DNA of 64,000 bases from a virus, in IMG/VR virus record IMGVR_UViG_3300042516_002090, positions 1-64,000 of that record. The stretch is one strand, 5' to 3'. The first letter of the stretch is position 1. Each line of letters opens with the position of its first letter. The position numbers were made by a program, and so were the translations under genes. Below are positions 1 through 64,000 of the stretch, one piece after another. Under the pieces are notes generated by a model. The model saw only the letters and a list, made by a program, of their open reading frames with translations. It searched no databases and was not told the origin of the DNA.

Positions 1-750
1 CCCCCTCCCACCCCGACCGCCACGCCCATGCCCCGAAGTCGATTTGGCAACACGGGTACCCTCTATTTGTGGCCAGTCTCGATGCCTGATCTGTCGCAAC
101 ATGCTCTCGCCTACAATCTGCGCGGATAAAATGACAGCCTGTGCGCGGATAAACACAGCGCATTGTATCGACAGCTGTTTGTCTCTCACCGGCGGAGCAA
201 TCGCACTTTTGCTCTGACATTCAGTACATTATATTTCGCGTCCCATACGTGTGTATTTACTGCTCTATGTATTGCATCCTGATCATGCAACAAATGCCAG
301 GCTAAACGTCATGAAACGCCCGCACAAACGCCCGCAAAACTGCTCGAAAATGTGATGGATTTTTAAAAAATTTCTAGCAATGACGCGGCTTGTAGAAGGT
401 TTGCTTGCTTTGCTTAAGGTAATCCTGAAATGGGAATTCTGAACGTGTGTGCGTGCGTGAGTTACTTAACTGCTCTTTACCTTATTTCTTTACTGATTGC
501 TGTCTCTTTACTCTGGTAATAAGGGAAGAAATGTGCTGATTTGCCCGCGCATGGCCTGTGCTGACTCGCTGAATTGACATGGCCTGTAGAATGCATGTTG
601 CTAATTTAGTCAATGTTTATCAGCATTCCAAAAAAATTTCGCTCTGTAGTAATTTTTTTCTTGCTGTCATTCAATGAATTACACGATTTCTTTATTTAGA
701 TGATAAATTAGATGTCGAATTAGACAAAACTTGTATATATATTTGGCGCC
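1..750. other. non-coding left region with short direct repeats
   Basis: No convincing gene is seen in these 750 bases. The first 30 bases are almost pure C on this strand, unlike the rest of the window. A 12-base direct repeat TGCGCGGATAAA occurs at 119-130 and 142-153, and CATGGCCTGT occurs at 550-559 and 578-587. A weak promoter-like pair (TTTTG at 207-211, 18 bases, TATATTTC at 230-237) is present. GAATGC (590-595 area) and GCATTC (about 634) could form a loose stem. The repeats resemble iterons or regulator sites, but this is inference. Confidence 0.4.
738..745 (+). promoter_or_regulatory. -7 promoter box of first early operon
   Basis: TATATTTG matches the Bacteroidota -7 consensus TAnnTTTG exactly and ends five bases before the first ATG. 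No good TTG is found 19-21 bases upstream, so an activator may be needed. The position predicts a transcript starting at or next to the start codon. Confidence 0.5.
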
Positions 751-954
751 ATGAAACAATTACAACACACTCTCGGAAGTCTGCTAGTATTCACAGCAGT
801 ACTTTTCTTTTTCGTTTGTACCTACGCATCAGCATTGTTTGCTGTATCACAAACCGGAGGACATCAGGCATACATGTTTGGCATTACAGCAGTATGCTTC
901 GTTTGTCTACGCGAGTCACTTCGTTTGCTTGTATCAATTCACAATAACAAATAA
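751..954 (+). CDS. small two-helix membrane protein
   Basis: A 67-residue protein I do not recognise. Residues about 8-33 form one hydrophobic segment and residues about 41-63 a second, so it is probably an inner-membrane hairpin protein. It is the first gene after the -7 box at 738-745, with only five bases between box and ATG. The next gene starts just after its stop. Early phage membrane proteins of this size often modify the host envelope or block superinfection, but nothing in the sequence proves that here. Confidence 0.6.
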   Translation: MKQLQHTLGSLLVFTAVLFFFVCTYASALFAVSQTGGHQAYMFGITAVCFVCLRESLRLLVSIHNNK

Positions 955-955
955 C

Positions 956-1312
956 ATGAAAATAGCATTTCACTTAGCCCGCGGAAAAAACTTCATGCAT
1001 TGGCAAATTAAGCATGATGATGGTAGTATTACCTACATTAATCCTGAGCATTCAGATTTGATTCTTCACAATTGTACTTTGAAGAATCAGAAGTCTGCAT
1101 CGGCTCGCATCTACAATGGTGGTGAAAAGAATCGCTGTGCATGGATAGAATTCGACTCTTTCGAGATCATTCCTTCTGCCGGTTATACATCAGCTGTGCA
1201 AGTCCGTTTCAACCCGCGCATTTGCCCTACATGGATAGTACAAGGCAAAGGTGAGCAAGACGGCCGCAAATTCGCTTCTATTCGTTCAAACAATAGTAAA
1301 CTTTACATCTAA
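956..1312 (+). CDS. hypothetical early protein
   Basis: 118 residues, not recognised. The ATG at 956 is preferred over an upstream in-frame TTG because the longer form would overlap the previous gene almost fully. The protein is soluble, rich in aromatic and basic residues, and ends in a basic stretch (GRKFASIRSNNSKLYI). It follows the previous stop by one base, which suggests one transcript and coupled translation. Confidence 0.6.
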   Translation: MKIAFHLARGKNFMHWQIKHDDGSITYINPEHSDLILHNCTLKNQKSASARIYNGGEKNRCAWIEFDSFEIIPSAGYTSAVQVRFNPRICPTWIVQGKGEQDGRKFASIRSNNSKLYI

Positions 1313-1322
1313 TACTTATCAC

Positions 1323-1619
1323 ATGAAAACAAAGCAAATCGTGGACGCGTACGTTAACGCAATTCAGACTGGCAATTGGGATTATCCCGAAGGCAGTAAC
1401 TTCGAAAGTGTATTGGAAATTTATCGACTCGTCAGAGAAGGCAAGACAATATACATGTTCGCTCGTCAAGCCGTTATTCGTTACGGCACAATTACGGGCG
1501 GAGTCATGGCATTCGGAGGAATTTCACATGTATCGCATTCGACGCGGAAGGCAATTCGCGATGGTGTAAAGTATGCCGAAAATGCGAAAGTGTACACCAA
1601 CATAAATCCTAATGTTTAA
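1323..1619 (+). CDS. hypothetical early protein
   Basis: 98 residues, not recognised. The ATG at 1323 is chosen because it starts ten bases after the previous stop; longer starts run into the upstream gene. The N-terminal half looks helical, the centre is glycine-rich (YGTITGGVMAFGG), and the C-terminal part is again helical. No signal peptide or clear membrane helix. Confidence 0.6.
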   Translation: MKTKQIVDAYVNAIQTGNWDYPEGSNFESVLEIYRLVREGKTIYMFARQAVIRYGTITGGVMAFGGISHVSHSTRKAIRDGVKYAENAKVYTNINPNV

Positions 1620-1639
1620 TCCGAAAATCAATCCATCAC

Positions 1640-1846
1640 ATGAAAATTACGTTTAAAAAACTAGATTCTGAAGTCTATTTTGTCACTAATGGCAACACAG
1701 CATTGAATGCGTACGTTCGTTACTCAAAGGCAAATAAACACTATTGCGTAGATGCCGGCAGTACTTACTTCGAAGTAAATTCAATTGCAGACTTCAAAAA
1801 AGCTATTGCAAACCGATTTAATTCACTAACAAAATTCGAAATCTAA
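1640..1846 (+). CDS. hypothetical early protein
   Basis: 68 residues, not recognised. Alternating hydrophobic and polar residues suggest a small beta-rich domain (KLDSEVYFVTNGNTALNAYV) followed by a helix (IADFKKAIANRF). It lies in the same operon, with a 20-base gap before and four bases after it. Confidence 0.55.
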   Translation: MKITFKKLDSEVYFVTNGNTALNAYVRYSKANKHYCVDAGSTYFEVNSIADFKKAIANRFNSLTKFEI

Positions 1847-1850
1847 TACC

Positions 1851-2648
1851 ATGAAAAAAATTCTCAGCAATGGCTATTCCAATGCCAAAACAGCTAAAAA
1901 TGTACGCGAGTCGGTTATACTTTACCTTGCGCCATTTACACAAAATTCACAAGGCATAAACCTTTGCCCAAAGGCTAGCAAGGGCTGTATTGAAGGCTGT
2001 CTATTCACATCAGGCTTAGCAAGTGTATACGCGACTATTAATAACGCACGAATTGCGCGAACAGAATACTTCCTTTCCAATCGTAATGAATTCCTTCAGC
2101 AGATCATTAAAGAGATGAATTCTGCTTCTAAGAGGGCAAATGGCGAATTGGCCGTTCGTTTAAACGGCACAAGCGACGTGAAGCTAGTTGAAATGGCAGT
2201 TAGTACTGGTCTTCCAATCGCTTCCAATATCGTGTTCTACGATTACACCAAAATTTTGAAGAAAGCAGGTGAAAGAGTACTGCCGACAGGCCATAGGTAC
2301 ATGGTGACATTCTCACGTTCTGAGACGAATGAAAGCGAAATGTTGGAACATCTTCGTGCCGGAGGAGTCGCGGCTGTCGTATTTGATAAATTGCCAACGT
2401 CGTACATGGGATTCCCCGTAGTAGATGGCGACGAACGTGACGACCTGATGCTAGACGTCCCTAAAGGCACAATTCTCGGACTGAAGGCAAAAGGAAAGGC
2501 TAAACATGACATGAGCGGATTCGTAGTAAGCGAAAGTATTGCTCGAATGACTATGGAAGAGCGTGCCGAATTCGAGCAATTAAAACTCGAAATTAAGGCA
2601 ATCGCCAATGGTGACTTTTCAAGCGAATTAAAGGCAATTAGCGAATAA
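1851..2648 (+). CDS. gp88-like / DUF7227-type phage protein
   Basis: 265 residues. The N-terminal part reads SVILYLAPFTQNSQGINLCP, followed by ASKGCIEGCLFTSG, and then a region rich in R, E and F. This is the pattern of the phage gp88 family, in which cysteines of the form C-x6-C-x3-C follow a short strand and are followed by conserved N, R and T residues. The biochemical role of the family is not established. The central part (LPIASNIVFYDYTKILKK and after) looks like an alpha/beta domain. It is one of the few widely shared genes in this early block. I am fairly sure of the family and have no basis for a function. Confidence 0.6.
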   Translation: MKKILSNGYSNAKTAKNVRESVILYLAPFTQNSQGINLCPKASKGCIEGCLFTSGLASVYATINNARIARTEYFLSNRNEFLQQIIKEMNSASKRANGELAVRLNGTSDVKLVEMAVSTGLPIASNIVFYDYTKILKKAGERVLPTGHRYMVTFSRSETNESEMLEHLRAGGVAAVVFDKLPTSYMGFPVVDGDERDDLMLDVPKGTILGLKAKGKAKHDMSGFVVSESIARMTMEERAEFEQLKLEIKAIANGDFSSELKAISE

Positions 2649-2674
2649 ATCATAAACAAATAAATCCAGTACAA

Positions 2675-3046
2675 ATGAAAATTACATTCACAAACGAAGA
2701 ATCACAGCAACATTTCTTGTCTGCAATGTGCAACGGCCTTGGTTACATTTCCGATTACGGCCTTCAATTAAGTTACAAAGAAGCAGAGTACAAATCTGCA
2801 AAAAAGAAGCTAGAATCCCCATGTTGGGAGGACGTACTGCTTCAGATTCTTATCGACGGCAATTCCCTATCCCTTTATGATGGTAATGACGACGTGACGC
2901 ACACCATTACAATTCAAGACGTATACAATCGCTTGCCGGAAACACCAATGCGACATCTAATGGACATGGTAAATCAGCAAGATGATGCAGTTACTGCGGA
3001 TGTAATACTTCAAACAATATTCCTTGAGGAAGTAATCTACGGCTAA
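2675..3046 (+). CDS. hypothetical early protein
   Basis: 123 residues, acidic, not recognised. The C-terminal half is helical (DVYNRLPETPMRHLMDMVNQ). Its stop codon at 3044-3046 is directly followed by the predicted hammerhead ribozyme at 3047, so its mRNA would end with a ribozyme-generated 3' end if cleavage occurs. Confidence 0.6.
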   Translation: MKITFTNEESQQHFLSAMCNGLGYISDYGLQLSYKEAEYKSAKKKLESPCWEDVLLQILIDGNSLSLYDGNDDVTHTITIQDVYNRLPETPMRHLMDMVNQQDDAVTADVILQTIFLEEVIYG

Positions 3047-3099
3047 GGTTAACTGACGATGGCTTTATTAGCCGAAACTGCCTTCGGGCAGTCTTAACC
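3047..3099 (+). ncRNA. hammerhead ribozyme candidate (type I)
   Basis: The 53 bases fold as a three-way junction with the hammerhead core in the right order. Stem I is GGTTAA (3047-3052) with TTAACC (3094-3099). The core CTGACGA (3053-3059) matches CUGANGA. Stem II is GGCT (3061-3064) with AGCC (3070-3073) and loop TTATT. The core GAA is 3074-3076. Stem III is ACTGCC (3077-3082) with GGCAGT (3087-3092), capped by TTCG. C3093 is the cleavage-site nucleotide after GU, giving the classic GUC triplet. The open stem is stem I, so the type would be I. One oddity is T3060, an extra unpaired base between A9 and stem II. The element begins right after a stop codon and ends 16 bases before the next ATG. 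The match is seen in sequence; activity is untested. Confidence 0.75.
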
Positions 3100-3115
3100 A
3101 CAAAAAACAATTCAA

Positions 3116-3283
3116 ATGAAAAAGGCAGTTATTTTTTTGGTAGTGTTCATTGCATCACTATTTCTAGCATCAGAATTCGACAAGGAAGTACTACTTATCG
3201 AGTGTGTACAAGAAACGCAAGGTAGCGACGCGGACTGCGAAGAATGCTACGTTAAAGTATATGGTAAACCTTCAAACGATTAA
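3116..3283 (+). CDS. small secreted or membrane-anchored protein
   Basis: 55 residues starting at ATG 3116. It opens with a clear signal peptide or single membrane helix (MKKAVIFLVVFIASLFLAS). A short acidic mature part follows, with cysteines at about positions 30, 41 and 44 (ECV, DADCEECY), which could form disulfides outside the inner membrane. It lies 16 bases after the hammerhead element, so cleavage there would leave it with a 22-base A-rich leader. Function unknown; a small exported early phage protein could alter the cell envelope. Confidence 0.7.
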   Translation: MKKAVIFLVVFIASLFLASEFDKEVLLIECVQETQGSDADCEECYVKVYGKPSND

Positions 3284-3287
3284 ACAC

Positions 3288-3407
3288 ATGAAAGAAGAAA
3301 CACTTATCGCATTGCTCAATTATATCGAGTACTGGACTTCCGATGATCATGAAAGAAGTCAGATGAAGCAAGCCCTAATCGATTTCATAAACGAAGTACA
3401 TCAATAA
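3288..3407 (+). CDS. small hypothetical protein
   Basis: 39 residues from ATG 3288, four bases after the previous stop. An earlier in-frame start would overlap the secreted small protein and is rejected. Largely helical and amphipathic (ALLNYIEYWTSDDHERSQMK). Not recognised. Confidence 0.5.
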   Translation: MKEETLIALLNYIEYWTSDDHERSQMKQALIDFINEVHQ

Positions 3408-3428
3408 ACAATTAATACAATAAACAAG

Positions 3429-3941
3429 ATGACAACTCATCAACAAAACATCATCGACTCTTTAGTCGCAGAATTCAACAGAATCAACACACCAATCCCT
3501 AATGGATTCGCTCGAATCGGCGAGGCACTCGAACATTGTGACGAATGGAATTGCCTTGTAGCTGGAGTAAGAGCATGCAACGCAAGGTTTGAATACCTAC
3601 GCGAGGAAATGATTGAAACCGATTTCTTTCGACTTAAGGAAGAATGTAGGCTTGCCGGGCTTGATGGTATTCGCATCACGATGGGCGACGATTATATCGC
3701 GCTCGATGTAGATGGTGATTGGATTCACACGGATGATAGAATTACAATCTACTACAGATTCGAAAGGAAGCACCATAGCAGTAGTACAAACAAATCGATT
3801 GATGAATTCAAACAAATCCGAATTCATTCATATCAGGCCTCATCTACTTACGCGGATGACTTCGCGTCCATAGACAGCTTGTTTCAACACGGCACATTCT
3901 TCCGCAATTGGACGAAACTCATAGAAAAGTCACGCAAATAA
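3429..3941 (+). CDS. hypothetical early protein
   Basis: 170 residues, soluble, not recognised. The N-terminal half appears helical. The centre is beta-rich with acidic loops (MGDDYIALDVDGDWIHTDDR). The start ATG is preceded by AATAAACAAG, an A-rich context seen again before the next gene and typical of this phage in place of a Shine-Dalgarno sequence. Confidence 0.6.
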   Translation: MTTHQQNIIDSLVAEFNRINTPIPNGFARIGEALEHCDEWNCLVAGVRACNARFEYLREEMIETDFFRLKEECRLAGLDGIRITMGDDYIALDVDGDWIHTDDRITIYYRFERKHHSSSTNKSIDEFKQIRIHSYQASSTYADDFASIDSLFQHGTFFRNWTKLIEKSRK

Positions 3942-3966
3942 TTAAACTCAATAAACAATAAACAAG

Positions 3967-4233
3967 ATGTTACATAACGAACACCTATCGAAAGCAGACG
4001 AGTCATACGAAATTCGTCACGACAACAATGGCAATGCTATTCACGTCTACATTAAAGATGGCGAAGCCATCATCTTCCCTACACTTCATGACTTTGTAAT
4101 GCGTGTATACTACGGACAAGACGTTGAACGTTTCTACCTAGAAGAGGATAGCCTATCCGCTATGTACGACGAGTCAGCATATGACTACTACACGCTGAAA
4201 GGCCAATACTATGTCGAATCCATCAACAATTAA
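3967..4233 (+). CDS. hypothetical early protein
   Basis: 88 residues, acidic and tyrosine-rich near the end (YDESAYDYYTLKGQYY). Not recognised. It shares the upstream context AATAAACAAG with the previous gene, so the two are probably initiated in the same way. Confidence 0.55.
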   Translation: MLHNEHLSKADESYEIRHDNNGNAIHVYIKDGEAIIFPTLHDFVMRVYYGQDVERFYLEEDSLSAMYDESAYDYYTLKGQYYVESINN

Positions 4234-4244
4234 ACACAACTCAG

Positions 4245-4478
4245 ATGAAAATTCTATTCTTCGCGACAATGCTTGTCGCACATCAGCACTCAGCTGAAAT
4301 GAAATTCCGTGAAATGCAAGACGATGGATTAATCGTGTACGAAGGTGACGACATCGATACTGGCAATGCCATGTTTACCATCATGCTTCCTGATACGACT
4401 ATTAACTATGCGTACAAAGGTGAAGTAATGGAATACATCAGCACCGGGACATTCGAGTATAATGACTTCTTAAAATAA
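4245..4478 (+). CDS. hypothetical early protein
   Basis: 77 residues, not recognised. The N-terminus is mildly hydrophobic (MKILFFATMLVAHQHS) but then passes into an amphipathic helix (EMKFREMQDDGL) and short strands, so export is uncertain. Eleven bases separate it from the previous gene and five from the next. Confidence 0.5.
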   Translation: MKILFFATMLVAHQHSAEMKFREMQDDGLIVYEGDDIDTGNAMFTIMLPDTTINYAYKGEVMEYISTGTFEYNDFLK

Positions 4479-4483
4479 ACACC

Positions 4484-4681
4484 ATGAACATAATGAACAG
4501 CGACGAAAAATTCAAAATCTACGACCGCGTAATGGCAGTCATAGTAATCATTGCAGTAGTGGCAATGCTACTTACATCATGCACAACATCACGTCACTCA
4601 GGCTATCAAGACCATCTGAGAAGCACCCACCACACTAATTGGGTAAAGCAAGACAACGGTGGCTGTGGATGGCATAATTAA
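4484..4681 (+). CDS. small predicted lipoprotein
   Basis: 65 residues. A positively charged start is followed by a hydrophobic stretch (AVIVIIAVVAMLLTSC) ending in LTSC, a good lipobox, so the mature protein would begin at Cys about 33 and be lipid-anchored. The mature part is only about 32 residues and ends in NWVKQDNGGCGWHN. A second in-frame ATG at 4493 is possible. Small phage lipoproteins are often superinfection-exclusion factors or outer spanin subunits; no partner identifies this one. Confidence 0.6.
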   Translation: MNIMNSDEKFKIYDRVMAVIVIIAVVAMLLTSCTTSRHSGYQDHLRSTHHTNWVKQDNGGCGWHN

Positions 4682-4700
4682 CCCTTAAAACTAAAACGAA

Positions 4701-5039
4701 ATGGGATTCTTTTCATTCAAAACTCAAGACACCAATCGGAGTATACCAAGCCGATACAGCTGTCGCAAAACATTCAAAGTGTTCATGCACGATAACGCTG
4801 GCAATGTTTACCCTGAGACCAACTACGAAGGCTACGGCACGTTTGGAGGCATGGACTACTATGAACTGCTTGCAAAAATGAACGGCCTTGCGGATCGATA
4901 TGACGCGATTCGAGCATACTGCGACAAGACTGATGGATTACTTTATCCAAACCTAACCGAGTCAGAGGACTGGCAATGGCGCAACGAACGGACAAGCGAA
5001 TGTCCTAACCAAGGCTACTTCTACGACTCAGCAAATTAA
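4701..5039 (+). CDS. hypothetical early protein
   Basis: 112 residues, not recognised. It starts with MGFFSF and contains a tyrosine- and glycine-rich centre (YEGYGTFGGMDYYELLAKM) and a C-terminal aromatic stretch. It ends 13 bases before a perfect inverted repeat at 5053-5086. Confidence 0.55.
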   Translation: MGFFSFKTQDTNRSIPSRYSCRKTFKVFMHDNAGNVYPETNYEGYGTFGGMDYYELLAKMNGLADRYDAIRAYCDKTDGLLYPNLTESEDWQWRNERTSECPNQGYFYDSAN

Positions 5040-5052
5040 CAACTCTTAACAA

Positions 5053-5086
5053 GTGGGTGCAGTATTTAAACTTATATTGCACCCAC
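5053..5086 (+). repeat. perfect 9-base inverted repeat
   Basis: GTGGGTGCA (5053-5061) and TGCACCCAC (5078-5086) are exact inverse complements around a 16-base AT-rich spacer. The spacer ends in TTATATTG, close to a -7 box. No T-run follows, so it is a poor terminator. An operator or a structured mRNA leader of the following gene is more likely. It lies between two early genes. Confidence 0.5.
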
Positions 5087-5106
5087 ATTTAAACACTAAC
5101 AGCGTC

Positions 5107-5301
5107 ATGAAGAAAGAAACAATTACCAATCACAAGCCTATTTCAGAAGATGTCGCCGACTCAATTAAGGCATTGTTGCCCGAATCGCTTTGGGTTACGG
5201 ACTTCGCAAAGGCAGTCGCGCACATACTTGCTGACGAGTATGGCGAACACAACTACGAAACGTTTATCGACGAATTAAAAAAACAGCTAAACAATAAATA
5301 A
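5107..5301 (+). CDS. hypothetical early protein
   Basis: 64 residues from ATG 5107. A GTG at 5053 is rejected because it lies in the inverted repeat. Mostly helical and acidic (LPESLWVTDFAKAVAHILAD). Not recognised. The inverted repeat 20 bases upstream may control it. Confidence 0.55.
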   Translation: MKKETITNHKPISEDVADSIKALLPESLWVTDFAKAVAHILADEYGEHNYETFIDELKKQLNNK

Positions 5302-5315
5302 AAACAAAAACAGCT

Positions 5316-5810
5316 ATGGCAAACATGTGCTACAATTATGTTACCTGTACTGGGAGTGCAGAGAGCATTGCAAAACTGAAACAAACCTTACTAGATGGCC
5401 GTGAATACATGCGGACGCATCTTCAAGCAACAGACCTAGGAGTCGACCTACAAGAGGGCGCATTCTTCGAAATTGAAATAGGCGACGAGACTGATTGCAG
5501 TCTGCAATTCAGCTACGAAACAAAGTGGGCGCCAAATCTGCTCGACCTAGCAGAAGTGTGCAAGATGCACAACGTATCAGCAGTAAACGAGTACACCGAG
5601 TGTGGATTCGAAATCTACGGCAAGGCCACAATTACACCTGATGGATTGGTCGACGACGACGAAGTACCGGGTGACTTCCTTGAACTGATTGAGTATATCG
5701 AGGACGAGGGATGCTACGAATACAATGGCATTCAGCATGAGACGATAGGCGACGCAATTGAAGAACACTATGAAGAATGGAAGAAATCACAACCAAAAAC
5801 TACAAACTAA
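5316..5810 (+). CDS. YubB/DUF1281-like ferredoxin-fold protein
   Basis: 164 residues. The start MANMCYNYVTCTGSAESI resembles the start of YubB-type proteins (M-x-N-x-C-x-N-x-L/V-x-[VIT]-x-G), which have a ferredoxin-like fold and occur on plasmids and phages. A second region, FSYETKWAPNLLDLAEVCK, fits the family pattern of aromatic residues followed by a helix. The rest is strongly acidic (VDDDEVPGDFLELIEYIEDE). The molecular role of the family is unclear. The stop overlaps the next ATG. Confidence 0.55.
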   Translation: MANMCYNYVTCTGSAESIAKLKQTLLDGREYMRTHLQATDLGVDLQEGAFFEIEIGDETDCSLQFSYETKWAPNLLDLAEVCKMHNVSAVNEYTECGFEIYGKATITPDGLVDDDEVPGDFLELIEYIEDEGCYEYNGIQHETIGDAIEEHYEEWKKSQPKTTN

Positions 5811-6055
5811 TGGAAGATATCATGAAGGACTTCACCAAGCAACTCAAGAGGAGGTTGCTAGGCAAAAAGATTGTTGCAATCAGATACATGAGCGACAAGG
5901 AAAAAACCTTGTTCGGATGGCACAGCAAGCCATTAATTATCATTCTTGACGATAACACGTTTTTGATACCTCAGGCCGACGACGAGGGGAATGATGGAGG
6001 TGCATTAGCTATGGTCAATGGTCAAGAGTTTAACGTAATACCAGTAACCTATTAA
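5810..6055 (+). CDS. hypothetical early protein
   Basis: 81 residues from ATG 5810, which overlaps the preceding stop as TAATG. Longer in-frame starts from 5777 would overlap the upstream gene. The N-terminus is basic and helical (MKDFTKQLKRRLLGKKI); the C-terminal half is beta-like and acidic. Not recognised. Confidence 0.5.
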   Translation: MEDIMKDFTKQLKRRLLGKKIVAIRYMSDKEKTLFGWHSKPLIIILDDNTFLIPQADDEGNDGGALAMVNGQEFNVIPVTY

Positions 6056-6068
6056 TCCAATAAGAGTC

Positions 6069-6341
6069 ATGAAAGATATCACATCATTTCACCACTATGG
6101 TTTTGCCGAATGGCTAAACGAGGCTTGCAAAGAGCAAGAGAATCAAACCCTAAACGTAAGAGTCTACTACGACGACGTCGAAGAGTGCTACTACATCGAC
6201 ATTCACAATGCTGATGATCTAGATGAGTTTAATGCACTAGAGTCCTTCCACTATATAGACGTGCCGGAAATACAGCACGACGTAGCGGAGGCAATGAATC
6301 AATTTCCAATTCACATAAATCTAATTCGCAATGACAACTGA
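6069..6341 (+). CDS. hypothetical early protein
   Basis: 90 residues, strongly acidic (VYYDDVEECYYIDIHNADD), not recognised. It overlaps the next gene by 11 bases, so the two are translationally coupled. The charge is like that of DNA-mimic or inhibitor proteins, but many unrelated phage proteins look similar. Confidence 0.55.
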   Translation: MKDITSFHHYGFAEWLNEACKEQENQTLNVRVYYDDVEECYYIDIHNADDLDEFNALESFHYIDVPEIQHDVAEAMNQFPIHINLIRNDN

Positions 6342-6522
6342 AGAAGAAGTAATTGAATTCATCCAACGCACAATCATGGACGAATGGCGAGTGGTCATGA
6401 AGTATGAAGCCCAACTTAAAAAGCCGGAATGGGAAGGCGACAAAATCATTCAGGACTGCGTAGATAATGCCAAGGAGCGCATCAAAATTTTTACAATAAT
6501 CTTAAACAAGTTTGAACAATGA
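6331..6522 (+). CDS. small helical protein
   Basis: 63 residues, almost entirely predicted helix with alternating charge (TEEEVIEFIQRTIMDEWR, NAKERIKIFTIILNKFEQ), perhaps a short coiled coil. Overlaps both neighbours (11 bases upstream, ATGA downstream). Not recognised. Confidence 0.5.
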   Translation: MTTEEEVIEFIQRTIMDEWRVVMKYEAQLKKPEWEGDKIIQDCVDNAKERIKIFTIILNKFEQ

Positions 6523-6869
6523 AATACCACAACTATGACGATTGGAAACTATCCAACCCCGACGACGATGGCCACTACATCGAAGATACCGACGCCATTC
6601 AAGAGGACGTCTACTTCAAGTACCTTCACAATCGTGACAGACGCTGGGCATACGGAGTGATAAACAAGGACGGGTATTCAATTACCATTACAAAGTACAC
6701 ATCGATTCCGGCCATCGACGTTGATTGGATGGACGCCACCGAGTTTAATCAGAACGACGAGACTAGCCGCTTGCGTATACACTACAAGCAATTCACCTTC
6801 ATTGACAGGGACGAGTTCGTCGAGGCGTACAAGGATGCCATAAACCAACTAAACAAAGTAATGCTGTGA
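6519..6869 (+). CDS. hypothetical early protein
   Basis: 116 residues, acidic and aromatic (MKYHNYDDWKLSNPDDDGHY). The start overlaps the previous stop (ATGA) and the stop overlaps a GTG at 6866 (GTGA). Not recognised. Confidence 0.55.
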   Translation: MKYHNYDDWKLSNPDDDGHYIEDTDAIQEDVYFKYLHNRDRRWAYGVINKDGYSITITKYTSIPAIDVDWMDATEFNQNDETSRLRIHYKQFTFIDRDEFVEAYKDAINQLNKVML

Positions 6870-6934
6870 GAAGGCTCTTGGACAGCATAGTGTTTACCCT
6901 AATGATGTGGCTCTTAAAAGATATAGACAAATGA
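6866..6934 (+). CDS. possible 22-residue coupling peptide
   Basis: A GTG-started frame of 22 codons that exactly bridges two genes. Its start overlaps the upstream stop (GTGA), and its stop overlaps the ATG of the next gene (ATGA at 6931-6934). The peptide is hydrophobic in the centre (LLDSIVFTLMMWLL). The reciprocal overlaps suggest ribosomes travel through it. It may serve coupling rather than make a functional protein. Confidence 0.35.
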   Translation: MRRLLDSIVFTLMMWLLKDIDK

Positions 6935-7251
6935 TAATAGACTATCGTACTGGCGACGACATCGTCGCAATCAAAGACCATTCACAGGGTGTGTTCCTCA
7001 AAGGGGATGTGTTCACGGCCATGGCTCTGCAAAGAAACAGCTGTGGATGCATTCTCGTTGTGGACATCGGATTGAAATCTGACAGGCCATTTACCAAGTG
7101 TCCTGTGTGCGACATGAACGACGAGAAGACCGACAACGTGTGGTGGGTTGACGCCCGTGCGTTTCGCAAGCTGCTGACTAAATCAGAGGAGGCCGACCTC
7201 GCGGACGTGCTTGCCGGGGTGTTCTCTGAGGAACTAAATAGTCTTAATTAG
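6931..7251 (+). CDS. small cysteine-containing protein, possible zinc binder
   Basis: 106 residues from ATG 6931, preferred over a GTG at 6907 because it overlaps the stop of the bridging frame. Four cysteines (NSCGC, then KCPVCDM) could bind one zinc. They lie between a beta-rich N-terminal half (DDIVAIKDHSQGVFLKGDVF), like a small SH3-type barrel, and a helical acidic tail. Probably a small nucleic-acid or protein-binding adaptor; exact function unknown. Confidence 0.5.
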   Translation: MIIDYRTGDDIVAIKDHSQGVFLKGDVFTAMALQRNSCGCILVVDIGLKSDRPFTKCPVCDMNDEKTDNVWWVDARAFRKLLTKSEEADLADVLAGVFSEELNSLN

Positions 7252-7262
7252 ATTGGGATCAA

Positions 7263-7291
7263 TTGATACCATTGAAGTTACACTATATTTG
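7263..7291 (+). promoter_or_regulatory. early promoter before 7300 gene
   Basis: TTG at 7263-7265, 18 bases, TATATTTG at 7284-7291. The ATG follows after eight bases. It starts a new transcription unit inside the early block, after the gene ending at 7251. Confidence 0.6.
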
Positions 7292-7299
7292 CAATCTAA

Positions 7300-7497
7300 A
7301 TGACAAAGCTATTTAAAACTAAAGATGGGTATGAGGTTGTCAAACATTCGCGTGACGTTTATGCAATCGTAGGCAAGCGCGTGAAGTACATAGGCAAGGT
7401 CTCAGCCAACTACCAGTCAAGCGGACGACTGCTCAAGAGTATACCAAACGAAATCAAAACAATCTTTTTTAACATTCAACGAAATGAAGAGAACTAA
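7300..7497 (+). CDS. small basic protein
   Basis: 65 residues, basic (KHSRDVYAIVGKRVKYIGKV), not recognised. First gene after the promoter at 7263-7291. It overlaps the next gene by 14 bases. Confidence 0.55.
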   Translation: MTKLFKTKDGYEVVKHSRDVYAIVGKRVKYIGKVSANYQSSGRLLKSIPNEIKTIFFNIQRNEEN

Positions 7498-7789
7498 ATT
7501 TTCAATTGACGTAATCAGCGACGTTTACGATGGTTACACGAACGGACAACGGTGGAACGGATGGGAAATGCCATACCTGAGCAAGGCGGAGGTAATGCGC
7601 TTCCTTGCAACCGAGGCATTCGACGAGGACAGCGCGACCACATTCCGGTGGGAAGGTGAAACACTTATCGAAACCGACCGAGACGAGCAATGTAGCGACG
7701 TCGTGCCGACAACCACCATCGACGGCCAAACCTACTACCGAATCGGAAACGGCTGGGTGTGGGAAGAAGTAAAAACAACTTACAATTAA
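7484..7789 (+). CDS. conserved-type hypothetical phage protein
   Basis: 101 residues. Contains YDGYTNGQRWNGWEMPYLSK followed by a helix, then beta strands ending in YYRIGNGWVWEE. I have seen similar TNGQxWNGW proteins in phages and plasmids; they have no known function. It overlaps the upstream gene by 14 bases. Confidence 0.55.
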   Translation: MKRTKFSIDVISDVYDGYTNGQRWNGWEMPYLSKAEVMRFLATEAFDEDSATTFRWEGETLIETDRDEQCSDVVPTTTIDGQTYYRIGNGWVWEEVKTTYN

Positions 7790-7799
7790 ATAAATCAAC

Positions 7800-8795
7800 A
7801 TGAATTGGAACCTCCAACAACTATGGAATGAATGCGTTTATTCCCAACAACGTGCGCTAGAGCCACGAGACTACTGCTATGCATCTGAAATCGGACAGCC
7901 CCTCGTTGACCGATACCTCAAGATGAAGGCCGTTACACCAACCAATCCACCAAACATGAGAAGCCTCCGCAAGTTTGAAGCGGGTAACCTTGTCGAGTGG
8001 GTAGTTCGATACGTCCTTGAACGTGCCGGGCTGATCAACAATACACAAGAGCGTGTGATGGTTGAGTATCCGAATATGCTCAAGGTATCGGGTCGATTAG
8101 ACTTCCTTGCGGGTGGCAAGATTGACATCGAACGTGCCAAGCAAGACATCACATCGTCTCATCTGCCTGAGTCTATCCAAGCATCCTCCCTATACATCGC
8201 AGAGAAACTATATGAGAAGTTTGGTGACAAGGAGCTAGAGAAGAAAGTGCTAGAGATTAAATCGTGTTCATCCTTCGTAATGGACATGATGGAAAAGACC
8301 GAGAAACCGATTAAGCACCACAGACTTCAGCTGTTCCACTACATGAAGGGACTCGGACTCAATGGGGAGTTAGTATACATCTGCAAGGACGACCTCCGAA
8401 TGATGTGCTTCCAGTACGAGCCATCAGCTGAACTAGAGGCCGAGTACATCGCAGACCTTGAGAGAATAACAATCTTCTTCAACAACTCCGTTAGACCACC
8501 ACTAGAACCGCTCATTGTGGTCGAAGATGGCAAGTTCAAGAAGAACTTCGGCATCGAGTATTCAAACTATCTGAAGTTCCTATACGACTTCGAAGAGCCA
8601 CGCGACTACGCTGACTCAGTTAAGTCTCAGGTCGCACGCTGGACTCGTGTGGTTGCCCGATACGCTAAAGGCGAGAAGATAACCGCAAAGAATGAGGAGG
8701 TACGAGCAGAGATTGAGTTAGCCGGATACAACTTCGATAAAATAGTAGAACAAGCCAAGAAGTTTGGCGTAACTGAAGAAGAAGAAGAAATTTAA
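7800..8795 (+). CDS. PD-(D/E)XK nuclease, RecB/Cas4-like
   Basis: 331 residues. The middle holds the ordered motifs of this nuclease fold: GRLDF with Asp101, then LEIKS with Glu152 and Lys154, then LQLFHYM with Gln177, the motif that helps position DNA in RecB-type nucleases. The N-terminal part (SEIGQPLVDRYLKMK, then RKFEAGNLVEW) matches the start of phage-encoded RecB-like exonucleases. A role in DNA end processing for recombination is likely, since NinB and NinG genes follow. The C-terminal 100 residues are helical. No iron-sulfur cysteine set as in Cas4 is evident. Confident of the fold, less of the exact role. Confidence 0.75.
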   Translation: MNWNLQQLWNECVYSQQRALEPRDYCYASEIGQPLVDRYLKMKAVTPTNPPNMRSLRKFEAGNLVEWVVRYVLERAGLINNTQERVMVEYPNMLKVSGRLDFLAGGKIDIERAKQDITSSHLPESIQASSLYIAEKLYEKFGDKELEKKVLEIKSCSSFVMDMMEKTEKPIKHHRLQLFHYMKGLGLNGELVYICKDDLRMMCFQYEPSAELEAEYIADLERITIFFNNSVRPPLEPLIVVEDGKFKKNFGIEYSNYLKFLYDFEEPRDYADSVKSQVARWTRVVARYAKGEKITAKNEEVRAEIELAGYNFDKIVEQAKKFGVTEEEEEI

Positions 8796-8807
8796 TAATT
8801 AAACCAA

Positions 8808-9026
8808 ATGAAAATACAAATCGAAACCAAGTTCTCCATAGGAGACACAATCTTTTTCATCGAGGATGACAAGATTAAATTCGGGGTAATGTACAAGATG
8901 GAAATTACTATCGAAGAACACGAACACAGAACGTATCTATTTGCGCGAGACCAAGACAGAAATGCTTCGGTAGTGCCGGAAAGAAGAGCGTTCATATCAA
9001 GAGAACAACTAATCCAATCCCTATGA
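8808..9026 (+). CDS. small KOW/SH3-like protein
   Basis: 72 residues. The N-terminal part KFSIGDTIFFIEDDKIKFG, followed by VMYKMEIT, looks like a small barrel of the type x-F-x-x-G-D-x-V. Not recognised beyond that. It overlaps the next gene by four bases (ATGA), within the recombination gene cluster. Confidence 0.5.
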   Translation: MKIQIETKFSIGDTIFFIEDDKIKFGVMYKMEITIEEHEHRTYLFARDQDRNASVVPERRAFISREQLIQSL

Positions 9027-9256
9027 AAATTCAAATCGAAAAGGGTGTGCCTGCACCCAAGCAAACCACAAGATCAGGCAAGTACCCATTCAGGGACATG
9101 GTAGTAGGCGACTCCTTCTTTATCAAGGACGAAGACCCTGAGCCTATACGCAAGAAGATATCAGCGGCCGCTTGTATGTTCTGCAAGAAGAACGATGACT
9201 ACAAATTCAAGACCCAGGTCTTCGATACCGGGGTCAGAGTGTGGAGGATACAATGA
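9023..9256 (+). CDS. DUF7303-like small phage protein
   Basis: 77 residues. The start MKIQIEKGVPAPKQTTRSGK, then YPFRDMVVGDSFFI, and the end TGVRVWRIQ match a widespread small phage family that carries a GKYPF..M.VGDSFF block and ends in GxRVWR. It usually sits near replication or recombination genes, as here (four-base overlaps on both sides, next to NinB). Role unknown. Confidence 0.6.
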   Translation: MKIQIEKGVPAPKQTTRSGKYPFRDMVVGDSFFIKDEDPEPIRKKISAAACMFCKKNDDYKFKTQVFDTGVRVWRIQ

Positions 9257-9687
9257 AGCACAGCGCAGTAATTACACCACAGGGGGCATTGCGAATCTAC
9301 AATCGCCCCCTCTTCGAAGAGGAAGTCAGAGCCATGTCCCGTGAAAAGGACTTGGCTGTGACCATCGAAGTCAAACTGAAGAAGCGTTTCCGCTCGGACG
9401 TGCAGAACGCATACTACTGGGGCGTGGTCGTGGCCATGATATCGCAGAGACTACGCGAGCTTGGACACGATGTTGACCGAGACCTCACGCATGAGTTCCT
9501 CAAGGGAAGGTTTCTCTACACGGAGTTTACCGACCCAACATCCGGCGAGGTAATGAAGATTCCACGCAAAACGTCGGAGCTTGCAACGGAAGAATTTATG
9601 GAATACGTTGAACACGTCAAGCAGTTTGCGGCTGAGACGTTGGACATTTATATTCCTGACCCGAACGAGCAACTTGAGATAGGTTAA
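9253..9687 (+). CDS. ninB: NinB-like recombination protein
   Basis: 144 residues from ATG 9253, overlapping the previous stop as ATGA. Contains RSDVQNAYYWGVVVAMISQR (residues about 47-66) and a helical region, the pattern of lambda NinB/Orf. That protein is a recombination mediator that binds single-stranded DNA and helps load recombinase. The position between a RecB-like nuclease and, further down, NinG supports a recombination role. Confidence 0.65.
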   Translation: MKHSAVITPQGALRIYNRPLFEEEVRAMSREKDLAVTIEVKLKKRFRSDVQNAYYWGVVVAMISQRLRELGHDVDRDLTHEFLKGRFLYTEFTDPTSGEVMKIPRKTSELATEEFMEYVEHVKQFAAETLDIYIPDPNEQLEIG

Positions 9688-9690
9688 ACC

Positions 9691-9777
9691 TTGGACACAT
9701 TCAAAAGAAAAGACAGAGAAAAGAAACAAGTCAAGAAGAAACCTAAAGAGAAGAAAAGAAAAAGCCTCCCCCCGTGA
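9691..9777 (+). CDS. possible 28-residue very basic peptide
   Basis: A TTG-started frame three bases after the NinB stop. The peptide is mostly Lys, Arg and Glu (DTFKRKDREKKQVKKKPK) and ends at TGA 9775-9777. Its purine-rich codons and placement suggest a small nucleic-acid-binding peptide. The non-ATG start and short length leave it doubtful. Confidence 0.3.
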   Translation: MDTFKRKDREKKQVKKKPKEKKRKSLPP

Positions 9778-9886
9778 AAAACAAACTACCCCGCCCCACA
9801 AAGGGGCAGCTACCCGATCCAACATACTCACGTATGAAGTTTGCCTCTTGCACCGACAGGGCTGATTCGGATGATGGGGAACGGGT

Positions 9887-9986
9887 AAAAAAAAAGCCCT
9901 CGTCTGGCGGACCGAGGGCAATTCTGAGTAAGGTTTTAATCTTACCTCCCACATTACACTGCCGCCAAACACTGTAATGTGAGAAC
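9887..9986 (-). ncRNA. predicted small RNA, about 100 bases
   Basis: Read on the minus strand from about 9986, it has three successive hairpins. The first is a 9-base perfect stem (TGTAATGTG at 9973-9981 with CACATTACA at 9950-9958). The second is GTAAG/CTTAC (9928-9932 with 9941-9945). The third is an intrinsic terminator (GCCCTCG 9896-9902 with CGAGGGC 9913-9919) followed on the minus strand by nine T (9887-9895). A promoter lies just upstream at 9991-10022. No minus-strand gene lies near, so the cassette looks self-contained. Its target and role are unknown. Confidence 0.6.
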
Positions 9987-9990
9987 GCAA

Positions 9991-10022
9991 CAAAAGTATG
10001 ACTACAAAAATGTAGAAGTCAA
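9991..10022 (-). promoter_or_regulatory. promoter of the minus-strand small RNA
   Basis: On the minus strand: TTG (complement of 10020-10022, inside a long T-run), 21 bases, then TACTTTTG (complement of 9991-9998), which matches TAnnTTTG. Predicted start near 9986, at the foot of the first hairpin. Confidence 0.5.
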
Positions 10023-10031
10023 AAAAAATAA

Positions 10032-10062
10032 TTGCAATAAACCATCACACGAGTTATCTTTG
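10032..10062 (+). promoter_or_regulatory. promoter of the PP-loop gene
   Basis: TTG at 10032-10034, 20 bases, TATCTTTG at 10055-10062. The ATG at 10067 comes four bases later, so a leaderless or nearly leaderless mRNA is predicted. It is almost back-to-back with the minus-strand small RNA promoter. Confidence 0.65.
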
Positions 10063-10066
10063 TAAT

Positions 10067-10939
10067 ATGAAAAAAGCAATATGTTGGTGGAGCGGTGGAA
10101 TAACGTCTGCCGTGGCCTGTAAACTGGCGATAGATATGTTTGGTGTTGATAACTGCAAGGTTATCATGATTGACACCAAGAACGAGCATCCGGATACCTA
10201 CCGATTCAAGGACGACTGCGCCCTGTGGTACGGAAAGGAAATAGAAACCATCACGGCAATCGGAAACAAGTACGAGAGCATACAAGACGTGTGGACTCAG
10301 CACAAGTCCCTCAACGTGGCAAGCGGGGCAATCTGCTCTACTATGCTCAAACGCAGAGTCAGGGAGAGGTTTCAGAAGGACGAGGACTACGACTACCAAG
10401 TGTTCGGCTTTGAGTTCGATAAGAAAGAATTCAACAGAGCTAACTCCCTTACGATGAATCACCCCAAGGCCAAGCCGATATACCCATTACTCATGTTCGG
10501 GTACGACAAAGACCATTGCATCAAGATGGTGCAGAACGCCGGAATAGAAGTACCTGTAATGTACAAGATGGGCTTTAGGAACAACAACTGCTTTGGGACA
10601 GGGTGTGTACAGGGCGGGATAGGATACTGGCAGAAGATGAAGCGGGACTTCCCCGACAAGTTCGACGCGATGGCCGACATGGAGTGGAAACTAACCGAGA
10701 TGAAGGGAGAGCCAGTCACCATGCTCAAGGATCAGGGCAAGGACGCCAAGTCATCAGGCAACGTGCTTGTCTTCCTCAAGAAACACCCCGACTACCCAAA
10801 CTTGAAATCCCTCGATGACATAGAGGGAAGGGAAGTTGAACCCCTTTTTGAATGCAATGGGTTCTGCGGAACGAACGACCTCAACGAAAGAACATCAACC
10901 GAAAACGAAATCAATTACGGATTATTCTCAAACTTATAA
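10067..10939 (+). CDS. PP-loop ATPase, PAPS-reductase-like
   Basis: 290 residues. The start MKKAICWWSGGITSAVACKL carries the PP-loop (SGG-x-TS, residues 9-14) of the adenine nucleotide alpha-hydrolase superfamily. That superfamily includes PAPS reductase, DndC and tRNA thiolation enzymes. A cysteine-rich part (NNCFGTGCVQGGIGYW, about residues 175-190) and a C-terminal FECNGFCG are typical of phage-encoded members annotated as PAPS reductase-like. The substrate is not known. Possible roles are DNA or tRNA sulfur modification or nucleotide metabolism. No partner modification genes are seen nearby. It has its own promoter and begins a transcription unit. Confidence 0.7.
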   Translation: MKKAICWWSGGITSAVACKLAIDMFGVDNCKVIMIDTKNEHPDTYRFKDDCALWYGKEIETITAIGNKYESIQDVWTQHKSLNVASGAICSTMLKRRVRERFQKDEDYDYQVFGFEFDKKEFNRANSLTMNHPKAKPIYPLLMFGYDKDHCIKMVQNAGIEVPVMYKMGFRNNNCFGTGCVQGGIGYWQKMKRDFPDKFDAMADMEWKLTEMKGEPVTMLKDQGKDAKSSGNVLVFLKKHPDYPNLKSLDDIEGREVEPLFECNGFCGTNDLNERTSTENEINYGLFSNL

Positions 10940-10941
10940 AA

Positions 10942-11205
10942 ATGAAAAAAACATCTTTAACAATTTTAATCGCGCTATCCCTACTTGCCTGCAAGAAAGA
11001 GGAGCCGGAACCCGCACAACCAACACAACAATGCAACTGCGGTACTATCGCTAACGACGGCATCGACTCGGCCACCAACTGCTATTGGTTGGAGATACGA
11101 AACGAATGCTCCGGCAACAAGAAGAAGTTCTGCTTCGACCAAGACATTTGGATGAACAACTATGTCGGCGACAGATTCTGTGTAACTAACGTATCATCTT
11201 GGTGA
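10942..11205 (+). CDS. cysteine-rich lipoprotein
   Basis: 87 residues from ATG 10942. The N-terminus MKKTSLTILIALSLLACKKE has a signal sequence with lipobox SLLAC, so the mature protein starts at Cys17. The mature part is Cys-rich (QQCNCG, NCYW, NECSG, FCFD, RFCV), which suggests disulfides in the periplasm or outer membrane. Possible superinfection-exclusion or envelope protein; no family recognised. Confidence 0.65.
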   Translation: MKKTSLTILIALSLLACKKEEPEPAQPTQQCNCGTIANDGIDSATNCYWLEIRNECSGNKKKFCFDQDIWMNNYVGDRFCVTNVSSW

Positions 11206-11207
11206 AC

Positions 11208-11441
11208 ATGAAACTACCAATGTTTGACAAAGACAAGGCGAACCACGCCATCTACGGCGTAGTAATCTATGGACTATGTTCCATCCTGATCACGCCTGTG
11301 TTCTCCTTAATCGCGGTGTTTACCACAGCGGTAGCAAAGGAGCTGTATGACAACTACAACGGCAAGAGATTCAGCTATGGCGACATCATGGCGACCCAGG
11401 CCGGGGGTATAATCGGGTTCTTGATATCAATTATTAACTAA
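11208..11441 (+). CDS. two-helix membrane protein, YfiM/DUF2279-like motif
   Basis: 77 residues from ATG 11208. The motif DKDKANHAIYGVVIYG at the start, followed by AKELYDNYNGKRFSYGDIMA and GGIIGFLISI, resembles small proteins with K-x-x-H-x-x-x-G...KE-x-Y/D...D-x-x-AT-x-x-G. Two membrane helices are likely (about 18-42 and 58-77). Such proteins occur near phage lysis genes, but this one is far from the endolysin. Confidence 0.5.
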   Translation: MKLPMFDKDKANHAIYGVVIYGLCSILITPVFSLIAVFTTAVAKELYDNYNGKRFSYGDIMATQAGGIIGFLISIIN

Positions 11442-11454
11442 ACTGATTTGATAA

Positions 11455-11880
11455 ATGACAATAGCACAGCAGTTAAAAATTACGACATTTCCTTTTGAGA
11501 TAAAGGATGAGAATGGCAATACAATCTATCGCGAATTCAGCAACAAGTATTGGGTAAAATCTGAATATGACCAAGATGGGAATGAAATCTATGCCGAAGA
11601 TAGTTATGGAGATATCACAGACAACCGCCCCAAGCCTGAACCTGTGCTGACTGCGGTAGAATGGTTGGAAAAGCAATTGGATACAACACAATTGTATTGG
11701 CAAAAATATTATATAGACCAAGCCAAAGCAATGGAGAAGGAGCAGACTGAGGAGAATATGGCAAAGGCAATAACTTTCGGATGGGAATTGAGTCACCACC
11801 ATAGACTTAAAGAACCGGAAGTGCTATTGAAAATGCAAAAAGATTTTATCACATCTGTTGTTGAAGGAGGTGACAAATGA
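11455..11880 (+). CDS. hypothetical early protein
   Basis: 141 residues. The first part (NGNTIYREFSNKYWVKSEYD, then QDGNEIYAEDSYG) is a repeated -x-G-N-x-x-Y- pattern. Next comes VEWLEKQL and KYYIDQAKAMEKEQ, a helical pattern common in small phage proteins. Overlaps the next gene by four bases. Function unknown. Its codon use is more AT-rich than that of its neighbours. Confidence 0.55.
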   Translation: MTIAQQLKITTFPFEIKDENGNTIYREFSNKYWVKSEYDQDGNEIYAEDSYGDITDNRPKPEPVLTAVEWLEKQLDTTQLYWQKYYIDQAKAMEKEQTEENMAKAITFGWELSHHHRLKEPEVLLKMQKDFITSVVEGGDK

Positions 11881-12098
11881 AAAAGAAAGTAGACTTTTAC
11901 AAGGTTCCCAAGAACGAATGGCAGATGCCCATCGAGAAGGGATACAAGATGGCCTGTTGCGACTGCGGACTCGTTCACAGCATGGACTTCAAGGTAATTG
12001 ATCCGGAGACCAACAAGGTCATTAAGAATGTGCGGACGATCCTCAGAGCAAGAAGGCACGAGACGTTGACCAAACAGCTCAGAAAAAACAAATACTGA
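11877..12098 (+). CDS. small basic zinc-knuckle-like protein
   Basis: 73 residues, basic. MACCDCGLVHSM gives three close cysteines and a histidine, enough for a zinc knuckle. The C-terminus is rich in Arg and Lys (RTILRARRHETLTKQLRK). Likely binds nucleic acid; the family is common in phages but uncharacterised. Starts by ATGA overlap. Confidence 0.55.
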   Translation: MKKKVDFYKVPKNEWQMPIEKGYKMACCDCGLVHSMDFKVIDPETNKVIKNVRTILRARRHETLTKQLRKNKY

Positions 12099-12104
12099 AA
12101 GAAC

Positions 12105-12401
12105 ATGAATAAGATAGAATGCCGAATCATCAAGACCACGCGCCCCGATGGCAGCGAATACTACACCATCGAACAAAAGAAGAAGCGGTTCTTTGGTGGC
12201 TACAAGTGGAAAGAAGCAGGGATTTGGGAGGGATGGATGAGAACCACCTATAAAACACTAGAAGATGCCCAAGCAGATCTGTGTTGGTACGACGGGACAG
12301 AAACAAAAACAGAAGTCGTAAGTATGCCGCATAAAGTCGTTTATTACGACTACATGGCTACACCACCTAAAATCATCTACACCTATGAAAGCAATACTTG
12401 A
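12105..12401 (+). CDS. hypothetical phage protein
   Basis: 98 residues. Pattern RPDGSEYYTIEQKKKRFFGG, then YKTLEDAQADL, is seen in small phage proteins with a beta sheet packed on one helix. Overlaps the next gene by 17 bases. Function unknown. Confidence 0.5.
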   Translation: MNKIECRIIKTTRPDGSEYYTIEQKKKRFFGGYKWKEAGIWEGWMRTTYKTLEDAQADLCWYDGTETKTEVVSMPHKVVYYDYMATPPKIIYTYESNT

Positions 12402-12600
12402 ATTCAATTTGCCGGAAGATCAGTACGAGTTCGACCTTGCAGTAAAGGCTCGTGAAATGTACCACGCGCTCAATGACATCAGGAACTACCTCAGGGCCAA
12501 GGTAAAGTACGAGGAGATGCCAGCCGACAAGTGGGATCTGTGCGATGAAATATACCAAGAGTTTTACAGGCTGCTAGAACAGAACAACATCAAACTGTGA
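12385..12600 (+). CDS. small helical phage protein
   Basis: 71 residues, almost all helical (EFDLAVKAREMYHALNDIRN). I recognise this as a common type of small phage protein with the pattern LPED..EF..A..a...~~al.di...lR, of unknown function. It overlaps the previous gene, and its stop overlaps the next GTG start (GTGA). Confidence 0.55.
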   Translation: MKAILEFNLPEDQYEFDLAVKAREMYHALNDIRNYLRAKVKYEEMPADKWDLCDEIYQEFYRLLEQNNIKL

Positions 12601-13055
12601 ACCCCCTGTTGTGTACCATAGTCATCTGGTGCGGCATGCACTACGCCACGCCTACTTGGATGAAGAAGCAGGTTCCCACATGGATGTGGTCAAGGTACGA
12701 GATATTCATCGTGCCATACGGAACGCCACTAGCCGTGGTTGATCCGGATGTTGACTACCAAACAACAGCCCTTGTGGGATTCAGCGCGGGTGGTATAGAC
12801 GTGCTGAAGAACTACGACAGCAGATACGCGTTTGTAGGACTGATAGACCCATCAACAAGGCAGTCCTTCCTAAAGGGAACGTACAGAAACACGGCCATCG
12901 TATACAACCCGTCGGTATGGGGAAACATAAACAAGTCCCTCGTCCCCATGGCCGAAAGAATAAAGGCAACTGGAGGCAACGCCGAGAGGGTACAACTAAG
13001 TCATTCTGATATACCAAAATACTTTTTCAACAAACACTTTAAAAACTATGATTAA
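12597..13055 (+). CDS. mini alpha/beta-hydrolase-like protein
   Basis: 152 residues, GTG start overlapping the previous stop. The nucleophile elbow VGFSAGG (Ser63 in G-x-S-x-G) follows a predicted strand. GLIDPS (Asp84) and a late LSHSDIP (His136) supply the other triad members in the right order. A domain this short would be a stripped-down serine esterase or lipase fold. Substrate unknown; it could act on host envelope or exopolysaccharide esters. The N-terminus is hydrophobic (LLCTIVIWCGMHYA) and might be a signal or membrane anchor. Overlaps the next gene by eight bases. Confidence 0.5.
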   Translation: MNPLLCTIVIWCGMHYATPTWMKKQVPTWMWSRYEIFIVPYGTPLAVVDPDVDYQTTALVGFSAGGIDVLKNYDSRYAFVGLIDPSTRQSFLKGTYRNTAIVYNPSVWGNINKSLVPMAERIKATGGNAERVQLSHSDIPKYFFNKHFKNYD

Positions 13056-13323
13056 AATCTCAGACAAGCCATCTAAGAAGGTGGAACACTTTACCGGAAC
13101 AATAACCATGTCGTTCCCCGGCGTGGAAAATAAACTTTGGAACTTCACGGTCTTGCGTACAACGAACGGATCAACTACCTTTGCTGTACAAGCAGACTAT
13201 GAGCAATTCAAACAACACATCGACGACGAGAAATATGGCGAGTTCTACACGACGATACTCGAAGAAACCGTCAAGGCAAACTTGGCTAAAGAACAGGCAG
13301 AGTGGAAACCTGCCGAAAAATAA
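13048..13323 (+). CDS. hypothetical early protein
   Basis: 91 residues. N-terminal half beta-rich (FTGTITMSFPGVENKLWNFT), C-terminal half helical and charged. Not recognised. Lies between the hydrolase-like gene and NinG. Confidence 0.5.
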   Translation: MIKISDKPSKKVEHFTGTITMSFPGVENKLWNFTVLRTTNGSTTFAVQADYEQFKQHIDDEKYGEFYTTILEETVKANLAKEQAEWKPAEK

Positions 13324-13331
13324 GATAGCGT

Positions 13332-13871
13332 ATGAAGGCGAGGAATAAGAAGTGCAGGATCTGTAGGCAGGAGTTTATCCCTAAGTACAGCACGATGCAG
13401 GCAACGTGTGAGAACATCGAGTGCATGATAGCTTACTCCTCCAAGCAGAAAGAAAAGAAAACCAAGGCTGAGTTCAAGGCCATCAAGGAGCGGAACAAAT
13501 CCGTTTCACAATGGAGGAAAGAACTACAACAGGTCTTCAATCAGTTTATCCGACTGAGGGATGCCAAGCGTGGGTGTATAAGCTGTGGCAAGCCCTTGGT
13601 CGGTAAAACAGACGCAGGTCACTACTATTCCGTGGGGTCTTACCCAAACCTTAGGTTCCATGAGGACAACGTGCATGGCCAGTGTGTAAACTGCAACCAA
13701 CACAAACACGGGAACCTATTAGAATACGCTATCGGGATTGAGAGGCGGATAGGCAAGGCCAGACTCGAAGAGTTGAAGTCCATGCGTAACGACCGACTCA
13801 GCCTCCCGCTTGACAAGATGAAGGAGTTGATATACCACTACAAGGACAAAGTAAAAGAACTAAAAAAATGA
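13332..13871 (+). CDS. ninG: NinG-like recombination protein
   Basis: 179 residues. An N-terminal zinc site (CRICRQ, Cys8 and Cys11, then Cys26 and Cys31) is followed by a helical region and a second Cys/His set (CISCGK at 82-85, AGHYYS, CVNCNQHKHGN at 118-128). This order, with the AGHYYSxGxxPxLRF block, is that of the lambda NinG/Rap family, Holliday-junction nucleases in homologous recombination. It completes a recombination set with the RecB-like nuclease and NinB. Confidence 0.75.
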   Translation: MKARNKKCRICRQEFIPKYSTMQATCENIECMIAYSSKQKEKKTKAEFKAIKERNKSVSQWRKELQQVFNQFIRLRDAKRGCISCGKPLVGKTDAGHYYSVGSYPNLRFHEDNVHGQCVNCNQHKHGNLLEYAIGIERRIGKARLEELKSMRNDRLSLPLDKMKELIYHYKDKVKELKK

Positions 13872-13918
13872 TTGATCCACCCACCTGGGAAGACCTAGGA
13901 TATGCTAACTTTGAATAA
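13868..13918 (+). CDS. possible 16-residue peptide
   Basis: ATG overlapping the NinG stop (ATGA), then 16 codons (MIDPPTWEDLGYANFE) and TAA two bases before the next gene. It may only couple translation of the lysis pair. A -7-like box (TAACTTTG at 13906-13913) lies within it. Confidence 0.25.
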   Translation: MIDPPTWEDLGYANFE

Positions 13919-13919
13919 C

Positions 13920-14318
13920 ATGGACAAGACCAAGAACATATATACTTTAATTATCCTTGCGCTGTCGGTTGTAATTCTGTGCGGGGTGTTCTTTCTAGTC
14001 TTCCACATGGGAGGTTTGAAGGAAAGCTCCGAGAACGAGGCTGTAGCCATAGACAGGCTGCATGAGATAACCGAAAAGTACGAGGCTAAGATGGACCAGA
14101 ACATCATCATCGTACAGGAAACAAAGGCCGCCATCGACTCCCTGCTTGTTCAAGACGAGAAACAGTTCGTCATAGAACAGGAGCAGATAGCCAAGTCTAA
14201 GATATTGATTTCACGAATACCCAAAATGCCAAATGACACGCTACAAAAACTTTACACGCTCTCTTGGAATTATCTTCTTAATGAGTATCGCTCAGGCCGT
14301 CTACAGCCAGCCGAGTGA
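13920..14318 (+). CDS. inner-membrane coiled-coil protein, spanin-like
   Basis: 132 residues from ATG 13920. One N-terminal membrane helix (about residues 6-29) is followed by a long charged coiled coil (ESSENEAVAIDRLHEITEKY and onward). This is the form of an inner-membrane spanin (Rz-like). The next gene starts inside it, 86 bases before its stop, and also encodes an exported coiled-coil protein. That nested arrangement is a hallmark of spanin pairs, so I infer a lysis role. The endolysin and holin are convergent on the other strand, which is unusual for lysis genes. Confidence 0.5.
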   Translation: MDKTKNIYTLIILALSVVILCGVFFLVFHMGGLKESSENEAVAIDRLHEITEKYEAKMDQNIIIVQETKAAIDSLLVQDEKQFVIEQEQIAKSKILISRIPKMPNDTLQKLYTLSWNYLLNEYRSGRLQPAE

Positions 14319-14649
14319 GGTTCCACAGTTGCCAAGAGAAGCCCAGGAAATCGTATCAGCAGCCGCTGAGACCATACGGCAGAACAAGATGACCATTGAG
14401 TCACGTTCGATGCGTATACAACAGATGAAAGACCAGCTAGAGGCTGCCCAGATAGCCCTTGACTTGGCCATACAAAACAACGACCTTTGCACAGAGGTAA
14501 GACAGAACCAACTCGCAGAGATCAGGTTCCTAAAGACTCAGTACCTTGACATGAAGCAGGAGATGAAGAAGGAGAGAAGGAGAAAGATATTCTGGAAGTG
14601 TGCAACGATTGTTACCTCCGCCACGACGTTATACTTTTTTGTGTTCTAG
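14233..14649 (+). CDS. exported coiled-coil protein with C-terminal membrane helix
   Basis: 138 residues. The N-terminus (MTRYKNFTRSLGIIFLMSIA) followed by QAVYSQPS looks like a cleavable signal peptide. The middle is a coiled coil (IRQNKMTIESRSMRIQQMKD), and the end is a basic stretch followed by a hydrophobic segment (RRRKIFWKCATIV). Starts within the preceding gene in another frame. It may be the second half of a spanin-like pair, but it lacks a lipobox, so it is not a standard Rz1. Confidence 0.45.
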   Translation: MTRYKNFTRSLGIIFLMSIAQAVYSQPSEVPQLPREAQEIVSAAAETIRQNKMTIESRSMRIQQMKDQLEAAQIALDLAIQNNDLCTEVRQNQLAEIRFLKTQYLDMKQEMKKERRRKIFWKCATIVTSATTLYFFVF

Positions 14650-14673
14650 TTGTTATAGTTGTTATAGTTGTTT
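14647..14673 (+). repeat. triple 9-base tandem repeat
   Basis: TAGTTGTTA, TAGTTGTTA and TAGTTGTTT follow each other directly, beginning with the TAG stop of the preceding gene. Possibly slippage-derived; no function inferred. Confidence 0.6.
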
Positions 14674-14686
14674 ATTGTTGAAAGAG

Positions 14687-14714
14687 GGCCATCCAACGGG
14701 GTGGCCTTTTTTTT
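14687..14714 (+). terminator. intrinsic terminator of the left plus-strand block
   Basis: GGCCATCC and GGGTGGCC form an eight-pair stem (one G-T pair) with loop AACG, then eight T. It ends the left plus-strand operon exactly where the convergent late operon stops; the TAA of the endolysin lies in the T-run. Confidence 0.8.
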
Positions 14715-15297
14715 ATCTAAACCTTGAAGATTTTTTCCACCTTGTTATGTGGGTGTTCTTCGATAGTGGGCGGATCTTGACATACACCCCATCCCTTGAG
14801 CGAGAGTCTCTCATGCCCTGCTCGTTGGTGTTCCCCTCGATGGTGCGGATAGAATACTCCCCAATACGATCTACAATCCCGGTGTGGCCGATTCCCTTGA
14901 ACCTTGACTTTCTAAAGTTAGAGTAGGTGAACGTGGCGACAAGCACGTCCCCTTCCTTGAACGACTGATAGAACCTTCCGTCTGTAAAGACTACATCGTT
15001 CTTGTTATACGCTGACGGAGACCAGCCAGTAATGCTGTTTTGGACACCGCACTCGTCAAGGATAGCCCTGACGAAGAACGCGCACCATGCATAGCCGGGC
15101 TTCCACCCGACGTTAGCCATCATCTTCTGGAGGTCCCTGTCATTGAAACCCTGATTGTTACCTCCTTTCTCCCTTACGCCTACAAAGGAAGCGGCTGTGG
15201 CACGGACGCAGTAACCGTCATTATCAGCCACAAGATTAGAAGGAAGGATAAGAATAATCCAAAGTAAACAACAAGGTATAAAACGATTCTTTGCCAT
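14713..15297 (-). CDS. CHAP-domain endolysin with signal peptide
   Basis: 194 residues. A signal sequence (RFIPCCLLWIILILPSNLVA) is followed by a CHAP amidase/endopeptidase domain: catalytic Cys72 in AWCAFFV, His138 in GHTGIV, and a polar residue in IEGNTN (Glu154/Asn156). It would cut peptidoglycan in the periplasm. The signal peptide suggests Sec export, so the holin-like neighbour may act mainly by collapsing the membrane. Its start lies inside the upstream membrane-protein gene (118-base overlap). Confidence 0.8.
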   Translation of the reverse strand: MAKNRFIPCCLLWIILILPSNLVADNDGYCVRATAASFVGVREKGGNNQGFNDRDLQKMMANVGWKPGYAWCAFFVRAILDECGVQNSITGWSPSAYNKNDVVFTDGRFYQSFKEGDVLVATFTYSNFRKSRFKGIGHTGIVDRIGEYSIRTIEGNTNEQGMRDSRSRDGVYVKIRPLSKNTHITRWKKSSRFR

Positions 15298-15572
15298 GGT
15301 GTAGATGAGTATTCGAGTTCCGCCTTGGCGTCTTTACTATAGAAGTAGTTCTGCAAACCACGGAAGTTAAAGAACGCCCCAAGGAACACCACAAAGTTAG
15401 CAAAAATCATGACAAGTGCGGCAAGTAAAACCTGCTGAATGTACTCCGTTGAGATCAGTCCGTCCCCGAAATACTCAGCGCTGTAAGAACCTGCGAGTAA
15501 AAACAAAAAGAAGGCGATTGGAATAGACCAAAGGCCGTCGAACATTTGAAGCTTGTTGATTATCTTTTTCAT
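15180..15572 (-). CDS. three-helix membrane protein, holin candidate
   Basis: 130 residues with three clear hydrophobic segments (about residues 16-28, 47-68 and 95-120). It lies directly before and overlaps the endolysin gene, the usual holin position. No family motif recognised, so holin is inference from topology and place. The four-base overlap with the upstream gene indicates coupled expression. Confidence 0.55.
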   Translation of the reverse strand: MKKIINKLQMFDGLWSIPIAFFLFLLAGSYSAEYFGDGLISTEYIQQVLLAALVMIFANFVVFLGAFFNFRGLQNYFYSKDAKAELEYSSTPWQRIVLYLVVYFGLFLSFLLILWLIMTVTASVPQPLPL

Positions 15573-16669
15573 AGGATATATTTATACATTGTGTCTAAGT
15601 CGATTGATGAGCCGCTTGTCTCGTTCTTGCCCTGGGCAGGGAGGAACTCAAAGTCAAAGGCCAGTCTGCTACCTTCTGGGTAGGTCAACATCTTGGTTGC
15701 CGCGTCGTATTTAACCTCGTTTCCTTTGACAAGTCTTATGGTCGTGTCCTGGTTAGAGTATAGGGTTATGTCCCACGCGGTTCCAAACACGTTGGTTCCG
15801 GTCTTAGTGAACTTATCATTATACAGCTTCCACCTGCACACGAAGTCAGGTAGATTCTTCCCGTAAGAACTGATTAGACTAGTGTATGGAATGTCTTTAG
15901 ACAAGATTCCATTAATGTAAACCTCACCCTTTAACGTGGTCTCGTCAACCGTCACGATGTCTGCCGCTATGTTCAAGCAGTGTGTGTCGTGGCTCTTGAG
16001 CTCGACGTGCCATGTGGTCCCGAATGAATCTGCCAGTTGGAAGTCATTTAGCCCCGTCTTTGCCTTCAATTCGGCAATGGTATACTTAGGGTAGGACTTG
16101 GTAAAACGTGTCGGATTTGGGGTCGATGTGGTCTTTATGAAGGTCTTTCTAAGGATCGATCTCCAGGTCACGTTCTCGTCGTGTGGATAGTACACCCCGA
16201 AATAATTGTTAAAGCCCTGCTCGTAATAGAAGTTATAGTCGTACCCATTAGCCGTAGGGACGATGCGAACCTCGTTCCACCCGGTCCAACTCTTCTGCCC
16301 TGTACCCTCTGGGAGATTAACAAGGTTTCCGCTTGAGTCCAGCACCGTGTCAATGGTAAACTCCTGGTATGGGCGATAGAACACGAAGGTTCCGTTCTCC
16401 ATGCTTACAAGATCCATGTCGCTTGAGTGAAGATGGATTGCGGCAAGGTTCAAGGGATAGGCCCCGAACGAAGAGACCGCAGAGTCTATGACGTAGTTGT
16501 AGGTAACGGTCGGGCCGAGCTTTCCATTTGCCCCCTTGACCATTTTAGTATAGTCCATTACGCAAATTTCCACAAGAGACTTAGTAGTTCTCTTGTTGAT
16601 CTGCCCGTTGATTGCCCCTATCTCCGAAGGGAGGTTCAAGAGTCGTAGTGACTTGTCTAGGTTCTGCAT
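15569..16669 (-). CDS. putative virion appendage protein
   Basis: 366 residues, beta-rich with many Thr, Asn and aromatic residues (SFGAYPLNLAAIHLHSSD, then NFYYEQGFNNYFGVYYPHD). No signal peptide or membrane helix. Lies between the fibre genes and the lysis genes, so probably a tail fibre accessory, baseplate or adhesin part. Not recognised. A four-base overlap joins it to the holin candidate. Confidence 0.45.
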   Translation of the reverse strand: MQNLDKSLRLLNLPSEIGAINGQINKRTTKSLVEICVMDYTKMVKGANGKLGPTVTYNYVIDSAVSSFGAYPLNLAAIHLHSSDMDLVSMENGTFVFYRPYQEFTIDTVLDSSGNLVNLPEGTGQKSWTGWNEVRIVPTANGYDYNFYYEQGFNNYFGVYYPHDENVTWRSILRKTFIKTTSTPNPTRFTKSYPKYTIAELKAKTGLNDFQLADSFGTTWHVELKSHDTHCLNIAADIVTVDETTLKGEVYINGILSKDIPYTSLISSYGKNLPDFVCRWKLYNDKFTKTGTNVFGTAWDITLYSNQDTTIRLVKGNEVKYDAATKMLTYPEGSRLAFDFEFLPAQGKNETSGSSIDLDTMYKYIL

Positions 16670-16866
16670 TATTCTGGATTTATTGGTTCTTCTGGAACTA
16701 CGGGTTCCGGATCAGGGATAGGTTCAATAACACTATCTAAATCAGGCACTAAGTTGCTGCATATCCCGCATATATACGCTTGAAATAAATGTGGGCTTAC
16801 TACCTCAATGTCTATATACCCCAATGGTGTAGAGCAAACACCGCAAGTCATTATTATCCTTTCCAT
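16669..16866 (-). CDS. small zinc-ribbon-like protein
   Basis: 65 residues from ATG 16866; the longer TTG start would run into the fibre gene. Two CxxC pairs (TCGVCS and ICGICS), about 30 residues apart, suggest one zinc site. The tail is proline- and glutamate-rich (EPIPDPEPVVPEEPINPE). Follows the large fibre gene directly; might be a small fibre chaperone or adaptor, but this is unproven. Confidence 0.5.
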   Translation of the reverse strand: MERIIMTCGVCSTPLGYIDIEVVSPHLFQAYICGICSNLVPDLDSVIEPIPDPEPVVPEEPINPE

Positions 16867-16867
16867 G

Positions 16868-19800
16868 TTATGATGAGAATGTACAAGTTGCACCTGCTGT
16901 TCCTGCTGTTCCTGTTATTCCTGTTGGAGTTGCAGCCGTAGATGCTGCTACCGCAGTAGAATCAACAACTGTTACAGAGTTAGCCGCCATATTTATTACT
17001 GTTATTTTTCCTCCGTTGCCACCTGAACCACCTTGTCCACCAAAGTTACCAGCACCTCTTCCATCTCCTCCAGTTCCTCCAGTTCCTCCATCTGCTGATA
17101 CAAATGTAACGCCACTAGTTCCGCTGATGCTTCCTGCAGCTAAGTAAACAAATCCACCGCCTCCACCGCCTGCTCCCCCACTACCTGTTCCATTGAATGT
17201 GGTGTGAGATCCTCCATTACCTCCTCTGCCACCTCTTGCCGAAATAGCTGCTGCATTTGTTGAAGGACCAACTACTATGTTTCTAGCAAATATAACGGTG
17301 GTTCCTCCACCTCCACCTCCAGCTCCACCTCCATTTCCAGCAACGGTTACATTAGCACCACTTCCCCCTCCACCGCCTCCGTGACCTCCTGCAAAGTATA
17401 TATAAGTAGTAGAAGTAAAGCTGATGTTTGCTGTATTAGAAACATCTTGTCTAGTCCTATTAAAAAATGTACCTGATCCTGCTGGATTTGTTATAAATGT
17501 TTGTGGGGTATATGTTCCAAAGTTGGTTACACTTATACCCGTAGCTTGTCCAGTAGCTCCTGCACCTCCCGTTGCCCCGGATGCTGAATTTCCACCTACA
17601 CCTCCTATTCCCCCTACTCCCCCGATAAGACCTTCTGTACTTAATAAAACAGGTGGACTAGATCCTGCACTTCCATTTCCACTTGACGTTCCACCATTCC
17701 CTCCAGATCCTCCTTTATGCTTTCCATTTGTAGCACTTCCCCCTATAAACCATCCATAAACCGTAGACCCAAATCCACCTCGACCACCAGTACCAGTAAG
17801 ATTAGAAGCTCCACCTGTGCTATTAGCATTATTTGCTCCTCCATATCCATTGTTGTGTATAGCAGAAGACCCAGCATTAGTAAGATCTAAAGTCCCACTC
17901 ACGAATATTCTATAACCATTTAAGTATAAAATACCTCCTGCATCAATAGTTAAATCATTATAGTACATATCATTGGCAAGGGTTACCGTGCCGCCTGATC
18001 CACTTGACCCATTAATTGTTACACTCCCATCTGTGCCATCCCCAAAATAACCTGTAAAAGATAATGATTGTTGCACAGCATTTGTTACAAAAGCCGTTGT
18101 GGCTATCTGAGTTGTATTAGTTCCTGATGCAGCAGTTGGTGCTGTTGGTGTTCCTGTAAATGCAGGAGAATTAATATCAGCCGGGGTGTATCCAAGTATG
18201 GTGGATATAGACGCGGTCTTCCATTGACCAGGAGAAACCGAGTTGTCGTACCACAAGGTGTCCTTGAGGCTTGGAGTCTTTGCTTGTACGTTATGCAACT
18301 CGTCTAACTCATATCCGTTCTGTACACGGACATACATCCTTCCCGAACCACCTGGATTAGCCGTGGTTACAATCCCTAAGTAAACCAAATGGTTAGGGGC
18401 ATATGGCTTGGTAAACGTCTTTGAACCCGCAGTTGGGCCTAGATATACAGGCATTCCATCCGCCCATCCATCAACGGGTTTCAAAGTGCTAAGCCCTGTA
18501 ATCAGTCCCTGCATGATGATTATACCCTTTTGGTTGGCGCCAATAGAGTCTGAGTAAACAAGACCAACAGTCTGAGCGGACGTGCCGTCGGTTGTGTTGT
18601 TGGCTAGTTTAACAGTCATGCGATCCCCTGTACCGCTAAAGGCATAAACAGCCTGGCCCTTGGTGATCGTCACCGAGTCGTCGTTGGTAACGTATGAGAA
18701 CAAGCTGTTAGGAGACGTTCCAATAGCCTGAAACGCATTGGTAGTCGAGTTGTATACACAGAGCATCTCAGCCCCGGCCCAAATATCTCCTCCAATGACA
18801 GGCCCGTCGTTGTTTCTATAAATAGATATGGCGCCAAAGCCATTTATATTCAAAGTACTAGACGTCGTGTTGCCGTTTGTAAAACGAATCAAGTAAGCGT
18901 CTCCGTCCGCATAAGTGGTTGCCCCTGTAATAGTAGACGTATACGTGTCCGTTCCCGATGCGGTTCCGTGCAGTATTCCTCCCCCGCCTGTGGACGCTAT
19001 GGTGAAGCTTGGGTATGTACCTGTCACGCTGATTCCTGTACCCGCAGTCAAAGAAACCGTTTGGTCGGGAAGCGTGTTCTGTAAGGTAAAACTTGGATAG
19101 GTCCCTGTAACCGCAAGTCCTGTGCCTGTGGTTCCAAGAGAAACCGTTTGGTCAGGAGCCGTGTTGGTAACCGTGAAGGTTCCCGACGTGGTTATAGGCC
19201 CGGCAGGAGAGACCGAAATCCCTGTCCCGCCGTCCACATCAATCGACGTAACGGTTCCTGTCCCCGCAGTGCCGCTAGAGGCCGAGGTGATTCGCCCCTG
19301 CTGGTCAACGGTTATGTTCGCATTGGTATAGGCCCCTGGGGTTACAGCCGTGTCTGCAAGGTCAATGGTTCCGCTTGAGGTTATAGTCCCCCCGTCAAGC
19401 CCTACCCCTGCCGTTATCGAGGTGACGGTCCCAAGGCTTCCCCCAACAGAGGTAACGTCCACGCATAGCGAAGTGCCGTCGGGGAAGCTAGAAGGTCCGT
19501 CAAGAAGTGTGGCATTAAACTGAGCGTAAACACCAGGGCCGCCGTCAGAGTAGTTTGATAGCTGATAAATTCCGAATACAGTTGGATCTGTCTTGCTGAA
19601 GATAAATATCCATGAGCCGTCTTGAATGATGGGCCAGAATCCTGTGAAGTCTTGATTGTTCGCAGTAGTGTAACTAACTCGAATAGCCCCTCCGCCGTCG
19701 TAATATATGGTCCCTGAGTCTGTTCCGTTTCCGTAAGTATACTGAATAGAACACTCAGGCTCTGTGTTACCACACTCGCAACACCCCTTGAATACAGACG

Positions 19801-20086
19801 TCACAAGCAGTCTATAAATTTCAATAGTTCTTGCCTGGATTTCAGCTACTGAATTATTAGAGTTGATTGGAACAAAGGCATTGCCACCAACCTCGTTTAT
19901 AGTGTAAATGGGAAACTCAAACGATTTGTTTCCATCCTGCGTTATCGAAATCGTATCATACGAGTATGAAATGTACGTAGGAACCTGAGGCATGATTTGA
20001 CTCATGCCAATTACATAGTTAGTCCCGTTTAAAAAAGATACGATGTCGTTTCCCTCGATCTGTATCTTTGTAATTGTTGAAATCAT
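16868..20086 (-). CDS. large glycine-rich tail fibre
   Basis: 1072 residues. The N-terminal 150 residues carry a Cys cluster (CCECGNTEPEC). The middle has fibre-type repeats (GTGISVTGTYPSFT, TNTAPDQTVSL) and the block FTGTPTAPTAASGTNTTQIA, common in tail fibres. From about residue 770 the protein becomes very glycine-rich (GGRGGFGS, GGVGGIGGVGGN, GGAGGGGGG). Glycine-rich stretches of this sort form the variable receptor-binding tip in some phages, so this is the best candidate for host-recognition protein. Its start overlaps the upstream gene by four bases. Confidence 0.75.
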   Translation of the reverse strand: MISTITKIQIEGNDIVSFLNGTNYVIGMSQIMPQVPTYISYSYDTISITQDGNKSFEFPIYTINEVGGNAFVPINSNNSVAEIQARTIEIYRLLVTSVFKGCCECGNTEPECSIQYTYGNGTDSGTIYYDGGGAIRVSYTTANNQDFTGFWPIIQDGSWIFIFSKTDPTVFGIYQLSNYSDGGPGVYAQFNATLLDGPSSFPDGTSLCVDVTSVGGSLGTVTSITAGVGLDGGTITSSGTIDLADTAVTPGAYTNANITVDQQGRITSASSGTAGTGTVTSIDVDGGTGISVSPAGPITTSGTFTVTNTAPDQTVSLGTTGTGLAVTGTYPSFTLQNTLPDQTVSLTAGTGISVTGTYPSFTIASTGGGGILHGTASGTDTYTSTITGATTYADGDAYLIRFTNGNTTSSTLNINGFGAISIYRNNDGPVIGGDIWAGAEMLCVYNSTTNAFQAIGTSPNSLFSYVTNDDSVTITKGQAVYAFSGTGDRMTVKLANNTTDGTSAQTVGLVYSDSIGANQKGIIIMQGLITGLSTLKPVDGWADGMPVYLGPTAGSKTFTKPYAPNHLVYLGIVTTANPGGSGRMYVRVQNGYELDELHNVQAKTPSLKDTLWYDNSVSPGQWKTASISTILGYTPADINSPAFTGTPTAPTAASGTNTTQIATTAFVTNAVQQSLSFTGYFGDGTDGSVTINGSSGSGGTVTLANDMYYNDLTIDAGGILYLNGYRIFVSGTLDLTNAGSSAIHNNGYGGANNANSTGGASNLTGTGGRGGFGSTVYGWFIGGSATNGKHKGGSGGNGGTSSGNGSAGSSPPVLLSTEGLIGGVGGIGGVGGNSASGATGGAGATGQATGISVTNFGTYTPQTFITNPAGSGTFFNRTRQDVSNTANISFTSTTYIYFAGGHGGGGGGSGANVTVAGNGGGAGGGGGGTTVIFARNIVVGPSTNAAAISARGGRGGNGGSHTTFNGTGSGGAGGGGGGFVYLAAGSISGTSGVTFVSADGGTGGTGGDGRGAGNFGGQGGSGGNGGKITVINMAANSVTVVDSTAVAASTAATPTGITGTAGTAGATCTFSS

Positions 20087-20733
20087 GATTTACACTCTGC
20101 GTCAGAAGCAAAGGTACAAAACTCGTCGAGACTTTTGTACATTTTCACATACTTAGATGTAGGAAATTTGTCACGCCACTCCATCTTGACTCGCGCCCAC
20201 TCCGGACCGGTGCGTACAGGCTGCGCCCTTTTCTCTTCCTTAGCCCCCGAAAAGATAAAATCTATTACAGACTTCTTGCTAGGGCGACCGCCCTCCTTTC
20301 GTTTGTTCTCAATCAGAATCTTTACCTCGTCGAGCTTTTCGTGGTTTGCTTCTTCAAGCAATTCCACCATCTGACGAAGAGATATGCAAGAATCGAGCTT
20401 ACCACGGGTTATCGAAACCTTCTCGCGAATAACCGGATCGCTGTCCAGGAACTTGATATCAAACCCAAGTTCGCGCATAGCGAAGGTAAGGGCGAGAATG
20501 TCCGCCTTGATTTGCGCCGTCCCCCGGTTGGGAACCGAGGGGTAAATTGCGGAATGCGAGTCTGTGCGTTTGTCACCGTCTATCCATATTGATGTAATAC
20601 TAATCGCGTAATCTGAATACTCCCTGTCAACAAGTACAGTTGCGTCGGGGAACCTTTCCTTTAGCTCCTTAATTAGCACTCTATATTCGCCTAATTCATG
20701 CGGGGTTGGATCCGCTATTTTCAATTCTATCAT
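20083..20733 (-). CDS. hypothetical protein of the fibre cluster
   Basis: 216 residues, mixed alpha/beta, basic C-terminus. The beginning (KIADPTPHELGEYRVLIKEL, VLVDREYSDYAI) is not a family I recognise. Upstream lies a minus-strand terminator overlapping a -7 box, so this gene may start a fibre/lysis unit. It could be a fibre assembly factor or a regulator; no motif settles this. Confidence 0.5.
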   Translation of the reverse strand: MIELKIADPTPHELGEYRVLIKELKERFPDATVLVDREYSDYAISITSIWIDGDKRTDSHSAIYPSVPNRGTAQIKADILALTFAMRELGFDIKFLDSDPVIREKVSITRGKLDSCISLRQMVELLEEANHEKLDEVKILIENKRKEGGRPSKKSVIDFIFSGAKEEKRAQPVRTGPEWARVKMEWRDKFPTSKYVKMYKSLDEFCTFASDAECKS

Positions 20734-20749
20734 ATCGTTGTATTGAATG

Positions 20750-20757
20750 CAAATATA
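20750..20757 (-). promoter_or_regulatory. -7 box before the fibre/lysis genes
   Basis: Complement reads TATATTTG, an exact -7 match, 16 bases before the ATG at 20733. No TTG lies 19-21 bases further up, so an activator may be required. Confidence 0.45.
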
Positions 20758-20787
20758 AAAAGAAAACCCAAGCCGTTGCCTGGGTCA
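20756..20787 (-). terminator. intrinsic terminator inside the late block
   Basis: On the minus strand ACCCA and TGGGT pair, then after one mismatch GC pairs with GC, followed by TTTTCTTTTT. It would reduce read-through from the internal-protein genes into the fibre genes. The T-rich tail overlaps the -7 box. Confidence 0.55.
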
Positions 20788-20863
20788 ACCATAAGTAATC
20801 ACTAACACTATTATTACCAAAACCGGGGCGAATATATATCCTCATGTTTAGTTATGCAAATTA

Positions 20864-20895
20864 TTTTGCATTAATTAATAAATGTCATATATTTG
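20864..20895 (+). promoter_or_regulatory. plus-strand promoter in the late block
   Basis: TTTTG at 20864-20868, 19 bases, TATATTTG at 20888-20895: the best spacing and both boxes. It points against the surrounding late genes and has no coding gene downstream, so it should drive the small RNA at 20900-20973. Confidence 0.65.
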
Positions 20896-20899
20896 CATC

Positions 20900-20973
20900 G
20901 CAAGTTCGCGCACATCAGTGCAGTCGGGAGACGAGAACTTTGAGGGCGGGCTGATCACCGCCCTCTGTGTTTT
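20900..20973 (+). ncRNA. predicted small RNA, about 74 bases
   Basis: A plus-strand cassette opposite to all neighbours. After the promoter the transcript can fold with AAGTTC (20902-20907) pairing GAACTT (20935-20940) and enclosing two hairpins: GCAC/GTGC (20910-20921) and GTC/GAC with a GGGA loop (20923-20932). Next comes an eight-pair stem GAGGGCGG/CCGCCCTC (20942-20965) and TGTGTTTT, a terminator with a weak T-run. Function unknown; it could be a regulator made before or during the late stage. Confidence 0.55.
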
Positions 20974-21003
20974 CAGAAGGTATACAACTACAGAAGGGAG
21001 AAA

Positions 21004-21219
21004 TTACTTGGTAGAACGCTTCGCCTTGGCCTTCTTGTGGTGGCCATAAAGAACGACGATAGACACAGTGCATGCAAGGAGTAGAGACGCGATTCGGAAG
21101 GCCCACTCGGCCTGTTCCTGCCATGAAAGCACGGTAGCAAATGTAGTTAATAAAACTGACGCCGCTCCGTCTACGTATCCTTGTCCTGTCATATCTGTAT
21201 GATTGATATCATGCTGCAT
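21004..21219 (-). CDS. small membrane protein, possible holin or virion membrane protein
   Basis: 71 residues from ATG 21219. Residues about 20-33 and 41-58 are hydrophobic (AASVLLTTFATVLSW, IASLLLACTVSIVVLYGH), and the C-terminus is strongly basic (HHKKAKAKRSTK), the form of a small holin or membrane anchor. A -7 box lies just upstream. It stands between the ejection-type proteins and the fibre genes. Confidence 0.5.
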   Translation of the reverse strand: MQHDINHTDMTGQGYVDGAASVLLTTFATVLSWQEQAEWAFRIASLLLACTVSIVVLYGHHKKAKAKRSTK

Positions 21220-21227
21220 TGCGCTCA

Positions 21228-21235
21228 CAAATATA
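21228..21235 (-). promoter_or_regulatory. -7 box before small membrane protein
   Basis: Complement is TATATTTG, eight bases before ATG 21219. No convincing -33 TTG is visible because the region upstream is the end of the preceding gene. Confidence 0.4.
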
Positions 21236-21240
21236 GTAGA

Positions 21241-24200
21241 TTATTTTGTTTCGATGCCGTATTTTTTTCGTAACTCGGTTACTATTTGCTCTCTTTTTTT
21301 GTAAACCGCCTCTTGCATACCCTTCTCGCTCATGCCCTGCACGTCTAGATCGTACATCTTTTGCCAAAACTCATAACGAACATTTTCGATTGCGTCCTGG
21401 CGATAGCTACTCAACAACTCAATCTTTTCTGCCTGTGAAGCAGCGTCTATACTTGACTTATTGCTATTTATTAGTTGAGCGGTTTCCTTGTTGATTATAA
21501 GACTAAGTGACTGCTTGAAGTCGTCGTCCATCTCAAAAGGTTCCCTCTCCGAGCCAACATTTACCTCTATCCAGTCCTTGGCATCCCATCTAGAGTAAGT
21601 CTTAGGGAACCACTTCTCCTTTGTTAGGTTATAATACGGGCTGTTTTCAACGTGGCTTGTTCCGTCCTTCCATACACTTTCTGGAAGAAGAGCCTTGAGT
21701 ACCGGGTTCGATGGCTGCACGTACACAGGCTCGCCGAAGTGGTCGTACATCAGACCTCCGTTGGTGTCCATGAATACATCAGTAAAGAAAATATCCGACA
21801 CTATGTTATCAACCGCCCCGCTTCGTTTCTCCTTTTGAATACCCTTCCACGCCTCGTAGTCCTTCTTAATGTTTTCATACAGGGTTGGGGAGAACGATGT
21901 TTCGATACCGTCTAAGAAAAATATCTCCAACGCTTCAGCCGCCTTTGCCTCGCCATATCCACCGTATAGTTTTTCTATCGCTCTCTTTGGCGCGGACATC
22001 TCACTACCTGTTAGCTGGGCGCCGACAAGAGCAAGTATCTTGTTAAAGCCGACGGTTGTTTTATCCCCTTCACCAAACCTTATATCGTTTGATACCTCGC
22101 CAAGGATTTTACCTATTGCCCCAAACACAGGGCCTGTCAATGACAGAGGAATATTTTTGCCTGCTATGGTTACACTGTTTGGCTCCGCACCCTCAGCCTC
22201 CATCTCAGCTCTTTGCTTGCTGTCCTCGGCCGATCCATAGAATTTGATCCACGCATTAGGGTCGAGTTTCACTTCATCGTCATCCTCGTCGCCAAAGTCA
22301 AACAATGACGCGATAAGACCACCCCAAATCATTGTAGCCACTACGTTTTTAAACGCTCTGGATATCTTCTCCTCGTTAGTTAGAGGTACGGTGGTTGCCT
22401 TTCCGTCTATGTATCTAACCTTAACCCCAGTAATCTTTTTACCCGGTATGGCCGCTATTACAGCAGGAACAACAGGTATGGACTTGTAGAAGTATTCTGC
22501 CATTACCGTGTTTAATCGGATGAAGCCTAGCACCGTACTCAGGGTAAGTCTTCCAAACGCAACAACCGGGTTGTCCGTATCTCGAAATGGAGTTGCCTTG
22601 GATATGAGGTTGAACACAGCTGCTCCAGCAAGTGTTTCCGGTTTTTGAAGAAGGAGGGACTTCCTGGCCTGGTGAGCCATCTCGTCGATAACTTCTTTAG
22701 GCATTGCGTTATGAACCTTGTCGCGAAGCTTTCTCTTTGCCCAACCCTTCGGTAACGACTCTCCGTTGGCAATCCTTTCTGCCGCCTCTTGAGCAACCTC
22801 GCTTTTGAAATTGTTTATCTGATCAGGACCTGCCTGTATAAGCTCCTTAAGTTGTTGATTCCAAACCGCTGACCCCTTCTTCATCTTGACACCTGACTTC
22901 TTATTCACCATGTCGAGGTAATTTTCAGCCTCGATGTAGGTGTAAATGTCTTGCAAGGCGCCGCCCATAAGTATATCCTGGGCGCTCATGAGTACCATAC
23001 TTATCTCCGAAAGGGCAGGCAAGAACTTGCGCTTTCTATAACCGGAACTCATTAATTGACTAAAGGACTTTAAAAAGGCTTCTGTTGCGTAACGCGCTCT
23101 CCTGCCTCCCTTCTTGTTTATGAAGTCGCTTAGTATCTGAGCGTACTCCTTCTTTGTAACACGATAGATTGCGCCGTGAGCTTTTTCCTCAGGTCTTTCA
23201 AGCATGGTTGTTTCACCAAACCTAGACTGTGGTTTTTCCCACTTCGCGGCAACGGTTTCCCATCCCATTGTGGCGCCCTCGGCCCTCATCATTTTAGCAA
23301 ACTTAATCGCCCTGGCCATTCTAGCCGGGTTGTAAAGAGCCGTGAACGCACCGTGCTGAATGCTCGATACTACAGCACCCACACCGGATGCCATGATCGC
23401 CGTCTTAAATATATCCGAAAGCGCGTTCGTATAGAACTGCTCGGTAAGCCAGCGGCCAACAAGTGCGGCAGTGGTCTCGTCGTACTCACTAAGGATGTCG
23501 TTGATGTACCTGTTAATCTCTTGGTACAACTCCTCTCCGGGCTGGAGTGCTTGCAGCCTATCAAAGTATCCCTGCAACTTCACAATGTCGCTTTGAGATA
23601 TCCCCTTATAGCCAAGCGTGTCCAAAAGAGCGGCCTCAAACTGAGAATCAGAAACCTGTCCCTTAGAAATAGCCCTGATAACTCCCTTCTTCACACTCTC
23701 GGCGTCCTTAATTCCCTGCATGATCGAGTCTATGCTCTGCTTTTTGGCCTTGATTTTTTCATCAACCTTCTCCGCAATCAAAGGCTCGATTTCAGTCTGT
23801 AGCTGTGAGGCGTATGCCGGGTCTATTCCAAGGTTGTTGACCAGCGCCTCTGCAAGGGTTTGTATTTTCGCGTTTTGATTTGTGATGTGTTCGGCGGCTA
23901 TACGAGCAATCTCCTTGTCCATATCCTCCTTGCTAAGCGATGCGGCTGCGGCTCTTTTTTCTACACCACCAATTGGCATCTCAAGCAGGTCAGATACTAG
24001 CGCGTCAATCTCGTTCTTGATTGCCATCTTGGTCGCAGCGTCTAACTTCTCGTTAGCGTCTACGTTTGCCTTGGCAATATTCATGGCCTTGGTCACCATC
24101 GACTCAACCTGGGCCTTGTTGTTTAGGATTGTCTTGAGCCTGTCCTTTGCCTTCACCTTCTCGCCACGGCTCTTGGCCATGACGTAATCAGGGTCGTTCT

Positions 24201-25425
24201 GTAGAATCGTGTCGGACAACATCTTCAGGGCCTTGTCCTTGACGTTCCTTGTGTCAGCAATACCCTCGAACGCCTTGGCCAAACGCTTGGTTGCGGTTAC
24301 CTCTTTGTTCTTCTTAATGTCGGTATCGAAAGAGGACATGTTGTCGTCAACGATTTGATCTATCGCTGTACGTTCACCGGGCAGTACGTCCTTGATTTGA
24401 TTCCACACCTTGTTCTTAATCATCTTGGCCGAGTACGCACCCTCCTCGATGTATGACATAATAAGGTCCCTGATGTGTGGAGTTATCTCAGCTATAATTG
24501 AATTTGACAAGGCAAGTGGGCCTGGGGTCCTTTTCTTCGCCAGAATACCCTTGATTGCGTTTACACTAGCGGTTCTTTGAGCCTTAAACTCCGGCTTGAC
24601 CGTTACAACGGTGGCCGTCTTCTTAACCTTTGGCATTGCAGCCGCAACAATAGCGATTGCCTCGGCCTGGTTGAGTTTTGCTATCTCACGCAGTTGTGTG
24701 ATAGCCTCTCCAATAGTCATTCCGCCTGACGTTACCTGATTGAGGAAATTCCGCTTTGAACTATCCTCGTCCATTATTCGGTTTGCTAACTGCTCTGGAG
24801 TTGACGCCGCCGCAAGTGCAGCTACTGTTTGACCGGCCGTAGTTCCTGATGTACCCTTAGTATTATATATCTTCTTGGCCATCTTATAATCGCCCTTCAC
24901 GTAGAAGTAGTTAGCAGCCTTAGCCATAACCACTAAGTACTCATACTTTAACCCAGAGTTTTCAATCCATTCGTTCTCGGTTGTGTTTCCGTATGCACTT
25001 AACAAGTCATTAAATATATCCGTTTCTCCAGCTTCATATTGGGCTTTAAGTTGCTCGAACTTTTCGTTTGCTAAAACCTCCATGGCCCTTTGATCAATGG
25101 CAATATACTCTTCAGTACCTATGCCTCGTTGCTCTGCAAGCCTTTCTCCATAAGCCCTCTGCCTTACGTCGCCGTAAGCCTCGCCTAGTCTTGACTTCAT
25201 GAAGTCAGACATTGCGCTCTTCTTTTCTTTAGGTTGTTTCTTGGTGGTCTTAGGAGCCTCGGTAAACGGATTATCACCCTTGAGGGCGTTAACGTTCAAT
25301 TTGTCGTTGTTGATAAGCTCCTGCAGCGCCCCGTTATAGAGCATCTCCATGTACTGCTCAAAGGTTTTTTCCTCCGCAGCAGTAGCGCCCGGCATCTTTA
25401 TAGTTACCTTACAAGGTTTCGCCAT
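21241..25425 (-). CDS. large internal virion / ejection-type protein
   Basis: 1394 residues. The first half is charged and helical, rich in Ala, Lys and Glu. Hydrophobic segments follow at about residues 670-690, 1010-1030 and 1080-1100 (FIRLNTVMAEYFYKSIPVVP, NVVATMIWGGLIASLFDFG). Length, position after the tail genes and mixed soluble/membrane character resemble the large proteins that podoviruses eject into the host to build a channel across the envelope. It also resembles large polyvalent proteins of mobile elements. No catalytic motif is recognised. Its start overlaps the stop of the ferritin-like gene by one base. Confidence 0.55.
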   Translation of the reverse strand: MAKPCKVTIKMPGATAAEEKTFEQYMEMLYNGALQELINNDKLNVNALKGDNPFTEAPKTTKKQPKEKKSAMSDFMKSRLGEAYGDVRQRAYGERLAEQRGIGTEEYIAIDQRAMEVLANEKFEQLKAQYEAGETDIFNDLLSAYGNTTENEWIENSGLKYEYLVVMAKAANYFYVKGDYKMAKKIYNTKGTSGTTAGQTVAALAAASTPEQLANRIMDEDSSKRNFLNQVTSGGMTIGEAITQLREIAKLNQAEAIAIVAAAMPKVKKTATVVTVKPEFKAQRTASVNAIKGILAKKRTPGPLALSNSIIAEITPHIRDLIMSYIEEGAYSAKMIKNKVWNQIKDVLPGERTAIDQIVDDNMSSFDTDIKKNKEVTATKRLAKAFEGIADTRNVKDKALKMLSDTILQNDPDYVMAKSRGEKVKAKDRLKTILNNKAQVESMVTKAMNIAKANVDANEKLDAATKMAIKNEIDALVSDLLEMPIGGVEKRAAAASLSKEDMDKEIARIAAEHITNQNAKIQTLAEALVNNLGIDPAYASQLQTEIEPLIAEKVDEKIKAKKQSIDSIMQGIKDAESVKKGVIRAISKGQVSDSQFEAALLDTLGYKGISQSDIVKLQGYFDRLQALQPGEELYQEINRYINDILSEYDETTAALVGRWLTEQFYTNALSDIFKTAIMASGVGAVVSSIQHGAFTALYNPARMARAIKFAKMMRAEGATMGWETVAAKWEKPQSRFGETTMLERPEEKAHGAIYRVTKKEYAQILSDFINKKGGRRARYATEAFLKSFSQLMSSGYRKRKFLPALSEISMVLMSAQDILMGGALQDIYTYIEAENYLDMVNKKSGVKMKKGSAVWNQQLKELIQAGPDQINNFKSEVAQEAAERIANGESLPKGWAKRKLRDKVHNAMPKEVIDEMAHQARKSLLLQKPETLAGAAVFNLISKATPFRDTDNPVVAFGRLTLSTVLGFIRLNTVMAEYFYKSIPVVPAVIAAIPGKKITGVKVRYIDGKATTVPLTNEEKISRAFKNVVATMIWGGLIASLFDFGDEDDDEVKLDPNAWIKFYGSAEDSKQRAEMEAEGAEPNSVTIAGKNIPLSLTGPVFGAIGKILGEVSNDIRFGEGDKTTVGFNKILALVGAQLTGSEMSAPKRAIEKLYGGYGEAKAAEALEIFFLDGIETSFSPTLYENIKKDYEAWKGIQKEKRSGAVDNIVSDIFFTDVFMDTNGGLMYDHFGEPVYVQPSNPVLKALLPESVWKDGTSHVENSPYYNLTKEKWFPKTYSRWDAKDWIEVNVGSEREPFEMDDDFKQSLSLIINKETAQLINSNKSSIDAASQAEKIELLSSYRQDAIENVRYEFWQKMYDLDVQGMSEKGMQEAVYKKREQIVTELRKKYGIETK

Positions 25426-25916
25426 TAGAACAATTTTTCTTCGAGAAGCAATAACTTGAATTTATCCTTTCCATCCACATCCTCAAGCATATTGAGCTTG
25501 TCGCTGTACTCCGCAACAGACTTGGTCTGTATCAAACGGAACTGTTGCAAGAAGTCAAACGTGCAAAGGTCCATGTTGAAAAGTTTTTTGGACGTGTCTT
25601 CATACGCCTCGTACAAATCGTACTCAATCTTGTATGCCTCCTCTAGCACCTCAAGAAGCCCGGAGAAGTCTACGCGTGGCTTGGGTACAGTGGGAAGTGG
25701 AACCGTGATGTTCCAGTCCACCAAGTACTTTTCAATCTTGGCCGCGTGTTCGAGTTCATCCTGCGACTCAGCCGCGAAAAAGGCAGCCGCCTTGAAGTAT
25801 CCAACACCCTGACACCAGTTGCTGGCGGCACGATAGAAGTAAAATGCATCCATCTCGTCAAGATGGCGTGGAGCTAGTAGGTCTACTACACCTTTGTCTA
25901 AGCTATAAGGTTTCAT
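25425..25916 (-). CDS. ferritin-like diiron protein
   Basis: 163 residues, aligned by eye with bacterial ferritin FtnA over nearly its whole length. Helix A gives Glu21 in LDEMDAFYFYRAASNWC (matching NLELYSSLLYQQMSAWC). Helix B gives Glu54 and His57 in ESQDELEHAAKIEKYL. Helix C gives Glu98 in EEAYKIEYDLYE. Helix D gives Gln130 in FDFLQQFRLIQ. The residue matching FtnA Glu130 seems to be Ser133, so the second iron site may be altered. Bacterial ferritins oxidise Fe(II) and store it in 24-subunit shells. The gene lies within the virion module between two very large ejection-type proteins. It may be packaged, protect DNA from oxidative damage, or provide iron for adsorption; all are inference. 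Confidence 0.75.
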   Translation of the reverse strand: MKPYSLDKGVVDLLAPRHLDEMDAFYFYRAASNWCQGVGYFKAAAFFAAESQDELEHAAKIEKYLVDWNITVPLPTVPKPRVDFSGLLEVLEEAYKIEYDLYEAYEDTSKKLFNMDLCTFDFLQQFRLIQTKSVAEYSDKLNMLEDVDGKDKFKLLLLEEKLF

Positions 25917-25922
25917 GTTTTA

Positions 25923-28900
25923 TTACGGGCAACCGTCGGTTTTATCTGTTATCACACCTGCTTCTTGCAGCTGCTTGTTAATGTCGCTAATATTTTTGTA
26001 AATATACTTCAACTTTGGGTCGAGATCCAAAATTTCATCAATGGCATCACGAGCTGCTGCACGTTCGGCACGGTCCCCGTCCTTGATCTTATAGTAATTT
26101 TCAACAATACTACTGATGTTTGCCGCCAACCCGGAGGTAGGCGCTGCCTTTGGAGCCTTTGGGGCCTTTGGAGCCGGCTTCTTAGGTAGGCCCCTAGGTG
26201 TAACACCAAAGTCCTCCTTAATGAACTCATCGAATTGATTCTTATACTTCGGATTAAGTTCATTGTACCAGTCCTGGCTACCAACAAAGTCATTAACAGC
26301 TATCTGGGCGTCCGTGCCTGATGCAATCGCCTCGTCAATGGCATCCATTGCGTCCTCCATCAACCTCTGAATCTCGTCATTGCTTCGGTTAATCATGGAC
26401 ATCTGACCTTCCTGGGCGACCTGTTTAGGTTTATTAAACTCCGCCTCACGCTTGGTTACCTCTGCTGCTTTGATTTTTGCTGATGGCATTGCGCCCATAA
26501 TGGCCTTAGCCGCCTCAGGTTTTCCTCGCAGGCCAAACTGTGTAGGGTTCACGTCCTTACCTGTACCCATCGGCTTTGACTCGTAGAATATTGAACGAGC
26601 GTCAAGCATTTCATTTAGATACTTGACTGACTTAATTGTACCGCTAATAACGTAGTTATAAGACTTATGGTGGTACTCGTCGGCCTCCTCTGTCTTTACA
26701 ACCTTCAGGGACTCAGGATCGTACTCTACAAATCCTACAACGTCTCCGTACTCGGCGTTGGCAAACGCTGGTTCGTTAGTGTAGTCAAGAATAGTCTGAT
26801 CCATTTTATAGGTAGCACCTCCGCTAATGGAAGGAATACCAAACTTCAGGCTGTTACCTACATTGAATACTTTTTTGAAGTAGCTTGATCTTACGTCATA
26901 GGTAGAATCAAAAAGTTCGTCATAAAGCTCTTGAACCGAATTGAATCTTATACCCTTTTTATAAATGGCGTCTATCTTGGCCAGGGCCGTGTTCTTTCGG
27001 GCAGCTATCCCCTTTGAAGACTTGTTAAACTCTGCTGGAGTTATTTTTCCATCCTTCAGCGACTTCTTTATTTTGTTTTCTTCTTTCTCTATATCGGCTA
27101 ACTGTTTTCTTATAACCACCGTCCCCGGTCTGTCCTCTAAGAGTTTTTCATAAAATGGAAAGTCCTTTTGAAACGCTGTGTTGAGGGGATTGTTTATCGC
27201 GTCCAACAGTTCGTTTATGAACTTCTTCGCCTCGGCCTTCTGCTGTGGAGTTGACTTGCTACTTGCCAGTGTGTCTTGGTGCGGCTTCAGTGCCTTATTC
27301 AACAAGTCAGCGTAGTGTGCAAGCATCATCTTGTTACCCAGAACTCCAGTAGATGCCTGAGCGCCTATAGCCGCAAGCTGACCCTTCTTTAAAGCATTCA
27401 ATAGCTTGTTTGCCCCATCCTCGTCGGTGGTCGCCCACACAGAGCCATTTAGTATCTCACTTATTTTACCTGAGATTAGGTTGGCCAGCTCCTTTTGGTT
27501 CGCCCATATCGGGTAAAATCCGCCACCTCTGCCATAAAAAGGTACTCCTGTAGGAGACACAACATCCCCCACAACCTGCTTGTCACCTAAGAAACCAACA
27601 GCTGTTTTTCCGTCGTACTCCTTAATGTCGGCGTATTGGATCAGGGAGCTATCAAATGGACGTTCTACAGTGGTATCTTTTACCACGCCTCTGTTGGTTT
27701 TGTCGCGGTTAAGAATAGTGAACTGACCACCATTATTACCCAGGATAATGTTTTCGTATCGCTTCACGTTTTCCTTACCAACAACATCACCTATCGTCCC
27801 GCCATTATTCATGGCAAACGAAAGCTTCTGAGCAAACTCTCTGAACTTTTTAGCAGACGCGTTCTTGTCCACAGGGTTATAGCCAAACATTCTGGCTATC
27901 TTGTTCATTATGTCAACGAGTAGGTCCTTGAGGCTTTTGTTAAGCTCAGTAACATTAACGTCCCCGGTAACAATTTTAGCAAGCGTCTCTACGACAATCT
28001 CGTCCTCAATGGTTTCGCTACCCTTTAGTTGGTATCCTCCCGTGTCCTTCACCTCGTTTATGATATTAGCAATAGCGCCGTTTACCTGCGCCTCGCCCTT
28101 AATCCCGTCTACAATAGCCTGATAAAGCTCAGGGTTTGTGTTGCGGATGATATTTATCACCGGGTGAATACCCTCGTGAAACGCGATAACCCTACCGCTT
28201 GAACTCTTGAGTCGGTCGCGGTTAATGTAGATTACACCGTAGTCTTTGCTGGCAAGGAATATACCATCGATACTACCCTCCACCTGACGCTGTTGACCGA
28301 GCCTCTGTGCCTCGTTGTCGTCAATAATTTTTACATCAATGCCAGACTCCTTGACAAACTCTTGAATTCTTTCAGCGGCGTTCTCACCATCGGTCTCGAA
28401 CATCTTAGCAATACGTGCCTTGCCTGTGCGCTTTGGCGCCTCTTTTTTAGGAGTCTTAGCTTCGCTTTCAAGAACAGACTTAACGTCCTTTGCAAAAGGA
28501 GTTGAGCCATAATCTTTTTTAAAATCATCAAAAGTAAATTCTTTTAAATCATAAGCTAAATGTTCGGCCCAGTTAATACCTTTATTAACAAGCAAAGAAC
28601 TTAGCTCGCTGCTAAATCCATATTCATCTTGCAGATACTTTATTATTTTTTTTGGATCACGATTCCAAATAGGCATATCCAAAACCTCAACCGCACTAGC
28701 TGCCTTTTTTACATATTCAAATGCTTTTTCGTAGTCCTCTTTAGACGCCGGGATAGTATCATATTCATATGCTTCTTTTAGATCCTTAACGGATTTTATT
28801 GCTGCTTCTTTTGCTTCCTCTAATGAACTAAATGTTTGAACGTTTTCATATCGTGTATCTAAATTAAATTTATTTCGCACACTTGTCTTTAAAACGTATT

Positions 28901-31900
28901 CAGGATTTCCGTCATCGTCCTTGCCTTCTTTCTCTATAGTAACTTTTGTTTTATCGAAGTCGTTTGATTCGGTAAACAAAACGTCACCGTTTTCATCTAC
29001 AGTTTCATTACCCCACTCAACATCCTCTGATTTCTTAGGATCAACCTTAGATGGCATTTTGTAATTAGTAGCCTTCTGTTCTTGAACTTCAACACTTGTG
29101 CTAGGGGTTGACAATCCATTCTTAATACCTTCTTTTAATAACTTAATATTTCCATTTATATATTCAATTCTAAACTCTTGTGATCTGAATGCATCTTTGT
29201 TGCTTTTCTTAATTGATTTAAGTTTATCCTTAGCCTCGGCAAGAAGTTTTTCATTCAGCTTCAGCTCTTCTTCATAATCAACAACAGGGTCTGAATTTTG
29301 AGCAATCGCCCACCATTCCTTATCTCTATCCTTTAATTTTTTTACATCTCCTCCATGATGATATTTATACAATGCATCAGGATTGGTTGTAAGACCGAGT
29401 TCTTTTGCAATAGAATCGTTTCTTTTTCTCCATTCCTCTAAAACTGATGACCTCGGTACGTTAAATCCCCACTCTTGTGGATGTGACATTTGAATCAACA
29501 AATACAAATCCACAGCCGACGCCTCTCCAATGTTGAATTGATTGTATCTAAGAAGCTGAGGATACTCTTGGGTTAGATCAGTTTCAGATTTGTAAAATTC
29601 TGGAGAAGACAATGTCCCCTTTACACCTGCGGGTATAAAGGTATTCCTATTAGATTTTTGAACAGTTTTAGGTGCTTGTTTTGACACCGGCTGTTTGCCT
29701 GTTTTCTTTTCAGCCTTTGTTTCAGGTTCTTTTTTGGTCTCCGTCTTTGTTTCTACTGGTTCTACTTTATCCTTAGATTTTCTTTTCTTTTTGTATTTTC
29801 CAGCAACGAACAAATAGTTAGGTTCTTTTTCATTGGGAACCTTAACAATTTCACCTGTGTTGATATTTTGTATTTCAGATATTAATGTCGGAGTAACGCT
29901 TGTAGAATATGAACTTAATACCTCATACTCCTGACCGTCTTTTATTGATTTTATCAAGTTCCCACTTCCTAAGTCACTTAAAGAAATAGGTGTTTCACTT
30001 GTGATCTCTCTTAATGTTGCACCAAAATCAAGAAATGTATGTGTGCTTTCTAGCTGTCCATTATCGTTTATAAAAACACGTATACCTCTCTGATCTTCAC
30101 CAAACAAAAAATACGCTTCCGTTACATCTTCTCTGTCATTGTATCCAGGGTCATCACTAAGATCAAACGGTTCTCCTACTCTTGCTATTTTCATAGGCCC
30201 AGACATATGAGTACCCATAATCACAGTAGCACCTACTATTTTTCCAATGTTTTCTTTTGTGAATTTAGCAGGGAATACCTTTTTGCTGTTTATAGTTGGC
30301 TTTGTGGCTGGAGCCTCTGTTTCAGGTTCTTTTTTGGTCTTAGGCTCAGGCTTTGTTTCAGGAGCCTTTTTCCCCTCAGTAAGCTCGGTTCGGCGGAAAT
30401 TCGCTTCTCCTGCATATGCGGGTTCTCCTTCTGGCTTTAAAATCACCAATGAGTTATTGCCCACGTAAGATTCTGGCCATTCTTCTGAGTCAATGTTTCC
30501 AGGGAGTCTTTCTATTACAATATTTTCAGTTTCATCCGGGCCAAGGACTACGCCTTCGATATAACTTACCCAACCCATTCTTTCATCAATAGCACGAACC
30601 ACTATGTCGCCAACTTTGAATTCAGAGAGCGGCTTTCCGTTTTTATTAACTTCTTCTATCCTATCACTTACAAATTTCTCGTTTTCTTCGGTTTCAAATA
30701 ACCTAGACTCCCGTGGTTTGCGCTCCTCAGTCTTAGTTTCAACTGCCGCAGGCTCGGCCTCCTCCTCGCCCTCAAATATCTTGGCGATGCGCTTTTTACG
30801 AGTAGTCTTGGGTTCGGTTTTGACTTCAGGCTTTGTCTCTGGAGCTTTTTCTTTTTTAGCCGGAGCTGCTTCTTCTACTTGAGGGGCGGCTTGTGTTTTG
30901 GAGGCTTCGAGGGCGGCTAGTTTTGCGTCGTATTCAGCATTGATTTTATCTTTAGATTTTTGAAAACCACTTCTACTTACAATTTCAAAAAACAAATTAG
31001 GAGATTCTTCTGTGTTGCTCCATAATCCATTACTTTCATCTAATACTTGAGGTCTTCCGGTATTTTCATTTACTCTAAAAATTCTATTATTTGGATCACC
31101 AATTATTTTAAACTCCCCGTCTTCAACTGTTGGTTTTCTATCATAAACTACTCTATTTTTTAACTCTTCTTGTCTTTCCTTTTCTACTTCTTCCCTTTGT
31201 GCTTGAAGTACTCCACCTGCTTCAGGCGTTTCTGCGCTTGGGACTTCGATAGGTTTGGCTGCGACAGGTTCTTGCCCGACTCCGACTTGACCTGATACCC
31301 TTGTTTCGTTTTCTTTATCATATTTTAGATTGTTAAGATTTTCAAGCAATAACTTGGAGTTGCCCTGCTGGCCCTCTCTTATCTGTAACGTCTTGCCGTC
31401 CTCGGTGGTGATGTTTACCGATACTATCTTCCCGTTCTTCTCAGCGTAATTATTAAGAGTCGCATTCTTCCCGGCGTAGTTAATCGTCGCACCCTTCTCA
31501 AGCGTTGGCGTAATGAGAGTGTTTTGATTCTCGATGTTCATTTCACCGACAACACCCTCGTCGGTCTCGATTCCCATTTCGCGAATCTTATCGACTGCAC
31601 CCTCTCCCTTCTCAACAATAACACTCTTACCGTTGTTGTATTCTATCTCGTAGTCACCATCCTCGTTAATAAAGAAGTTGGCGTACTGTCCACCAATCAC
31701 AACACGCTGAGGTGTTGTTGACGTGCCTACTGACTTGGCGCTGATGCCGTTTTCCCCAAGCGACAAGATTTCTTGACGCTCGTTTTTCAATCTTTCAATC
31801 TGAGCATTGATAATAGGGTCCTTCAGGTCTGTATCCTCAAGGGTTCGTATCTGCTGGGTAATGCCAAAAGCCCTGGCCTTCTTAGGTCTGTCAAGGTTCT

Positions 31901-34403
31901 TCCAGTTAGGATGAGCAGAAAGATTCATAAAATCCTCCCTTGGCCCCTTCATGTCCTGCTTCAGCTTGCCGATGTTATTGTTGTTGTTGTAGGCCGCTAT
32001 TATACCATCAGCGTTCTCCACCGCTTCGAGCATGATCTCCTCTGAGATATTTGAAGCGCCAACAGGTCTCTTAAAGAAATTACCCACGCTACCACCGATC
32101 AGACCACCTAACGCCGCGTCCTTATATGCTCTGCTATTCAAAAGGTCCTTGAAGTATTCGGTCTCGCCAATGTAGTTGATCAGACCCTTAACACCATCAT
32201 CAACGGTCTTTTGGGCCAACTCCTCGCCGCCTTCTTTGAGGCCGGAAAGCAAGTATGATTCCGCTGATTCGGGCATGGCATTTCTAAACGCTTGAGAAAC
32301 ACTTTTGCTACTAGCGATTTCATTCAGCATTGATTTTCTGAATGCAGATGGCTCAAAGTACTTGATATCTGGAATTAATCCTTCTACCAACGATGTCGCC
32401 ACCGCCACCGCAGTTGATGCAGCCGCAGCTTGTCGTGGGGACATTTTGTGCGTATTGATTGCCTCCTCATAAGCGCCAACCTCTGTGGTTAGCATTGATG
32501 ACACGAACGTAGCTCCGAACTGAGACATCTTTGATGCCCCGCCAAACGTACCGCCAAGTGCGAATACAGCAAGAGAGGACAAGGTGTTACCACCAAGACC
32601 AGCCAAATACTGAGTAGTCGATTCAGAGTCTATGCTTGGAAAATCAAGTTGCTTTTCCATTCTGTAGTTTTCCACGCCGTCGTAGAACTCGTCCAAGAAA
32701 TTGTATTCTGTATTACCAGTGATAAGATCCTCTACAACCTTTGGTATCTGAACCACGTTAAGGGCTAGATCTCCGATACCCGAAGCAAACGTGTTGGCTA
32801 GTTCGCCGGGAGCGTAAACCATCTTCATTAATGGAGATGCGCTTTCCCATCTTTGCTTTCCAGCCTCTTGGGCTTTTTCTATCTGATCTTTTAAAGTGCT
32901 GTACTCGGAGTAATAATTTATATTTTCTTGGTTCATTGTACCAAGAGCCTTGAGCGACAATGCCGACTGACCCAACTGTTGATACGCGCCTTTTGCTTGT
33001 TGCAGCTTAGCCACGTTTTCGTCAGTCATTCTTGACCTAACCTTCAGTGTTTCGTAGTCTTGTTGCAACTTATTGCTTCGCTCTTCAAGTTGTGCAAAAC
33101 TTGGATACTTTGCCTTGTACGCCTCGTATTCAGCCTTGTATTCGTCAGTGATCCTATTAAACTCAGCCTCATAATCTTCACGATTCATGGTTGAGGCTTT
33201 GGTGTTTAAACTTTCGATAGCCTTATTGAAGGCCGCTTCTTTCTCACTCCATTGAGCAGAAGACTGACTAGCCTGTTCGTTAAGTCTCTTGTATTCGCTA
33301 TCAATAGCCGCTCTCTCCTTATTCAAGGCTATCACACCACTGTCAAACATTCGAGTGTCAATAGAAGCCTCTATCTGAGAGTATTCGTTTACGGCTGACT
33401 TTTGTTTTTCGTAGTTCCTCTTTATGGCAGACATCTTCATTTGAATAGCCCTGGTCTCCATTGAATGAAGCCACTCTTCATTCTTGGCGCTTCTGTCCGC
33501 TTTTGATTTTAATGCCAGATATTTGTTTTGTTCCGCCTCACCAGCCTCTGGGTATTTGGCTTTCATGTAGGTGAAATAGTCATCCATCAAAGCGGATGTT
33601 ATCTCACCTCTTTTGCCCTCTTTCTCAATGGTAGTTCCATTGGGAACTTCTCTTTGGCCAAGAGCAATTTGAAGATCCGTTAAATCAGCCGGTGCTACTG
33701 TGAAGTACGGGAAGAACTTATCAGACTTGTTGCCAGCACTTTCCATGTAGCTGTCTATCTCCTCGCCAAACTGAGCCTCGTACTCTTTCTTTATCTGATT
33801 GTCTACATCCTCCTTTGATAGAAGATTTACACCTTTCTCTTGCAGTACTTGTTGGCTCTTTTCAAAAGCCTTTTGATTAACCTTTTTAATGGTCTCTTCA
33901 GATGTCCAATCGGTTCCTTTCTCCTCAGAAATCTTTGTAACAGGAGACTGTACAAATTTGCCTTCCTGTACCTTTTCCTCAACCGACTTTATTGTTTTAG
34001 CCATTTGAGGAACCTGAGCTTGTGTGGTCTCAGACGGCAACTCTGGGCGACGAAATGTGATATCCTGTTCTTTCTTTTGAGGTTCTTTCTTAACCCCTTT
34101 CATTACAGGCTGCCCACTAACAAGCGCGTCAGTGACTACTTTTTGCCCAAAACTCGGCGCAGAAGGCTGACCAGGCTGCTGTACAGGCTGACCAGAAGCG
34201 GCTTGTGTACCGTCTTTTTTTTTTACACCAAGAATACTCTCAAATTCATTATAGTCTTTGAATCCAAGCTCCTTATTAGAGTTTTCAAAAAACACTTTAC
34301 GACTATTGTTGTTAGCCATTAAAGACTTAAACTCATCATAGCCATTGAAACCCTTATTGTTTGCGTAATTATCCCAAAGGAACTTTAACTGATTCTCGTT
34401 CAT
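25923..34403 (-). CDS. giant polyvalent internal protein with zincin motif
   Basis: 2826 residues, the largest gene here. The N-terminal 65 residues contain a small repeat (KGFNGYDEFKSLM, then LGFKDYNEFESILG) seen at the start of ejected proteins in related phages. A coiled-coil region to about 560 is followed by an Ala/Gly-rich hydrophobic part (about 600-770). Long Lys/Glu/Pro linkers separate several small beta domains (about 900-1700). A metalloprotease-like motif HEGIH lies at 2076-2080, followed by a helix and an acidic part. About 2150-2700 is an unrecognised globular region, and a Pro/Ala/Lys linker (KKPAPKAPKAPKAA) precedes the C-terminus. A short motif RIAK-x-F-E recurs near 1206 and 1995. 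Likely packaged and injected, carrying several enzymatic activities to the host. Confidence 0.6.
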   Translation of the reverse strand: MNENQLKFLWDNYANNKGFNGYDEFKSLMANNNSRKVFFENSNKELGFKDYNEFESILGVKKKDGTQAASGQPVQQPGQPSAPSFGQKVVTDALVSGQPVMKGVKKEPQKKEQDITFRRPELPSETTQAQVPQMAKTIKSVEEKVQEGKFVQSPVTKISEEKGTDWTSEETIKKVNQKAFEKSQQVLQEKGVNLLSKEDVDNQIKKEYEAQFGEEIDSYMESAGNKSDKFFPYFTVAPADLTDLQIALGQREVPNGTTIEKEGKRGEITSALMDDYFTYMKAKYPEAGEAEQNKYLALKSKADRSAKNEEWLHSMETRAIQMKMSAIKRNYEKQKSAVNEYSQIEASIDTRMFDSGVIALNKERAAIDSEYKRLNEQASQSSAQWSEKEAAFNKAIESLNTKASTMNREDYEAEFNRITDEYKAEYEAYKAKYPSFAQLEERSNKLQQDYETLKVRSRMTDENVAKLQQAKGAYQQLGQSALSLKALGTMNQENINYYSEYSTLKDQIEKAQEAGKQRWESASPLMKMVYAPGELANTFASGIGDLALNVVQIPKVVEDLITGNTEYNFLDEFYDGVENYRMEKQLDFPSIDSESTTQYLAGLGGNTLSSLAVFALGGTFGGASKMSQFGATFVSSMLTTEVGAYEEAINTHKMSPRQAAAASTAVAVATSLVEGLIPDIKYFEPSAFRKSMLNEIASSKSVSQAFRNAMPESAESYLLSGLKEGGEELAQKTVDDGVKGLINYIGETEYFKDLLNSRAYKDAALGGLIGGSVGNFFKRPVGASNISEEIMLEAVENADGIIAAYNNNNNIGKLKQDMKGPREDFMNLSAHPNWKNLDRPKKARAFGITQQIRTLEDTDLKDPIINAQIERLKNERQEILSLGENGISAKSVGTSTTPQRVVIGGQYANFFINEDGDYEIEYNNGKSVIVEKGEGAVDKIREMGIETDEGVVGEMNIENQNTLITPTLEKGATINYAGKNATLNNYAEKNGKIVSVNITTEDGKTLQIREGQQGNSKLLLENLNNLKYDKENETRVSGQVGVGQEPVAAKPIEVPSAETPEAGGVLQAQREEVEKERQEELKNRVVYDRKPTVEDGEFKIIGDPNNRIFRVNENTGRPQVLDESNGLWSNTEESPNLFFEIVSRSGFQKSKDKINAEYDAKLAALEASKTQAAPQVEEAAPAKKEKAPETKPEVKTEPKTTRKKRIAKIFEGEEEAEPAAVETKTEERKPRESRLFETEENEKFVSDRIEEVNKNGKPLSEFKVGDIVVRAIDERMGWVSYIEGVVLGPDETENIVIERLPGNIDSEEWPESYVGNNSLVILKPEGEPAYAGEANFRRTELTEGKKAPETKPEPKTKKEPETEAPATKPTINSKKVFPAKFTKENIGKIVGATVIMGTHMSGPMKIARVGEPFDLSDDPGYNDREDVTEAYFLFGEDQRGIRVFINDNGQLESTHTFLDFGATLREITSETPISLSDLGSGNLIKSIKDGQEYEVLSSYSTSVTPTLISEIQNINTGEIVKVPNEKEPNYLFVAGKYKKKRKSKDKVEPVETKTETKKEPETKAEKKTGKQPVSKQAPKTVQKSNRNTFIPAGVKGTLSSPEFYKSETDLTQEYPQLLRYNQFNIGEASAVDLYLLIQMSHPQEWGFNVPRSSVLEEWRKRNDSIAKELGLTTNPDALYKYHHGGDVKKLKDRDKEWWAIAQNSDPVVDYEEELKLNEKLLAEAKDKLKSIKKSNKDAFRSQEFRIEYINGNIKLLKEGIKNGLSTPSTSVEVQEQKATNYKMPSKVDPKKSEDVEWGNETVDENGDVLFTESNDFDKTKVTIEKEGKDDDGNPEYVLKTSVRNKFNLDTRYENVQTFSSLEEAKEAAIKSVKDLKEAYEYDTIPASKEDYEKAFEYVKKAASAVEVLDMPIWNRDPKKIIKYLQDEYGFSSELSSLLVNKGINWAEHLAYDLKEFTFDDFKKDYGSTPFAKDVKSVLESEAKTPKKEAPKRTGKARIAKMFETDGENAAERIQEFVKESGIDVKIIDDNEAQRLGQQRQVEGSIDGIFLASKDYGVIYINRDRLKSSSGRVIAFHEGIHPVINIIRNTNPELYQAIVDGIKGEAQVNGAIANIINEVKDTGGYQLKGSETIEDEIVVETLAKIVTGDVNVTELNKSLKDLLVDIMNKIARMFGYNPVDKNASAKKFREFAQKLSFAMNNGGTIGDVVGKENVKRYENIILGNNGGQFTILNRDKTNRGVVKDTTVERPFDSSLIQYADIKEYDGKTAVGFLGDKQVVGDVVSPTGVPFYGRGGGFYPIWANQKELANLISGKISEILNGSVWATTDEDGANKLLNALKKGQLAAIGAQASTGVLGNKMMLAHYADLLNKALKPHQDTLASSKSTPQQKAEAKKFINELLDAINNPLNTAFQKDFPFYEKLLEDRPGTVVIRKQLADIEKEENKIKKSLKDGKITPAEFNKSSKGIAARKNTALAKIDAIYKKGIRFNSVQELYDELFDSTYDVRSSYFKKVFNVGNSLKFGIPSISGGATYKMDQTILDYTNEPAFANAEYGDVVGFVEYDPESLKVVKTEEADEYHHKSYNYVISGTIKSVKYLNEMLDARSIFYESKPMGTGKDVNPTQFGLRGKPEAAKAIMGAMPSAKIKAAEVTKREAEFNKPKQVAQEGQMSMINRSNDEIQRLMEDAMDAIDEAIASGTDAQIAVNDFVGSQDWYNELNPKYKNQFDEFIKEDFGVTPRGLPKKPAPKAPKAPKAAPTSGLAANISSIVENYYKIKDGDRAERAAARDAIDEILDLDPKLKYIYKNISDINKQLQEAGVITDKTDGCP

Positions 34404-34415
34404 AATTTATACAAA

Positions 34416-35690
34416 TTATTTATTTTGCTCTCTCATGAGTTCGGCCATTGTCTTTTTACCTCCTGTTGAACCCGTGCCGGTTGATGTGTCTGTATTATCG
34501 GTTGAATTATTTTTTTGAATAAAGTCTTCCATCACATCATAGCCGTTCATCTGCGCTTTCAATGCCTGTTTGTTTTTATTATAACTAATATATGAGTCTA
34601 CATCTTTGCCACCTTGTTTTTTAAATCCTCTGATACTAATTTCATTCCCCTTTAAGTAAAAAGCGGTCGGTTGAAACTGTATTAAATTACCGTTGTCATC
34701 TTGTAGATTTAAAAATGGGAGGTTATCATTTGACGCTGTTCTTGTAATGCTTATTGCGTTTGCCTTATTAGCGGCTGGATAAGCGGCATCGTTTCCATAC
34801 GTTATAGTTAATTTACCATCCCAGTTACCCGTACCGTACCCACTCTCCTTCTCTTCCTTATCTTCTCTAGATTGTTTGGTAGTGCTTCTTTTTGTCTTAT
34901 CAGCTTTGAATGTAGCCTCAAATATCTCCTCCGCCTTCTTCATCAAATCAGCATCGTCCTTATACTTGCCACTATTCATCAATGCTTCGTAGTCCTCCAT
35001 TCCGCTTTGATCGTTGAAGTAAATTGACATTAACTTCTTAAAGTCCTCCTTATCCCTTCCCGTTATATCATATCCGCCTTGGGTTAATTTTTGCTCCTCC
35101 ATTTTTTCTCCAATAGAATAAACAAGATTAGTAAGATCTACATTCTTTTGGTATGGCTTGCCCTGTTGGCGAATCTTGGCCCTTTCGGAAGGAGTAAGGT
35201 TTGGGTCGGCGTATTGTTCAAACCATTTGGTGGCGTATTCCTGATTCCATGTTTTTCCAGCATCCTCATCAATGTTGAAAGTATTCTTATCCCAATACTC
35301 TTTATTAGCCTTGGCCGCATTGGTTTCACGAATTACTTCAGTTTTAAGCCTTTCAAGTTCTCTTGACTCTTTTGCTGGTAAATCGTATGGGTTATATCCT
35401 TGCTCTCTAAGTGATCTAACGTAGTCGTTATAAGCTAAACTTTTTTCTTTAACCTTCTCGAAATCTAAATTCCATACGTCAGGGGTCTTCTCAAGCATGG
35501 TGTTCCATGCGTTATTCTTCTTTTGCTGCTCCTCTTTCCTAAGTTTTTCGTCTTCACGAATATCCTTAAGCCACTGATTCATGTTTTCAAGTGAAGAGCT
35601 TATATCCTCGGAATAGGCTGCACCTTTTCCCGAACCAGACATTTCGCCTGCTGCCCCTGTATAAACTACTGCTGCGCTTGGTACTCCCAT
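34416..35690 (-). CDS. internal virion protein candidate
   Basis: 424 residues, helical and charged in the first 300 (LKDIREDEKLRKEEQQKKN), then a beta-rich part and a Ser/Thr/Gly tail (NSTDNTDTSTGTGSTGG). No membrane helix. Adjacent to the giant protein and to a glycine-rich membrane protein, the usual place of ejection-channel components. Function by position only. Confidence 0.45.
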   Translation of the reverse strand: MGVPSAAVVYTGAAGEMSGSGKGAAYSEDISSSLENMNQWLKDIREDEKLRKEEQQKKNNAWNTMLEKTPDVWNLDFEKVKEKSLAYNDYVRSLREQGYNPYDLPAKESRELERLKTEVIRETNAAKANKEYWDKNTFNIDEDAGKTWNQEYATKWFEQYADPNLTPSERAKIRQQGKPYQKNVDLTNLVYSIGEKMEEQKLTQGGYDITGRDKEDFKKLMSIYFNDQSGMEDYEALMNSGKYKDDADLMKKAEEIFEATFKADKTKRSTTKQSREDKEEKESGYGTGNWDGKLTITYGNDAAYPAANKANAISITRTASNDNLPFLNLQDDNGNLIQFQPTAFYLKGNEISIRGFKKQGGKDVDSYISYNKNKQALKAQMNGYDVMEDFIQKNNSTDNTDTSTGTGSTGGKKTMAELMREQNK

Positions 35691-35702
35691 TTCAATTTAT
35701 TT

Positions 35703-36506
35703 TTATCCCGGAATCCATGTTTGTAAATATGGATCGTAATATCCACCACCATAAGATCCACCTATTTGATTTTGCCAATTAGCACCCATTCCAGATCCTC
35801 CGGCAGGATTTCCGTAATTTCCAAATTGACTATTTTGCATAGAGCCGGCCCCCATTATTGCATTAGCAGCAGACGGAGCAACAGAACCTATATCGAAGCC
35901 GCCTCCGCCCAATCCGCCTCCTCCACCGAATTGAGTTATTCCACCACCCACTGTTTGAGCCAAACTACCAAATGCGTTAAAGGTATTATTTGATTCCTTG
36001 TATCTCTTTTCTTGAAGAGCAGAAATAGCAGCCGACGTTCTCAAGAATGGGTTTAACTCATTCTCTCTGTACATTACGTCTCTGTATTGACCTATTTGAC
36101 CAGCAAGTTGAGCAATTGCGCGCATCTTTTCCTGCTCGGCCTCTCCTTGATATTGAGCAGCTGTCTCTGAGAGCTTTAAGCCGCCCATCATCCTTTGCTC
36201 TCCAAGCCCTGTTGCCGCTGCTAATAAATCTTGAGAACTAGTGGCCGCCCTGCTTACTCCCCCCAAAGCTTGCCCATAAGACATGTCCATACCATATCTA
36301 GCAAGTTGCTGTCCCGGCATTTCTGTAGACATCCCAAGCTGTCTGTTGTAAGCAGACATCAGTTCTGGAGGGAGTTCATATGAAGGCTCTACTAAACCCT
36401 TCTTAAGCCTGTTTATTTCTTTTTTAGCACGATTGGAGCGAACAGCACTTTGTATGCCTTTACCGAGAGCTATACTGCCAACTACTACTGATCCTATTAT
36501 AGGCAT
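35703..36506 (-). CDS. glycine-rich internal virion protein with N-terminal membrane helix
   Basis: 267 residues. Starts with a hydrophobic segment (IIGSVVVGSIALGKGIQSAV), then a helical Ala/Gln-rich part and a Gly/Asn-rich end (GGGGGLGGGGFD, GGSYGGGYYDPY). This size and composition resemble the smallest internal core protein of T7-like phages. The start overlaps the GNAT-like gene by ten bases. Confidence 0.45.
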   Translation of the reverse strand: MPIIGSVVVGSIALGKGIQSAVRSNRAKKEINRLKKGLVEPSYELPPELMSAYNRQLGMSTEMPGQQLARYGMDMSYGQALGGVSRAATSSQDLLAAATGLGEQRMMGGLKLSETAAQYQGEAEQEKMRAIAQLAGQIGQYRDVMYRENELNPFLRTSAAISALQEKRYKESNNTFNAFGSLAQTVGGGITQFGGGGGLGGGGFDIGSVAPSAANAIMGAGSMQNSQFGNYGNPAGGSGMGANWQNQIGGSYGGGYYDPYLQTWIPG

Positions 36507-36940
36507 GACTTATATCTTAGTTTAATAATTTTTTCCAAATCTACAGGCTCTTTCTCCATCCCACATTTCTCAAGCCATTTTACGCTTCTTTCATTTCTTT
36601 CCCACATATAAGCGACAAAATCTCCATTCATCCAGTCTTTCACGTCTTCAAAAACACTTTTCAAGAAAGCTTTGTTTCTGTAGTTTTTGTTTACACCAAA
36701 GCTAACTAAAACATTGTCAAAGTAATAAACAAAACCAACCTCCTTTTCATTAGATTTTATAGTTTTAAAAACACCATCAACTAATGTTTCGTAATCAACA
36801 AGCTTTTCAAAAACGTCATCAATCACACCCTTTGGTGTCGGATTTTTATTCCCTGGATCACAGTATTTATCAATCTCATCATCCCCTTCAAACGCAGCGC
36901 AAATTGCGCTATAGGAAATCTTGCCATCCATTAGCGGCAA
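36497..36940 (-). CDS. GNAT-like acetyltransferase domain protein
   Basis: 147 residues. The C-terminal part FVAYMWERNERSVKWLEKCG followed by MEKEP matches the end of the GNAT fold (N-x-x-x-x-x-x-x-x-x-G-[FM]). Strands GFVYYFDNVLVSFGV and the helix NKNYRNKAFLKSVFED precede it. Several podoviruses carry a GNAT-like gene at this place, between the tail tube genes and internal proteins. Whether it still acetylates is not evident, since the acetyl-CoA loop (Q/R-x-x-G-x-G/A) is not clear. Confidence 0.55.
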   Translation of the reverse strand: MPLMDGKISYSAICAAFEGDDEIDKYCDPGNKNPTPKGVIDDVFEKLVDYETLVDGVFKTIKSNEKEVGFVYYFDNVLVSFGVNKNYRNKAFLKSVFEDVKDWMNGDFVAYMWERNERSVKWLEKCGMEKEPVDLEKIIKLRYKSCL

Positions 36941-36942
36941 AT

Positions 36943-39900
36943 TTAAGATAAAACGCCCTTAATTCCAACAGAGAAAAGAACAGAACCTTCGCCCGATGCG
37001 CTAGGCGCCGCCGGGTCATAACTCAACGTGTGAGTCAATGCGTTTGCTCTTATGTCTTCTCCGTTTAACAAAACCTTCTCGCTCAAGTACCAAGTCCCAT
37101 CAACACCTATCGTGTTCGGCTGCAAGCCTACTAACTCGATATCTGTGGTGTTGGGTCCTACGTTATAAACAGGGTTTGTAATTACACCCGTATATATATT
37201 CTTGTCTGTATCCTGAATAATAGTAATGGTCTCACCGATAAGCGATGTTTGGTTGCCATCCAAAGTCCATGTAGTTGTATTTGTCTCGCTCACATTGGAA
37301 TTTATACGGAATCTTGGATCGTACAGATTCTTTCTGTAGTTTGTTTTTCCGTAACCCTCATACATATTAATAATTTGCTCTGACATTATTGTCTTCATTC
37401 CGAGCGGATAGCTTCTGTTTGGCTCGGATGACGCCTCAATAGAGAAGCTGTCATCAGAAACCAAGGTTATATCTTGATAACGCTTTAACATCAACGGATT
37501 CTCATTAGAAACAAACGTAACCTTTTGAATAAAAGAATCGCCGTGGAATGTCCAAACACCGTCTTGGTTGTGTACGTACAACTGGTTGTTCTTGCCCCAT
37601 CCAACTAGAGTCTGTCCTAGGTTGCAAAACTGACGGAAATTGTAGTCGTATGTCGAACGCCATCTCATGTTCACGTAGTCAAACACTACGTGTTCGTAAG
37701 TCTCTTCGTCATCAAAGCTGAAAGCAAAACCAACTTCTCCAACAGTCTCATTCACATACGTCCTAACCAAAGGTGTTATACCTAGGGCTAAACTTTCATT
37801 ATACGCTTTCGCAAGTTCCTTAGTCTTTGTTCTGAACTTGTAGTCCTTCCCGGTATCGGGATCTATCTCGCTCACCACAATTTGACCGTTTCCTCCCGAA
37901 TAGATAAACACTCCAGAGTTGTTATCAAAATACATCGTGGCTCCGTTTGGAAGTACAGCAGTAGCTCCAGCATCAGAACATCCGAAGAGACTCTTGTAAT
38001 CAAACCACGAAGCAAAGGTCTTATTAGATACGCGAACCGTTGAGTCCGAGCCTACCTCGTTGGGGTAGTACTGAATGTAAATCGAGTTCTCCCTCTTTGG
38101 TTGTAGACACTTCAAGGTTTTACCTTCTCTACCCGACATATACGTTCTAATGATTTCTCCGTAGAACGGATTCATTTCCTCAATGTTTTGGTTGTCTAGC
38201 GCAAACGAAGAAAGTCCATTTACTTGAGTACCTACTATGAATGAGTCTGAGTGGATAGAAGATGCTTTTCTATGAACCATTTTAGCATTTTGATCTTCAA
38301 TCCTAATTCTTCCAGTATTGTGTATATCGCTTGACCAGTAATCTGAATAATGTGGATCTTCCACATAATAATATAGATAGGCATACGCATCATCAAGACC
38401 AGTTCTATACAATCTCTGCCTCAAATAAACATCGCCGTACTCAACAGGGTAGTACGCTGAAGTTGTATTTGAAAGATTATTAACTATTTGATCTTGTCCA
38501 TTGAATGTAATATAAGCAATCGTTGGAGAAGGGACAACACTGTCCAAATCTAATCCGGTGGCGTTTTCAGCACTATCGTATGTAGCACTTAACACAAGTG
38601 CAAAATTTTGATCTATAGTCCCATCCGTGTAGTGAATAGTTATTGGCCAAATTGTTCCAAGTAATTGAGTTTGGTCGCCAGTGAGATAAAAATAAATTCC
38701 ACCAAATACAGTAGGGCTGTATTGAACATAGTATTGAACAGGAGAACCATGAGATCTATCTTCGGTATGAGGATTTATTATTTGAATGGCCTCTGTTACA
38801 TCGTTCCAAGTAGATATAAATATGCTTCCTGTGTCGTCTGTAGAAGGACGAGGGGTATATATTTCTAGAAATTGGCCAAAAAGCCTATTGTCACTTAAAG
38901 CTAGATTATTGTCTATTATTGATGTGTCAAAAATATTAGTGTACACTAAATCACCTCCAGTTAAACCACCACCTTTTACGTATTTAACTACGTCTAACTC
39001 CAAATAGGGAATCCAATCTAATGTGTGAGCATTCTGCCTTATAAATCTTATTTTATCACCTTCTTTTATTTCGTGTCTTATTTTAGCGCCTACAAATGTT
39101 GTCTCGTAATAATTGTCTATTTCTATTATGTACCTGTTTGAATCAAGTTTAATTGATATTGTATATCCAGAGTTAACGTAGGCGGCGGTATCAGAGTTAG
39201 TAATGTATTGACCAAAACTCAAGATTTCCGTTGCTGGTTTTGCAACTATCCAGTATTTAGTAGCCCAAACAGGGGGGATGTGGTTTATTACAATTTCAGG
39301 AGTTACTGTAAATGGATTTTTTTGATCTGAAAAAAGAGATTTATCTATATCGTAAAACCAAGGAACAAAGACATTCATGGCATCCACAGTGTAGACCGTA
39401 CTATCTCTATAAGCCCTATCTCCATAAACAATTCCAAATTCGTGTGTCGCTCCAACTTTCAAAGAAGGCATTGTATTGCTAAGTACCTGAAATGGTATTC
39501 GTTGATAACTTTTATTGTTTACCCCTGGATAGTCATCAAATTCATATTGAACAATCAAATAAGTAGGATCTACAACTATTTGATTTACAAATCCAGTAGG
39601 AAGCCCACAAGCAATAGCTATTTGGTTCCCTAATATTCCTAACATTGCTTTAAAACGCTGAAATGCACCGGGTAATATAAAAGCATTATCAATGTCAGCT
39701 TGAGTTATAGTATAATTAAAAGTGTCTCCATTAGGAAGAGGAACACTCATAACCATTCCCACAGCAAATGGAAACGGAAGATCATACGGGAGTATGATGT
39801 CTCTATAACCATAAATCCAAAATTCACAACCAAAATTATCATCATACTCTACATAAAACAACAAATCCTGAAACGGATTTGAAACCACCTCCTTAACTTT

Positions 39901-40995
39901 ATATCCCATCCAAACATCCAAAGTAAATGGCGGGTCTGTAGGTTTATCGTATCCCTCTCTAAAGTTAGAATATACTAATTGATTTGTTGGTAGATATTCT
40001 TGACAATCAGCAATTATTGGAAGTCTATCATAATTCTTAAACACATCAATCGCCGGACTTATAGCTGCGTCGCCATAAAAATAAACTGTATAAAACTCAT
40101 TATCATTTATGTTGTCCTGCACTTTATCCAACTGAAGAAAAACCCCAAATGGAGGAGTGGCTCCAAGATTTTTACTGTCGAATTGCTGAACAGCAATGTT
40201 AAATTTCCTAATTATTTTAGATCCGGTGTCAAATTGAATCTTTATCGCGTTGTCATTGTTTAAGTAAACCCAGTTTGTTCCACTAACAAGTTCAGACCTG
40301 TCTGGTAATTCTAAACTAGAATACATCGACCATACACCTAATTCTCCATTTTCATATATAGGCTGAATAATGAACTTAAAAAGTTTATTGCGTAATTTAT
40401 TATCATTACGAGTGGTGTCTGTGAAATAACTAACAATAGGCGGCTCCATTGGCCACTTAATCGCATCTATGGTTTGAAGGTCGATTATACCGTAAAATCC
40501 ATTTGGACTTGGCAGCTCAAGGGCCTTACTCAAATTAATCTGATAAGGAGGGTTGAAAAGACGAGTTCCATCAGATTCATACATAACGGGATCCCAACGT
40601 CCGTCGGTCCACTTAAGAATATCATCCACTACGTTTGAATGGAAGATTGGCCAATCTGGACTAAAATTAAGTTCACTACCTTGTAGGGCTAAAACATGAG
40701 TTTGAGTAGAGATATAGTAAACCCATATCTCGTGGATTCCAGTATCCTTGTAAAGAAAATAAACGATAGCATTTTCCTTAAGCCATTGCGTGGCTCCAAT
40801 TACCTTATCGTCTCCTAAGATGGCCGGATTATTTATTTCAATTGTACCGCTAGATGTCTCTACAGCGAAAGCATTACCAGAATTATAACCAAGGCGACAA
40901 TATGAAAAGTCACGATAGTCACCTTTAGGCACACCCTGTGGGGTGTCGTCGGTATTTATACCGCCCTCAAATGTTATTATCTCGTTGAAATCCAT
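36943..40995 (-). CDS. large tail tube / stabilisation protein
   Basis: 1350 residues. The start MDFNEIITFEGGINTDDTPQ, then GVPKGDYRDFSYCRLG, is typical of the large tail tubular (gp12/B-type) proteins of podoviruses, which often begin with a GG-I/L-N-x-D-x-x-P sequence. The rest is beta-rich with many Tyr and Asp residues, consistent with a beta-propeller tail nozzle. It follows three connector genes. The middle part (about nucleotides 38200-40500) is more AT-rich than the ends, suggesting mosaic exchange. Confidence 0.65.
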   Translation of the reverse strand: MDFNEIITFEGGINTDDTPQGVPKGDYRDFSYCRLGYNSGNAFAVETSSGTIEINNPAILGDDKVIGATQWLKENAIVYFLYKDTGIHEIWVYYISTQTHVLALQGSELNFSPDWPIFHSNVVDDILKWTDGRWDPVMYESDGTRLFNPPYQINLSKALELPSPNGFYGIIDLQTIDAIKWPMEPPIVSYFTDTTRNDNKLRNKLFKFIIQPIYENGELGVWSMYSSLELPDRSELVSGTNWVYLNNDNAIKIQFDTGSKIIRKFNIAVQQFDSKNLGATPPFGVFLQLDKVQDNINDNEFYTVYFYGDAAISPAIDVFKNYDRLPIIADCQEYLPTNQLVYSNFREGYDKPTDPPFTLDVWMGYKVKEVVSNPFQDLLFYVEYDDNFGCEFWIYGYRDIILPYDLPFPFAVGMVMSVPLPNGDTFNYTITQADIDNAFILPGAFQRFKAMLGILGNQIAIACGLPTGFVNQIVVDPTYLIVQYEFDDYPGVNNKSYQRIPFQVLSNTMPSLKVGATHEFGIVYGDRAYRDSTVYTVDAMNVFVPWFYDIDKSLFSDQKNPFTVTPEIVINHIPPVWATKYWIVAKPATEILSFGQYITNSDTAAYVNSGYTISIKLDSNRYIIEIDNYYETTFVGAKIRHEIKEGDKIRFIRQNAHTLDWIPYLELDVVKYVKGGGLTGGDLVYTNIFDTSIIDNNLALSDNRLFGQFLEIYTPRPSTDDTGSIFISTWNDVTEAIQIINPHTEDRSHGSPVQYYVQYSPTVFGGIYFYLTGDQTQLLGTIWPITIHYTDGTIDQNFALVLSATYDSAENATGLDLDSVVPSPTIAYITFNGQDQIVNNLSNTTSAYYPVEYGDVYLRQRLYRTGLDDAYAYLYYYVEDPHYSDYWSSDIHNTGRIRIEDQNAKMVHRKASSIHSDSFIVGTQVNGLSSFALDNQNIEEMNPFYGEIIRTYMSGREGKTLKCLQPKRENSIYIQYYPNEVGSDSTVRVSNKTFASWFDYKSLFGCSDAGATAVLPNGATMYFDNNSGVFIYSGGNGQIVVSEIDPDTGKDYKFRTKTKELAKAYNESLALGITPLVRTYVNETVGEVGFAFSFDDEETYEHVVFDYVNMRWRSTYDYNFRQFCNLGQTLVGWGKNNQLYVHNQDGVWTFHGDSFIQKVTFVSNENPLMLKRYQDITLVSDDSFSIEASSEPNRSYPLGMKTIMSEQIINMYEGYGKTNYRKNLYDPRFRINSNVSETNTTTWTLDGNQTSLIGETITIIQDTDKNIYTGVITNPVYNVGPNTTDIELVGLQPNTIGVDGTWYLSEKVLLNGEDIRANALTHTLSYDPAAPSASGEGSVLFSVGIKGVLS

Positions 40996-41726
40996 TATCC
41001 TAGGTTAAACTCTGAACTTTGTGCAAGCGCATCAATCATCTCACTTAGTCGTGGAGCCTTAACTAAAATGTTGGCGCTCCACTGAGCAGCTTCGTATTGT
41101 AATTGTAATTCTTTATACTTCGAACGGTCTAATGAGTTACCCTTGTGTAGGCAATATTCCGCCATCAAATACAAACGGAATGGCTCCGCGTATGCCGTGT
41201 CAATTAGACTATCCTCGTTAACGTCCGAACCGTTTGAAAAGTATTCGATTACTAACTGCCCGTCGGGTATGTTGTGATCGAAAATAATGTTATTACCATC
41301 TATTCGGTAATAGTTCTGATTCCGTCCACCACCCAAACCAAACTGGGTCTGGTTGTAAAAGAAACCAAAGTATCCGTATGGGAAAAGGCCGTCTGCAATT
41401 ACAGGATCGGTCTTGTCGCTTTCGCACTGAAAGAACTCCTCTGGATATGTCAGCGACGTGTCCGGGGTCAGAGTCCAAATGCGACGGCCAGACTTGAGTC
41501 CAACTTTGGTAATTCTCATGCAGTCACCGGGCATTGTGAACACTCGCGCACCTGTATCAATCTTTCCGTAAATTGTTCTTAGCGACACGTTTCCGTCTAG
41601 TGGAGACTTTTCACTCAAATAGTCAATGGCCACCTGAACCATCCAGTTTAACTCACGACCAACCGGGTTCTTCCCTAGACGATATAGGGCCGACGTGGCA
41701 ATATATTTTATATTCTTAATGGTCAT
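40995..41726 (-). CDS. head-tail adaptor / tail tubular A-like protein
   Basis: 243 residues. It begins with a helical part, then SLRTIYGKIDTGARVFTMPG and DGNNIIFDHNIPDGQLVIEY. The pattern of strands and the late helical tail rich in Tyr, Glu and Gln fits the gp11/tail tubular A class, adaptors bound to the portal ring. One-base overlap with the nozzle gene and four-base overlap with the connector before it. Confidence 0.55.
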   Translation of the reverse strand: MTIKNIKYIATSALYRLGKNPVGRELNWMVQVAIDYLSEKSPLDGNVSLRTIYGKIDTGARVFTMPGDCMRITKVGLKSGRRIWTLTPDTSLTYPEEFFQCESDKTDPVIADGLFPYGYFGFFYNQTQFGLGGGRNQNYYRIDGNNIIFDHNIPDGQLVIEYFSNGSDVNEDSLIDTAYAEPFRLYLMAEYCLHKGNSLDRSKYKELQLQYEAAQWSANILVKAPRLSEMIDALAQSSEFNLG

Positions 41727-42343
41727 TCGTTACTATATAATCTTGATGTATCTCTCGCAAGCGATTGAGCGTCAACAGAATCGTTATTCAAGTCGTCTTG
41801 ATATTGCTGTGAAGCTAGTAATTGAAGACACGTTTGGAATAACATCGCTTCTCCACGACCTGTCTCATTAGATGGAATGATTAATACATCGTCATCCTCC
41901 ATTTGGTATACGTTGGGAACCATGACCACGGTCACATCTCCTTCGGGCCTTTTGTTGAAGCGGAGTTTGTTATTGTAAAAAACAACAGCCGAGTTGTTTT
42001 CACCACGAAGAACCTTCATGGCTCTAGCCTCTGCTTTTGTCTGAATTATGTATTCGTTATTTCCCGTACTTTCGTCTGTTACCGTAAATACAGCAAGAGA
42101 CCCCGCCACAGGCTGTGGACTTAGAATTACGTAGTATCCGTTAGCGTCGGACGCAGGAGTAAATGTATAAGGAACCGCCATGTCACTCGCGTCGTATGGG
42201 TTGGCACTTACAATATCTGCAATTGCCATGTTGATTACGCGAGAAATTACCGAGCGCGGATATAAACGGCGCAAGTCCTCTGGGGTATCCCCGCCAGTCA
42301 ACCTGTGCTGTATGAGTTCTATGGCTTGACGTTTTGTTATCAT
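41723..42343 (-). CDS. head-tail connector protein
   Basis: 206 residues. Helical start (ITKRQAIELIQHRLTGGDTP) and beta-rich middle (VPYTFTPASDANGYYVILSP, LRFNKRPEGDVTVVMVPNV), then a C-terminal helical arm (LFQTCLQLLASQQYQDD). This is the common form of podovirus connector proteins next to tail tube A. Identified by shape and context only. Confidence 0.5.
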   Translation of the reverse strand: MITKRQAIELIQHRLTGGDTPEDLRRLYPRSVISRVINMAIADIVSANPYDASDMAVPYTFTPASDANGYYVILSPQPVAGSLAVFTVTDESTGNNEYIIQTKAEARAMKVLRGENNSAVVFYNNKLRFNKRPEGDVTVVMVPNVYQMEDDDVLIIPSNETGRGEAMLFQTCLQLLASQQYQDDLNNDSVDAQSLARDTSRLYSNE

Positions 42344-43095
42344 ACTTTACTAGGCATTTGAGTCTGAATGTTCCACTGGTTCTCGTTACCAATACCAACA
42401 TACGTCTTAATCATATCGATCAAGTGGTCTACGCAGCTCTCAGGATACTCAAACTCAACACTCAAACTCGGAGATCCCACAGTTGCTACAGTACTATTAG
42501 TATGTACGCTACCCGGTGGTAAATATACGGGAATTCCGTTATCAATGTCGTAGTCGAAGTAAGGAATATTTGGAGTTCTTATGTAAGTAAACGTGATACG
42601 CGGAAGATATGGGTAAATGAAGTACTTGTCGTTTCGTGTGACAAGGATTGGGTCGTTTTCTTCCGGGTTGTCTACAGGGCTTATGAGCGAACTTCTCATC
42701 TTTGCATCAAACTGATGCTGACTAACAAACTCAACGCTTCTGTAGTTAGTCTCAAGCCCGCAGTTCACGTTTAAAAGTTCAAGGTAACTAGATGATGCCT
42801 CGTACCAAATGTCGCTTGGAATGTCGGCATACCCACCCTTCTTTGGGTCTCCTGAAAACACAGGAGTGAAATTCAGAGCAGGATACTGAGGGCTTCCCAA
42901 GGTCTTGATAAATGGCTGAAGGTCGCTAGTAATCTCCCGGTTCTTTTCAAAAAGGTCAACCAAGCGGTTTAAGTATCGTTGGTTAACCGTCTTGATACCC
43001 TTGTTGAAGGTTTCGGGAGTTATGTACCCTCCGCGCAAGTCCTTACCTGCGCGGAAGAGCAACTCGTCATATATTTCACCTAGATTGGTTATCAT
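42340..43095 (-). CDS. structural protein next to connectors
   Basis: 251 residues. N-terminal helix bundle (LGEIYDELLFRAGKDLRGGY, VNQRYLNRLVDLFEKN), then strands (YPYLPRITFTYIRTP, LSVEFEYPESCVDHLID) and an end reading MIKTYVGIGNENQWN. I infer a third ring or stopper protein of the neck, since it is joined by four-base and one-base overlaps to the connector and the head fibre-like gene. Confidence 0.5.
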   Translation of the reverse strand: MITNLGEIYDELLFRAGKDLRGGYITPETFNKGIKTVNQRYLNRLVDLFEKNREITSDLQPFIKTLGSPQYPALNFTPVFSGDPKKGGYADIPSDIWYEASSSYLELLNVNCGLETNYRSVEFVSQHQFDAKMRSSLISPVDNPEENDPILVTRNDKYFIYPYLPRITFTYIRTPNIPYFDYDIDNGIPVYLPPGSVHTNSTVATVGSPSLSVEFEYPESCVDHLIDMIKTYVGIGNENQWNIQTQMPSKV

Positions 43096-45974
43096 TATGG
43101 GTAAATTTCAATTCTTATTGACGCTACATTCAAAAGGCCATCATCTAACTGTATGCTTCCTCCGCGAGGAAGTCCTAGTGTTTTCACCTCAACTGTGCTT
43201 GTACTTGTTCTTTTAGACTGGACGTTAATCAGCAATCCATCATAAGGAGTTACTGCGGCATACCCCCCAAAGTTTATAAACACAGATGTTTTTGACGCAG
43301 TAAAAGCGTTACCTGTAATCGTAGCGGTATATTCACCTGTTCCAGTTCTTGTCCAAGTAATTGTTTGTCCTGTAGTATTAAGAATTTCTGTAGCAGTAGG
43401 AGCAACAGAACCTGTTTGGGTTAGTGTCGCTACATATACTTTAGGCAAAACAGGAACAGCAGGTGTTTCAATTACGTTTCCAGCTGAGTCAACACTCAAA
43501 GAGTGAGTTGGCGTTCCTGTAAATGCCCCTGTGCCATAAGAACTCAATTTAGTAGATCCGACTGAATTAAGAGTAAAAAATGTTGACTCAACACCATTAT
43601 TGGCCGTGGTTAATTCAATTTTAGAATTTTGATTAGCGGCGTCTTCCCATGAGCTTTTTATAGAAGATGTTGTAACGCTTAATCCAGTTGTATTTTCTAA
43701 AGCAAACTCCACTGAAGCGCCGAATCCATTTCCAACAGTTCCGCTTGTGCCGGTTTGTACTTTTATGTTTTTCGCAACCGTATTATCAGTAGAGGTTCTG
43801 TTCACGGCAAATACACCAGCTAAATTACCCGTGGCTTGCGACGCAAAACTGCTGTCAACTCCGCTTACAACCATTGCAGGGAAACCGGTAGTAGATTTCG
43901 ATACACTTATAAAACCTGTTGTAATTGGATAACTTAAAAAGTTAGCGCCTACATCTATTGTAGTTGATTCAGTTAATGTCCCTCCAAGTTTAACATTGTC
44001 TCCTGATGTAGACAAACCATTTAAAGCACCACTTACCTGATTGCTTTCAATAATATTTCCATCAACATCCACAGATAATGAATATGTAGGTGTTCCTGTA
44101 TAAGTTCCAGCACCATAATTATTTAAAGTAGCTTTTCCATCAGCATTTAGTGTAAGGGCTGTAGATTCTACATCTGAGTTCATTGTTGTAAACTCCAACT
44201 TAGAACTTAACGTAGTAGCGTTTGACCACGTGCTTTTGATTGTGGACATAGCGCCACCCGTTGGGAATCCGGTAGCACCATTGGCTGTAAATTCAATCGA
44301 GGTTCCATATCCATTACCAGGAGCGAATGCCACCCCGGCTAGGGTTAGGGTTGGGGAAGGCGTAACAGCTGAACCAGAAGTGTCTAATGTGGCAAGAGTT
44401 GCAGATCCTGAGCTATGCGCTCCTTGAGTGCTAAACGCCTGAGCCGCTGTATTAGTTACAGAAAGAGATGGTGACGTATCTCCTCCAGTTACAGAAACAT
44501 TACCAGTCGTTCCACTTAAAATAAGATTGTAAGCGCCTCTGGCTATTGTAGTGTTTCTATTTAAGGTTCCTCCAAGCCCAACAGTTCCGCTTAATTCAGT
44601 TAAGCCGTTGTCTGCACTTAAAATTGAATCATTTGGATCGTAATAAACTTCCCATTGTAAATTTGAAGGAGTTGCGTCTATACAGCGATATAGAACGCCT
44701 GTATTAGTGTTTTGCCAAATCGCTCCATATTCTACCCCCGCTTGGGCAGGCCCAGGATCTCCAGTGCCTGCAAACAAGCGGTATTGGAAGTTTGCAAGCA
44801 GCTCGTCGATAATAGAGTTGGCTGAGTTGTTTGATACCCAGTAGTAAGTCTCGTCATCGCAACAAGCGCATTCACACCCTGAGGCGTCTAGTTGAGCCTC
44901 AAGAAGCGCAATGGTTGACTTATATTTGTCAAGTTCTCCGCAAGCCTTGTAGTTCATAGCCTCCAAGTAATATAGGGCTACGTTGTCTACATAAACTTGA
45001 TACTTTGACACCTTGTTTCGTACAAGTTCTGCCGCGTGAGCTGCGCGAAGATTCTCGATGCAAGGAACAAGTCCGCAAAGGGTTCCGGCACAACTTACGG
45101 TAAATTCTTTTGTTACAGACTTAGTGTATGTAACCACAAGACCTGAGGTCTGTGTTTGCTGAATTAACTCTGACAGTAAAATGCTGTAAGTACCAGTAGC
45201 AAGCGGAGTATCCTCTGTTGGTAAAGTTGGATACGGAAGAGACGTGGTAACTATCTGTGGATTGAACAATGGGTCGATGTTTGTCCAAGATGGATAGTTT
45301 ATCGTACAACTTTCGCTTACTATAATTTCGTTTGAACCTAAAACTGTAGTGTTTGATACAGACCATGTTCCGCTATCTAAATAATCGCAGTCATATATGA
45401 AGTCTACATCTGCTGTTGTTTGCGTACAACCCGCATAAGCATAGGTTGCGCTAAATTGAACAGAAACATCATTAATAAACGTCAATGGCTTGGCTGGACC
45501 GTTTGCTGCAACCGTACCTAAAGTAATTACAGCGTCAGAACCAACAACAACTGCTCCGGCAACTGTATTATTAACACCATCAACAGCTATAGAACTACCT
45601 ATAGGTAAAACTTCAACTAACCATTCTGCCGCGCTGGTAAAAGTGGTTCCTCCTGTAACGGTTCCAACATAACCTACACCAGAGGCAGTTGAATCTAGTC
45701 TCAAGCTATACTCAAAACCATATACGCCATTAGCCACATTGCCGTTGTTATCAAGGGGGAGATTGATAAAGCCCGTTGTTTCAAAAGCCTCAAGATTTAT
45801 GAGAGGGTTTATAACGGTATCTTTTGCCTCAACTACATCTCCGTTAAAAGTGAGAACACCGTATCCCTTTGCGCTAAATAAATCAACTGCAAATGGATAA
45901 GTAGTTGAATCGGTGACAACAACTCTCGGTGGAGATGCGCTTAAATCAAACGAAAGGGATACGGTGCTAATCAT
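43095..45974 (-). CDS. modular fibre-like structural protein
   Basis: 959 residues. The N-terminal region (SLSFDLSASPPRVVVTDSTT) leads to a conserved helical part (CIENLRAAHAAELVRNKVSK, EAMNYKACGELDKYK) and a Cys cluster (SGCECACCDDETYYW). I recognise this block from phages of Bacteroidota, usually near capsid and neck genes. From about residue 450 come two repeats of about 170-180 residues, each ending in YTGTPTYSLSVDVDGNIIES or FTGTPTHSLSVDSAGNVIET. A C-terminal domain like those of tail fibres closes the protein. Probably a head or neck fibre that can exchange modules. Confidence 0.6.
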   Translation of the reverse strand: MISTVSLSFDLSASPPRVVVTDSTTYPFAVDLFSAKGYGVLTFNGDVVEAKDTVINPLINLEAFETTGFINLPLDNNGNVANGVYGFEYSLRLDSTASGVGYVGTVTGGTTFTSAAEWLVEVLPIGSSIAVDGVNNTVAGAVVVGSDAVITLGTVAANGPAKPLTFINDVSVQFSATYAYAGCTQTTADVDFIYDCDYLDSGTWSVSNTTVLGSNEIIVSESCTINYPSWTNIDPLFNPQIVTTSLPYPTLPTEDTPLATGTYSILLSELIQQTQTSGLVVTYTKSVTKEFTVSCAGTLCGLVPCIENLRAAHAAELVRNKVSKYQVYVDNVALYYLEAMNYKACGELDKYKSTIALLEAQLDASGCECACCDDETYYWVSNNSANSIIDELLANFQYRLFAGTGDPGPAQAGVEYGAIWQNTNTGVLYRCIDATPSNLQWEVYYDPNDSILSADNGLTELSGTVGLGGTLNRNTTIARGAYNLILSGTTGNVSVTGGDTSPSLSVTNTAAQAFSTQGAHSSGSATLATLDTSGSAVTPSPTLTLAGVAFAPGNGYGTSIEFTANGATGFPTGGAMSTIKSTWSNATTLSSKLEFTTMNSDVESTALTLNADGKATLNNYGAGTYTGTPTYSLSVDVDGNIIESNQVSGALNGLSTSGDNVKLGGTLTESTTIDVGANFLSYPITTGFISVSKSTTGFPAMVVSGVDSSFASQATGNLAGVFAVNRTSTDNTVAKNIKVQTGTSGTVGNGFGASVEFALENTTGLSVTTSSIKSSWEDAANQNSKIELTTANNGVESTFFTLNSVGSTKLSSYGTGAFTGTPTHSLSVDSAGNVIETPAVPVLPKVYVATLTQTGSVAPTATEILNTTGQTITWTRTGTGEYTATITGNAFTASKTSVFINFGGYAAVTPYDGLLINVQSKRTSTSTVEVKTLGLPRGGSIQLDDGLLNVASIRIEIYP

Positions 45975-45978
45975 CTTT

Positions 45979-46902
45979 TTATAGTTTTCTTAATTTACCT
46001 AATAATTCTTCATTTACTTTGAGGTGATCAATCAAGGCAAATGCGTCCTTCTCTCCTGTTGATTCGAAGAACGGATTCTTTAACCACTTGGTTCCGTCAC
46101 CTCTACGGTCGCGAAGATACCAAATTCCGTCCTCATTTTTAATAAAACCTTCAGAAGAAAGTCGATTTACCATCTCATGGATAGTTTCCTCGGTTTTTAC
46201 CTCTTGTTTCTTGGGACGAGAGTCAAGTATTTCGAACGCGTTTTTGCGGAACGTAGCGCTTCCATTCTTAATAGAGTCGTGAAGCATCACGCGGTTTTCC
46301 TCCTCAGAATTCTTCTTTGGAAGGGATAATCCGTCGATTGTCTTCAACACCATGTCGTATGGAGTATCGAAATAAATCATGTTCTCTAAATCACGAGCGC
46401 TCTTAGCTTGTTCAATTTTGCTCTTAGCATCCATCTCCGGTCTGTCAAACTCGTAGAATGGGTCTGCCGCAGGGTTCATACACTTGTTGCCCTTGATGTT
46501 TGGACACAAAAAGTACAAATAGAACAAGAAGTCTTTTTGCCCAGGCTGAACAGTCATATTGTTATCAAGGGTTATGTACCCCGATGGGTATCCCCAAGTT
46601 ATTTGCCCTTCTGACCTTTTGGGGTAAGTAGTGGCATATTGAATTGGATATGTGTAACCGTCTTCAGGATCCACAACTAGGCCTCTAGCCTTTCTTGTGT
46701 TTCCCGGAGGGGCTTCGATTACGGTTCTCATTTCTCCGTTCTTGTCTGAAGAAGAAACCTTTTGTAGTCGAAGCATCTTTGATTCTGTAACCTTAATTTT
46801 CAGCGGAATCCCCTTGTAAAATTCAGGAAATTCTTTTTGCATTATTTCATCTGCCCATATTGGAACAGGTATGGACTCACCTGTACTTATATCGAAAAGC
46901 AT
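45979..46902 (-). CDS. hypothetical protein after the capsid gene
   Basis: 307 residues, charged, not recognised. It has a central part (WGYPSGYITLDNNMTVQPGQ, FLYFLCPNIKGNKCMNP) and a C-terminal helical part. A terminator separates it from the upstream capsid gene, so it is probably made in lower amounts. Possible minor head or decoration protein. Confidence 0.5.
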   Translation of the reverse strand: MLFDISTGESIPVPIWADEIMQKEFPEFYKGIPLKIKVTESKMLRLQKVSSSDKNGEMRTVIEAPPGNTRKARGLVVDPEDGYTYPIQYATTYPKRSEGQITWGYPSGYITLDNNMTVQPGQKDFLFYLYFLCPNIKGNKCMNPAADPFYEFDRPEMDAKSKIEQAKSARDLENMIYFDTPYDMVLKTIDGLSLPKKNSEEENRVMLHDSIKNGSATFRKNAFEILDSRPKKQEVKTEETIHEMVNRLSSEGFIKNEDGIWYLRDRRGDGTKWLKNPFFESTGEKDAFALIDHLKVNEELLGKLRKL

Positions 46903-46915
46903 AACGTATATTGGT

Positions 46916-46951
46916 TTTATAAAAACAAGGGGGCTTTTTAGACCCCCTCGT
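46916..46951 (-). terminator. partial terminator after the capsid gene
   Basis: ACAAGGGGG (46925-46933) and CCCCCTCGT (46943-46951) form a nine-pair stem with one G-T pair. On the minus strand five T and an AT-rich stretch follow; the plus strand has TTTTT as well. It lies between the capsid gene and the next late gene, so it can raise capsid mRNA over downstream mRNA. Confidence 0.75.
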
Positions 46952-46968
46952 TTTTGAGTTTACAAAGA

Positions 46969-48357
46969 TTAGTTGATGTTGGTCAACAAGCCGTACTTCT
47001 GAGCGTTGATGAATTTGAACGCGATTTCAGATACAATGTGAACACCGAGCTGCCACTTGTCGGTCTTGTTAGACGCGGCACGGCCACCTGTTTGCCACAT
47101 GTTCATGAATGCGCCTGGCTTGTGAGAAAGACGGATATATTTACCCATGTTACCCAAACCATCGTCAACACCTTGAGAAGTCATTGGCAAGAACACTGCG
47201 TAACCAGGCCATGGGTTAGTACCATTGCCAGGAGCTACGTTGAACGTCTGTGGGTTATCGAAGATACCCATACGAACAAGTGCAAAGTTCTTGTTATTGA
47301 ACACGAGATTGTTGAAGCTATAAGTAGAAGACATCAAGTCTGCATAAGCACCCTCACCCCAGAAGGTCTTCTCCATCTGAACCTTGTTGACGCTGATGTT
47401 CGCATTCTTGTTGTACTGCAACAAAAGCTGCTCAAGAATAGATGAGCTTTGACCGCTAGTCCAAACCATGTAGTTCTTTACAGAACCATCGATTTTAGAG
47501 AGCTTAGCTTCCAAAGCGTAGATATCAGCAACATCAGGACCAGCAGTCGTGGTGTCGCAGTCTACAACCTGACCTGAACTAAAGATGGTAGGAATCAAAC
47601 CGTTTGTGAACTGGTAACCATTCATACCTGTGTTGGTATTGGTCTTACCGGCCAAGAACGTGTTTACGATTGCCACCTGATGCTCACGCTGTAAGTAGAT
47701 GATGTCACGTGAGTTAGAGTACGGAGTTGCAGTACCGTTCTCAAGCTGAGAGTACCAAAGTTGGTTGTACAAAGCCTCAGAGCTAGCAAGCGCATCGTTA
47801 CGGAAGGTTTGCAGTTTAGCGCTGTACTTTGTATCAAACACGAACTTAGGATCCTGAGCGCCTGAGTTTTCAGCAACAGATACACCAACGTAGAAGAATG
47901 AGTCTCCAGCTGCGATGTCAGTAGCAGGAACTACAGTAGCAGTCAAAGGACGCAATTCCAAAGTGTTAGCCGATGTCTTGTCGATAACTTGATAAAGCTC
48001 ACCGGTCTTAGCGTGACGCCAAATTTCATTCTTGATAGGGAAAGAGTAACCAGTTACTGCATCCACCTCGCTAGAAGGAATAGTGATGGTAATGGTTGTA
48101 CCAGCAGTAGCTCCACCTGATTCAGTTGCAACTGTGAAAGGAACTTCCATACGGTTCATTTCAAACCAGTTTACAATCTGCTGTGTTGCAATTTCACGGT
48201 TACCAATACCGTTCATGATTTGGTTCATAGCATCCCAGTATTCGTCACCGAAGGGCAGGTATGCTACTGCATCGAAGTCTGCCTTCAATGCATCCCAGTT
48301 GTTGAGAATCCCATTGGTAATACCACCGGGAATCGCTTGGGCTAAAAGATTTGCCAT
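46969..48357 (-). CDS. major capsid protein
   Basis: 462 residues. The position after portal and scaffold-like genes, the length and the domain pattern fit an HK97-fold capsid protein. A long N-terminal helical arm is followed by strands (MEVPFTVATESGGATAGTTI), a peripheral region with a spine helix (DIYALEAKLSKIDGSVKNYM, QSSSILEQLLLQYNKN), and a C-terminal axial part (GYAVFLPMTSQGVDDG). No family name is recalled with certainty, so the call depends on order and shape. The strong terminator behind it agrees with high expression. Confidence 0.75.
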   Translation of the reverse strand: MANLLAQAIPGGITNGILNNWDALKADFDAVAYLPFGDEYWDAMNQIMNGIGNREIATQQIVNWFEMNRMEVPFTVATESGGATAGTTITITIPSSEVDAVTGYSFPIKNEIWRHAKTGELYQVIDKTSANTLELRPLTATVVPATDIAAGDSFFYVGVSVAENSGAQDPKFVFDTKYSAKLQTFRNDALASSEALYNQLWYSQLENGTATPYSNSRDIIYLQREHQVAIVNTFLAGKTNTNTGMNGYQFTNGLIPTIFSSGQVVDCDTTTAGPDVADIYALEAKLSKIDGSVKNYMVWTSGQSSSILEQLLLQYNKNANISVNKVQMEKTFWGEGAYADLMSSTYSFNNLVFNNKNFALVRMGIFDNPQTFNVAPGNGTNPWPGYAVFLPMTSQGVDDGLGNMGKYIRLSHKPGAFMNMWQTGGRAASNKTDKWQLGVHIVSEIAFKFINAQKYGLLTNIN

Positions 48358-48376
48358 TTTTTTCTAAATTTTTTTA

Positions 48377-49441
48377 TTATTCAACATTCTTTATTTTCTG
48401 AGACGGCAGAGCAATACCCCTAGCCAACAAGTCCTGTTGTGCAGGGGTTAAGTTCTTCGCGTCTACAGTTGTTTTGTCTACACGGTTAATCGTTTTTGGT
48501 TGACCGTTGTAGACCTCTTTGACCACCTTCTTTTCTACGCTTGCCGAAAGTGACTTGGCTATTTGAACTCCGAGATCCCCAGACTGAACCTTATGAATGA
48601 GGATTTGGTTCTCTAACCAGTTTCTAACCGCCTGCTTTCCTTCTCTAGTGGTCGTATCAAATGCTTGACCCAAGTAGCCTGCATACTGCGACTTCAAAAT
48701 CGAATCGATCTCTTCGTTTGAAACTTTTAACGAAACTTCTGATTCGCCGAATTTGTAGGGAACATCCTTTAGCTGCTTGGCGTAGGACTCTGCCTCGGCA
48801 AGTGCTATTGTCTGTCTTTCCGCAATCTGCTTTTGAGTTTGGCTCTTTAGCTCTTTTGCAAAGGTAAAAGGATTTTTAACAGTTTCAACATCTTTCTTAG
48901 TCTTTTCAATTATTTCTATAGCATCTATAGCATCAGACTTTAAAAGAGCTGTCGCATAATAGTCACCTTCACCTAAGTTATACTTTTCACGAATGGCTTC
49001 CTCAATAGTTGAGTGGCCAAGTCGCTTGAATTTGTCTGGGTTCTTTACCGCCTCAGCGATAACCAACGCCTTGAGCGGATCTTCCATCAAGGAATCCGGG
49101 TTTGAAGAAACAATCTGATTGGCGATAGATGGGCTGATACCCTTCTTGCCAAAAGCAACAAGTGTACGCGCCTCTTCATTTCCGCCAAACGGATCGTCAG
49201 CCTCCTGCAATAAAGAAAGACCTTCATTTATTTCAGCCTCCTTACTAGCAATATACTCTGCGCGCTCCTTGTAACTCTTTAGTTCCTCAAACTGAGAACG
49301 GAAGTCGTCCTCGGTCTCAAAGCCAAACGAGCCATACCATGTGGATGGAGTCTCGTTTGTTTCCTGGTTCTCATTTGTTTCTTGTGAGATTTCTTGATTG
49401 TCAATAATCTCTTCTTGATTGTTCATTTCTGTGTTTTCCAT
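48377..49441 (-). CDS. putative scaffolding protein
   Basis: 354 residues, acidic N-terminus rich in Asn, Gln and Glu (MNNQEEIIDNQEISQETNEN), helical middle with coiled-coil character (ELKSQTQKQIAERQTIALAE), basic C-terminal part (SASVEKKVVKEVYNGQPKTI). This charge pattern and its place between portal and capsid genes are usual for phage scaffolds. No sequence family recognised. Confidence 0.6.
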   Translation of the reverse strand: MENTEMNNQEEIIDNQEISQETNENQETNETPSTWYGSFGFETEDDFRSQFEELKSYKERAEYIASKEAEINEGLSLLQEADDPFGGNEEARTLVAFGKKGISPSIANQIVSSNPDSLMEDPLKALVIAEAVKNPDKFKRLGHSTIEEAIREKYNLGEGDYYATALLKSDAIDAIEIIEKTKKDVETVKNPFTFAKELKSQTQKQIAERQTIALAEAESYAKQLKDVPYKFGESEVSLKVSNEEIDSILKSQYAGYLGQAFDTTTREGKQAVRNWLENQILIHKVQSGDLGVQIAKSLSASVEKKVVKEVYNGQPKTINRVDKTTVDAKNLTPAQQDLLARGIALPSQKIKNVE

Positions 49442-49446
49442 GTGTT

Positions 49447-51843
49447 TTATACTCTTCCTGTTATTTCGTTTCCTAACTCAGCCTCAAGGGTTGCCTCAAG
49501 CTGTATCTCTTCAAGGGCTTGCTTGCCCTTCAATAATTGTACTTGGTAGTTTGCGTCGGCCTTAATCTTAGCGAGCTGTTGCTCCTTCATAAGCTCCATG
49601 TTGGCCATCTCGCGCTGTTTCATGATTTCGATCTGAGCAAGCTGCATGGCTGTTTGGCGCTTAGCTTCTTCGGCCATCATAGCAGACTGCTGTTGACCTT
49701 GAATTGTTTGCTGAAGCATCATTTGAGCATTCTTCTGCTCGCGTTCACGCGCTTCTGTTTCCTCGGTTGCCATGAACCAAAGTGCTTCATCTACATCACC
49801 GTTCTTAAGAAGTTGAGCAACACGCTCTACACTTGACGGAGTAAGAAGAACTGAACCATCCTTGGTTGGGATTTGAGACATCTGAATAGCTCTTTGAAGT
49901 ATTGCGCTCTTTTCTTTTTCGTTCGGAATAGACTTAACGCTAATTGCAAGCTGGTCTAATGACAATCCTTCAATCTCATCCAAGGAGTCAATCATGTTTT
50001 TGCCAATTACCGCCTCGTAAAACTCGCGAATCTTAGGGTCGTATTCTATGTCTATACGAGCCTGGTGAATCATGCGCTCTCCTACCTTGCGTTTAAAGTC
50101 ACGCTCTGAATCGCGAAGAGTCCAGTTTGCGTGGTTGCCGGCTTGGTAATCCTGCTCCATAACACCAACAAGTCTTTCCGCGCTTTGGTCGGGGCTAGCC
50201 GCCATTGCATCCGGAATACCCATGGTATCCTTAATCATCATCTGCAAGTTGGCTATCTGCTGAATCCATTCAGTTCCCTGTGGGCCTAATCCGTTGTCCA
50301 TCTCGGTCAATGGCTGGGACACATACTTTCCCGTTGCTGCGTTGAACTTAGTGGCAACAACCTGAATACCATTCTGACGATGTACGTGTACAAGGTCAAA
50401 CAAGTCGTATTCTACTCCGCCAATCTTGATGTTGGCGGCCTCACCTACGTCAATTCGATAACCCTTAGGAGCAGCAGCCCATACAGCGGCGCGAAGTTTA
50501 AGGATGGCGAACATTAAGTCGTCAAGCAATCCTCTTACGCTACGTGTGGGGGACTGTCCTGGAATACGGTCGATAACGTAAGAACTCATCGGTGTGAGTC
50601 CCTTCTGCATCTGGTTAGGCTTCTTCTTCCATTCGTAGATTCGGTCAAGACCGGTTCCCGAGATGATGTATGAACCTTCGTACCAATAGTTGCAGGCAAC
50701 CTCTTCGTATGTGTCGTTAGGATTCTTTTTCTTTTCCTCTACAGGCTTGTTGTTTCGAAGGAATGAGGCATAACCCTGCTTGTTCTTTCTCTCAACATAT
50801 TGCTTGTAGTCAGTGGAAAGGTATTCAAACTTTAGGACGTAAACCTTGAAGTCCATCCAAACCCATCGGTTTGATGTCTCGTCCTTTCTCTCAAAAGCCC
50901 ACACGGGAATCATGGAGGCATTCGTCTGATAAGGAACGTAAGACTTAGCCATTGACTGAATCTGCTTCTCGTCAAATCCTGCCTCAACTAGCTTAGGGAA
51001 TATCGACTGAATGGTCTCAATCTCAATGTGGCCAATAGCTACAGGCTCGTCTTCATTGTCTTCGTTCCAAAGCATGATAAGACGAGCGGGGTCTATATAT
51101 TGAACCTTTACTTGTCCTGTGATTGGGTCGTTGTAAATCTTAGCAGACCGGAAGTGGTAATCAATAGCGTCGCGATTTATATCAGTACGCATTGAACCCC
51201 AATTAGATGAACGAAAGCCTGACTCAGCAAGTTTCTCCAAGGCAACCTCATATTTAGTCTTGAAAAAACCAAGGCGATCCGCCATGTCGAGCATGGTCTC
51301 GTCCTTTGGCACAAACGGAAGTTTAAACTCCGGAAGGCCAAGCTCACGCATTAACGGATTTGTAAAATTCGCTTTAGCGTAAATATCATTTTTTTCGCGC
51401 TTCTTTTTATTGATGATATTTTTATCAAGAGAAATACAATCAAGTTTGTAATCGTTATCAGAAAGAATTGATAAAAGAACATTGGTCAGTTTTTTCATTG
51501 GAGAGAAAATGTCGTAGCTTATGTTAGCCATCGCCTTTCTCTGTGCCGTGTTCATGCCCTTTGTTGACTGAGAGGTCTCGTTGTTTGACCTTGTCTTAGT
51601 TCCAATAGGGGATCCGTTAGTAAACCAGTTCTTATATTTCTCCACCGATTGAATTCCAGAGCCGTAGTTTCGGGTCTCTTGCATCTCAGGGAGCTGCGTG
51701 TATGAAAAGTACGTACCCCCTGTGCAAAAACGAGAATACAATGCTCTTCCGCATCGTAAGCCAAATTCGGGCTTTAGTTTTTCTATCTCTGGCACGTTAT
51801 CGCTTGGAAACAAATAGTTTCCAGCCATTTGAGGTAGTATCAT
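49447..51843 (-). CDS. portal protein
   Basis: 798 residues. Large portal of the podovirus type. It has an N-terminal wing with many Tyr and Asn (SYTQLPEMQETRNYGSGI), a central clip/stem region (YHFRSAKIYNDPITGQVKVQ, IDPARLIMLWNED), a second domain (WAAAPKGYRIDVGEA) and a C-terminal Gln-rich barrel helix (MMLQQTIQGQQQSAMMAEEA). It follows the terminase gene with a 64-base gap that holds -7-like boxes. The start could also be Met6 (MAGNYLFPS). Confidence 0.75.
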   Translation of the reverse strand: MILPQMAGNYLFPSDNVPEIEKLKPEFGLRCGRALYSRFCTGGTYFSYTQLPEMQETRNYGSGIQSVEKYKNWFTNGSPIGTKTRSNNETSQSTKGMNTAQRKAMANISYDIFSPMKKLTNVLLSILSDNDYKLDCISLDKNIINKKKREKNDIYAKANFTNPLMRELGLPEFKLPFVPKDETMLDMADRLGFFKTKYEVALEKLAESGFRSSNWGSMRTDINRDAIDYHFRSAKIYNDPITGQVKVQYIDPARLIMLWNEDNEDEPVAIGHIEIETIQSIFPKLVEAGFDEKQIQSMAKSYVPYQTNASMIPVWAFERKDETSNRWVWMDFKVYVLKFEYLSTDYKQYVERKNKQGYASFLRNNKPVEEKKKNPNDTYEEVACNYWYEGSYIISGTGLDRIYEWKKKPNQMQKGLTPMSSYVIDRIPGQSPTRSVRGLLDDLMFAILKLRAAVWAAAPKGYRIDVGEAANIKIGGVEYDLFDLVHVHRQNGIQVVATKFNAATGKYVSQPLTEMDNGLGPQGTEWIQQIANLQMMIKDTMGIPDAMAASPDQSAERLVGVMEQDYQAGNHANWTLRDSERDFKRKVGERMIHQARIDIEYDPKIREFYEAVIGKNMIDSLDEIEGLSLDQLAISVKSIPNEKEKSAILQRAIQMSQIPTKDGSVLLTPSSVERVAQLLKNGDVDEALWFMATEETEAREREQKNAQMMLQQTIQGQQQSAMMAEEAKRQTAMQLAQIEIMKQREMANMELMKEQQLAKIKADANYQVQLLKGKQALEEIQLEATLEAELGNEITGRV

Positions 51844-51849
51844 ATCTTA

Positions 51850-51857
51850 CAAATTTA
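51850..51857 (-). promoter_or_regulatory. possible -7 box before the portal gene
   Basis: Complement reads TAAATTTG, six bases before the portal ATG at 51843. A second match, TACATTTG, lies at 51870-51877. Neither has a TTG at the usual distance. The spacing to the ATG is like that of the better promoters, so a capsid-module promoter is possible. Confidence 0.35.
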
Positions 51858-51907
51858 ATAAAACAACTACAAATGTATGAAAATTTATCATAAATGGTTG
51901 AAAACAA

Positions 51908-54370
51908 TCAATCTATTTCGAAAAACGAAAATCCTCCCTGTACCTCTATCGGTTGGTAAGCCTCCTTGTAAAGATCTGGCATCCGGCTCTTTATGGCTCT
52001 CATACACCACCCCGTTGCGGCACACAAGTCATGGTTTGTCAAGTCATCAATGCCCCTCATCTGACTCCATTCCTCGACTATCTCCCACATTTTCACGTAC
52101 TTAACATTGTTGTTAAAGAAGGTCATGATGTCTCCGGCCATCTCGTTTTTTTCGGCTTCCCCCGCCCAAACACCTGGTCTTGAGTCCTGCTTGCCGTCTG
52201 ATCCCAAGTCCTTCAGAAGGTATCCGTCAAATCCGTTATCTCTAAAGTATTCGACAAGGGCCTCTCCATCGGGCCATTCTGGGTAAACGTATGCCCCAAG
52301 GAATACAGCCGCCTTTAACCACTCTTCGTGATACTCAGCCTTGTCTTCGGTCTGTCTGTTGTAAATCAGAATCCAGTCGTTACTTACCCACTCGCTTCTA
52401 GGCTTGGTGTCGGGGTCCGCCTGACTATCTCTTTTGTAAAACACAGCGGCAGCAGCGTTTGACTTCTTTTTACCTACAGTGTTTCGCTTGTGGAACTTTA
52501 CAGGGTCACAGCAAAGGAAGAATCTATTCATTACCGATGGATCGGGAGCGTAAATAGGTCCCCTATTCTTTGGTTGAATGTAGCCCTCTTCTGCTGTAAC
52601 AACGGTCTTCCTATTACGCATCTCATTTGGAGGAAGGTAACTCATGGTCCAACTTCCCTTGGGGTCGTTTTCTACATAAACATCCCCACCAAACTTGTCA
52701 CCCATCCACTTGAAGTTGATTTTTGTTGTAATAGGTGTACGAGAAAACTTGAGTTCCGATATACGGTCGCGCATCTTCTCGATAGGCATACCCATGTCCT
52801 TAGGGATTACCGCGAACGCCTGCTTCCAACTCATCGGGAAGTTCTGCTGTAACTTAATCAGCTTTTGCCACTCCCTCTTGCGCTCGAAGTAGTCTGCCTG
52901 GTTCAAAAGATACGACTTAGCTCCCTTGGTAATCCACTTGCCCTCGTTAGACATCACAGGTTCCTTAGGGTCGTCGATAATGCTTGCCCCATACTCGTCG
53001 ATGTATCCCTCTACCGCGTAGTAACCCGGCAAGAAGAAGTTGATGAGTCCCGATGGTGTAGTTCCATTCTCATTACGATCAGAGAAGTGCGAGTCGTTGG
53101 CAATGTCAAAGAACTGCGCTCCACCCCCTGTGTCCATGTCACCTACTGTAGATGGCATGATGCAGAACCCACGAATGTTTTCCCCTCGTTCGATAGCGGG
53201 TTTCATCGTGTTGTACCACCACGTCGGGATGTTTTGGTCCGCCGCCTTCGCATCCGTTTTCTTCGCTGGCTCGTCACGGTAGACAAAAGCGATTTCCGCT
53301 TCACCATCCGCCGCTTTCTCCGTCGAAGGGAGCGGCGTGATAAAGCACTCCATTTGTTCTGGGATGATTCCTGCCCTTGCTGCTGATGCGATTGCTCCTT
53401 CATACTGGAAACGCAAGCCCTCCTTTGCCTCTATTCGTCCGCGATAGTATGGGCGAAAGAAGAAAGGAAGCTTGCTTACAGGTGTTTGAATTTGTTTTAT
53501 GAATATCTTGTTTACCGCCTGGTCCTCATTCATCGCCTGGATGATAAAGGTTTGGTCGGGCATATTGAGCGTTCCCCACGTGCAGAAGCAACAAGCAATA
53601 GCTGTCTTAGCAATACGTCGCCCGGATACGAAGTTTATCCCATGCACAGTGCGCTTTCCTTTCTTGACCGTGATGTTTACGTTTGGTTCAACGAAGTACT
53701 CCACACCCATTTCGTTCATTTCGTCAACCACGTTCTTCACGTCTTGGTTTGAGTACTTTGTTTTTACTACCGCGTCTTCCCTGTAGATAATCTTGTGCTT
53801 ATAGAACGCATCCTCTGTAGTGTAGGCATACATGAACAGGTGGAACATTTTCCTTTGGTAGTCCCTGTAGTCAGGTCTGTTGTTATTCTTACCAAAGTTC
53901 TTTACCGTCCAAAAGTTCAAGAAGAAATAGTTCGCCCCGTTTATGTAGGTTGGTTTCCCTTTAATGAAACACCAATAGCCAACGTATCTACGCTTTATCT
54001 GGAGCTTGATCCACTCAATCTCCATAGCGTAATACTTCTGATTCGATTCTATCTCCTCGTAAATATCTTCTAACCTTACGTCACCGACCTCTTTGTACTT
54101 GGACTTGTTGGTTGCGTGTTTCTTATTAAAAACGACCTCGTAAATAAGTCTTATCTTTTCAGGAGTTTCCTGATAAGTGAACTTTTGGTCTTTTGGATTC
54201 ATTCCATACCCATCGACGTAAGTAAGCGCTTCTTCCCTAGTGACCTCTCTTTTTAGGTGGTGTGAATACCACTCCTCAAGGCGCGGAAGCGGAATGCGGA
54301 TTGTATCCAACTCGTCGTCATCCTCGTGGAATGAAACATACTTATCCTCCTCATCGTATTCGTACTTCAT
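51908..54370 (-). CDS. terL: large terminase subunit
   Basis: 820 residues from ATG 54370, which overlaps the preceding stop (ATGA). Earlier in-frame starts overlap the upstream gene and are not chosen. The ATPase domain has a Walker A-like loop SGRRIAKTA (about residues 249-257), which is deviant because it lacks G before K, and a Walker B hhhhDE in IAFVYRDEPAK (Asp366, Glu367). The nuclease domain has FFLCCDP, with further acidic residues in VYPEWPDGE and the late NHDLCAATGW. It drives DNA into the prohead and cuts it. Length is at the upper end for the family. Confidence 0.8.
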   Translation of the reverse strand: MKYEYDEEDKYVSFHEDDDELDTIRIPLPRLEEWYSHHLKREVTREEALTYVDGYGMNPKDQKFTYQETPEKIRLIYEVVFNKKHATNKSKYKEVGDVRLEDIYEEIESNQKYYAMEIEWIKLQIKRRYVGYWCFIKGKPTYINGANYFFLNFWTVKNFGKNNNRPDYRDYQRKMFHLFMYAYTTEDAFYKHKIIYREDAVVKTKYSNQDVKNVVDEMNEMGVEYFVEPNVNITVKKGKRTVHGINFVSGRRIAKTAIACCFCTWGTLNMPDQTFIIQAMNEDQAVNKIFIKQIQTPVSKLPFFFRPYYRGRIEAKEGLRFQYEGAIASAARAGIIPEQMECFITPLPSTEKAADGEAEIAFVYRDEPAKKTDAKAADQNIPTWWYNTMKPAIERGENIRGFCIMPSTVGDMDTGGGAQFFDIANDSHFSDRNENGTTPSGLINFFLPGYYAVEGYIDEYGASIIDDPKEPVMSNEGKWITKGAKSYLLNQADYFERKREWQKLIKLQQNFPMSWKQAFAVIPKDMGMPIEKMRDRISELKFSRTPITTKINFKWMGDKFGGDVYVENDPKGSWTMSYLPPNEMRNRKTVVTAEEGYIQPKNRGPIYAPDPSVMNRFFLCCDPVKFHKRNTVGKKKSNAAAAVFYKRDSQADPDTKPRSEWVSNDWILIYNRQTEDKAEYHEEWLKAAVFLGAYVYPEWPDGEALVEYFRDNGFDGYLLKDLGSDGKQDSRPGVWAGEAEKNEMAGDIMTFFNNNVKYVKMWEIVEEWSQMRGIDDLTNHDLCAATGWCMRAIKSRMPDLYKEAYQPIEVQGGFSFFEID

Positions 54371-55020
54371 GGTATTACCTCCGGGAATATCTCTTTCTTT
54401 TCGCGCCAAATCCTTGCATAGTGTTCGGGCTGTATTCCAAGGTTCTCAGCGCGTACAGAGAATGTAATCGCTTTCTGTAGTGTAATGCTAACCTCGTCGC
54501 TCATGATTCGAGTACGAGCATCCACAAGTGTCTGGCGCCAACTCTCAAGACCTGCTTGGAAGTTTTTATCGTCGTTCGATCTGTCAACTGGCTGAGTCAA
54601 TAGCGCCCTCTGCAACGCGGCTATTCGGATGTCTGCCGTACTCATGATTGAGTAGTCCTCCGAGCATTGCAGGCGGGTAAACGTGATGTACCGCTCCACC
54701 GCCCAGTCCACATTCATCATGCAGAGCTGAGCGTACCCATCCTCCGAATCCGTGTCATCAACCATGATATTCAGCTTGTTCAACGTGTATCGTTTGCGCT
54801 GGTTGATGTCCGGATACGCGTCTTTAACGGGCGTACCTGGAGCGAACATATATATGAGATATCGAACAACCTTGTCGGCGCTAACCCCCTCAGGAAGATC
54901 GTCAGACCTGTCCAGAATATGGGCTTGACTAGCCAGGTCCGAGAAACGGTAAATCACCGACTCGTCATCCGGGATGCCTTCAATGTTGTACGATATTTTA
55001 CTAAAGTCTAGTTTTATCAT
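54367..55020 (-). CDS. putative small terminase subunit
   Basis: 217 residues just before the large terminase, with a four-base overlap. Mostly helical (DKVVRYLIYMFAPGTPVKDA, INQRKRYTLNKLNIMVDD), with C-terminal helices and no clear DNA-binding helix-turn-helix. Assigned by position only; could equally be a head-packaging accessory. Confidence 0.4.
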   Translation of the reverse strand: MIKLDFSKISYNIEGIPDDESVIYRFSDLASQAHILDRSDDLPEGVSADKVVRYLIYMFAPGTPVKDAYPDINQRKRYTLNKLNIMVDDTDSEDGYAQLCMMNVDWAVERYITFTRLQCSEDYSIMSTADIRIAALQRALLTQPVDRSNDDKNFQAGLESWRQTLVDARTRIMSDEVSITLQKAITFSVRAENLGIQPEHYARIWREKKEIFPEVIP

Positions 55021-55820
55021 TCTTCGATTGCTAATATGACCCTAGGCTGAAACCTAACGTAATCACTTGACTCGGCCATTGTTGAGTCTAACTTCACTGA
55101 GAAGTGTTTCTTAATACAAACCACGTCTCCTTTCTTTACCTCTGTGTTTGTCCATACATCGTCGGCAACATACTTGGGCATCTTTGCAGGTGGGACTTCT
55201 ACTTGTACTCTTTCTGTTTCTGAATCCAACAGAAAAATACTTCCTGCCTTTCTATCATTAGGTAAAACCTTTCCAATGATGTATCCGTTCATGCTCTTAA
55301 TCTCTCCGTTCCTCTTCGCGGCATAAATACATTCAGAAGGAACAAGCACATATCTTTTTCCGTCCTTCTCAAACCCTCCGTCGCCTTCTGTGATAAAGTT
55401 TCTCGTGTAGGTAGAATCAAACCAAACCTCATCGCCTGGCTCTCCGTCAAACTCGCAAGAAAAGTCCCAGTTCTTTGTGGTAGAACCTTTTTCAGGCTTC
55501 TTTACAAGCACCCCGCGCCTAACAGCCTGAGTGGCCCTAATATCTTCCTTGTTGGGGTCAACCTCCTTCTTTTGTTCTCCAGCCATTCTCATGTATTCAG
55601 ACATAGCCCTCTTGTCCTTGTAGTTACTTTTCTTCATAGACTTTACAAGAGAATTCATGTCGCTTATACTTCCAGAATCGGTCATACCCTTTAGGCTGTT
55701 CACTAACTTCAATGTTCCCCCATTAAAAGATATCTCATCTTCGGTCCAAGAATGTATCTCGACCAAGCAGTCACCGTCTATAAGCCTTAACTGGTCTATG
55801 TCAACGTCTTCAAAGTTCAT
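55017..55820 (-). CDS. GroES-like co-chaperonin candidate
   Basis: 267 residues. Two parts look like GroES-type barrels. The first is PGDEVWFDSTYTRNFI, then RYVLVPSECIYAAKRNG, and the second is KKGDVVCIKKHFSVKLD, then YVRFQPRVILAIEE. Both have the GD-x-V... V-x-x-x-x-I-x-A pattern of the GroES C-terminal half. Phage GroES analogues (gp31 of T4) help host GroEL fold the capsid protein, and this gene lies with the packaging and head genes. The assignment is from pattern only and the N-terminal 80 residues are unexplained. Confidence 0.4.
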   Translation of the reverse strand: MNFEDVDIDQLRLIDGDCLVEIHSWTEDEISFNGGTLKLVNSLKGMTDSGSISDMNSLVKSMKKSNYKDKRAMSEYMRMAGEQKKEVDPNKEDIRATQAVRRGVLVKKPEKGSTTKNWDFSCEFDGEPGDEVWFDSTYTRNFITEGDGGFEKDGKRYVLVPSECIYAAKRNGEIKSMNGYIIGKVLPNDRKAGSIFLLDSETERVQVEVPPAKMPKYVADDVWTNTEVKKGDVVCIKKHFSVKLDSTMAESSDYVRFQPRVILAIEE

Positions 55821-56068
55821 TAGAGTATCTTCTTATAAATTTCAAATAGTTGCTTTTGGGTTTCAAAGTTCTTCTTGCCAACCGGCGTTCGCTTCTTTAT
55901 CTTGTTCACACCACGGCGGAGTGACGAGTATGTTCCAAACAGATTGATTGCGTCCCAGTTACTCATCAGCTTCTCTACATCCTTCATGTCTGTATTCTCC
56001 CGCTCGATGTAGTACTCATACACCTCTATAATCTTGAGGTAGTTACCCTTTGTTTTTGTCCTTATCAT
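55820..56068 (-). CDS. hypothetical basic protein
   Basis: 82 residues, basic, helical (YYIERENTDMKDVEKLMSNW, SSLRRGVNKIKKRTPVGKKN). It overlaps its neighbours (one base downstream, 26 upstream). Could be a small DNA-binding protein, perhaps terminase-related; not recognised. Confidence 0.45.
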   Translation of the reverse strand: MIRTKTKGNYLKIIEVYEYYIERENTDMKDVEKLMSNWDAINLFGTYSSLRRGVNKIKKRTPVGKKNFETQKQLFEIYKKIL

Positions 56069-56345
56069 AATGCTCTTTCAGTTTTTGAAAGTATGTTGAC
56101 CGCTTTATTCTGGTCTCAACCTGTGTTTTACCCATATCCTCTAGGGTGTCCTTGTATCTTACAATAGCCTTTTCGACCTCGTCTAAATCGTTTGATGTTA
56201 TGTTAGGATTGCAGTAAAGCAAGTTTCTCCGCGCAGATGTAGCCATCGGAGTGAATATTTTCATCACCTCATAAATCTCAATCTTCTCGTCAAGCATCCG
56301 GTTGACGATTGATATGGCTCTTTTCCAGTTTTCTGTCTTATTCAT
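56043..56345 (-). CDS. hypothetical helical protein
   Basis: 100 residues from ATG 56345, overlapping the previous gene by eight bases. Helical with charged surface (NKTENWKRAISIVNRMLDEK, DLDEVEKAIVRYKDTLEDMG). Not recognised. Confidence 0.45.
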   Translation of the reverse strand: MNKTENWKRAISIVNRMLDEKIEIYEVMKIFTPMATSARRNLLYCNPNITSNDLDEVEKAIVRYKDTLEDMGKTQVETRIKRSTYFQKLKEHYDKDKNKG

Positions 56346-56553
56346 ATAAAAATGCAATGTGTCGTTCATGTACAGAGTAAACTTCAATGCCTTGCAGTTC
56401 CACCTTCTCTATTTTTCCCATAACACAAGCCTTCTGCCCAATCTGTAGTTCTACTCCGTTTCCTACCGCCGTTATGGTTACGTCTATTTGCTTTGGCTGT
56501 TTTTTATCGATCGTCACAAAAACACGCCCGTCTGGTGGTCTCAAGTTCGTCAT
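56338..56553 (-). CDS. first gene of the late operon, small beta-rich protein
   Basis: 71 residues from ATG 56553. A TTG 15 bases upstream is rejected because it lies inside the -7 box. Alternating strands (GRVFVTIDKKQPKQIDVTIT, GVELQIGQKACVMGKI) suggest a small barrel. It is read from the minus-strand promoter at 56558-56587 with only four bases between box and ATG. Function unknown. Confidence 0.5.
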   Translation of the reverse strand: MTNLRPPDGRVFVTIDKKQPKQIDVTITAVGNGVELQIGQKACVMGKIEKVELQGIEVYSVHERHIAFLYE

Positions 56554-56557
56554 GTTG

Positions 56558-56587
56558 CAAATATACAAACAAATAACATAGTGTCAA
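56558..56587 (-). promoter_or_regulatory. late operon promoter (divergent)
   Basis: On the minus strand TTG (complement of 56585-56587), 19 bases, TATATTTG (complement of 56558-56565). The ATG follows four bases later. It faces away from the replication-side promoter; the two -33 elements are eight bases apart. Confidence 0.7.
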
Positions 56588-56595
56588 GTTCTTGC

Positions 56596-56625
56596 TTGTA
56601 AACAATACTATTTTGCGTAAATTTG
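56596..56625 (+). promoter_or_regulatory. promoter of the replication side (divergent)
   Basis: TTG at 56596-56598, 19 bases, TAAATTTG at 56618-56625; the ATG at 56630 follows after four bases. It forms a compact divergent pair with the late promoter. Confidence 0.7.
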
Positions 56626-56629
56626 CGCT

Positions 56630-56821
56630 ATGTTTATCCTCTCAATTGTCTTAACTGTTGTATCTATCTATCTGATGATCAAGAACTCCATATATGGCTG
56701 TGGCAAAAGATGTTACAAGACCCGAAAGGAGGCTCAGGATCATTGTGATCAGGACCAACAAGTGTTCATGTGTTGGGACTGCGAAAAGTGGCACATAAAA
56801 AATAATGAAGAAAATACTTGA
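56630..56821 (+). CDS. small membrane-anchored zinc-finger-like protein
   Basis: 63 residues. One membrane helix (MFILSIVLTVVSIYLMI) is followed by a Cys/His module (GCGKRCYKTRKEAQDHCDQD, then QVFMCWDCEKWHI). The latter, with K-x-x-Y-x-x-x-x-E-A and a late C-x-x-C-x-x-W-H, resembles a zinc module common in small phage proteins; the fusion to a membrane anchor is less usual. First gene from the divergent promoter. Confidence 0.6.
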   Translation: MFILSIVLTVVSIYLMIKNSIYGCGKRCYKTRKEAQDHCDQDQQVFMCWDCEKWHIKNNEENT

Positions 56822-56848
56822 CAGCCACGCGTGTTTGTTTTATGTTTG
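56818..56848 (+). promoter_or_regulatory. promoter of the replication operon
   Basis: TTG at 56818-56820, 20 bases, TATGTTTG at 56841-56848. Predicted start near 56854, giving a leader of about 115 bases before ATG 56969. Confidence 0.55.
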
Positions 56849-56853
56849 TCAAA

Positions 56854-56968
56854 ATATTTCACCCCTCGTTTGCTACGAACCACAGTAAACTAGGGTTGGA
56901 AGCTAAGTAAAAACTTACTTATCAACCTAAAAGCTCGCAAAGTGGTTCTTGCGAGCTTTTTTTATCTT
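56854..56968 (+). promoter_or_regulatory. structured leader with attenuator-like terminator
   Basis: The leader can fold as TAGG(G)TTG (56891-56898) with CAACCTA (56923-56929), enclosing TAAGT/ACTTA with loop AAAA (56904-56917). It is directly followed by a 12-pair perfect stem AAAAGCTCGCAA/TTGCGAGCTTTT (56929-56960) and seven T ending at 56963. The initiator ATG is at 56969. The order aptamer-like stem, terminator, gene is that of riboswitches and attenuators. Ligand or regulator unknown. Confidence 0.55.
56929..56963 (+). terminator. strong intrinsic terminator 5 bases before a start codon
   Basis: AAAAGCTCGCAA pairs perfectly with TTGCGAGCTTTT around an eight-base loop; seven T follow. 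It would stop transcription before the replication initiator gene unless bypassed. Confidence 0.85.
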
Positions 56969-57691
56969 ATGCACAATCAATATTCAATCATCCCTGCAAG
57001 TGTGCTGCTTAGTAAGGAATTGTCATCTACTGAGAAATTGCTCATAGGTGTCATATCAAATCTATCAAACATCAAAGGTTATTGTTTCGCTTCAAACCAT
57101 TACCTGGGTGAGTGCCTTGGTATATCCAAGCATAGTGTTCGTCGGGTTATTTCCGATCTAGAACAGAAGGGTGTTCTAGGGAGAATAGTTAAACTCAACA
57201 GTCGAAATGAAGTTGAGGTAAGGTGTTTAACAATAAATCCAGACGCTGATATTTTGAGTAGAACGGTCACCCCTGAAATACCAATATCTGAAAATGAGGA
57301 AGATGAATTTTTTGATCATACCCCTGCTCAAAAACCTGCATACCCCCTGCTCAAAAATGAGCATACCCCTGCTCAGGAATGCTCACATAATAAAAAGAAT
57401 AAAGTAAAAGAAGAAAGTAAGTATTCTTTCGAGCAGTTTTGGTTGATGTATGACAAGAAGGTGGATAAGAAACAAACCCTTGCTGTTTGGAATAAACTAT
57501 CTGCTGAGGACCGAACCCTAGCAGTTGAAGGCATGGGAAACCATAAAAGTGGGCGCGAGCGCAAATACTGGAAGGACCCGATACGATATCTTCGCGACAG
57601 AAGGTGGGAAGACGAAACAACGAATACGAATACAAATACAAAACAAACTAACTACAATTATGACCCAAATGACCCAAGGAATAAATGGTAA
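56969..57691 (+). CDS. replication initiator-like winged-helix protein
   Basis: 240 residues from ATG 56969; a GTG at 56942 lies in the terminator stem and is rejected. The N-terminal part (SSTEKLLIGVISNLSNIKGY, then CLGISKHSVRRVISDLEQKG) is a winged helix as in phage O-type and DnaD-like replication proteins, which bind the origin. A linker with repeated HTPAQ/LLKNE units follows (TPAQKPAYPLLKNE, HTPAQE). A C-terminal domain (FEQFWLMYDKKVDKKQTLAV, and KYWKDPIRYLRDRRWEDE) is common in replication initiators that load the helicase. The downstream primase-helicase overlaps by 32 bases. Confidence 0.7.
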   Translation: MHNQYSIIPASVLLSKELSSTEKLLIGVISNLSNIKGYCFASNHYLGECLGISKHSVRRVISDLEQKGVLGRIVKLNSRNEVEVRCLTINPDADILSRTVTPEIPISENEEDEFFDHTPAQKPAYPLLKNEHTPAQECSHNKKNKVKEESKYSFEQFWLMYDKKVDKKQTLAVWNKLSAEDRTLAVEGMGNHKSGRERKYWKDPIRYLRDRRWEDETTNTNTNTKQTNYNYDPNDPRNKW

Positions 57692-59606
57692 GGTATCCAT
57701 CTACAAAGACTTCAATGACCTGCAAGGACACACGATTAGTGTACTGGGCGCACTTGAACGAATTAGGACTGGAAAATCAAAGGCACTTGTTGAGAAGGCG
57801 AGGGAAGCCAAGACCAAGAAAGAGGCGGACGAATTAAAAAAGAAACTCCCCGCAGTTTGTTTCAGTGGAACTTTTTCCAAAAGGAAAGACTCTGAGCTGC
57901 TCGAACACTCCGGATACATCGTGTTGGACTTCGATAACGTGTCAGATATGGCCCAAAAACGAAGCGAATTGTGTTCGATGAGGTATATTACCGCTGTTTG
58001 GGAATCACCCTCAGGAAAAGGCTTAAAAGCGCTCGTCCAAATAGAGTGGAAAACCAAGCATAAGGAACACTTTGACGCTTTGATGGAAGAAATGCCCGAC
58101 ATTGACAAGACCGGTCGCAATGTTTCTCGCCTGTGCTTTGAGTCGTATGATACCAATCTTTGGTACAACGAGAACGCTGAAGTGTACACAAAGCTTCCTG
58201 TAAAAAAGGAAGATAGGAGGTTGCCCCAACAGACAACTACCGAGACTATTAACGACGACGACAAGATATTTCAAAATCTTCTTGCGTGGATGACATCTAA
58301 GGGTGATGCGTTCCGTGAAGGCGAAAGGAACCACTTTGTATTCAAGTTAGCTGCGAGTTGCTGCCGCTTTGGGATGATGGAGGAAACTTGCTACAGCTTA
58401 ATGATGATGCACGTTACTCCAAACTCTAGCTTCAGTCAAAAGGAATGCAGGCAAGCCATCCGTAGTGCTTACCGGGCCAACATGAATCAGTGGAATACTG
58501 CTGAGTTCACTAAAGACCAACTGGTTACAAAGAGTAACCACAAGGAGGTAGAGATCGTAATCACCGCAGAAGATGCGGAGAATATCGCCGCAGAAGATGT
58601 CATTTATGCTGAAGAAGTGTTTGAGCAGGCATCTGAGATTTACCACAAGGGCTATCAGGCAGCAATGCCGCTTGGCGTTCCGCTCCTAGACAAACACTTC
58701 AAAAGAGTTAAAGGCGAATTAACAATTGTTTCCGGAATCGGAAACTATGGTAAGTCTTCGTTTATGAAGTGGGAGATGATATTCCGCATGGTCAAGTTTG
58801 GGGAGAAGGTTGCCATATTTACTCCCGAGGAATTGCCCGCTGAGCAGTTCTATCATGACCTAGTCGAGATTTACTTTGGAAAGGACTGCACACCCAACAA
58901 TTACCACAGACCGAGTTACGAGTCTTACAAGAAGGTGTATGATATGATTGGACAACACATCTTCATGGTGTATCCAAAGAACGTAAGCCCGACTCCTGAC
59001 TATGTCAAGGAAGTCTTCCTAAGCATGATCATCAAGCATGGAGTAGACCGAGTAGTAATCGACCCGTTCAACCAAATGGCAAACGACTACAGCAAGGGCG
59101 GTGGTCGCAGCGACAAGTACCTTGAGACATTTCTATCCGACTGCACAAGGTTTGCAAGAAAAAACAACGTGTACTTCGATATTGTGGTCCACCCGCACAA
59201 GATGAGAAAAGGAGACGACGGCAACTACCCATGCCCGGAGGTGTTTGACCTTGCCGATGGGGCGATGTGGAACAACAAGGCTGACAACATCATCATTTAC
59301 CATCGTCCTGTCGCTCAGACAGCCCCCGAAAGTCCACTGTGTGAGTTTCACTCCAAGAAGATCCGTAGACAGAAGATAGTGGGGATAAAGGGCTTCTTTG
59401 ACTTTGAACTCGTAAGGTCTACTCGCAGGTTCACGTTCGAGGGCGTCGATTACCTTCAACAGGCGATCGAGGGTAAGTATGTGCAAGCTGAAATTAAACA
59501 GCCAGCCGCGATAAAGCCGAACAAGAGTTGGACTGATTCGAAAGAGGCAAAGGAATGGAACGAGGAGCCAGGACACCCGAACGGGTATAAAGAGGCTTGG
59601 GAGTAA
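57660..59606 (+). CDS. primase-helicase (BT4734/VirE-like plus DnaB-like)
   Basis: 648 residues from ATG 57660 (or ATG 57669); longer frames overlap the initiator gene. The N-terminal region (KVSIYKDFNDLQGHTISVLG, SGYIVLDFDNVSD, AVWESPSGKGLKALVQI) is the BT4734/VirE_N type, primase-like, common in Bacteroidota elements. A helical linker (FREGERNHFVFKLAASCCRF) follows. The C-terminal half is a RecA-type helicase with Walker A SGIGNYGKSSF (about residue 360), FTPEELPAEQF, Walker B DRVVIDPFNQM (about 465) and a DnaB-like IVVHPHKM motif. It should unwind and prime phage DNA. Confidence 0.75.
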   Translation: MTQMTQGINGKVSIYKDFNDLQGHTISVLGALERIRTGKSKALVEKAREAKTKKEADELKKKLPAVCFSGTFSKRKDSELLEHSGYIVLDFDNVSDMAQKRSELCSMRYITAVWESPSGKGLKALVQIEWKTKHKEHFDALMEEMPDIDKTGRNVSRLCFESYDTNLWYNENAEVYTKLPVKKEDRRLPQQTTTETINDDDKIFQNLLAWMTSKGDAFREGERNHFVFKLAASCCRFGMMEETCYSLMMMHVTPNSSFSQKECRQAIRSAYRANMNQWNTAEFTKDQLVTKSNHKEVEIVITAEDAENIAAEDVIYAEEVFEQASEIYHKGYQAAMPLGVPLLDKHFKRVKGELTIVSGIGNYGKSSFMKWEMIFRMVKFGEKVAIFTPEELPAEQFYHDLVEIYFGKDCTPNNYHRPSYESYKKVYDMIGQHIFMVYPKNVSPTPDYVKEVFLSMIIKHGVDRVVIDPFNQMANDYSKGGGRSDKYLETFLSDCTRFARKNNVYFDIVVHPHKMRKGDDGNYPCPEVFDLADGAMWNNKADNIIIYHRPVAQTAPESPLCEFHSKKIRRQKIVGIKGFFDFELVRSTRRFTFEGVDYLQQAIEGKYVQAEIKQPAAIKPNKSWTDSKEAKEWNEEPGHPNGYKEAWE

Positions 59607-59647
59607 TGAAAAAAACCATATCGGGTATAAATTTAACAGTTTTTTTC

Positions 59648-59678
59648 TTGCACAAAAGAAACATATATGCTAGATTTG
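59648..59678 (+). promoter_or_regulatory. promoter of SSB gene
   Basis: TTG at 59648-59650, 20 bases, TAGATTTG at 59671-59678, 33 bases before the ATG. Unlike most promoters here it leaves a normal short leader, AT-rich (ACCAATTAATTAATC). Confidence 0.6.
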
Positions 59679-59711
59679 CGAAACATAACCAATTAATTAA
59701 TCATAAAAATT

Positions 59712-60344
59712 ATGGGATTAAATCAAGGTGGTTCATCAAACCGTACTTACCTCAGCATATCTGGCGGTAAGATTGCCAAGCGAGTTCCTGAAGGAACGGC
59801 TGGCTCAATTAAGTGTAACAGCAAGGACGGCACTAAGGTGTGGTACGAGCAGAGATTTTCTTCTCTGTCTGGCTACATAGTAGACGTGTTCAAGCGCGTA
59901 TCCGAACAGGGATATGGAGACCAACTCTGCGTGGTTCTTAGAGATGGAAGCGAGGAGTATCAGATCCAGATGCCGTGGTCTTCACGCTACTCGTCAGGAT
60001 TCTTCTTATCAATGCCGAACATCGACGCCGGCAAAGAAATTACTCTAACTCCGTGGTCTAAAGAGATTGACGGAAAGACTCGCACGATGCTTTACCTCCG
60101 TCATGGTCAAGAGGATATCAAGTGGGGGTGGACCAAGGACAATCCTGGAAATATGCCTGAGATGAAACAAATTAAGGTGAAGGGACAAATCGTGTGGGAC
60201 GACTCAGAACGTCAAGAATTTTTTGAGAAGCACCTCAACGACATCTTCATGCCACAAGTAAAGGCTGTGAGTTCTGTAAAGAAATTAGATTCATACGCCG
60301 CTATAGCTCCTTCTGAGGACCCTGGAGACGACCTGCCATTCTAA
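59712..60344 (+). CDS. single-stranded DNA-binding protein
   Basis: 210 residues. It has a beta-rich body of the OB type (YLSISGGKIAKRVPEGTAGS, QIQMPWSSRYSSGFFLSMPN, DAGKEITLTPWSKEIDGKTR). Its disordered C-terminal tail ends in DPGDDLPF, the acidic tip with terminal Phe by which SSB proteins bind partners. Own promoter and a strong hairpin after it suggest high, separate expression. I have seen this type of SSB in phages of Bacteroidota. Confidence 0.75.
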   Translation: MGLNQGGSSNRTYLSISGGKIAKRVPEGTAGSIKCNSKDGTKVWYEQRFSSLSGYIVDVFKRVSEQGYGDQLCVVLRDGSEEYQIQMPWSSRYSSGFFLSMPNIDAGKEITLTPWSKEIDGKTRTMLYLRHGQEDIKWGWTKDNPGNMPEMKQIKVKGQIVWDDSERQEFFEKHLNDIFMPQVKAVSSVKKLDSYAAIAPSEDPGDDLPF

Positions 60345-60353
60345 CTTTAACCA

Positions 60354-60398
60354 AGGGCCGTGGCGGGGGATAAACAGGGGCGAACCTGCCGCGGCCTT
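60354..60398 (+). other. GC-rich hairpin between SSB and DnaA-like genes
   Basis: Left arm AAGGGCCGTGGCGGG (60354-60368) pairs with CCTGCCGCGGCCTT (60385-60398), about 13 pairs with G-T pairs. No T-run follows, so it is not a classical terminator. The top of the left arm and the loop include GGGGATAAAC, similar to a DnaA box on the other strand. It may stabilise the SSB mRNA or serve as a control site. Confidence 0.5.
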
Positions 60399-60411
60399 AA
60401 TCCAAACGAAC

Positions 60412-60897
60412 ATGAGATATACATTCAAAGACCTAGTGGAGCTTGTCCACGTAAACAAACGAAACGAGTTTACAAAAATTTACGAGTACTTACATAAGAT
60501 AGACAACCCTCAGGAAAACGAAATCCTTGAGAAGGTAGGAAAACACTTCGAGGTAACTCCAAAAGAAATCAAGGGAAGGAACAGATACGCTGACGTTGTA
60601 CTAGCGAGACACATGTTTATGGCGACAATCAAGGTATGCTCTACAAAAACACTTGCCGAGGTTGCAAGACTGGTAGAGAGAGACCACGCCACTGTTTGCC
60701 ACGCCATGAAGACTATCCGCATGGACTACGACTACAACCCGGCTAGAAGGAACAAGATAAGACACTTCATCGCCGACCTAGACCCAACAAGACAAGAACT
60801 TTTATTAGACTTTTTAAATGAACGGAACCCCGATATACTTGCCGCCTACGCCGTCGACACTGACCGAGTTACAGCACCTTCGGAATTTAAGGCATAA
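60412..60897 (+). CDS. DnaA domain IV-like DNA-binding protein
   Basis: 161 residues. Residues about 35-102 match the DnaA origin-binding domain: ILEKVGKHFEVTPKEIKGRN, then RYADVVLARHMFM, and VERDHATVCHAMKTI, with RDHATV at 90-95 in place of the DnaA signature RDHTTV. It has no AAA+ part, so it can bind DnaA-box-like sites but not act as DnaA alone. It may recruit or block host DnaA, or act as a phage initiator or repressor. Such stand-alone domains occur in phages of Bacteroidota. Confidence 0.7.
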   Translation: MRYTFKDLVELVHVNKRNEFTKIYEYLHKIDNPQENEILEKVGKHFEVTPKEIKGRNRYADVVLARHMFMATIKVCSTKTLAEVARLVERDHATVCHAMKTIRMDYDYNPARRNKIRHFIADLDPTRQELLLDFLNERNPDILAAYAVDTDRVTAPSEFKA

Positions 60898-61084
60898 GCT
60901 ACTCATTCAGGACATGGAATACCCAAAGCTGGGTATACACAAGCCAAAGATAAAATATGATCGTGACAAGTCTCTAATGCGTTTGATTAACGTAAGGTTG
61001 TACGAACTCACTGGTAATGATATGTATCTTTGGATCAGCGGACATTTTAATGAACTTAAAAAAATAGAAGATGGGCAGAATTGA
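60818..61084 (+). CDS. hypothetical protein
   Basis: 88 residues from ATG 60818, overlapping the DnaA-like gene by 80 bases. A start at 60914 (MEYPKLGIHKPKIKYDRDKS) with less overlap is also possible. Basic and helical (LRHKLLIQDM, SLMRLINVRLYELTGND). Not recognised. It ends inside the next gene start (14-base overlap). Confidence 0.45.
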   Translation: MNGTPIYLPPTPSTLTELQHLRNLRHKLLIQDMEYPKLGIHKPKIKYDRDKSLMRLINVRLYELTGNDMYLWISGHFNELKKIEDGQN

Positions 61085-61349
61085 AATAAAAGACGCAAAG
61101 CGCACAGTAGACGGACAGAAGGTAAACGCGTACCGGGTCCGTACTATTGGGGATAACAACGAGATACTTCAGACCTCTGAGGTGTTGAACACGATTGACA
61201 GCGTGAAAAAGCACATCAGAGCGATGGCTCTTGCTTGGAATAGTGAAGGTTATGCCGAGGTGATAGACTGCACGTATCGCGGAAAGTTTGATGGTAAAAT
61301 CATCGATCTTGAAGAGTACGACAAGCTAAAAATTGAAACAATTTCCTAA
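61071..61349 (+). CDS. YegP/DUF1508-like small protein
   Basis: 92 residues. MGRIEIKDAKRTVDGQKVNA, then YRVRTIGDNNEILQTSE, with a helix (SVKKHIRAMALAW), follows the YegP-type pattern F/Y-R-x-R-x-x-x-x-N-G/N-E-I-L-x-x-S-E. The family has no known biochemical role. The stop overlaps the next ATG as TAATG. Confidence 0.55.
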   Translation: MGRIEIKDAKRTVDGQKVNAYRVRTIGDNNEILQTSEVLNTIDSVKKHIRAMALAWNSEGYAEVIDCTYRGKFDGKIIDLEEYDKLKIETIS

Positions 61350-61495
61350 TGGACACCATTGAGTCTATCATGTACGTGCCATACAGTGTGTGTGAGGGCG
61401 GCGAAGAGAAAATAATGTATATTTGCGTACCTACTACATTGGTAATCATGAAGAGTCAACAAGTCGAAAAATCACAATTTATATTTTGGAACTAA
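61349..61495 (+). CDS. possible 48-residue protein
   Basis: ATG overlaps the previous stop (TAATG) and the frame runs to TAA at 61493-61495. The product (MDTIESIMYVPYSVCEGGEE and onward) has no recognised motif. Coupled start is the main support. A -7-like box TATATTTG (61418-61425) lies within it. Confidence 0.4.
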   Translation: MDTIESIMYVPYSVCEGGEEKIMYICVPTTLVIMKSQQVEKSQFIFWN

Positions 61496-61515
61496 AAAAG
61501 TCATTCCCAGCCTAC

Positions 61516-61734
61516 ATGTTGGAGTTACCCAACATCACCCTTACAGCATTCCTGTTTGCGTTTGTTATTGCCTTTGTGTTTTCACTTTTGGAGAAAAACT
61601 ACGCAACCGCGATTGCTTCGTTTTTGATCGTGGCATCCATCCTTCCAATTAAGTACTATATGTGGAAGAAGATAAAGGTGCAAAACGATGACAACGAAAA
61701 AAAGCATAAAGTCATCGTAATCAAAAGAAAGTGA
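61516..61734 (+). CDS. small membrane protein
   Basis: 72 residues from ATG 61516, 20 bases after the 48-residue frame. Two hydrophobic stretches (LTAFLFAFVIAFVFSLL and TAIASFLIVASILPI) and a basic cytoplasmic tail (KKIKVQNDDNEKKHKVIVIK). A longer version from TTG 61423 is rejected since it overlaps the -7-like box. Role unknown. Confidence 0.5.
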   Translation: MLELPNITLTAFLFAFVIAFVFSLLEKNYATAIASFLIVASILPIKYYMWKKIKVQNDDNEKKHKVIVIKRK

Positions 61735-61763
61735 GCAAACTAAATTGTTTGTTGATACATTTG

Positions 61764-61846
61764 CTGAGTTGTGCTTTTATAGCGCAAGTTCAGTTTGTTT
61801 TATTCATTTCGTTTGTGAAAACCGTCTCCTAAGCGAGGCGGTTTTT
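61764..61846 (+). other. tandem hairpins: terminator pair or small RNA
   Basis: Hairpin one pairs CTGAGTTGTGC (61764-61774) with GCGCAAGTTCAG (61782-61793), 11 pairs with one bulge, then TTTGTTTTATT. Hairpin two is AACCGTCTC/GAGGCGGTT (61819-61842) with TTTTT, a good terminator. A -7 match TACATTTG lies at 61756-61763 directly before hairpin one, but no -33 TTG is seen. Either two successive terminators of the preceding operon or a small RNA of about 80 bases. Confidence 0.55.
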
Positions 61847-61874
61847 GCTTTCTAGGTGATACTCATTATATTTG
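61845..61874 (+). promoter_or_regulatory. promoter of the metallophosphoesterase gene
   Basis: TTG at 61845-61847, the end of the terminator T-run, 19 bases, TATATTTG at 61867-61874; ATG 61890 after 15 bases. Terminator and promoter share bases. Confidence 0.7.
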
Positions 61875-61889
61875 CAAATATCTACCTTA

Positions 61890-62909
61890 ATGAAAAACAA
61901 CGTACAGAACTATCGCAACATCTTAAACGACACGCGAGACCTTAGTCAAAACAAAAAGATTGAATTAGAGTATGATAACGTAACGTCCGGGATCACACTT
62001 GAGTCTTTTAAACGACAGTTTCTCTCCTGGAAGAAGAACAACAAAGTAGAACCGGCAAAGAAGGCGCGGATAACTCCAAAAGCCATCGCAAACGCATTCG
62101 AGGATATCATTAATGAGCTGATTCCCGACAGCAATCCACTAGGGTTGCCTGACTCAAAGGAAAAAAGTTACAGCCCATATAAATTCCCAGTTAACCACAA
62201 TGATATCCTATTTCTCACCGACATTCACGTACCATATCACAACATCCCTGCCCTCACAGCAGCGCTCAAGTACGGACTTGAAAACGATGTCAACACAATC
62301 TACATCAACGGGGACCTCATCGACTTCTATGCGATCAGCCGGTTCCAAAAAGACCCGCGCAAGAGAGACCTCGCTTCTGAAATCTATATGGCAAGGGACT
62401 TCCTCTACACGCTGCGGAAGCTGTTCCCTACTCAAGCAATATACTTCAAGGCAGGAAACCACGACATCCGTTGGGACCACTACCTGATCAACAACGCATC
62501 AGATTTAGTTGGGATTGAAGAGTTCTCCTTGGAATCCATCTTGCATCTTAAGCAGCTCAACATCACATTTATCCCAGACAAGCAGCTTGTAAGAATGGGC
62601 AAGCTAATAGCACTGCACGGCCACGAGTTTGGGTCAAGTATGTTCAGCCCGGTAAACATCGCCCGTGGTTTATACCTTAGGGCCAAGGACAACGCAATCT
62701 GCGGACACCACCACCAGACGTCGGAGCATACCGAGCCAAATATCAACGGGAAGGTGACAACCTGCTGGTCGGTAGCCTGCCTGTGCGAGCTTCACCCTGA
62801 CTATATGCCGATTAACAAGTTCACTCACGGTTTCGCGCACGTGAAAGTGTTTGATAATGAGGAGTTTGAGGTTACAAACTACCGAATCGTAAACGGCAGG
62901 ATCAAGTAA
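61890..62909 (+). CDS. calcineurin-like metallophosphoesterase
   Basis: 339 residues from ATG 61890. The C-terminal two thirds carry all metal-binding motifs: D-x-H (Asp111, His113), GDLID (141-145), GNHD (189-192), HGHE (243-246) and GHHH (272-275). The N-terminal 100 residues are charged and may bind DNA or a partner. Family members cleave phosphomonoesters or diesters; some act as DNA nucleases of the Mre11/SbcD type. Placed in the replication module with its own promoter, between two terminators. Confidence 0.75.
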   Translation: MKNNVQNYRNILNDTRDLSQNKKIELEYDNVTSGITLESFKRQFLSWKKNNKVEPAKKARITPKAIANAFEDIINELIPDSNPLGLPDSKEKSYSPYKFPVNHNDILFLTDIHVPYHNIPALTAALKYGLENDVNTIYINGDLIDFYAISRFQKDPRKRDLASEIYMARDFLYTLRKLFPTQAIYFKAGNHDIRWDHYLINNASDLVGIEEFSLESILHLKQLNITFIPDKQLVRMGKLIALHGHEFGSSMFSPVNIARGLYLRAKDNAICGHHHQTSEHTEPNINGKVTTCWSVACLCELHPDYMPINKFTHGFAHVKVFDNEEFEVTNYRIVNGRIK

Positions 62910-62926
62910 ACCTCGTAACATTTTTA

Positions 62927-62961
62927 TGCACGTTTTTGTTACAGAACGTGTGCGTTTTTTT
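62927..62961 (+). terminator. intrinsic terminator after the phosphoesterase
   Basis: TGCACGTT (62927-62934) pairs with AACGTGTG (62945-62952) with G-T pairs at the base; loop of ten; then seven T. The next gene starts 27 bases on. Confidence 0.65.
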
Positions 62962-62987
62962 CTGTATTTTGCATAACAGGATGTGCA

Positions 62988-63230
62988 ATGGAGAACCCAA
63001 GGATCAGATACAGGAAGTTAGGCAGGGAAAAGGCGCGTGGCCTTTACCATGAGGACGGTCTTATCGAGATCGATCCAAGACTCCCTGCAAAGGAACACCT
63101 TGAGGTAATTATCCACGAATATCTTCACCACGAGTTCAAGCATTGGGAGGAGGGGCATGTTGAAGAGTATGGAATAAAAATATCCGAGTTCCTGTGGGCA
63201 TTAGGTTACAGACGCGTAAATTTGGAATGA
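62988..63230 (+). CDS. small zincin (SprT/HExxH-like)
   Basis: 80 residues. IDPRLPAKEHLEVIIHEYLH has the zinc motif H-E-x-x-H (His43, Glu44, His47), then a late EEGHVEEYG that may give the third ligand. The R/K-rich start and I-x-I-D-P lead resemble minimal metalloprotease-like proteins seen in many phages. Substrate unknown. A weak -7-like box (TATTTTG) is seen upstream. Confidence 0.6.
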   Translation: MENPRIRYRKLGREKARGLYHEDGLIEIDPRLPAKEHLEVIIHEYLHHEFKHWEEGHVEEYGIKISEFLWALGYRRVNLE

Positions 63231-63231
63231 C

Positions 63232-63483
63232 ATGAGAATTATGCTCCCGATAGTCATAGACAACGACGAGAAAAGGGTCGCCGACCTGGTTGGTTCTACG
63301 CCGGAGAAGTTCGAATGCGAGCCGGCTATTTTTTACTCCATAGATAACATTCGTCCATACCTCAATTACAAGAATCTCTGCATGATAAGCTCTGGGGGAG
63401 ACGACTTTATCGTCGGACTTTCCATGGAAGAGGTGGACGACATCATCATGAGCGACATAAGCCACATGTTTAGCGCAAATTAA
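63232..63483 (+). CDS. hypothetical acidic protein
   Basis: 83 residues, starts one base after the zincin stop. Acidic, mixed alpha/beta (MLPIVIDNDEKRVADLVGST, SSGGDDFIVGLSMEEVDDII). Not recognised; may be a partner of the zincin, since they form one unit. Confidence 0.5.
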   Translation: MRIMLPIVIDNDEKRVADLVGSTPEKFECEPAIFYSIDNIRPYLNYKNLCMISSGGDDFIVGLSMEEVDDIIMSDISHMFSAN

Positions 63484-63494
63484 TGTTAAAATTG

Positions 63495-63524
63495 TTGCAT
63501 GTTGCCACGCGTGTATTATATTTG
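63495..63524 (+). promoter_or_regulatory. promoter of the last gene in the window
   Basis: TTG at 63495-63497, 19 bases, TATATTTG at 63517-63524; ATG 63542 after 17 bases with AAATAAACGAA before it. Confidence 0.7.
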
Positions 63525-63541
63525 CCATATAAATAAACGAA

Positions 63542-64000
63542 ATGAACGATTTAGAAAGAAAAAAACGACTGATTGTGACCGCTTTGGGCGCACAACAAAT
63601 CTACGCACAGTGTCACGACGAGTGTGTGGACATGAAGTTCTTCAAGCACGATATGAAGATGCACTCCAAAAACCTTATTGCCAAGCTAGAGCGTGAGCTT
63701 ATGCCCATTTTCGGGGTGCTTGGTAACGTGGACGGAGGAGACGCATATCTAAACGCCGTTGGTATGATGGAAAACACCTTGCAGAACCTTGCAACGCTCC
63801 CTGTCGAATACTGGGCGGTAATCAACATTGCGATTAACGACATAAAAAAGCGAATCGATGAAAAGAACCAAGAAGGGGATAACGGAGTACCTGACGGAGA
63901 AGCTCATGGAGTGGAATCCGACGGTGGACAGCCAAGCGATAGCGTGGACGCTGAGCCGGAACATACCGCAGCTGAAGAGCATGAAGCAAGCGGACATTGA
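63542..64000 (+). CDS. hypothetical helical protein with acidic tail
   Basis: 152 residues; the TGA stop is at the last bases of the window, so the gene is complete. The N-terminal 100 residues are helical (DLERKKRLIVTALGAQQIYA, MKMHSKNLIAKLERELMPIF). The tail is acidic and low in complexity (EGDNGVPDGEAHGVESDGGQ, AEPEHTAAEEHEASGH). Not recognised. Confidence 0.55.
   Translation: MNDLERKKRLIVTALGAQQIYAQCHDECVDMKFFKHDMKMHSKNLIAKLERELMPIFGVLGNVDGGDAYLNAVGMMENTLQNLATLPVEYWAVINIAINDIKKRIDEKNQEGDNGVPDGEAHGVESDGGQPSDSVDAEPEHTAAEEHEASGH

What the first reader, a model, noticed from the sequence alone, without database searches (positions are those of the whole stretch)
3047..3099. Hammerhead ribozyme motif directly after a stop codon in the early operon
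All hammerhead elements are present in order: a 6-pair stem I, CUGANGA core, stem II, GAA core, a 6-pair stem III with UUCG loop, and a GUC cleavage triplet before the 3' arm of stem I. Chance assembly of the core plus three perfect stems is very unlikely. The one deviation is an extra U (3060) between A9 and stem II. Cleavage after C3093 would split the polycistronic early mRNA and leave the small exported gene at 3116 with a 22-base 5'-OH leader. A ribozyme used as an mRNA processing site in a Bacteroidota phage would be noteworthy.
Basis: partly seen in the sequence, partly recalled or inferred. Interest (0 to 1): 0.88.

Follow-up and report, generated by a model that had tools for sequence, protein, structure and literature searches.

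The report
Phage hammerhead ribozyme between two genes
A 53-base self-cutting RNA (hammerhead ribozyme), placed exactly after one gene's stop codon and 16 bases before the next gene's start, is present in this Flavobacteriia-type phage; close relatives sit at the same kind of gene junction in many unrelated phages, including lab-grown ones, so its proposed role as a built-in cutter of phage messenger RNA can now be tested.

Summary
Confirmed. Window 3047-3099 is a complete type-I-topology hammerhead: GGUUAA | CUGACGA | U | GGCU-UUAUU-AGCC | GAA | ACUGCC-UUCG-GGCAGU | C^UUAACC. It abuts the stop codon at 3044-3046, 16 nt before the ATG at 3116. No Rfam model detects it. A model built from 22 other phages scores it 72.7 bits and finds nothing else in the window. 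Across IMG/VR, 78 of 132 core-pattern matches also form stems I and III, against 0 of 42 for a decoy core. I collected 74 distinct close relatives plus a GC-rich sibling group. In the relatives the upstream stop codon lies within 10 nt of the ribozyme in 68 of 74, and the next start 10-45 nt downstream in 67 of 72. Features I did not select for are near-invariant: an A on both sides of a six-pair stem I, its outer G-C pair, and U-N-A in loop II. The extra U (U10) is common in the family, not a defect. Cultured Pelagibacter, Cellulophaga and Flavobacterium phages carry it. Best reading: the phage mRNA cuts itself after C3093. Phage hammerheads and mRNA splitting were proposed in 2011; new here are this sub-architecture, its stop-codon placement and testable hosts. 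Cleavage itself is untested.

The parts
3044..3046 (+). TAA stop codon of the upstream 123-aa ORF (2675-3046); its last A (3046) is the conserved A next to stem I
   Evidence: A at -1 in 58 of 59 relatives, 33 of 34 in the subset with no flank or loop selection
3047..3052 (+). stem I, 5' arm GGUUAA (open helix, six pairs, outer pair G-C)
   Evidence: two-sided changes at 5 of 6 pairs in 22 relatives
3053..3059 (+). catalytic core C3-A9, CUGACGA
   Evidence: decoy core gives no stems
3060..3060 (+). extra U (U10) between A9 and stem II
   Evidence: U in 55, absent in 18, A in 1 of 74 non-redundant relatives
3061..3073 (+). stem II GGCU/AGCC with pentaloop UUAUU (U-N-A-N-N signature)
   Evidence: loop U1 34/34 and A3 33/34 in the unselected subset; two-sided changes at 3 of 4 pairs
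3074..3076 (+). catalytic core G12-A14, GAA
3077..3092 (+). stem III ACUGCC/GGCAGU closed by UUCG
   Evidence: two-sided changes at 5 of 6 pairs
3093..3093 (+). C17, cleavage expected between 3093 and 3094 (GUC triplet)
   Evidence: position follows from established hammerhead chemistry; not tested; C in 64 and A in 10 of 74 relatives
3094..3099 (+). stem I, 3' arm UUAACC; first bases of the 3' cleavage product
3094..3115 (+). 22-nt A-rich 5'-OH leader left on the downstream mRNA, beginning UUAACCA
   Evidence: conserved A at +1 (3100) in 33 of 34
3116..3283 (+). downstream gene, 55 aa with hydrophobic N-terminus, no informative relatives
2675..3046 (+). upstream gene, 123 aa, function unknown (weak match to phrog_2355)

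Best explanation
It is a self-cleaving hammerhead ribozyme of type I topology, one member of a widespread phage sub-family. It is transcribed as part of the rightward small-gene (presumably early) operon. Once the RNA has been made past 3099 and the ribosome finishing the upstream gene has left, stem I closes and the RNA cuts itself between C3093 and U3094. The upstream mRNA ends in the compact stem II/stem III body with a 2',3'-cyclic phosphate. The downstream mRNA starts with a short A-rich 5'-OH leader that still holds its ribosome-binding region. The most likely purpose is to split one long phage transcript, without any host enzyme, into separately stable and separately translated units, much as RNase III sites do in the T7 early region. 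Shown by sequence: anatomy, covariation, placement, phylogenetic spread. Inferred: cleavage in the cell, end chemistry, effect on stability and expression.
For: Anatomy complete. Decoy core 0/42 against 78/132. Model hit 72.7 bits with no background hits. Two-sided changes at 13 of 16 pairs, and RNAalifold independently returns the hammerhead. Unselected conserved flank and loop features. Stop codon within 10 nt of stem I in 68 of 74 and start 10-45 nt downstream in 67 of 72; random sites in the same loci have a stop within 60 nt upstream in 14% and an ATG within 60 nt in 27%. Several copies per phage in gene clusters, up to 7. In the window's operon the other plainly annotated gaps are mostly 4-26 nt, while this gap is 69 nt, all ribozyme plus leader. 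Orthologues in cultured pelagiphages upstream of the RNA polymerase gene, with compensatory changes, and in cultured Flavobacteriia phages. Precedent for activity of consensus phage-type hammerheads in vitro and in E. coli: PMC3088659.
Against: No direct cleavage data. No Rfam model reaches threshold. The naked-RNA energy minimum favours another fold, and the mean probability of the hammerhead pairs in this element (0.39) is among the lowest of 74 relatives. Stem I has no classical loop for docking, so fast cleavage at cellular Mg2+ rests on the inferred A-A/loop II contact. Neighbouring genes are not conserved, so no particular target gene is indicated.
Confidence: 0.8

Rival explanations
1. 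It is a real, active hammerhead, but its main job is recombination or modular gene exchange: a short shared DNA cassette at gene junctions along which small accessory genes are swapped, with RNA cleavage secondary or only needed to keep inserted genes from disturbing each other.
For: Flanking proteins are mostly unrelated between carriers (97 singletons among 124 clusters) while the ribozyme persists; several copies per phage with partly shared stems.
Against: Stems change by compensation while the catalytic core stays fixed, which selection on DNA homology alone would not produce; copies within one genome differ in stems II and III.
Confidence: 0.1
2. It is a plain intercistronic RNA structure (terminator, pausing site or mRNA 3'-end stabiliser) that merely resembles a hammerhead.
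For: The naked-RNA minimum-energy fold is a stable hairpin pair, not the hammerhead; z-score -3.3.
Against: No T-run after the hairpin and not listed by the terminator scan. A structure needing only stems would not keep CUGANGA, GAA, A15.1-U16.1 and C/A17 fixed. The competing upstream arm is not shared: 5' flanks are no more alike within than between genomes.
Confidence: 0.05
3. Tandem copies with interchangeable stem I arms re-ligate their ends after cutting and yield circular single-gene RNAs.
For: Stem I arms are more alike within a genome than between genomes (0.75 against 0.55); type I topology lets a fragment's ends re-pair; circular products were considered in PMC3088659.
Against: This phage has a single copy, so it cannot work here. 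Stem III is also more alike within genomes, so shared ancestry suffices. PMC3088659 looked for circles and found none.
Confidence: 0.04
4. Chance assembly of a hammerhead-like sequence.
For: The loose descriptor is met about once per 67 random windows.
Against: Actual stems are longer than the loose threshold, plus the family-wide recurrence, covariation, flank and placement signals.
Confidence: 0.01

Closest known systems
Type I hammerhead ribozyme (Rfam RF00163 Hammerhead_1)
   Same: Open stem I, closed stems II and III, same core, GUH cleavage triplet
   Different: Not scored by the RF00163 model; stem I is only six pairs with no internal loop, an A on each side instead; U-N-A-N-N pentaloop on a four-pair stem II; extra U10 in most members
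RAGATH-1 / pseudoknot hammerhead (Rfam RF03152; PMC11300833)
   Same: Short open stem I ahead of CUGAUGA, A-rich flank, bacterial setting; best sub-threshold Rfam match for relatives in L035 (34.8 bits, cut-off 56.3)
   Different: RAGATH-1 replaces stem II by a pseudoknot with an upstream helix IV and an AUAAAA linker; here stem II is a true four-pair helix with two-sided changes
Clustered hammerheads of prophages (Perreault et al. 2011, PMC3088659)
   Same: Several ribozymes flanking single small genes of varying identity; processing of long phage transcripts proposed; three clusters shown to cleave in vitro, one in E. coli
   Different: Those are described largely from prophages near integrase genes; the present form was found in 52 viral contigs, but neither of its two matches in 257 Gb of genome contigs passed the stem test. 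Whether its Dataset S1 holds members of this sub-family could not be checked
CChMVd plus-strand hammerhead with extra A10 (De la Pena and Flores 2001, as summarised in PMC3705267)
   Same: One unpaired residue between A9 and 10.1
   Different: A in the viroid (moderately harmful); almost always U in the phages, the substitution that raised the viroid ribozyme's trans-cleaving rate 3-4 fold
HHphage of haloviruses HF1/HF2 (PMC3088659)
   Same: Lytic-virus hammerhead 13 nt upstream of a start codon in the early region; mapped 5' end within three nucleotides of the cleavage site
   Different: That variant has an insertion near C3 and belongs to a salt-adapted archaeal virus group
RNase III processing sites of the T7 early region (from general knowledge)
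   Same: Works like: cuts an early polycistronic phage mRNA between genes
   Different: Needs a host protein enzyme; not related in structure

Membership tests
Hammerhead ribozyme (class) | Core CUGANGA ... GAA with A15.1-U16.1 and H17 | tested here: met
   core decoy control
Hammerhead ribozyme (class) | Three helices around the core, supported by covariation | tested here: met
   (100% pairing is partly by selection; unselected evidence: 78/132 against 0/42, pelagiphage orthologues)
Hammerhead ribozyme (class) | Site-specific self-cleavage after H17 | not testable with these tools
   Needs in vitro transcription or 5'-end mapping
Hammerhead ribozyme, strict textbook consensus | Stem II joined directly to A9 (no extra residue) | tested here: not met
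   Extra U3060; but a viroid hammerhead with such a residue is active (PMC3705267) and both forms occur in one phage family, so it does not define the class: this is a variant
Type I permutation | 5' and 3' ends in stem I; stems II and III closed by loops | tested here: met
Extended (loop-docked) type I hammerhead | Loop I/loop II tertiary contact | tested here: inconclusive
   No loop in stem I, but near-invariant flanking A residues, outer G-C pair and loop II U-N-A suggest a contact; no 3D test
Rfam RF00163 Hammerhead_1 | Score at or above the gathering threshold (34 bits) | tested here: not met
   related loci also below threshold
Rfam RF00008 Hammerhead_3 | Score at or above threshold; stem III open | tested here: not met
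RAGATH-1 pseudoknot hammerhead (RF03152) | Helix IV plus pseudoknot in place of stem II; score at or above 56.3 bits | tested here: not met
   (only an unrelated 10.2-bit place); stem II covariation

The most novel reading that the evidence does not exclude
The ribozyme is a translation-gated switch. Because the upstream stop codon lies against or inside the ribozyme (stem I UAA, or the catalytic UGA itself, ends the upstream gene in 30 of 72 relatives), a terminating ribosome must physically block stem I. Transcripts would then stay joined while the upstream gene is heavily translated and split when translation slackens, coupling mRNA architecture to ribosome traffic during takeover of the host.
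Probability: 0.2. Interest if true: 0.82.

Novelty: new variant of a known kind. Interest (0 to 1): 0.62.

Why it matters
The role of hammerheads in phages has been open since 2010-2011. This turns one suspicious motif into a defined sub-family that current Rfam models miss, with a strict placement rule (on the stop codon, one ribosome-binding leader before the next start) and a conserved non-core signature that predicts a specific tertiary contact. Members sit in phages that grow in the laboratory (Cellulophaga phage phi19:3, Flavobacterium elemo phages, Pelagibacter phage HTVC019P), so cleavage, mRNA processing and the effect of core-dead mutants can be tested directly.

Tried and rejected
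Rfam search at gathering and permissive thresholds: nothing at the element. Protein-neighbour route to relatives: only one distant GP88 relative (L002) and none for the 123-aa gene; L002 has no such ribozyme. Nucleotide search of named phages with 20 kb: none. Terminator reading: no T-run, not listed by the scan. Competing CGGCUAA/UUAGCCG fold as a conserved switch: rejected because upstream flanks are not conserved. Conserved target gene: rejected. Circular RNA from this phage: rejected, single copy. Shared phage ancestry as the sole reason for the element: terminase homology found in only 8 of 22 carrier records, several of them fragments. MAFFT alignment of all 59 relatives was not used for the model because stem III length variation misaligns its 3' arm. 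The original RAGATH paper (PMC4509812) is not held. The two genome-contig matches (L192, L193) do not appear among elements that pass the stem test.

Full report
Observation. Bases 3047-3099 read GGUUAA CUGACGA U GGCU UUAUU AGCC GAA ACUGCC UUCG GGCAGU C UUAACC. These are all parts of a hammerhead with type I topology (ends in stem I). The stop codon of the 123-aa ORF is 3044-3046 and the ATG of the 55-aa ORF is 3116. The predicted cut is 3093/3094, leaving 22 nt before the ATG. A loose descriptor is met 6 times in 400 random 64-kb Markov windows, and in the real window only by this element.

Known models miss it. Rfam 15 gives no match in the window at gathering thresholds or locally at E 10. 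RF00163, RF00008 and RF03152 also fail on the whole record. Relatives fail as well: 13 loci with dozens of copies give nothing at threshold. The best weak matches are RAGATH-1 in L035 (34.8 bits, cut-off 56.3) and Hammerhead_1 in L064 (28.6, cut-off 34). The same tool does call a type II hammerhead in Roseobacter phage CRP-7, so the failure is a limit of the models, not of the search.

Relatives. Of 132 matches, 78 also formed stems I and III of at least four pairs. With A9 replaced by T, 42 matches gave none. The elements fall into two groups. The first, to which the window belongs, has 74 non-redundant members: stem I of six pairs (72 of 74), four-pair stem II, pentaloop, variable stem III. 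The second has 54 members with shorter GC-rich stem I and longer stem II. U10 is present in 55 of 74 of the first group, absent in 18 and A in one; both forms occur within single phages (L008, L035, L059, L077).

Conserved features that were not selected. In 34 non-redundant members found by the pattern that fixed neither loop nor flanks, the base before stem I is A in 33, the base after it A in 33, the outer stem I pair is G-C in 34, loop II position 1 is U in 34 and position 3 is A in 33. I infer that the two A residues beyond six pairs take the place of the usual stem I loop and dock with loop II. This is not tested.

Covariation. On 22 members with equal stem III length, 13 of 16 pairs have two-sided changes and RNAalifold returns the hammerhead unprompted. 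The 100% pairing is partly due to how members were chosen. Independent support comes from orthologues in five pelagiphages found by BLAST: stem I GCAAAA/UUUUGC becomes GUUGUA/UACAAC in HTVC131P, and a stem II C-G becomes U-A in HTVC201P, with the core unchanged. A covariance model without the window gives the window 72.7 bits, nothing else in the 66.6-kb record, and nothing in 403 kb of other phage DNA. Its E-value is flattering because the training set was found with a pattern from the window.

Placement. In the first group an upstream ORF of at least 50 aa ends within 10 nt of the start of stem I in 68 of 74, and a start codon lies 10-45 nt after stem I in 67 of 72 (median 19). In 30 of 72 the stop codon is the stem I UAA (20) or the UGA of the core (10), judged by where it ends. 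Random places in the same loci show a stop within 60 nt upstream in 14% and an ATG within 60 nt in 27%, against 86% and 92% for the ribozymes. Neighbour proteins are mostly unrelated between phages. Many phages carry several copies. In this operon the gap holding the ribozyme is 69 nt, where most other clear gaps are 4-26 nt.

Which phages. Terminase and portal of the window are nearest, at 22-24% identity, to Flavobacterium, Cellulophaga, Maribacter and Tenacibaculum phages. Two of four such cultured phages tested carry the element in their small-gene region: Cellulophaga phi19:3 (E 1.5e-8) and Flavobacterium elemoA_13-1B (E 4.7e-12). Terminase homology was found in only 8 of 22 carrier records, several of which are fragments. 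The same pattern found 52 viral contigs but only two genome contigs in 257 Gb, neither of which passed the stem test. This suggests the form belongs mainly to non-integrating phages.

Mechanism. Best reading: self-cleavage splits the small-gene operon transcript. The upstream product keeps its whole reading frame and ends in a folded ribozyme body with a cyclic phosphate; the downstream product keeps its initiation region and starts with 5'-OH. Both ends plausibly slow decay (inference from general RNA biology). The pelagiphage copies lie before the phage RNA polymerase gene, the region where T7 uses RNase III sites (general knowledge), so the ribozyme may be a host-independent counterpart. 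The alternative hairpin of the naked RNA may slow folding, but it is not shared by relatives.

Comparison. Hammerheads of all three types in phages and prophages, their clustering around single genes, and the splitting hypothesis were published in 2011 (PMC3088659). An extra residue between A9 and stem II is known from CChMVd, where U raised activity 3-4 fold relative to the natural A (PMC3705267). The RAGATH-1 pseudoknot hammerhead differs by helix IV and the lack of a real stem II (PMC11300833). What appears new is the combination: six-pair loop-free stem I with A on both sides, U-N-A loop II, usual U10, stop-codon placement, and presence in cultured phages. I could not inspect the 2011 alignments, so part of this family may be in them.

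Noticed in passing
window 5040-5106: The other long gap of the same operon holds a 13-pair hairpin (GUGGGUGCAGUAU/AUAUUGCACCCAC), -22 kcal/mol, z -6.25, without a T-run; perhaps a second processing or regulatory site.
   Followed up: partly
L195 570-633 (Roseobacter phage CRP-7): A type II hammerhead (RF02276, 50.1 bits, cut-off 37) overlaps the start of gp02 (619) in a cultured phage.
   Followed up: no
L024 3805-3890 (minus): Twister-P1-like match (45.1 bits, E 6e-7, below the 67.2 cut-off) close to six hammerhead copies in one phage.
   Followed up: no
L035, about 6200-11150 (minus): Each of seven hammerheads is followed at once by a small hairpin AGTC..GACT or AGTG..CACT (paired changes), so the 5'-OH leaders begin with a conserved structure.
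   Followed up: no
L024, L041, L064, L067, L118, L122 and others: A GC-rich sibling group (4-5 pair stem I, 5-7 pair stem II with larger loops) with the same stop/start placement and A after stem I in 52 of 54.
   Followed up: partly
L205 1844-1951 (Flavobacterium phage elemoA_13-1B, 27343-27450): An annotated 35-aa ORF on the opposite strand covers the ribozyme and is probably a spurious gene call.
   Followed up: no
window 1851-2648 and 10067-10939: GP88-family protein (PF17338) two genes upstream of the ribozyme, and a PAPS-reductase-like gene in the small-gene region.
   Followed up: no
multi-copy carriers (L035, L059, L075, L077, L110, L173): Stem I arms are more alike within a genome than between genomes (0.75 against 0.55), stem III likewise; shared ancestry or selection for interchangeable ends is undecided.
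   Followed up: partly
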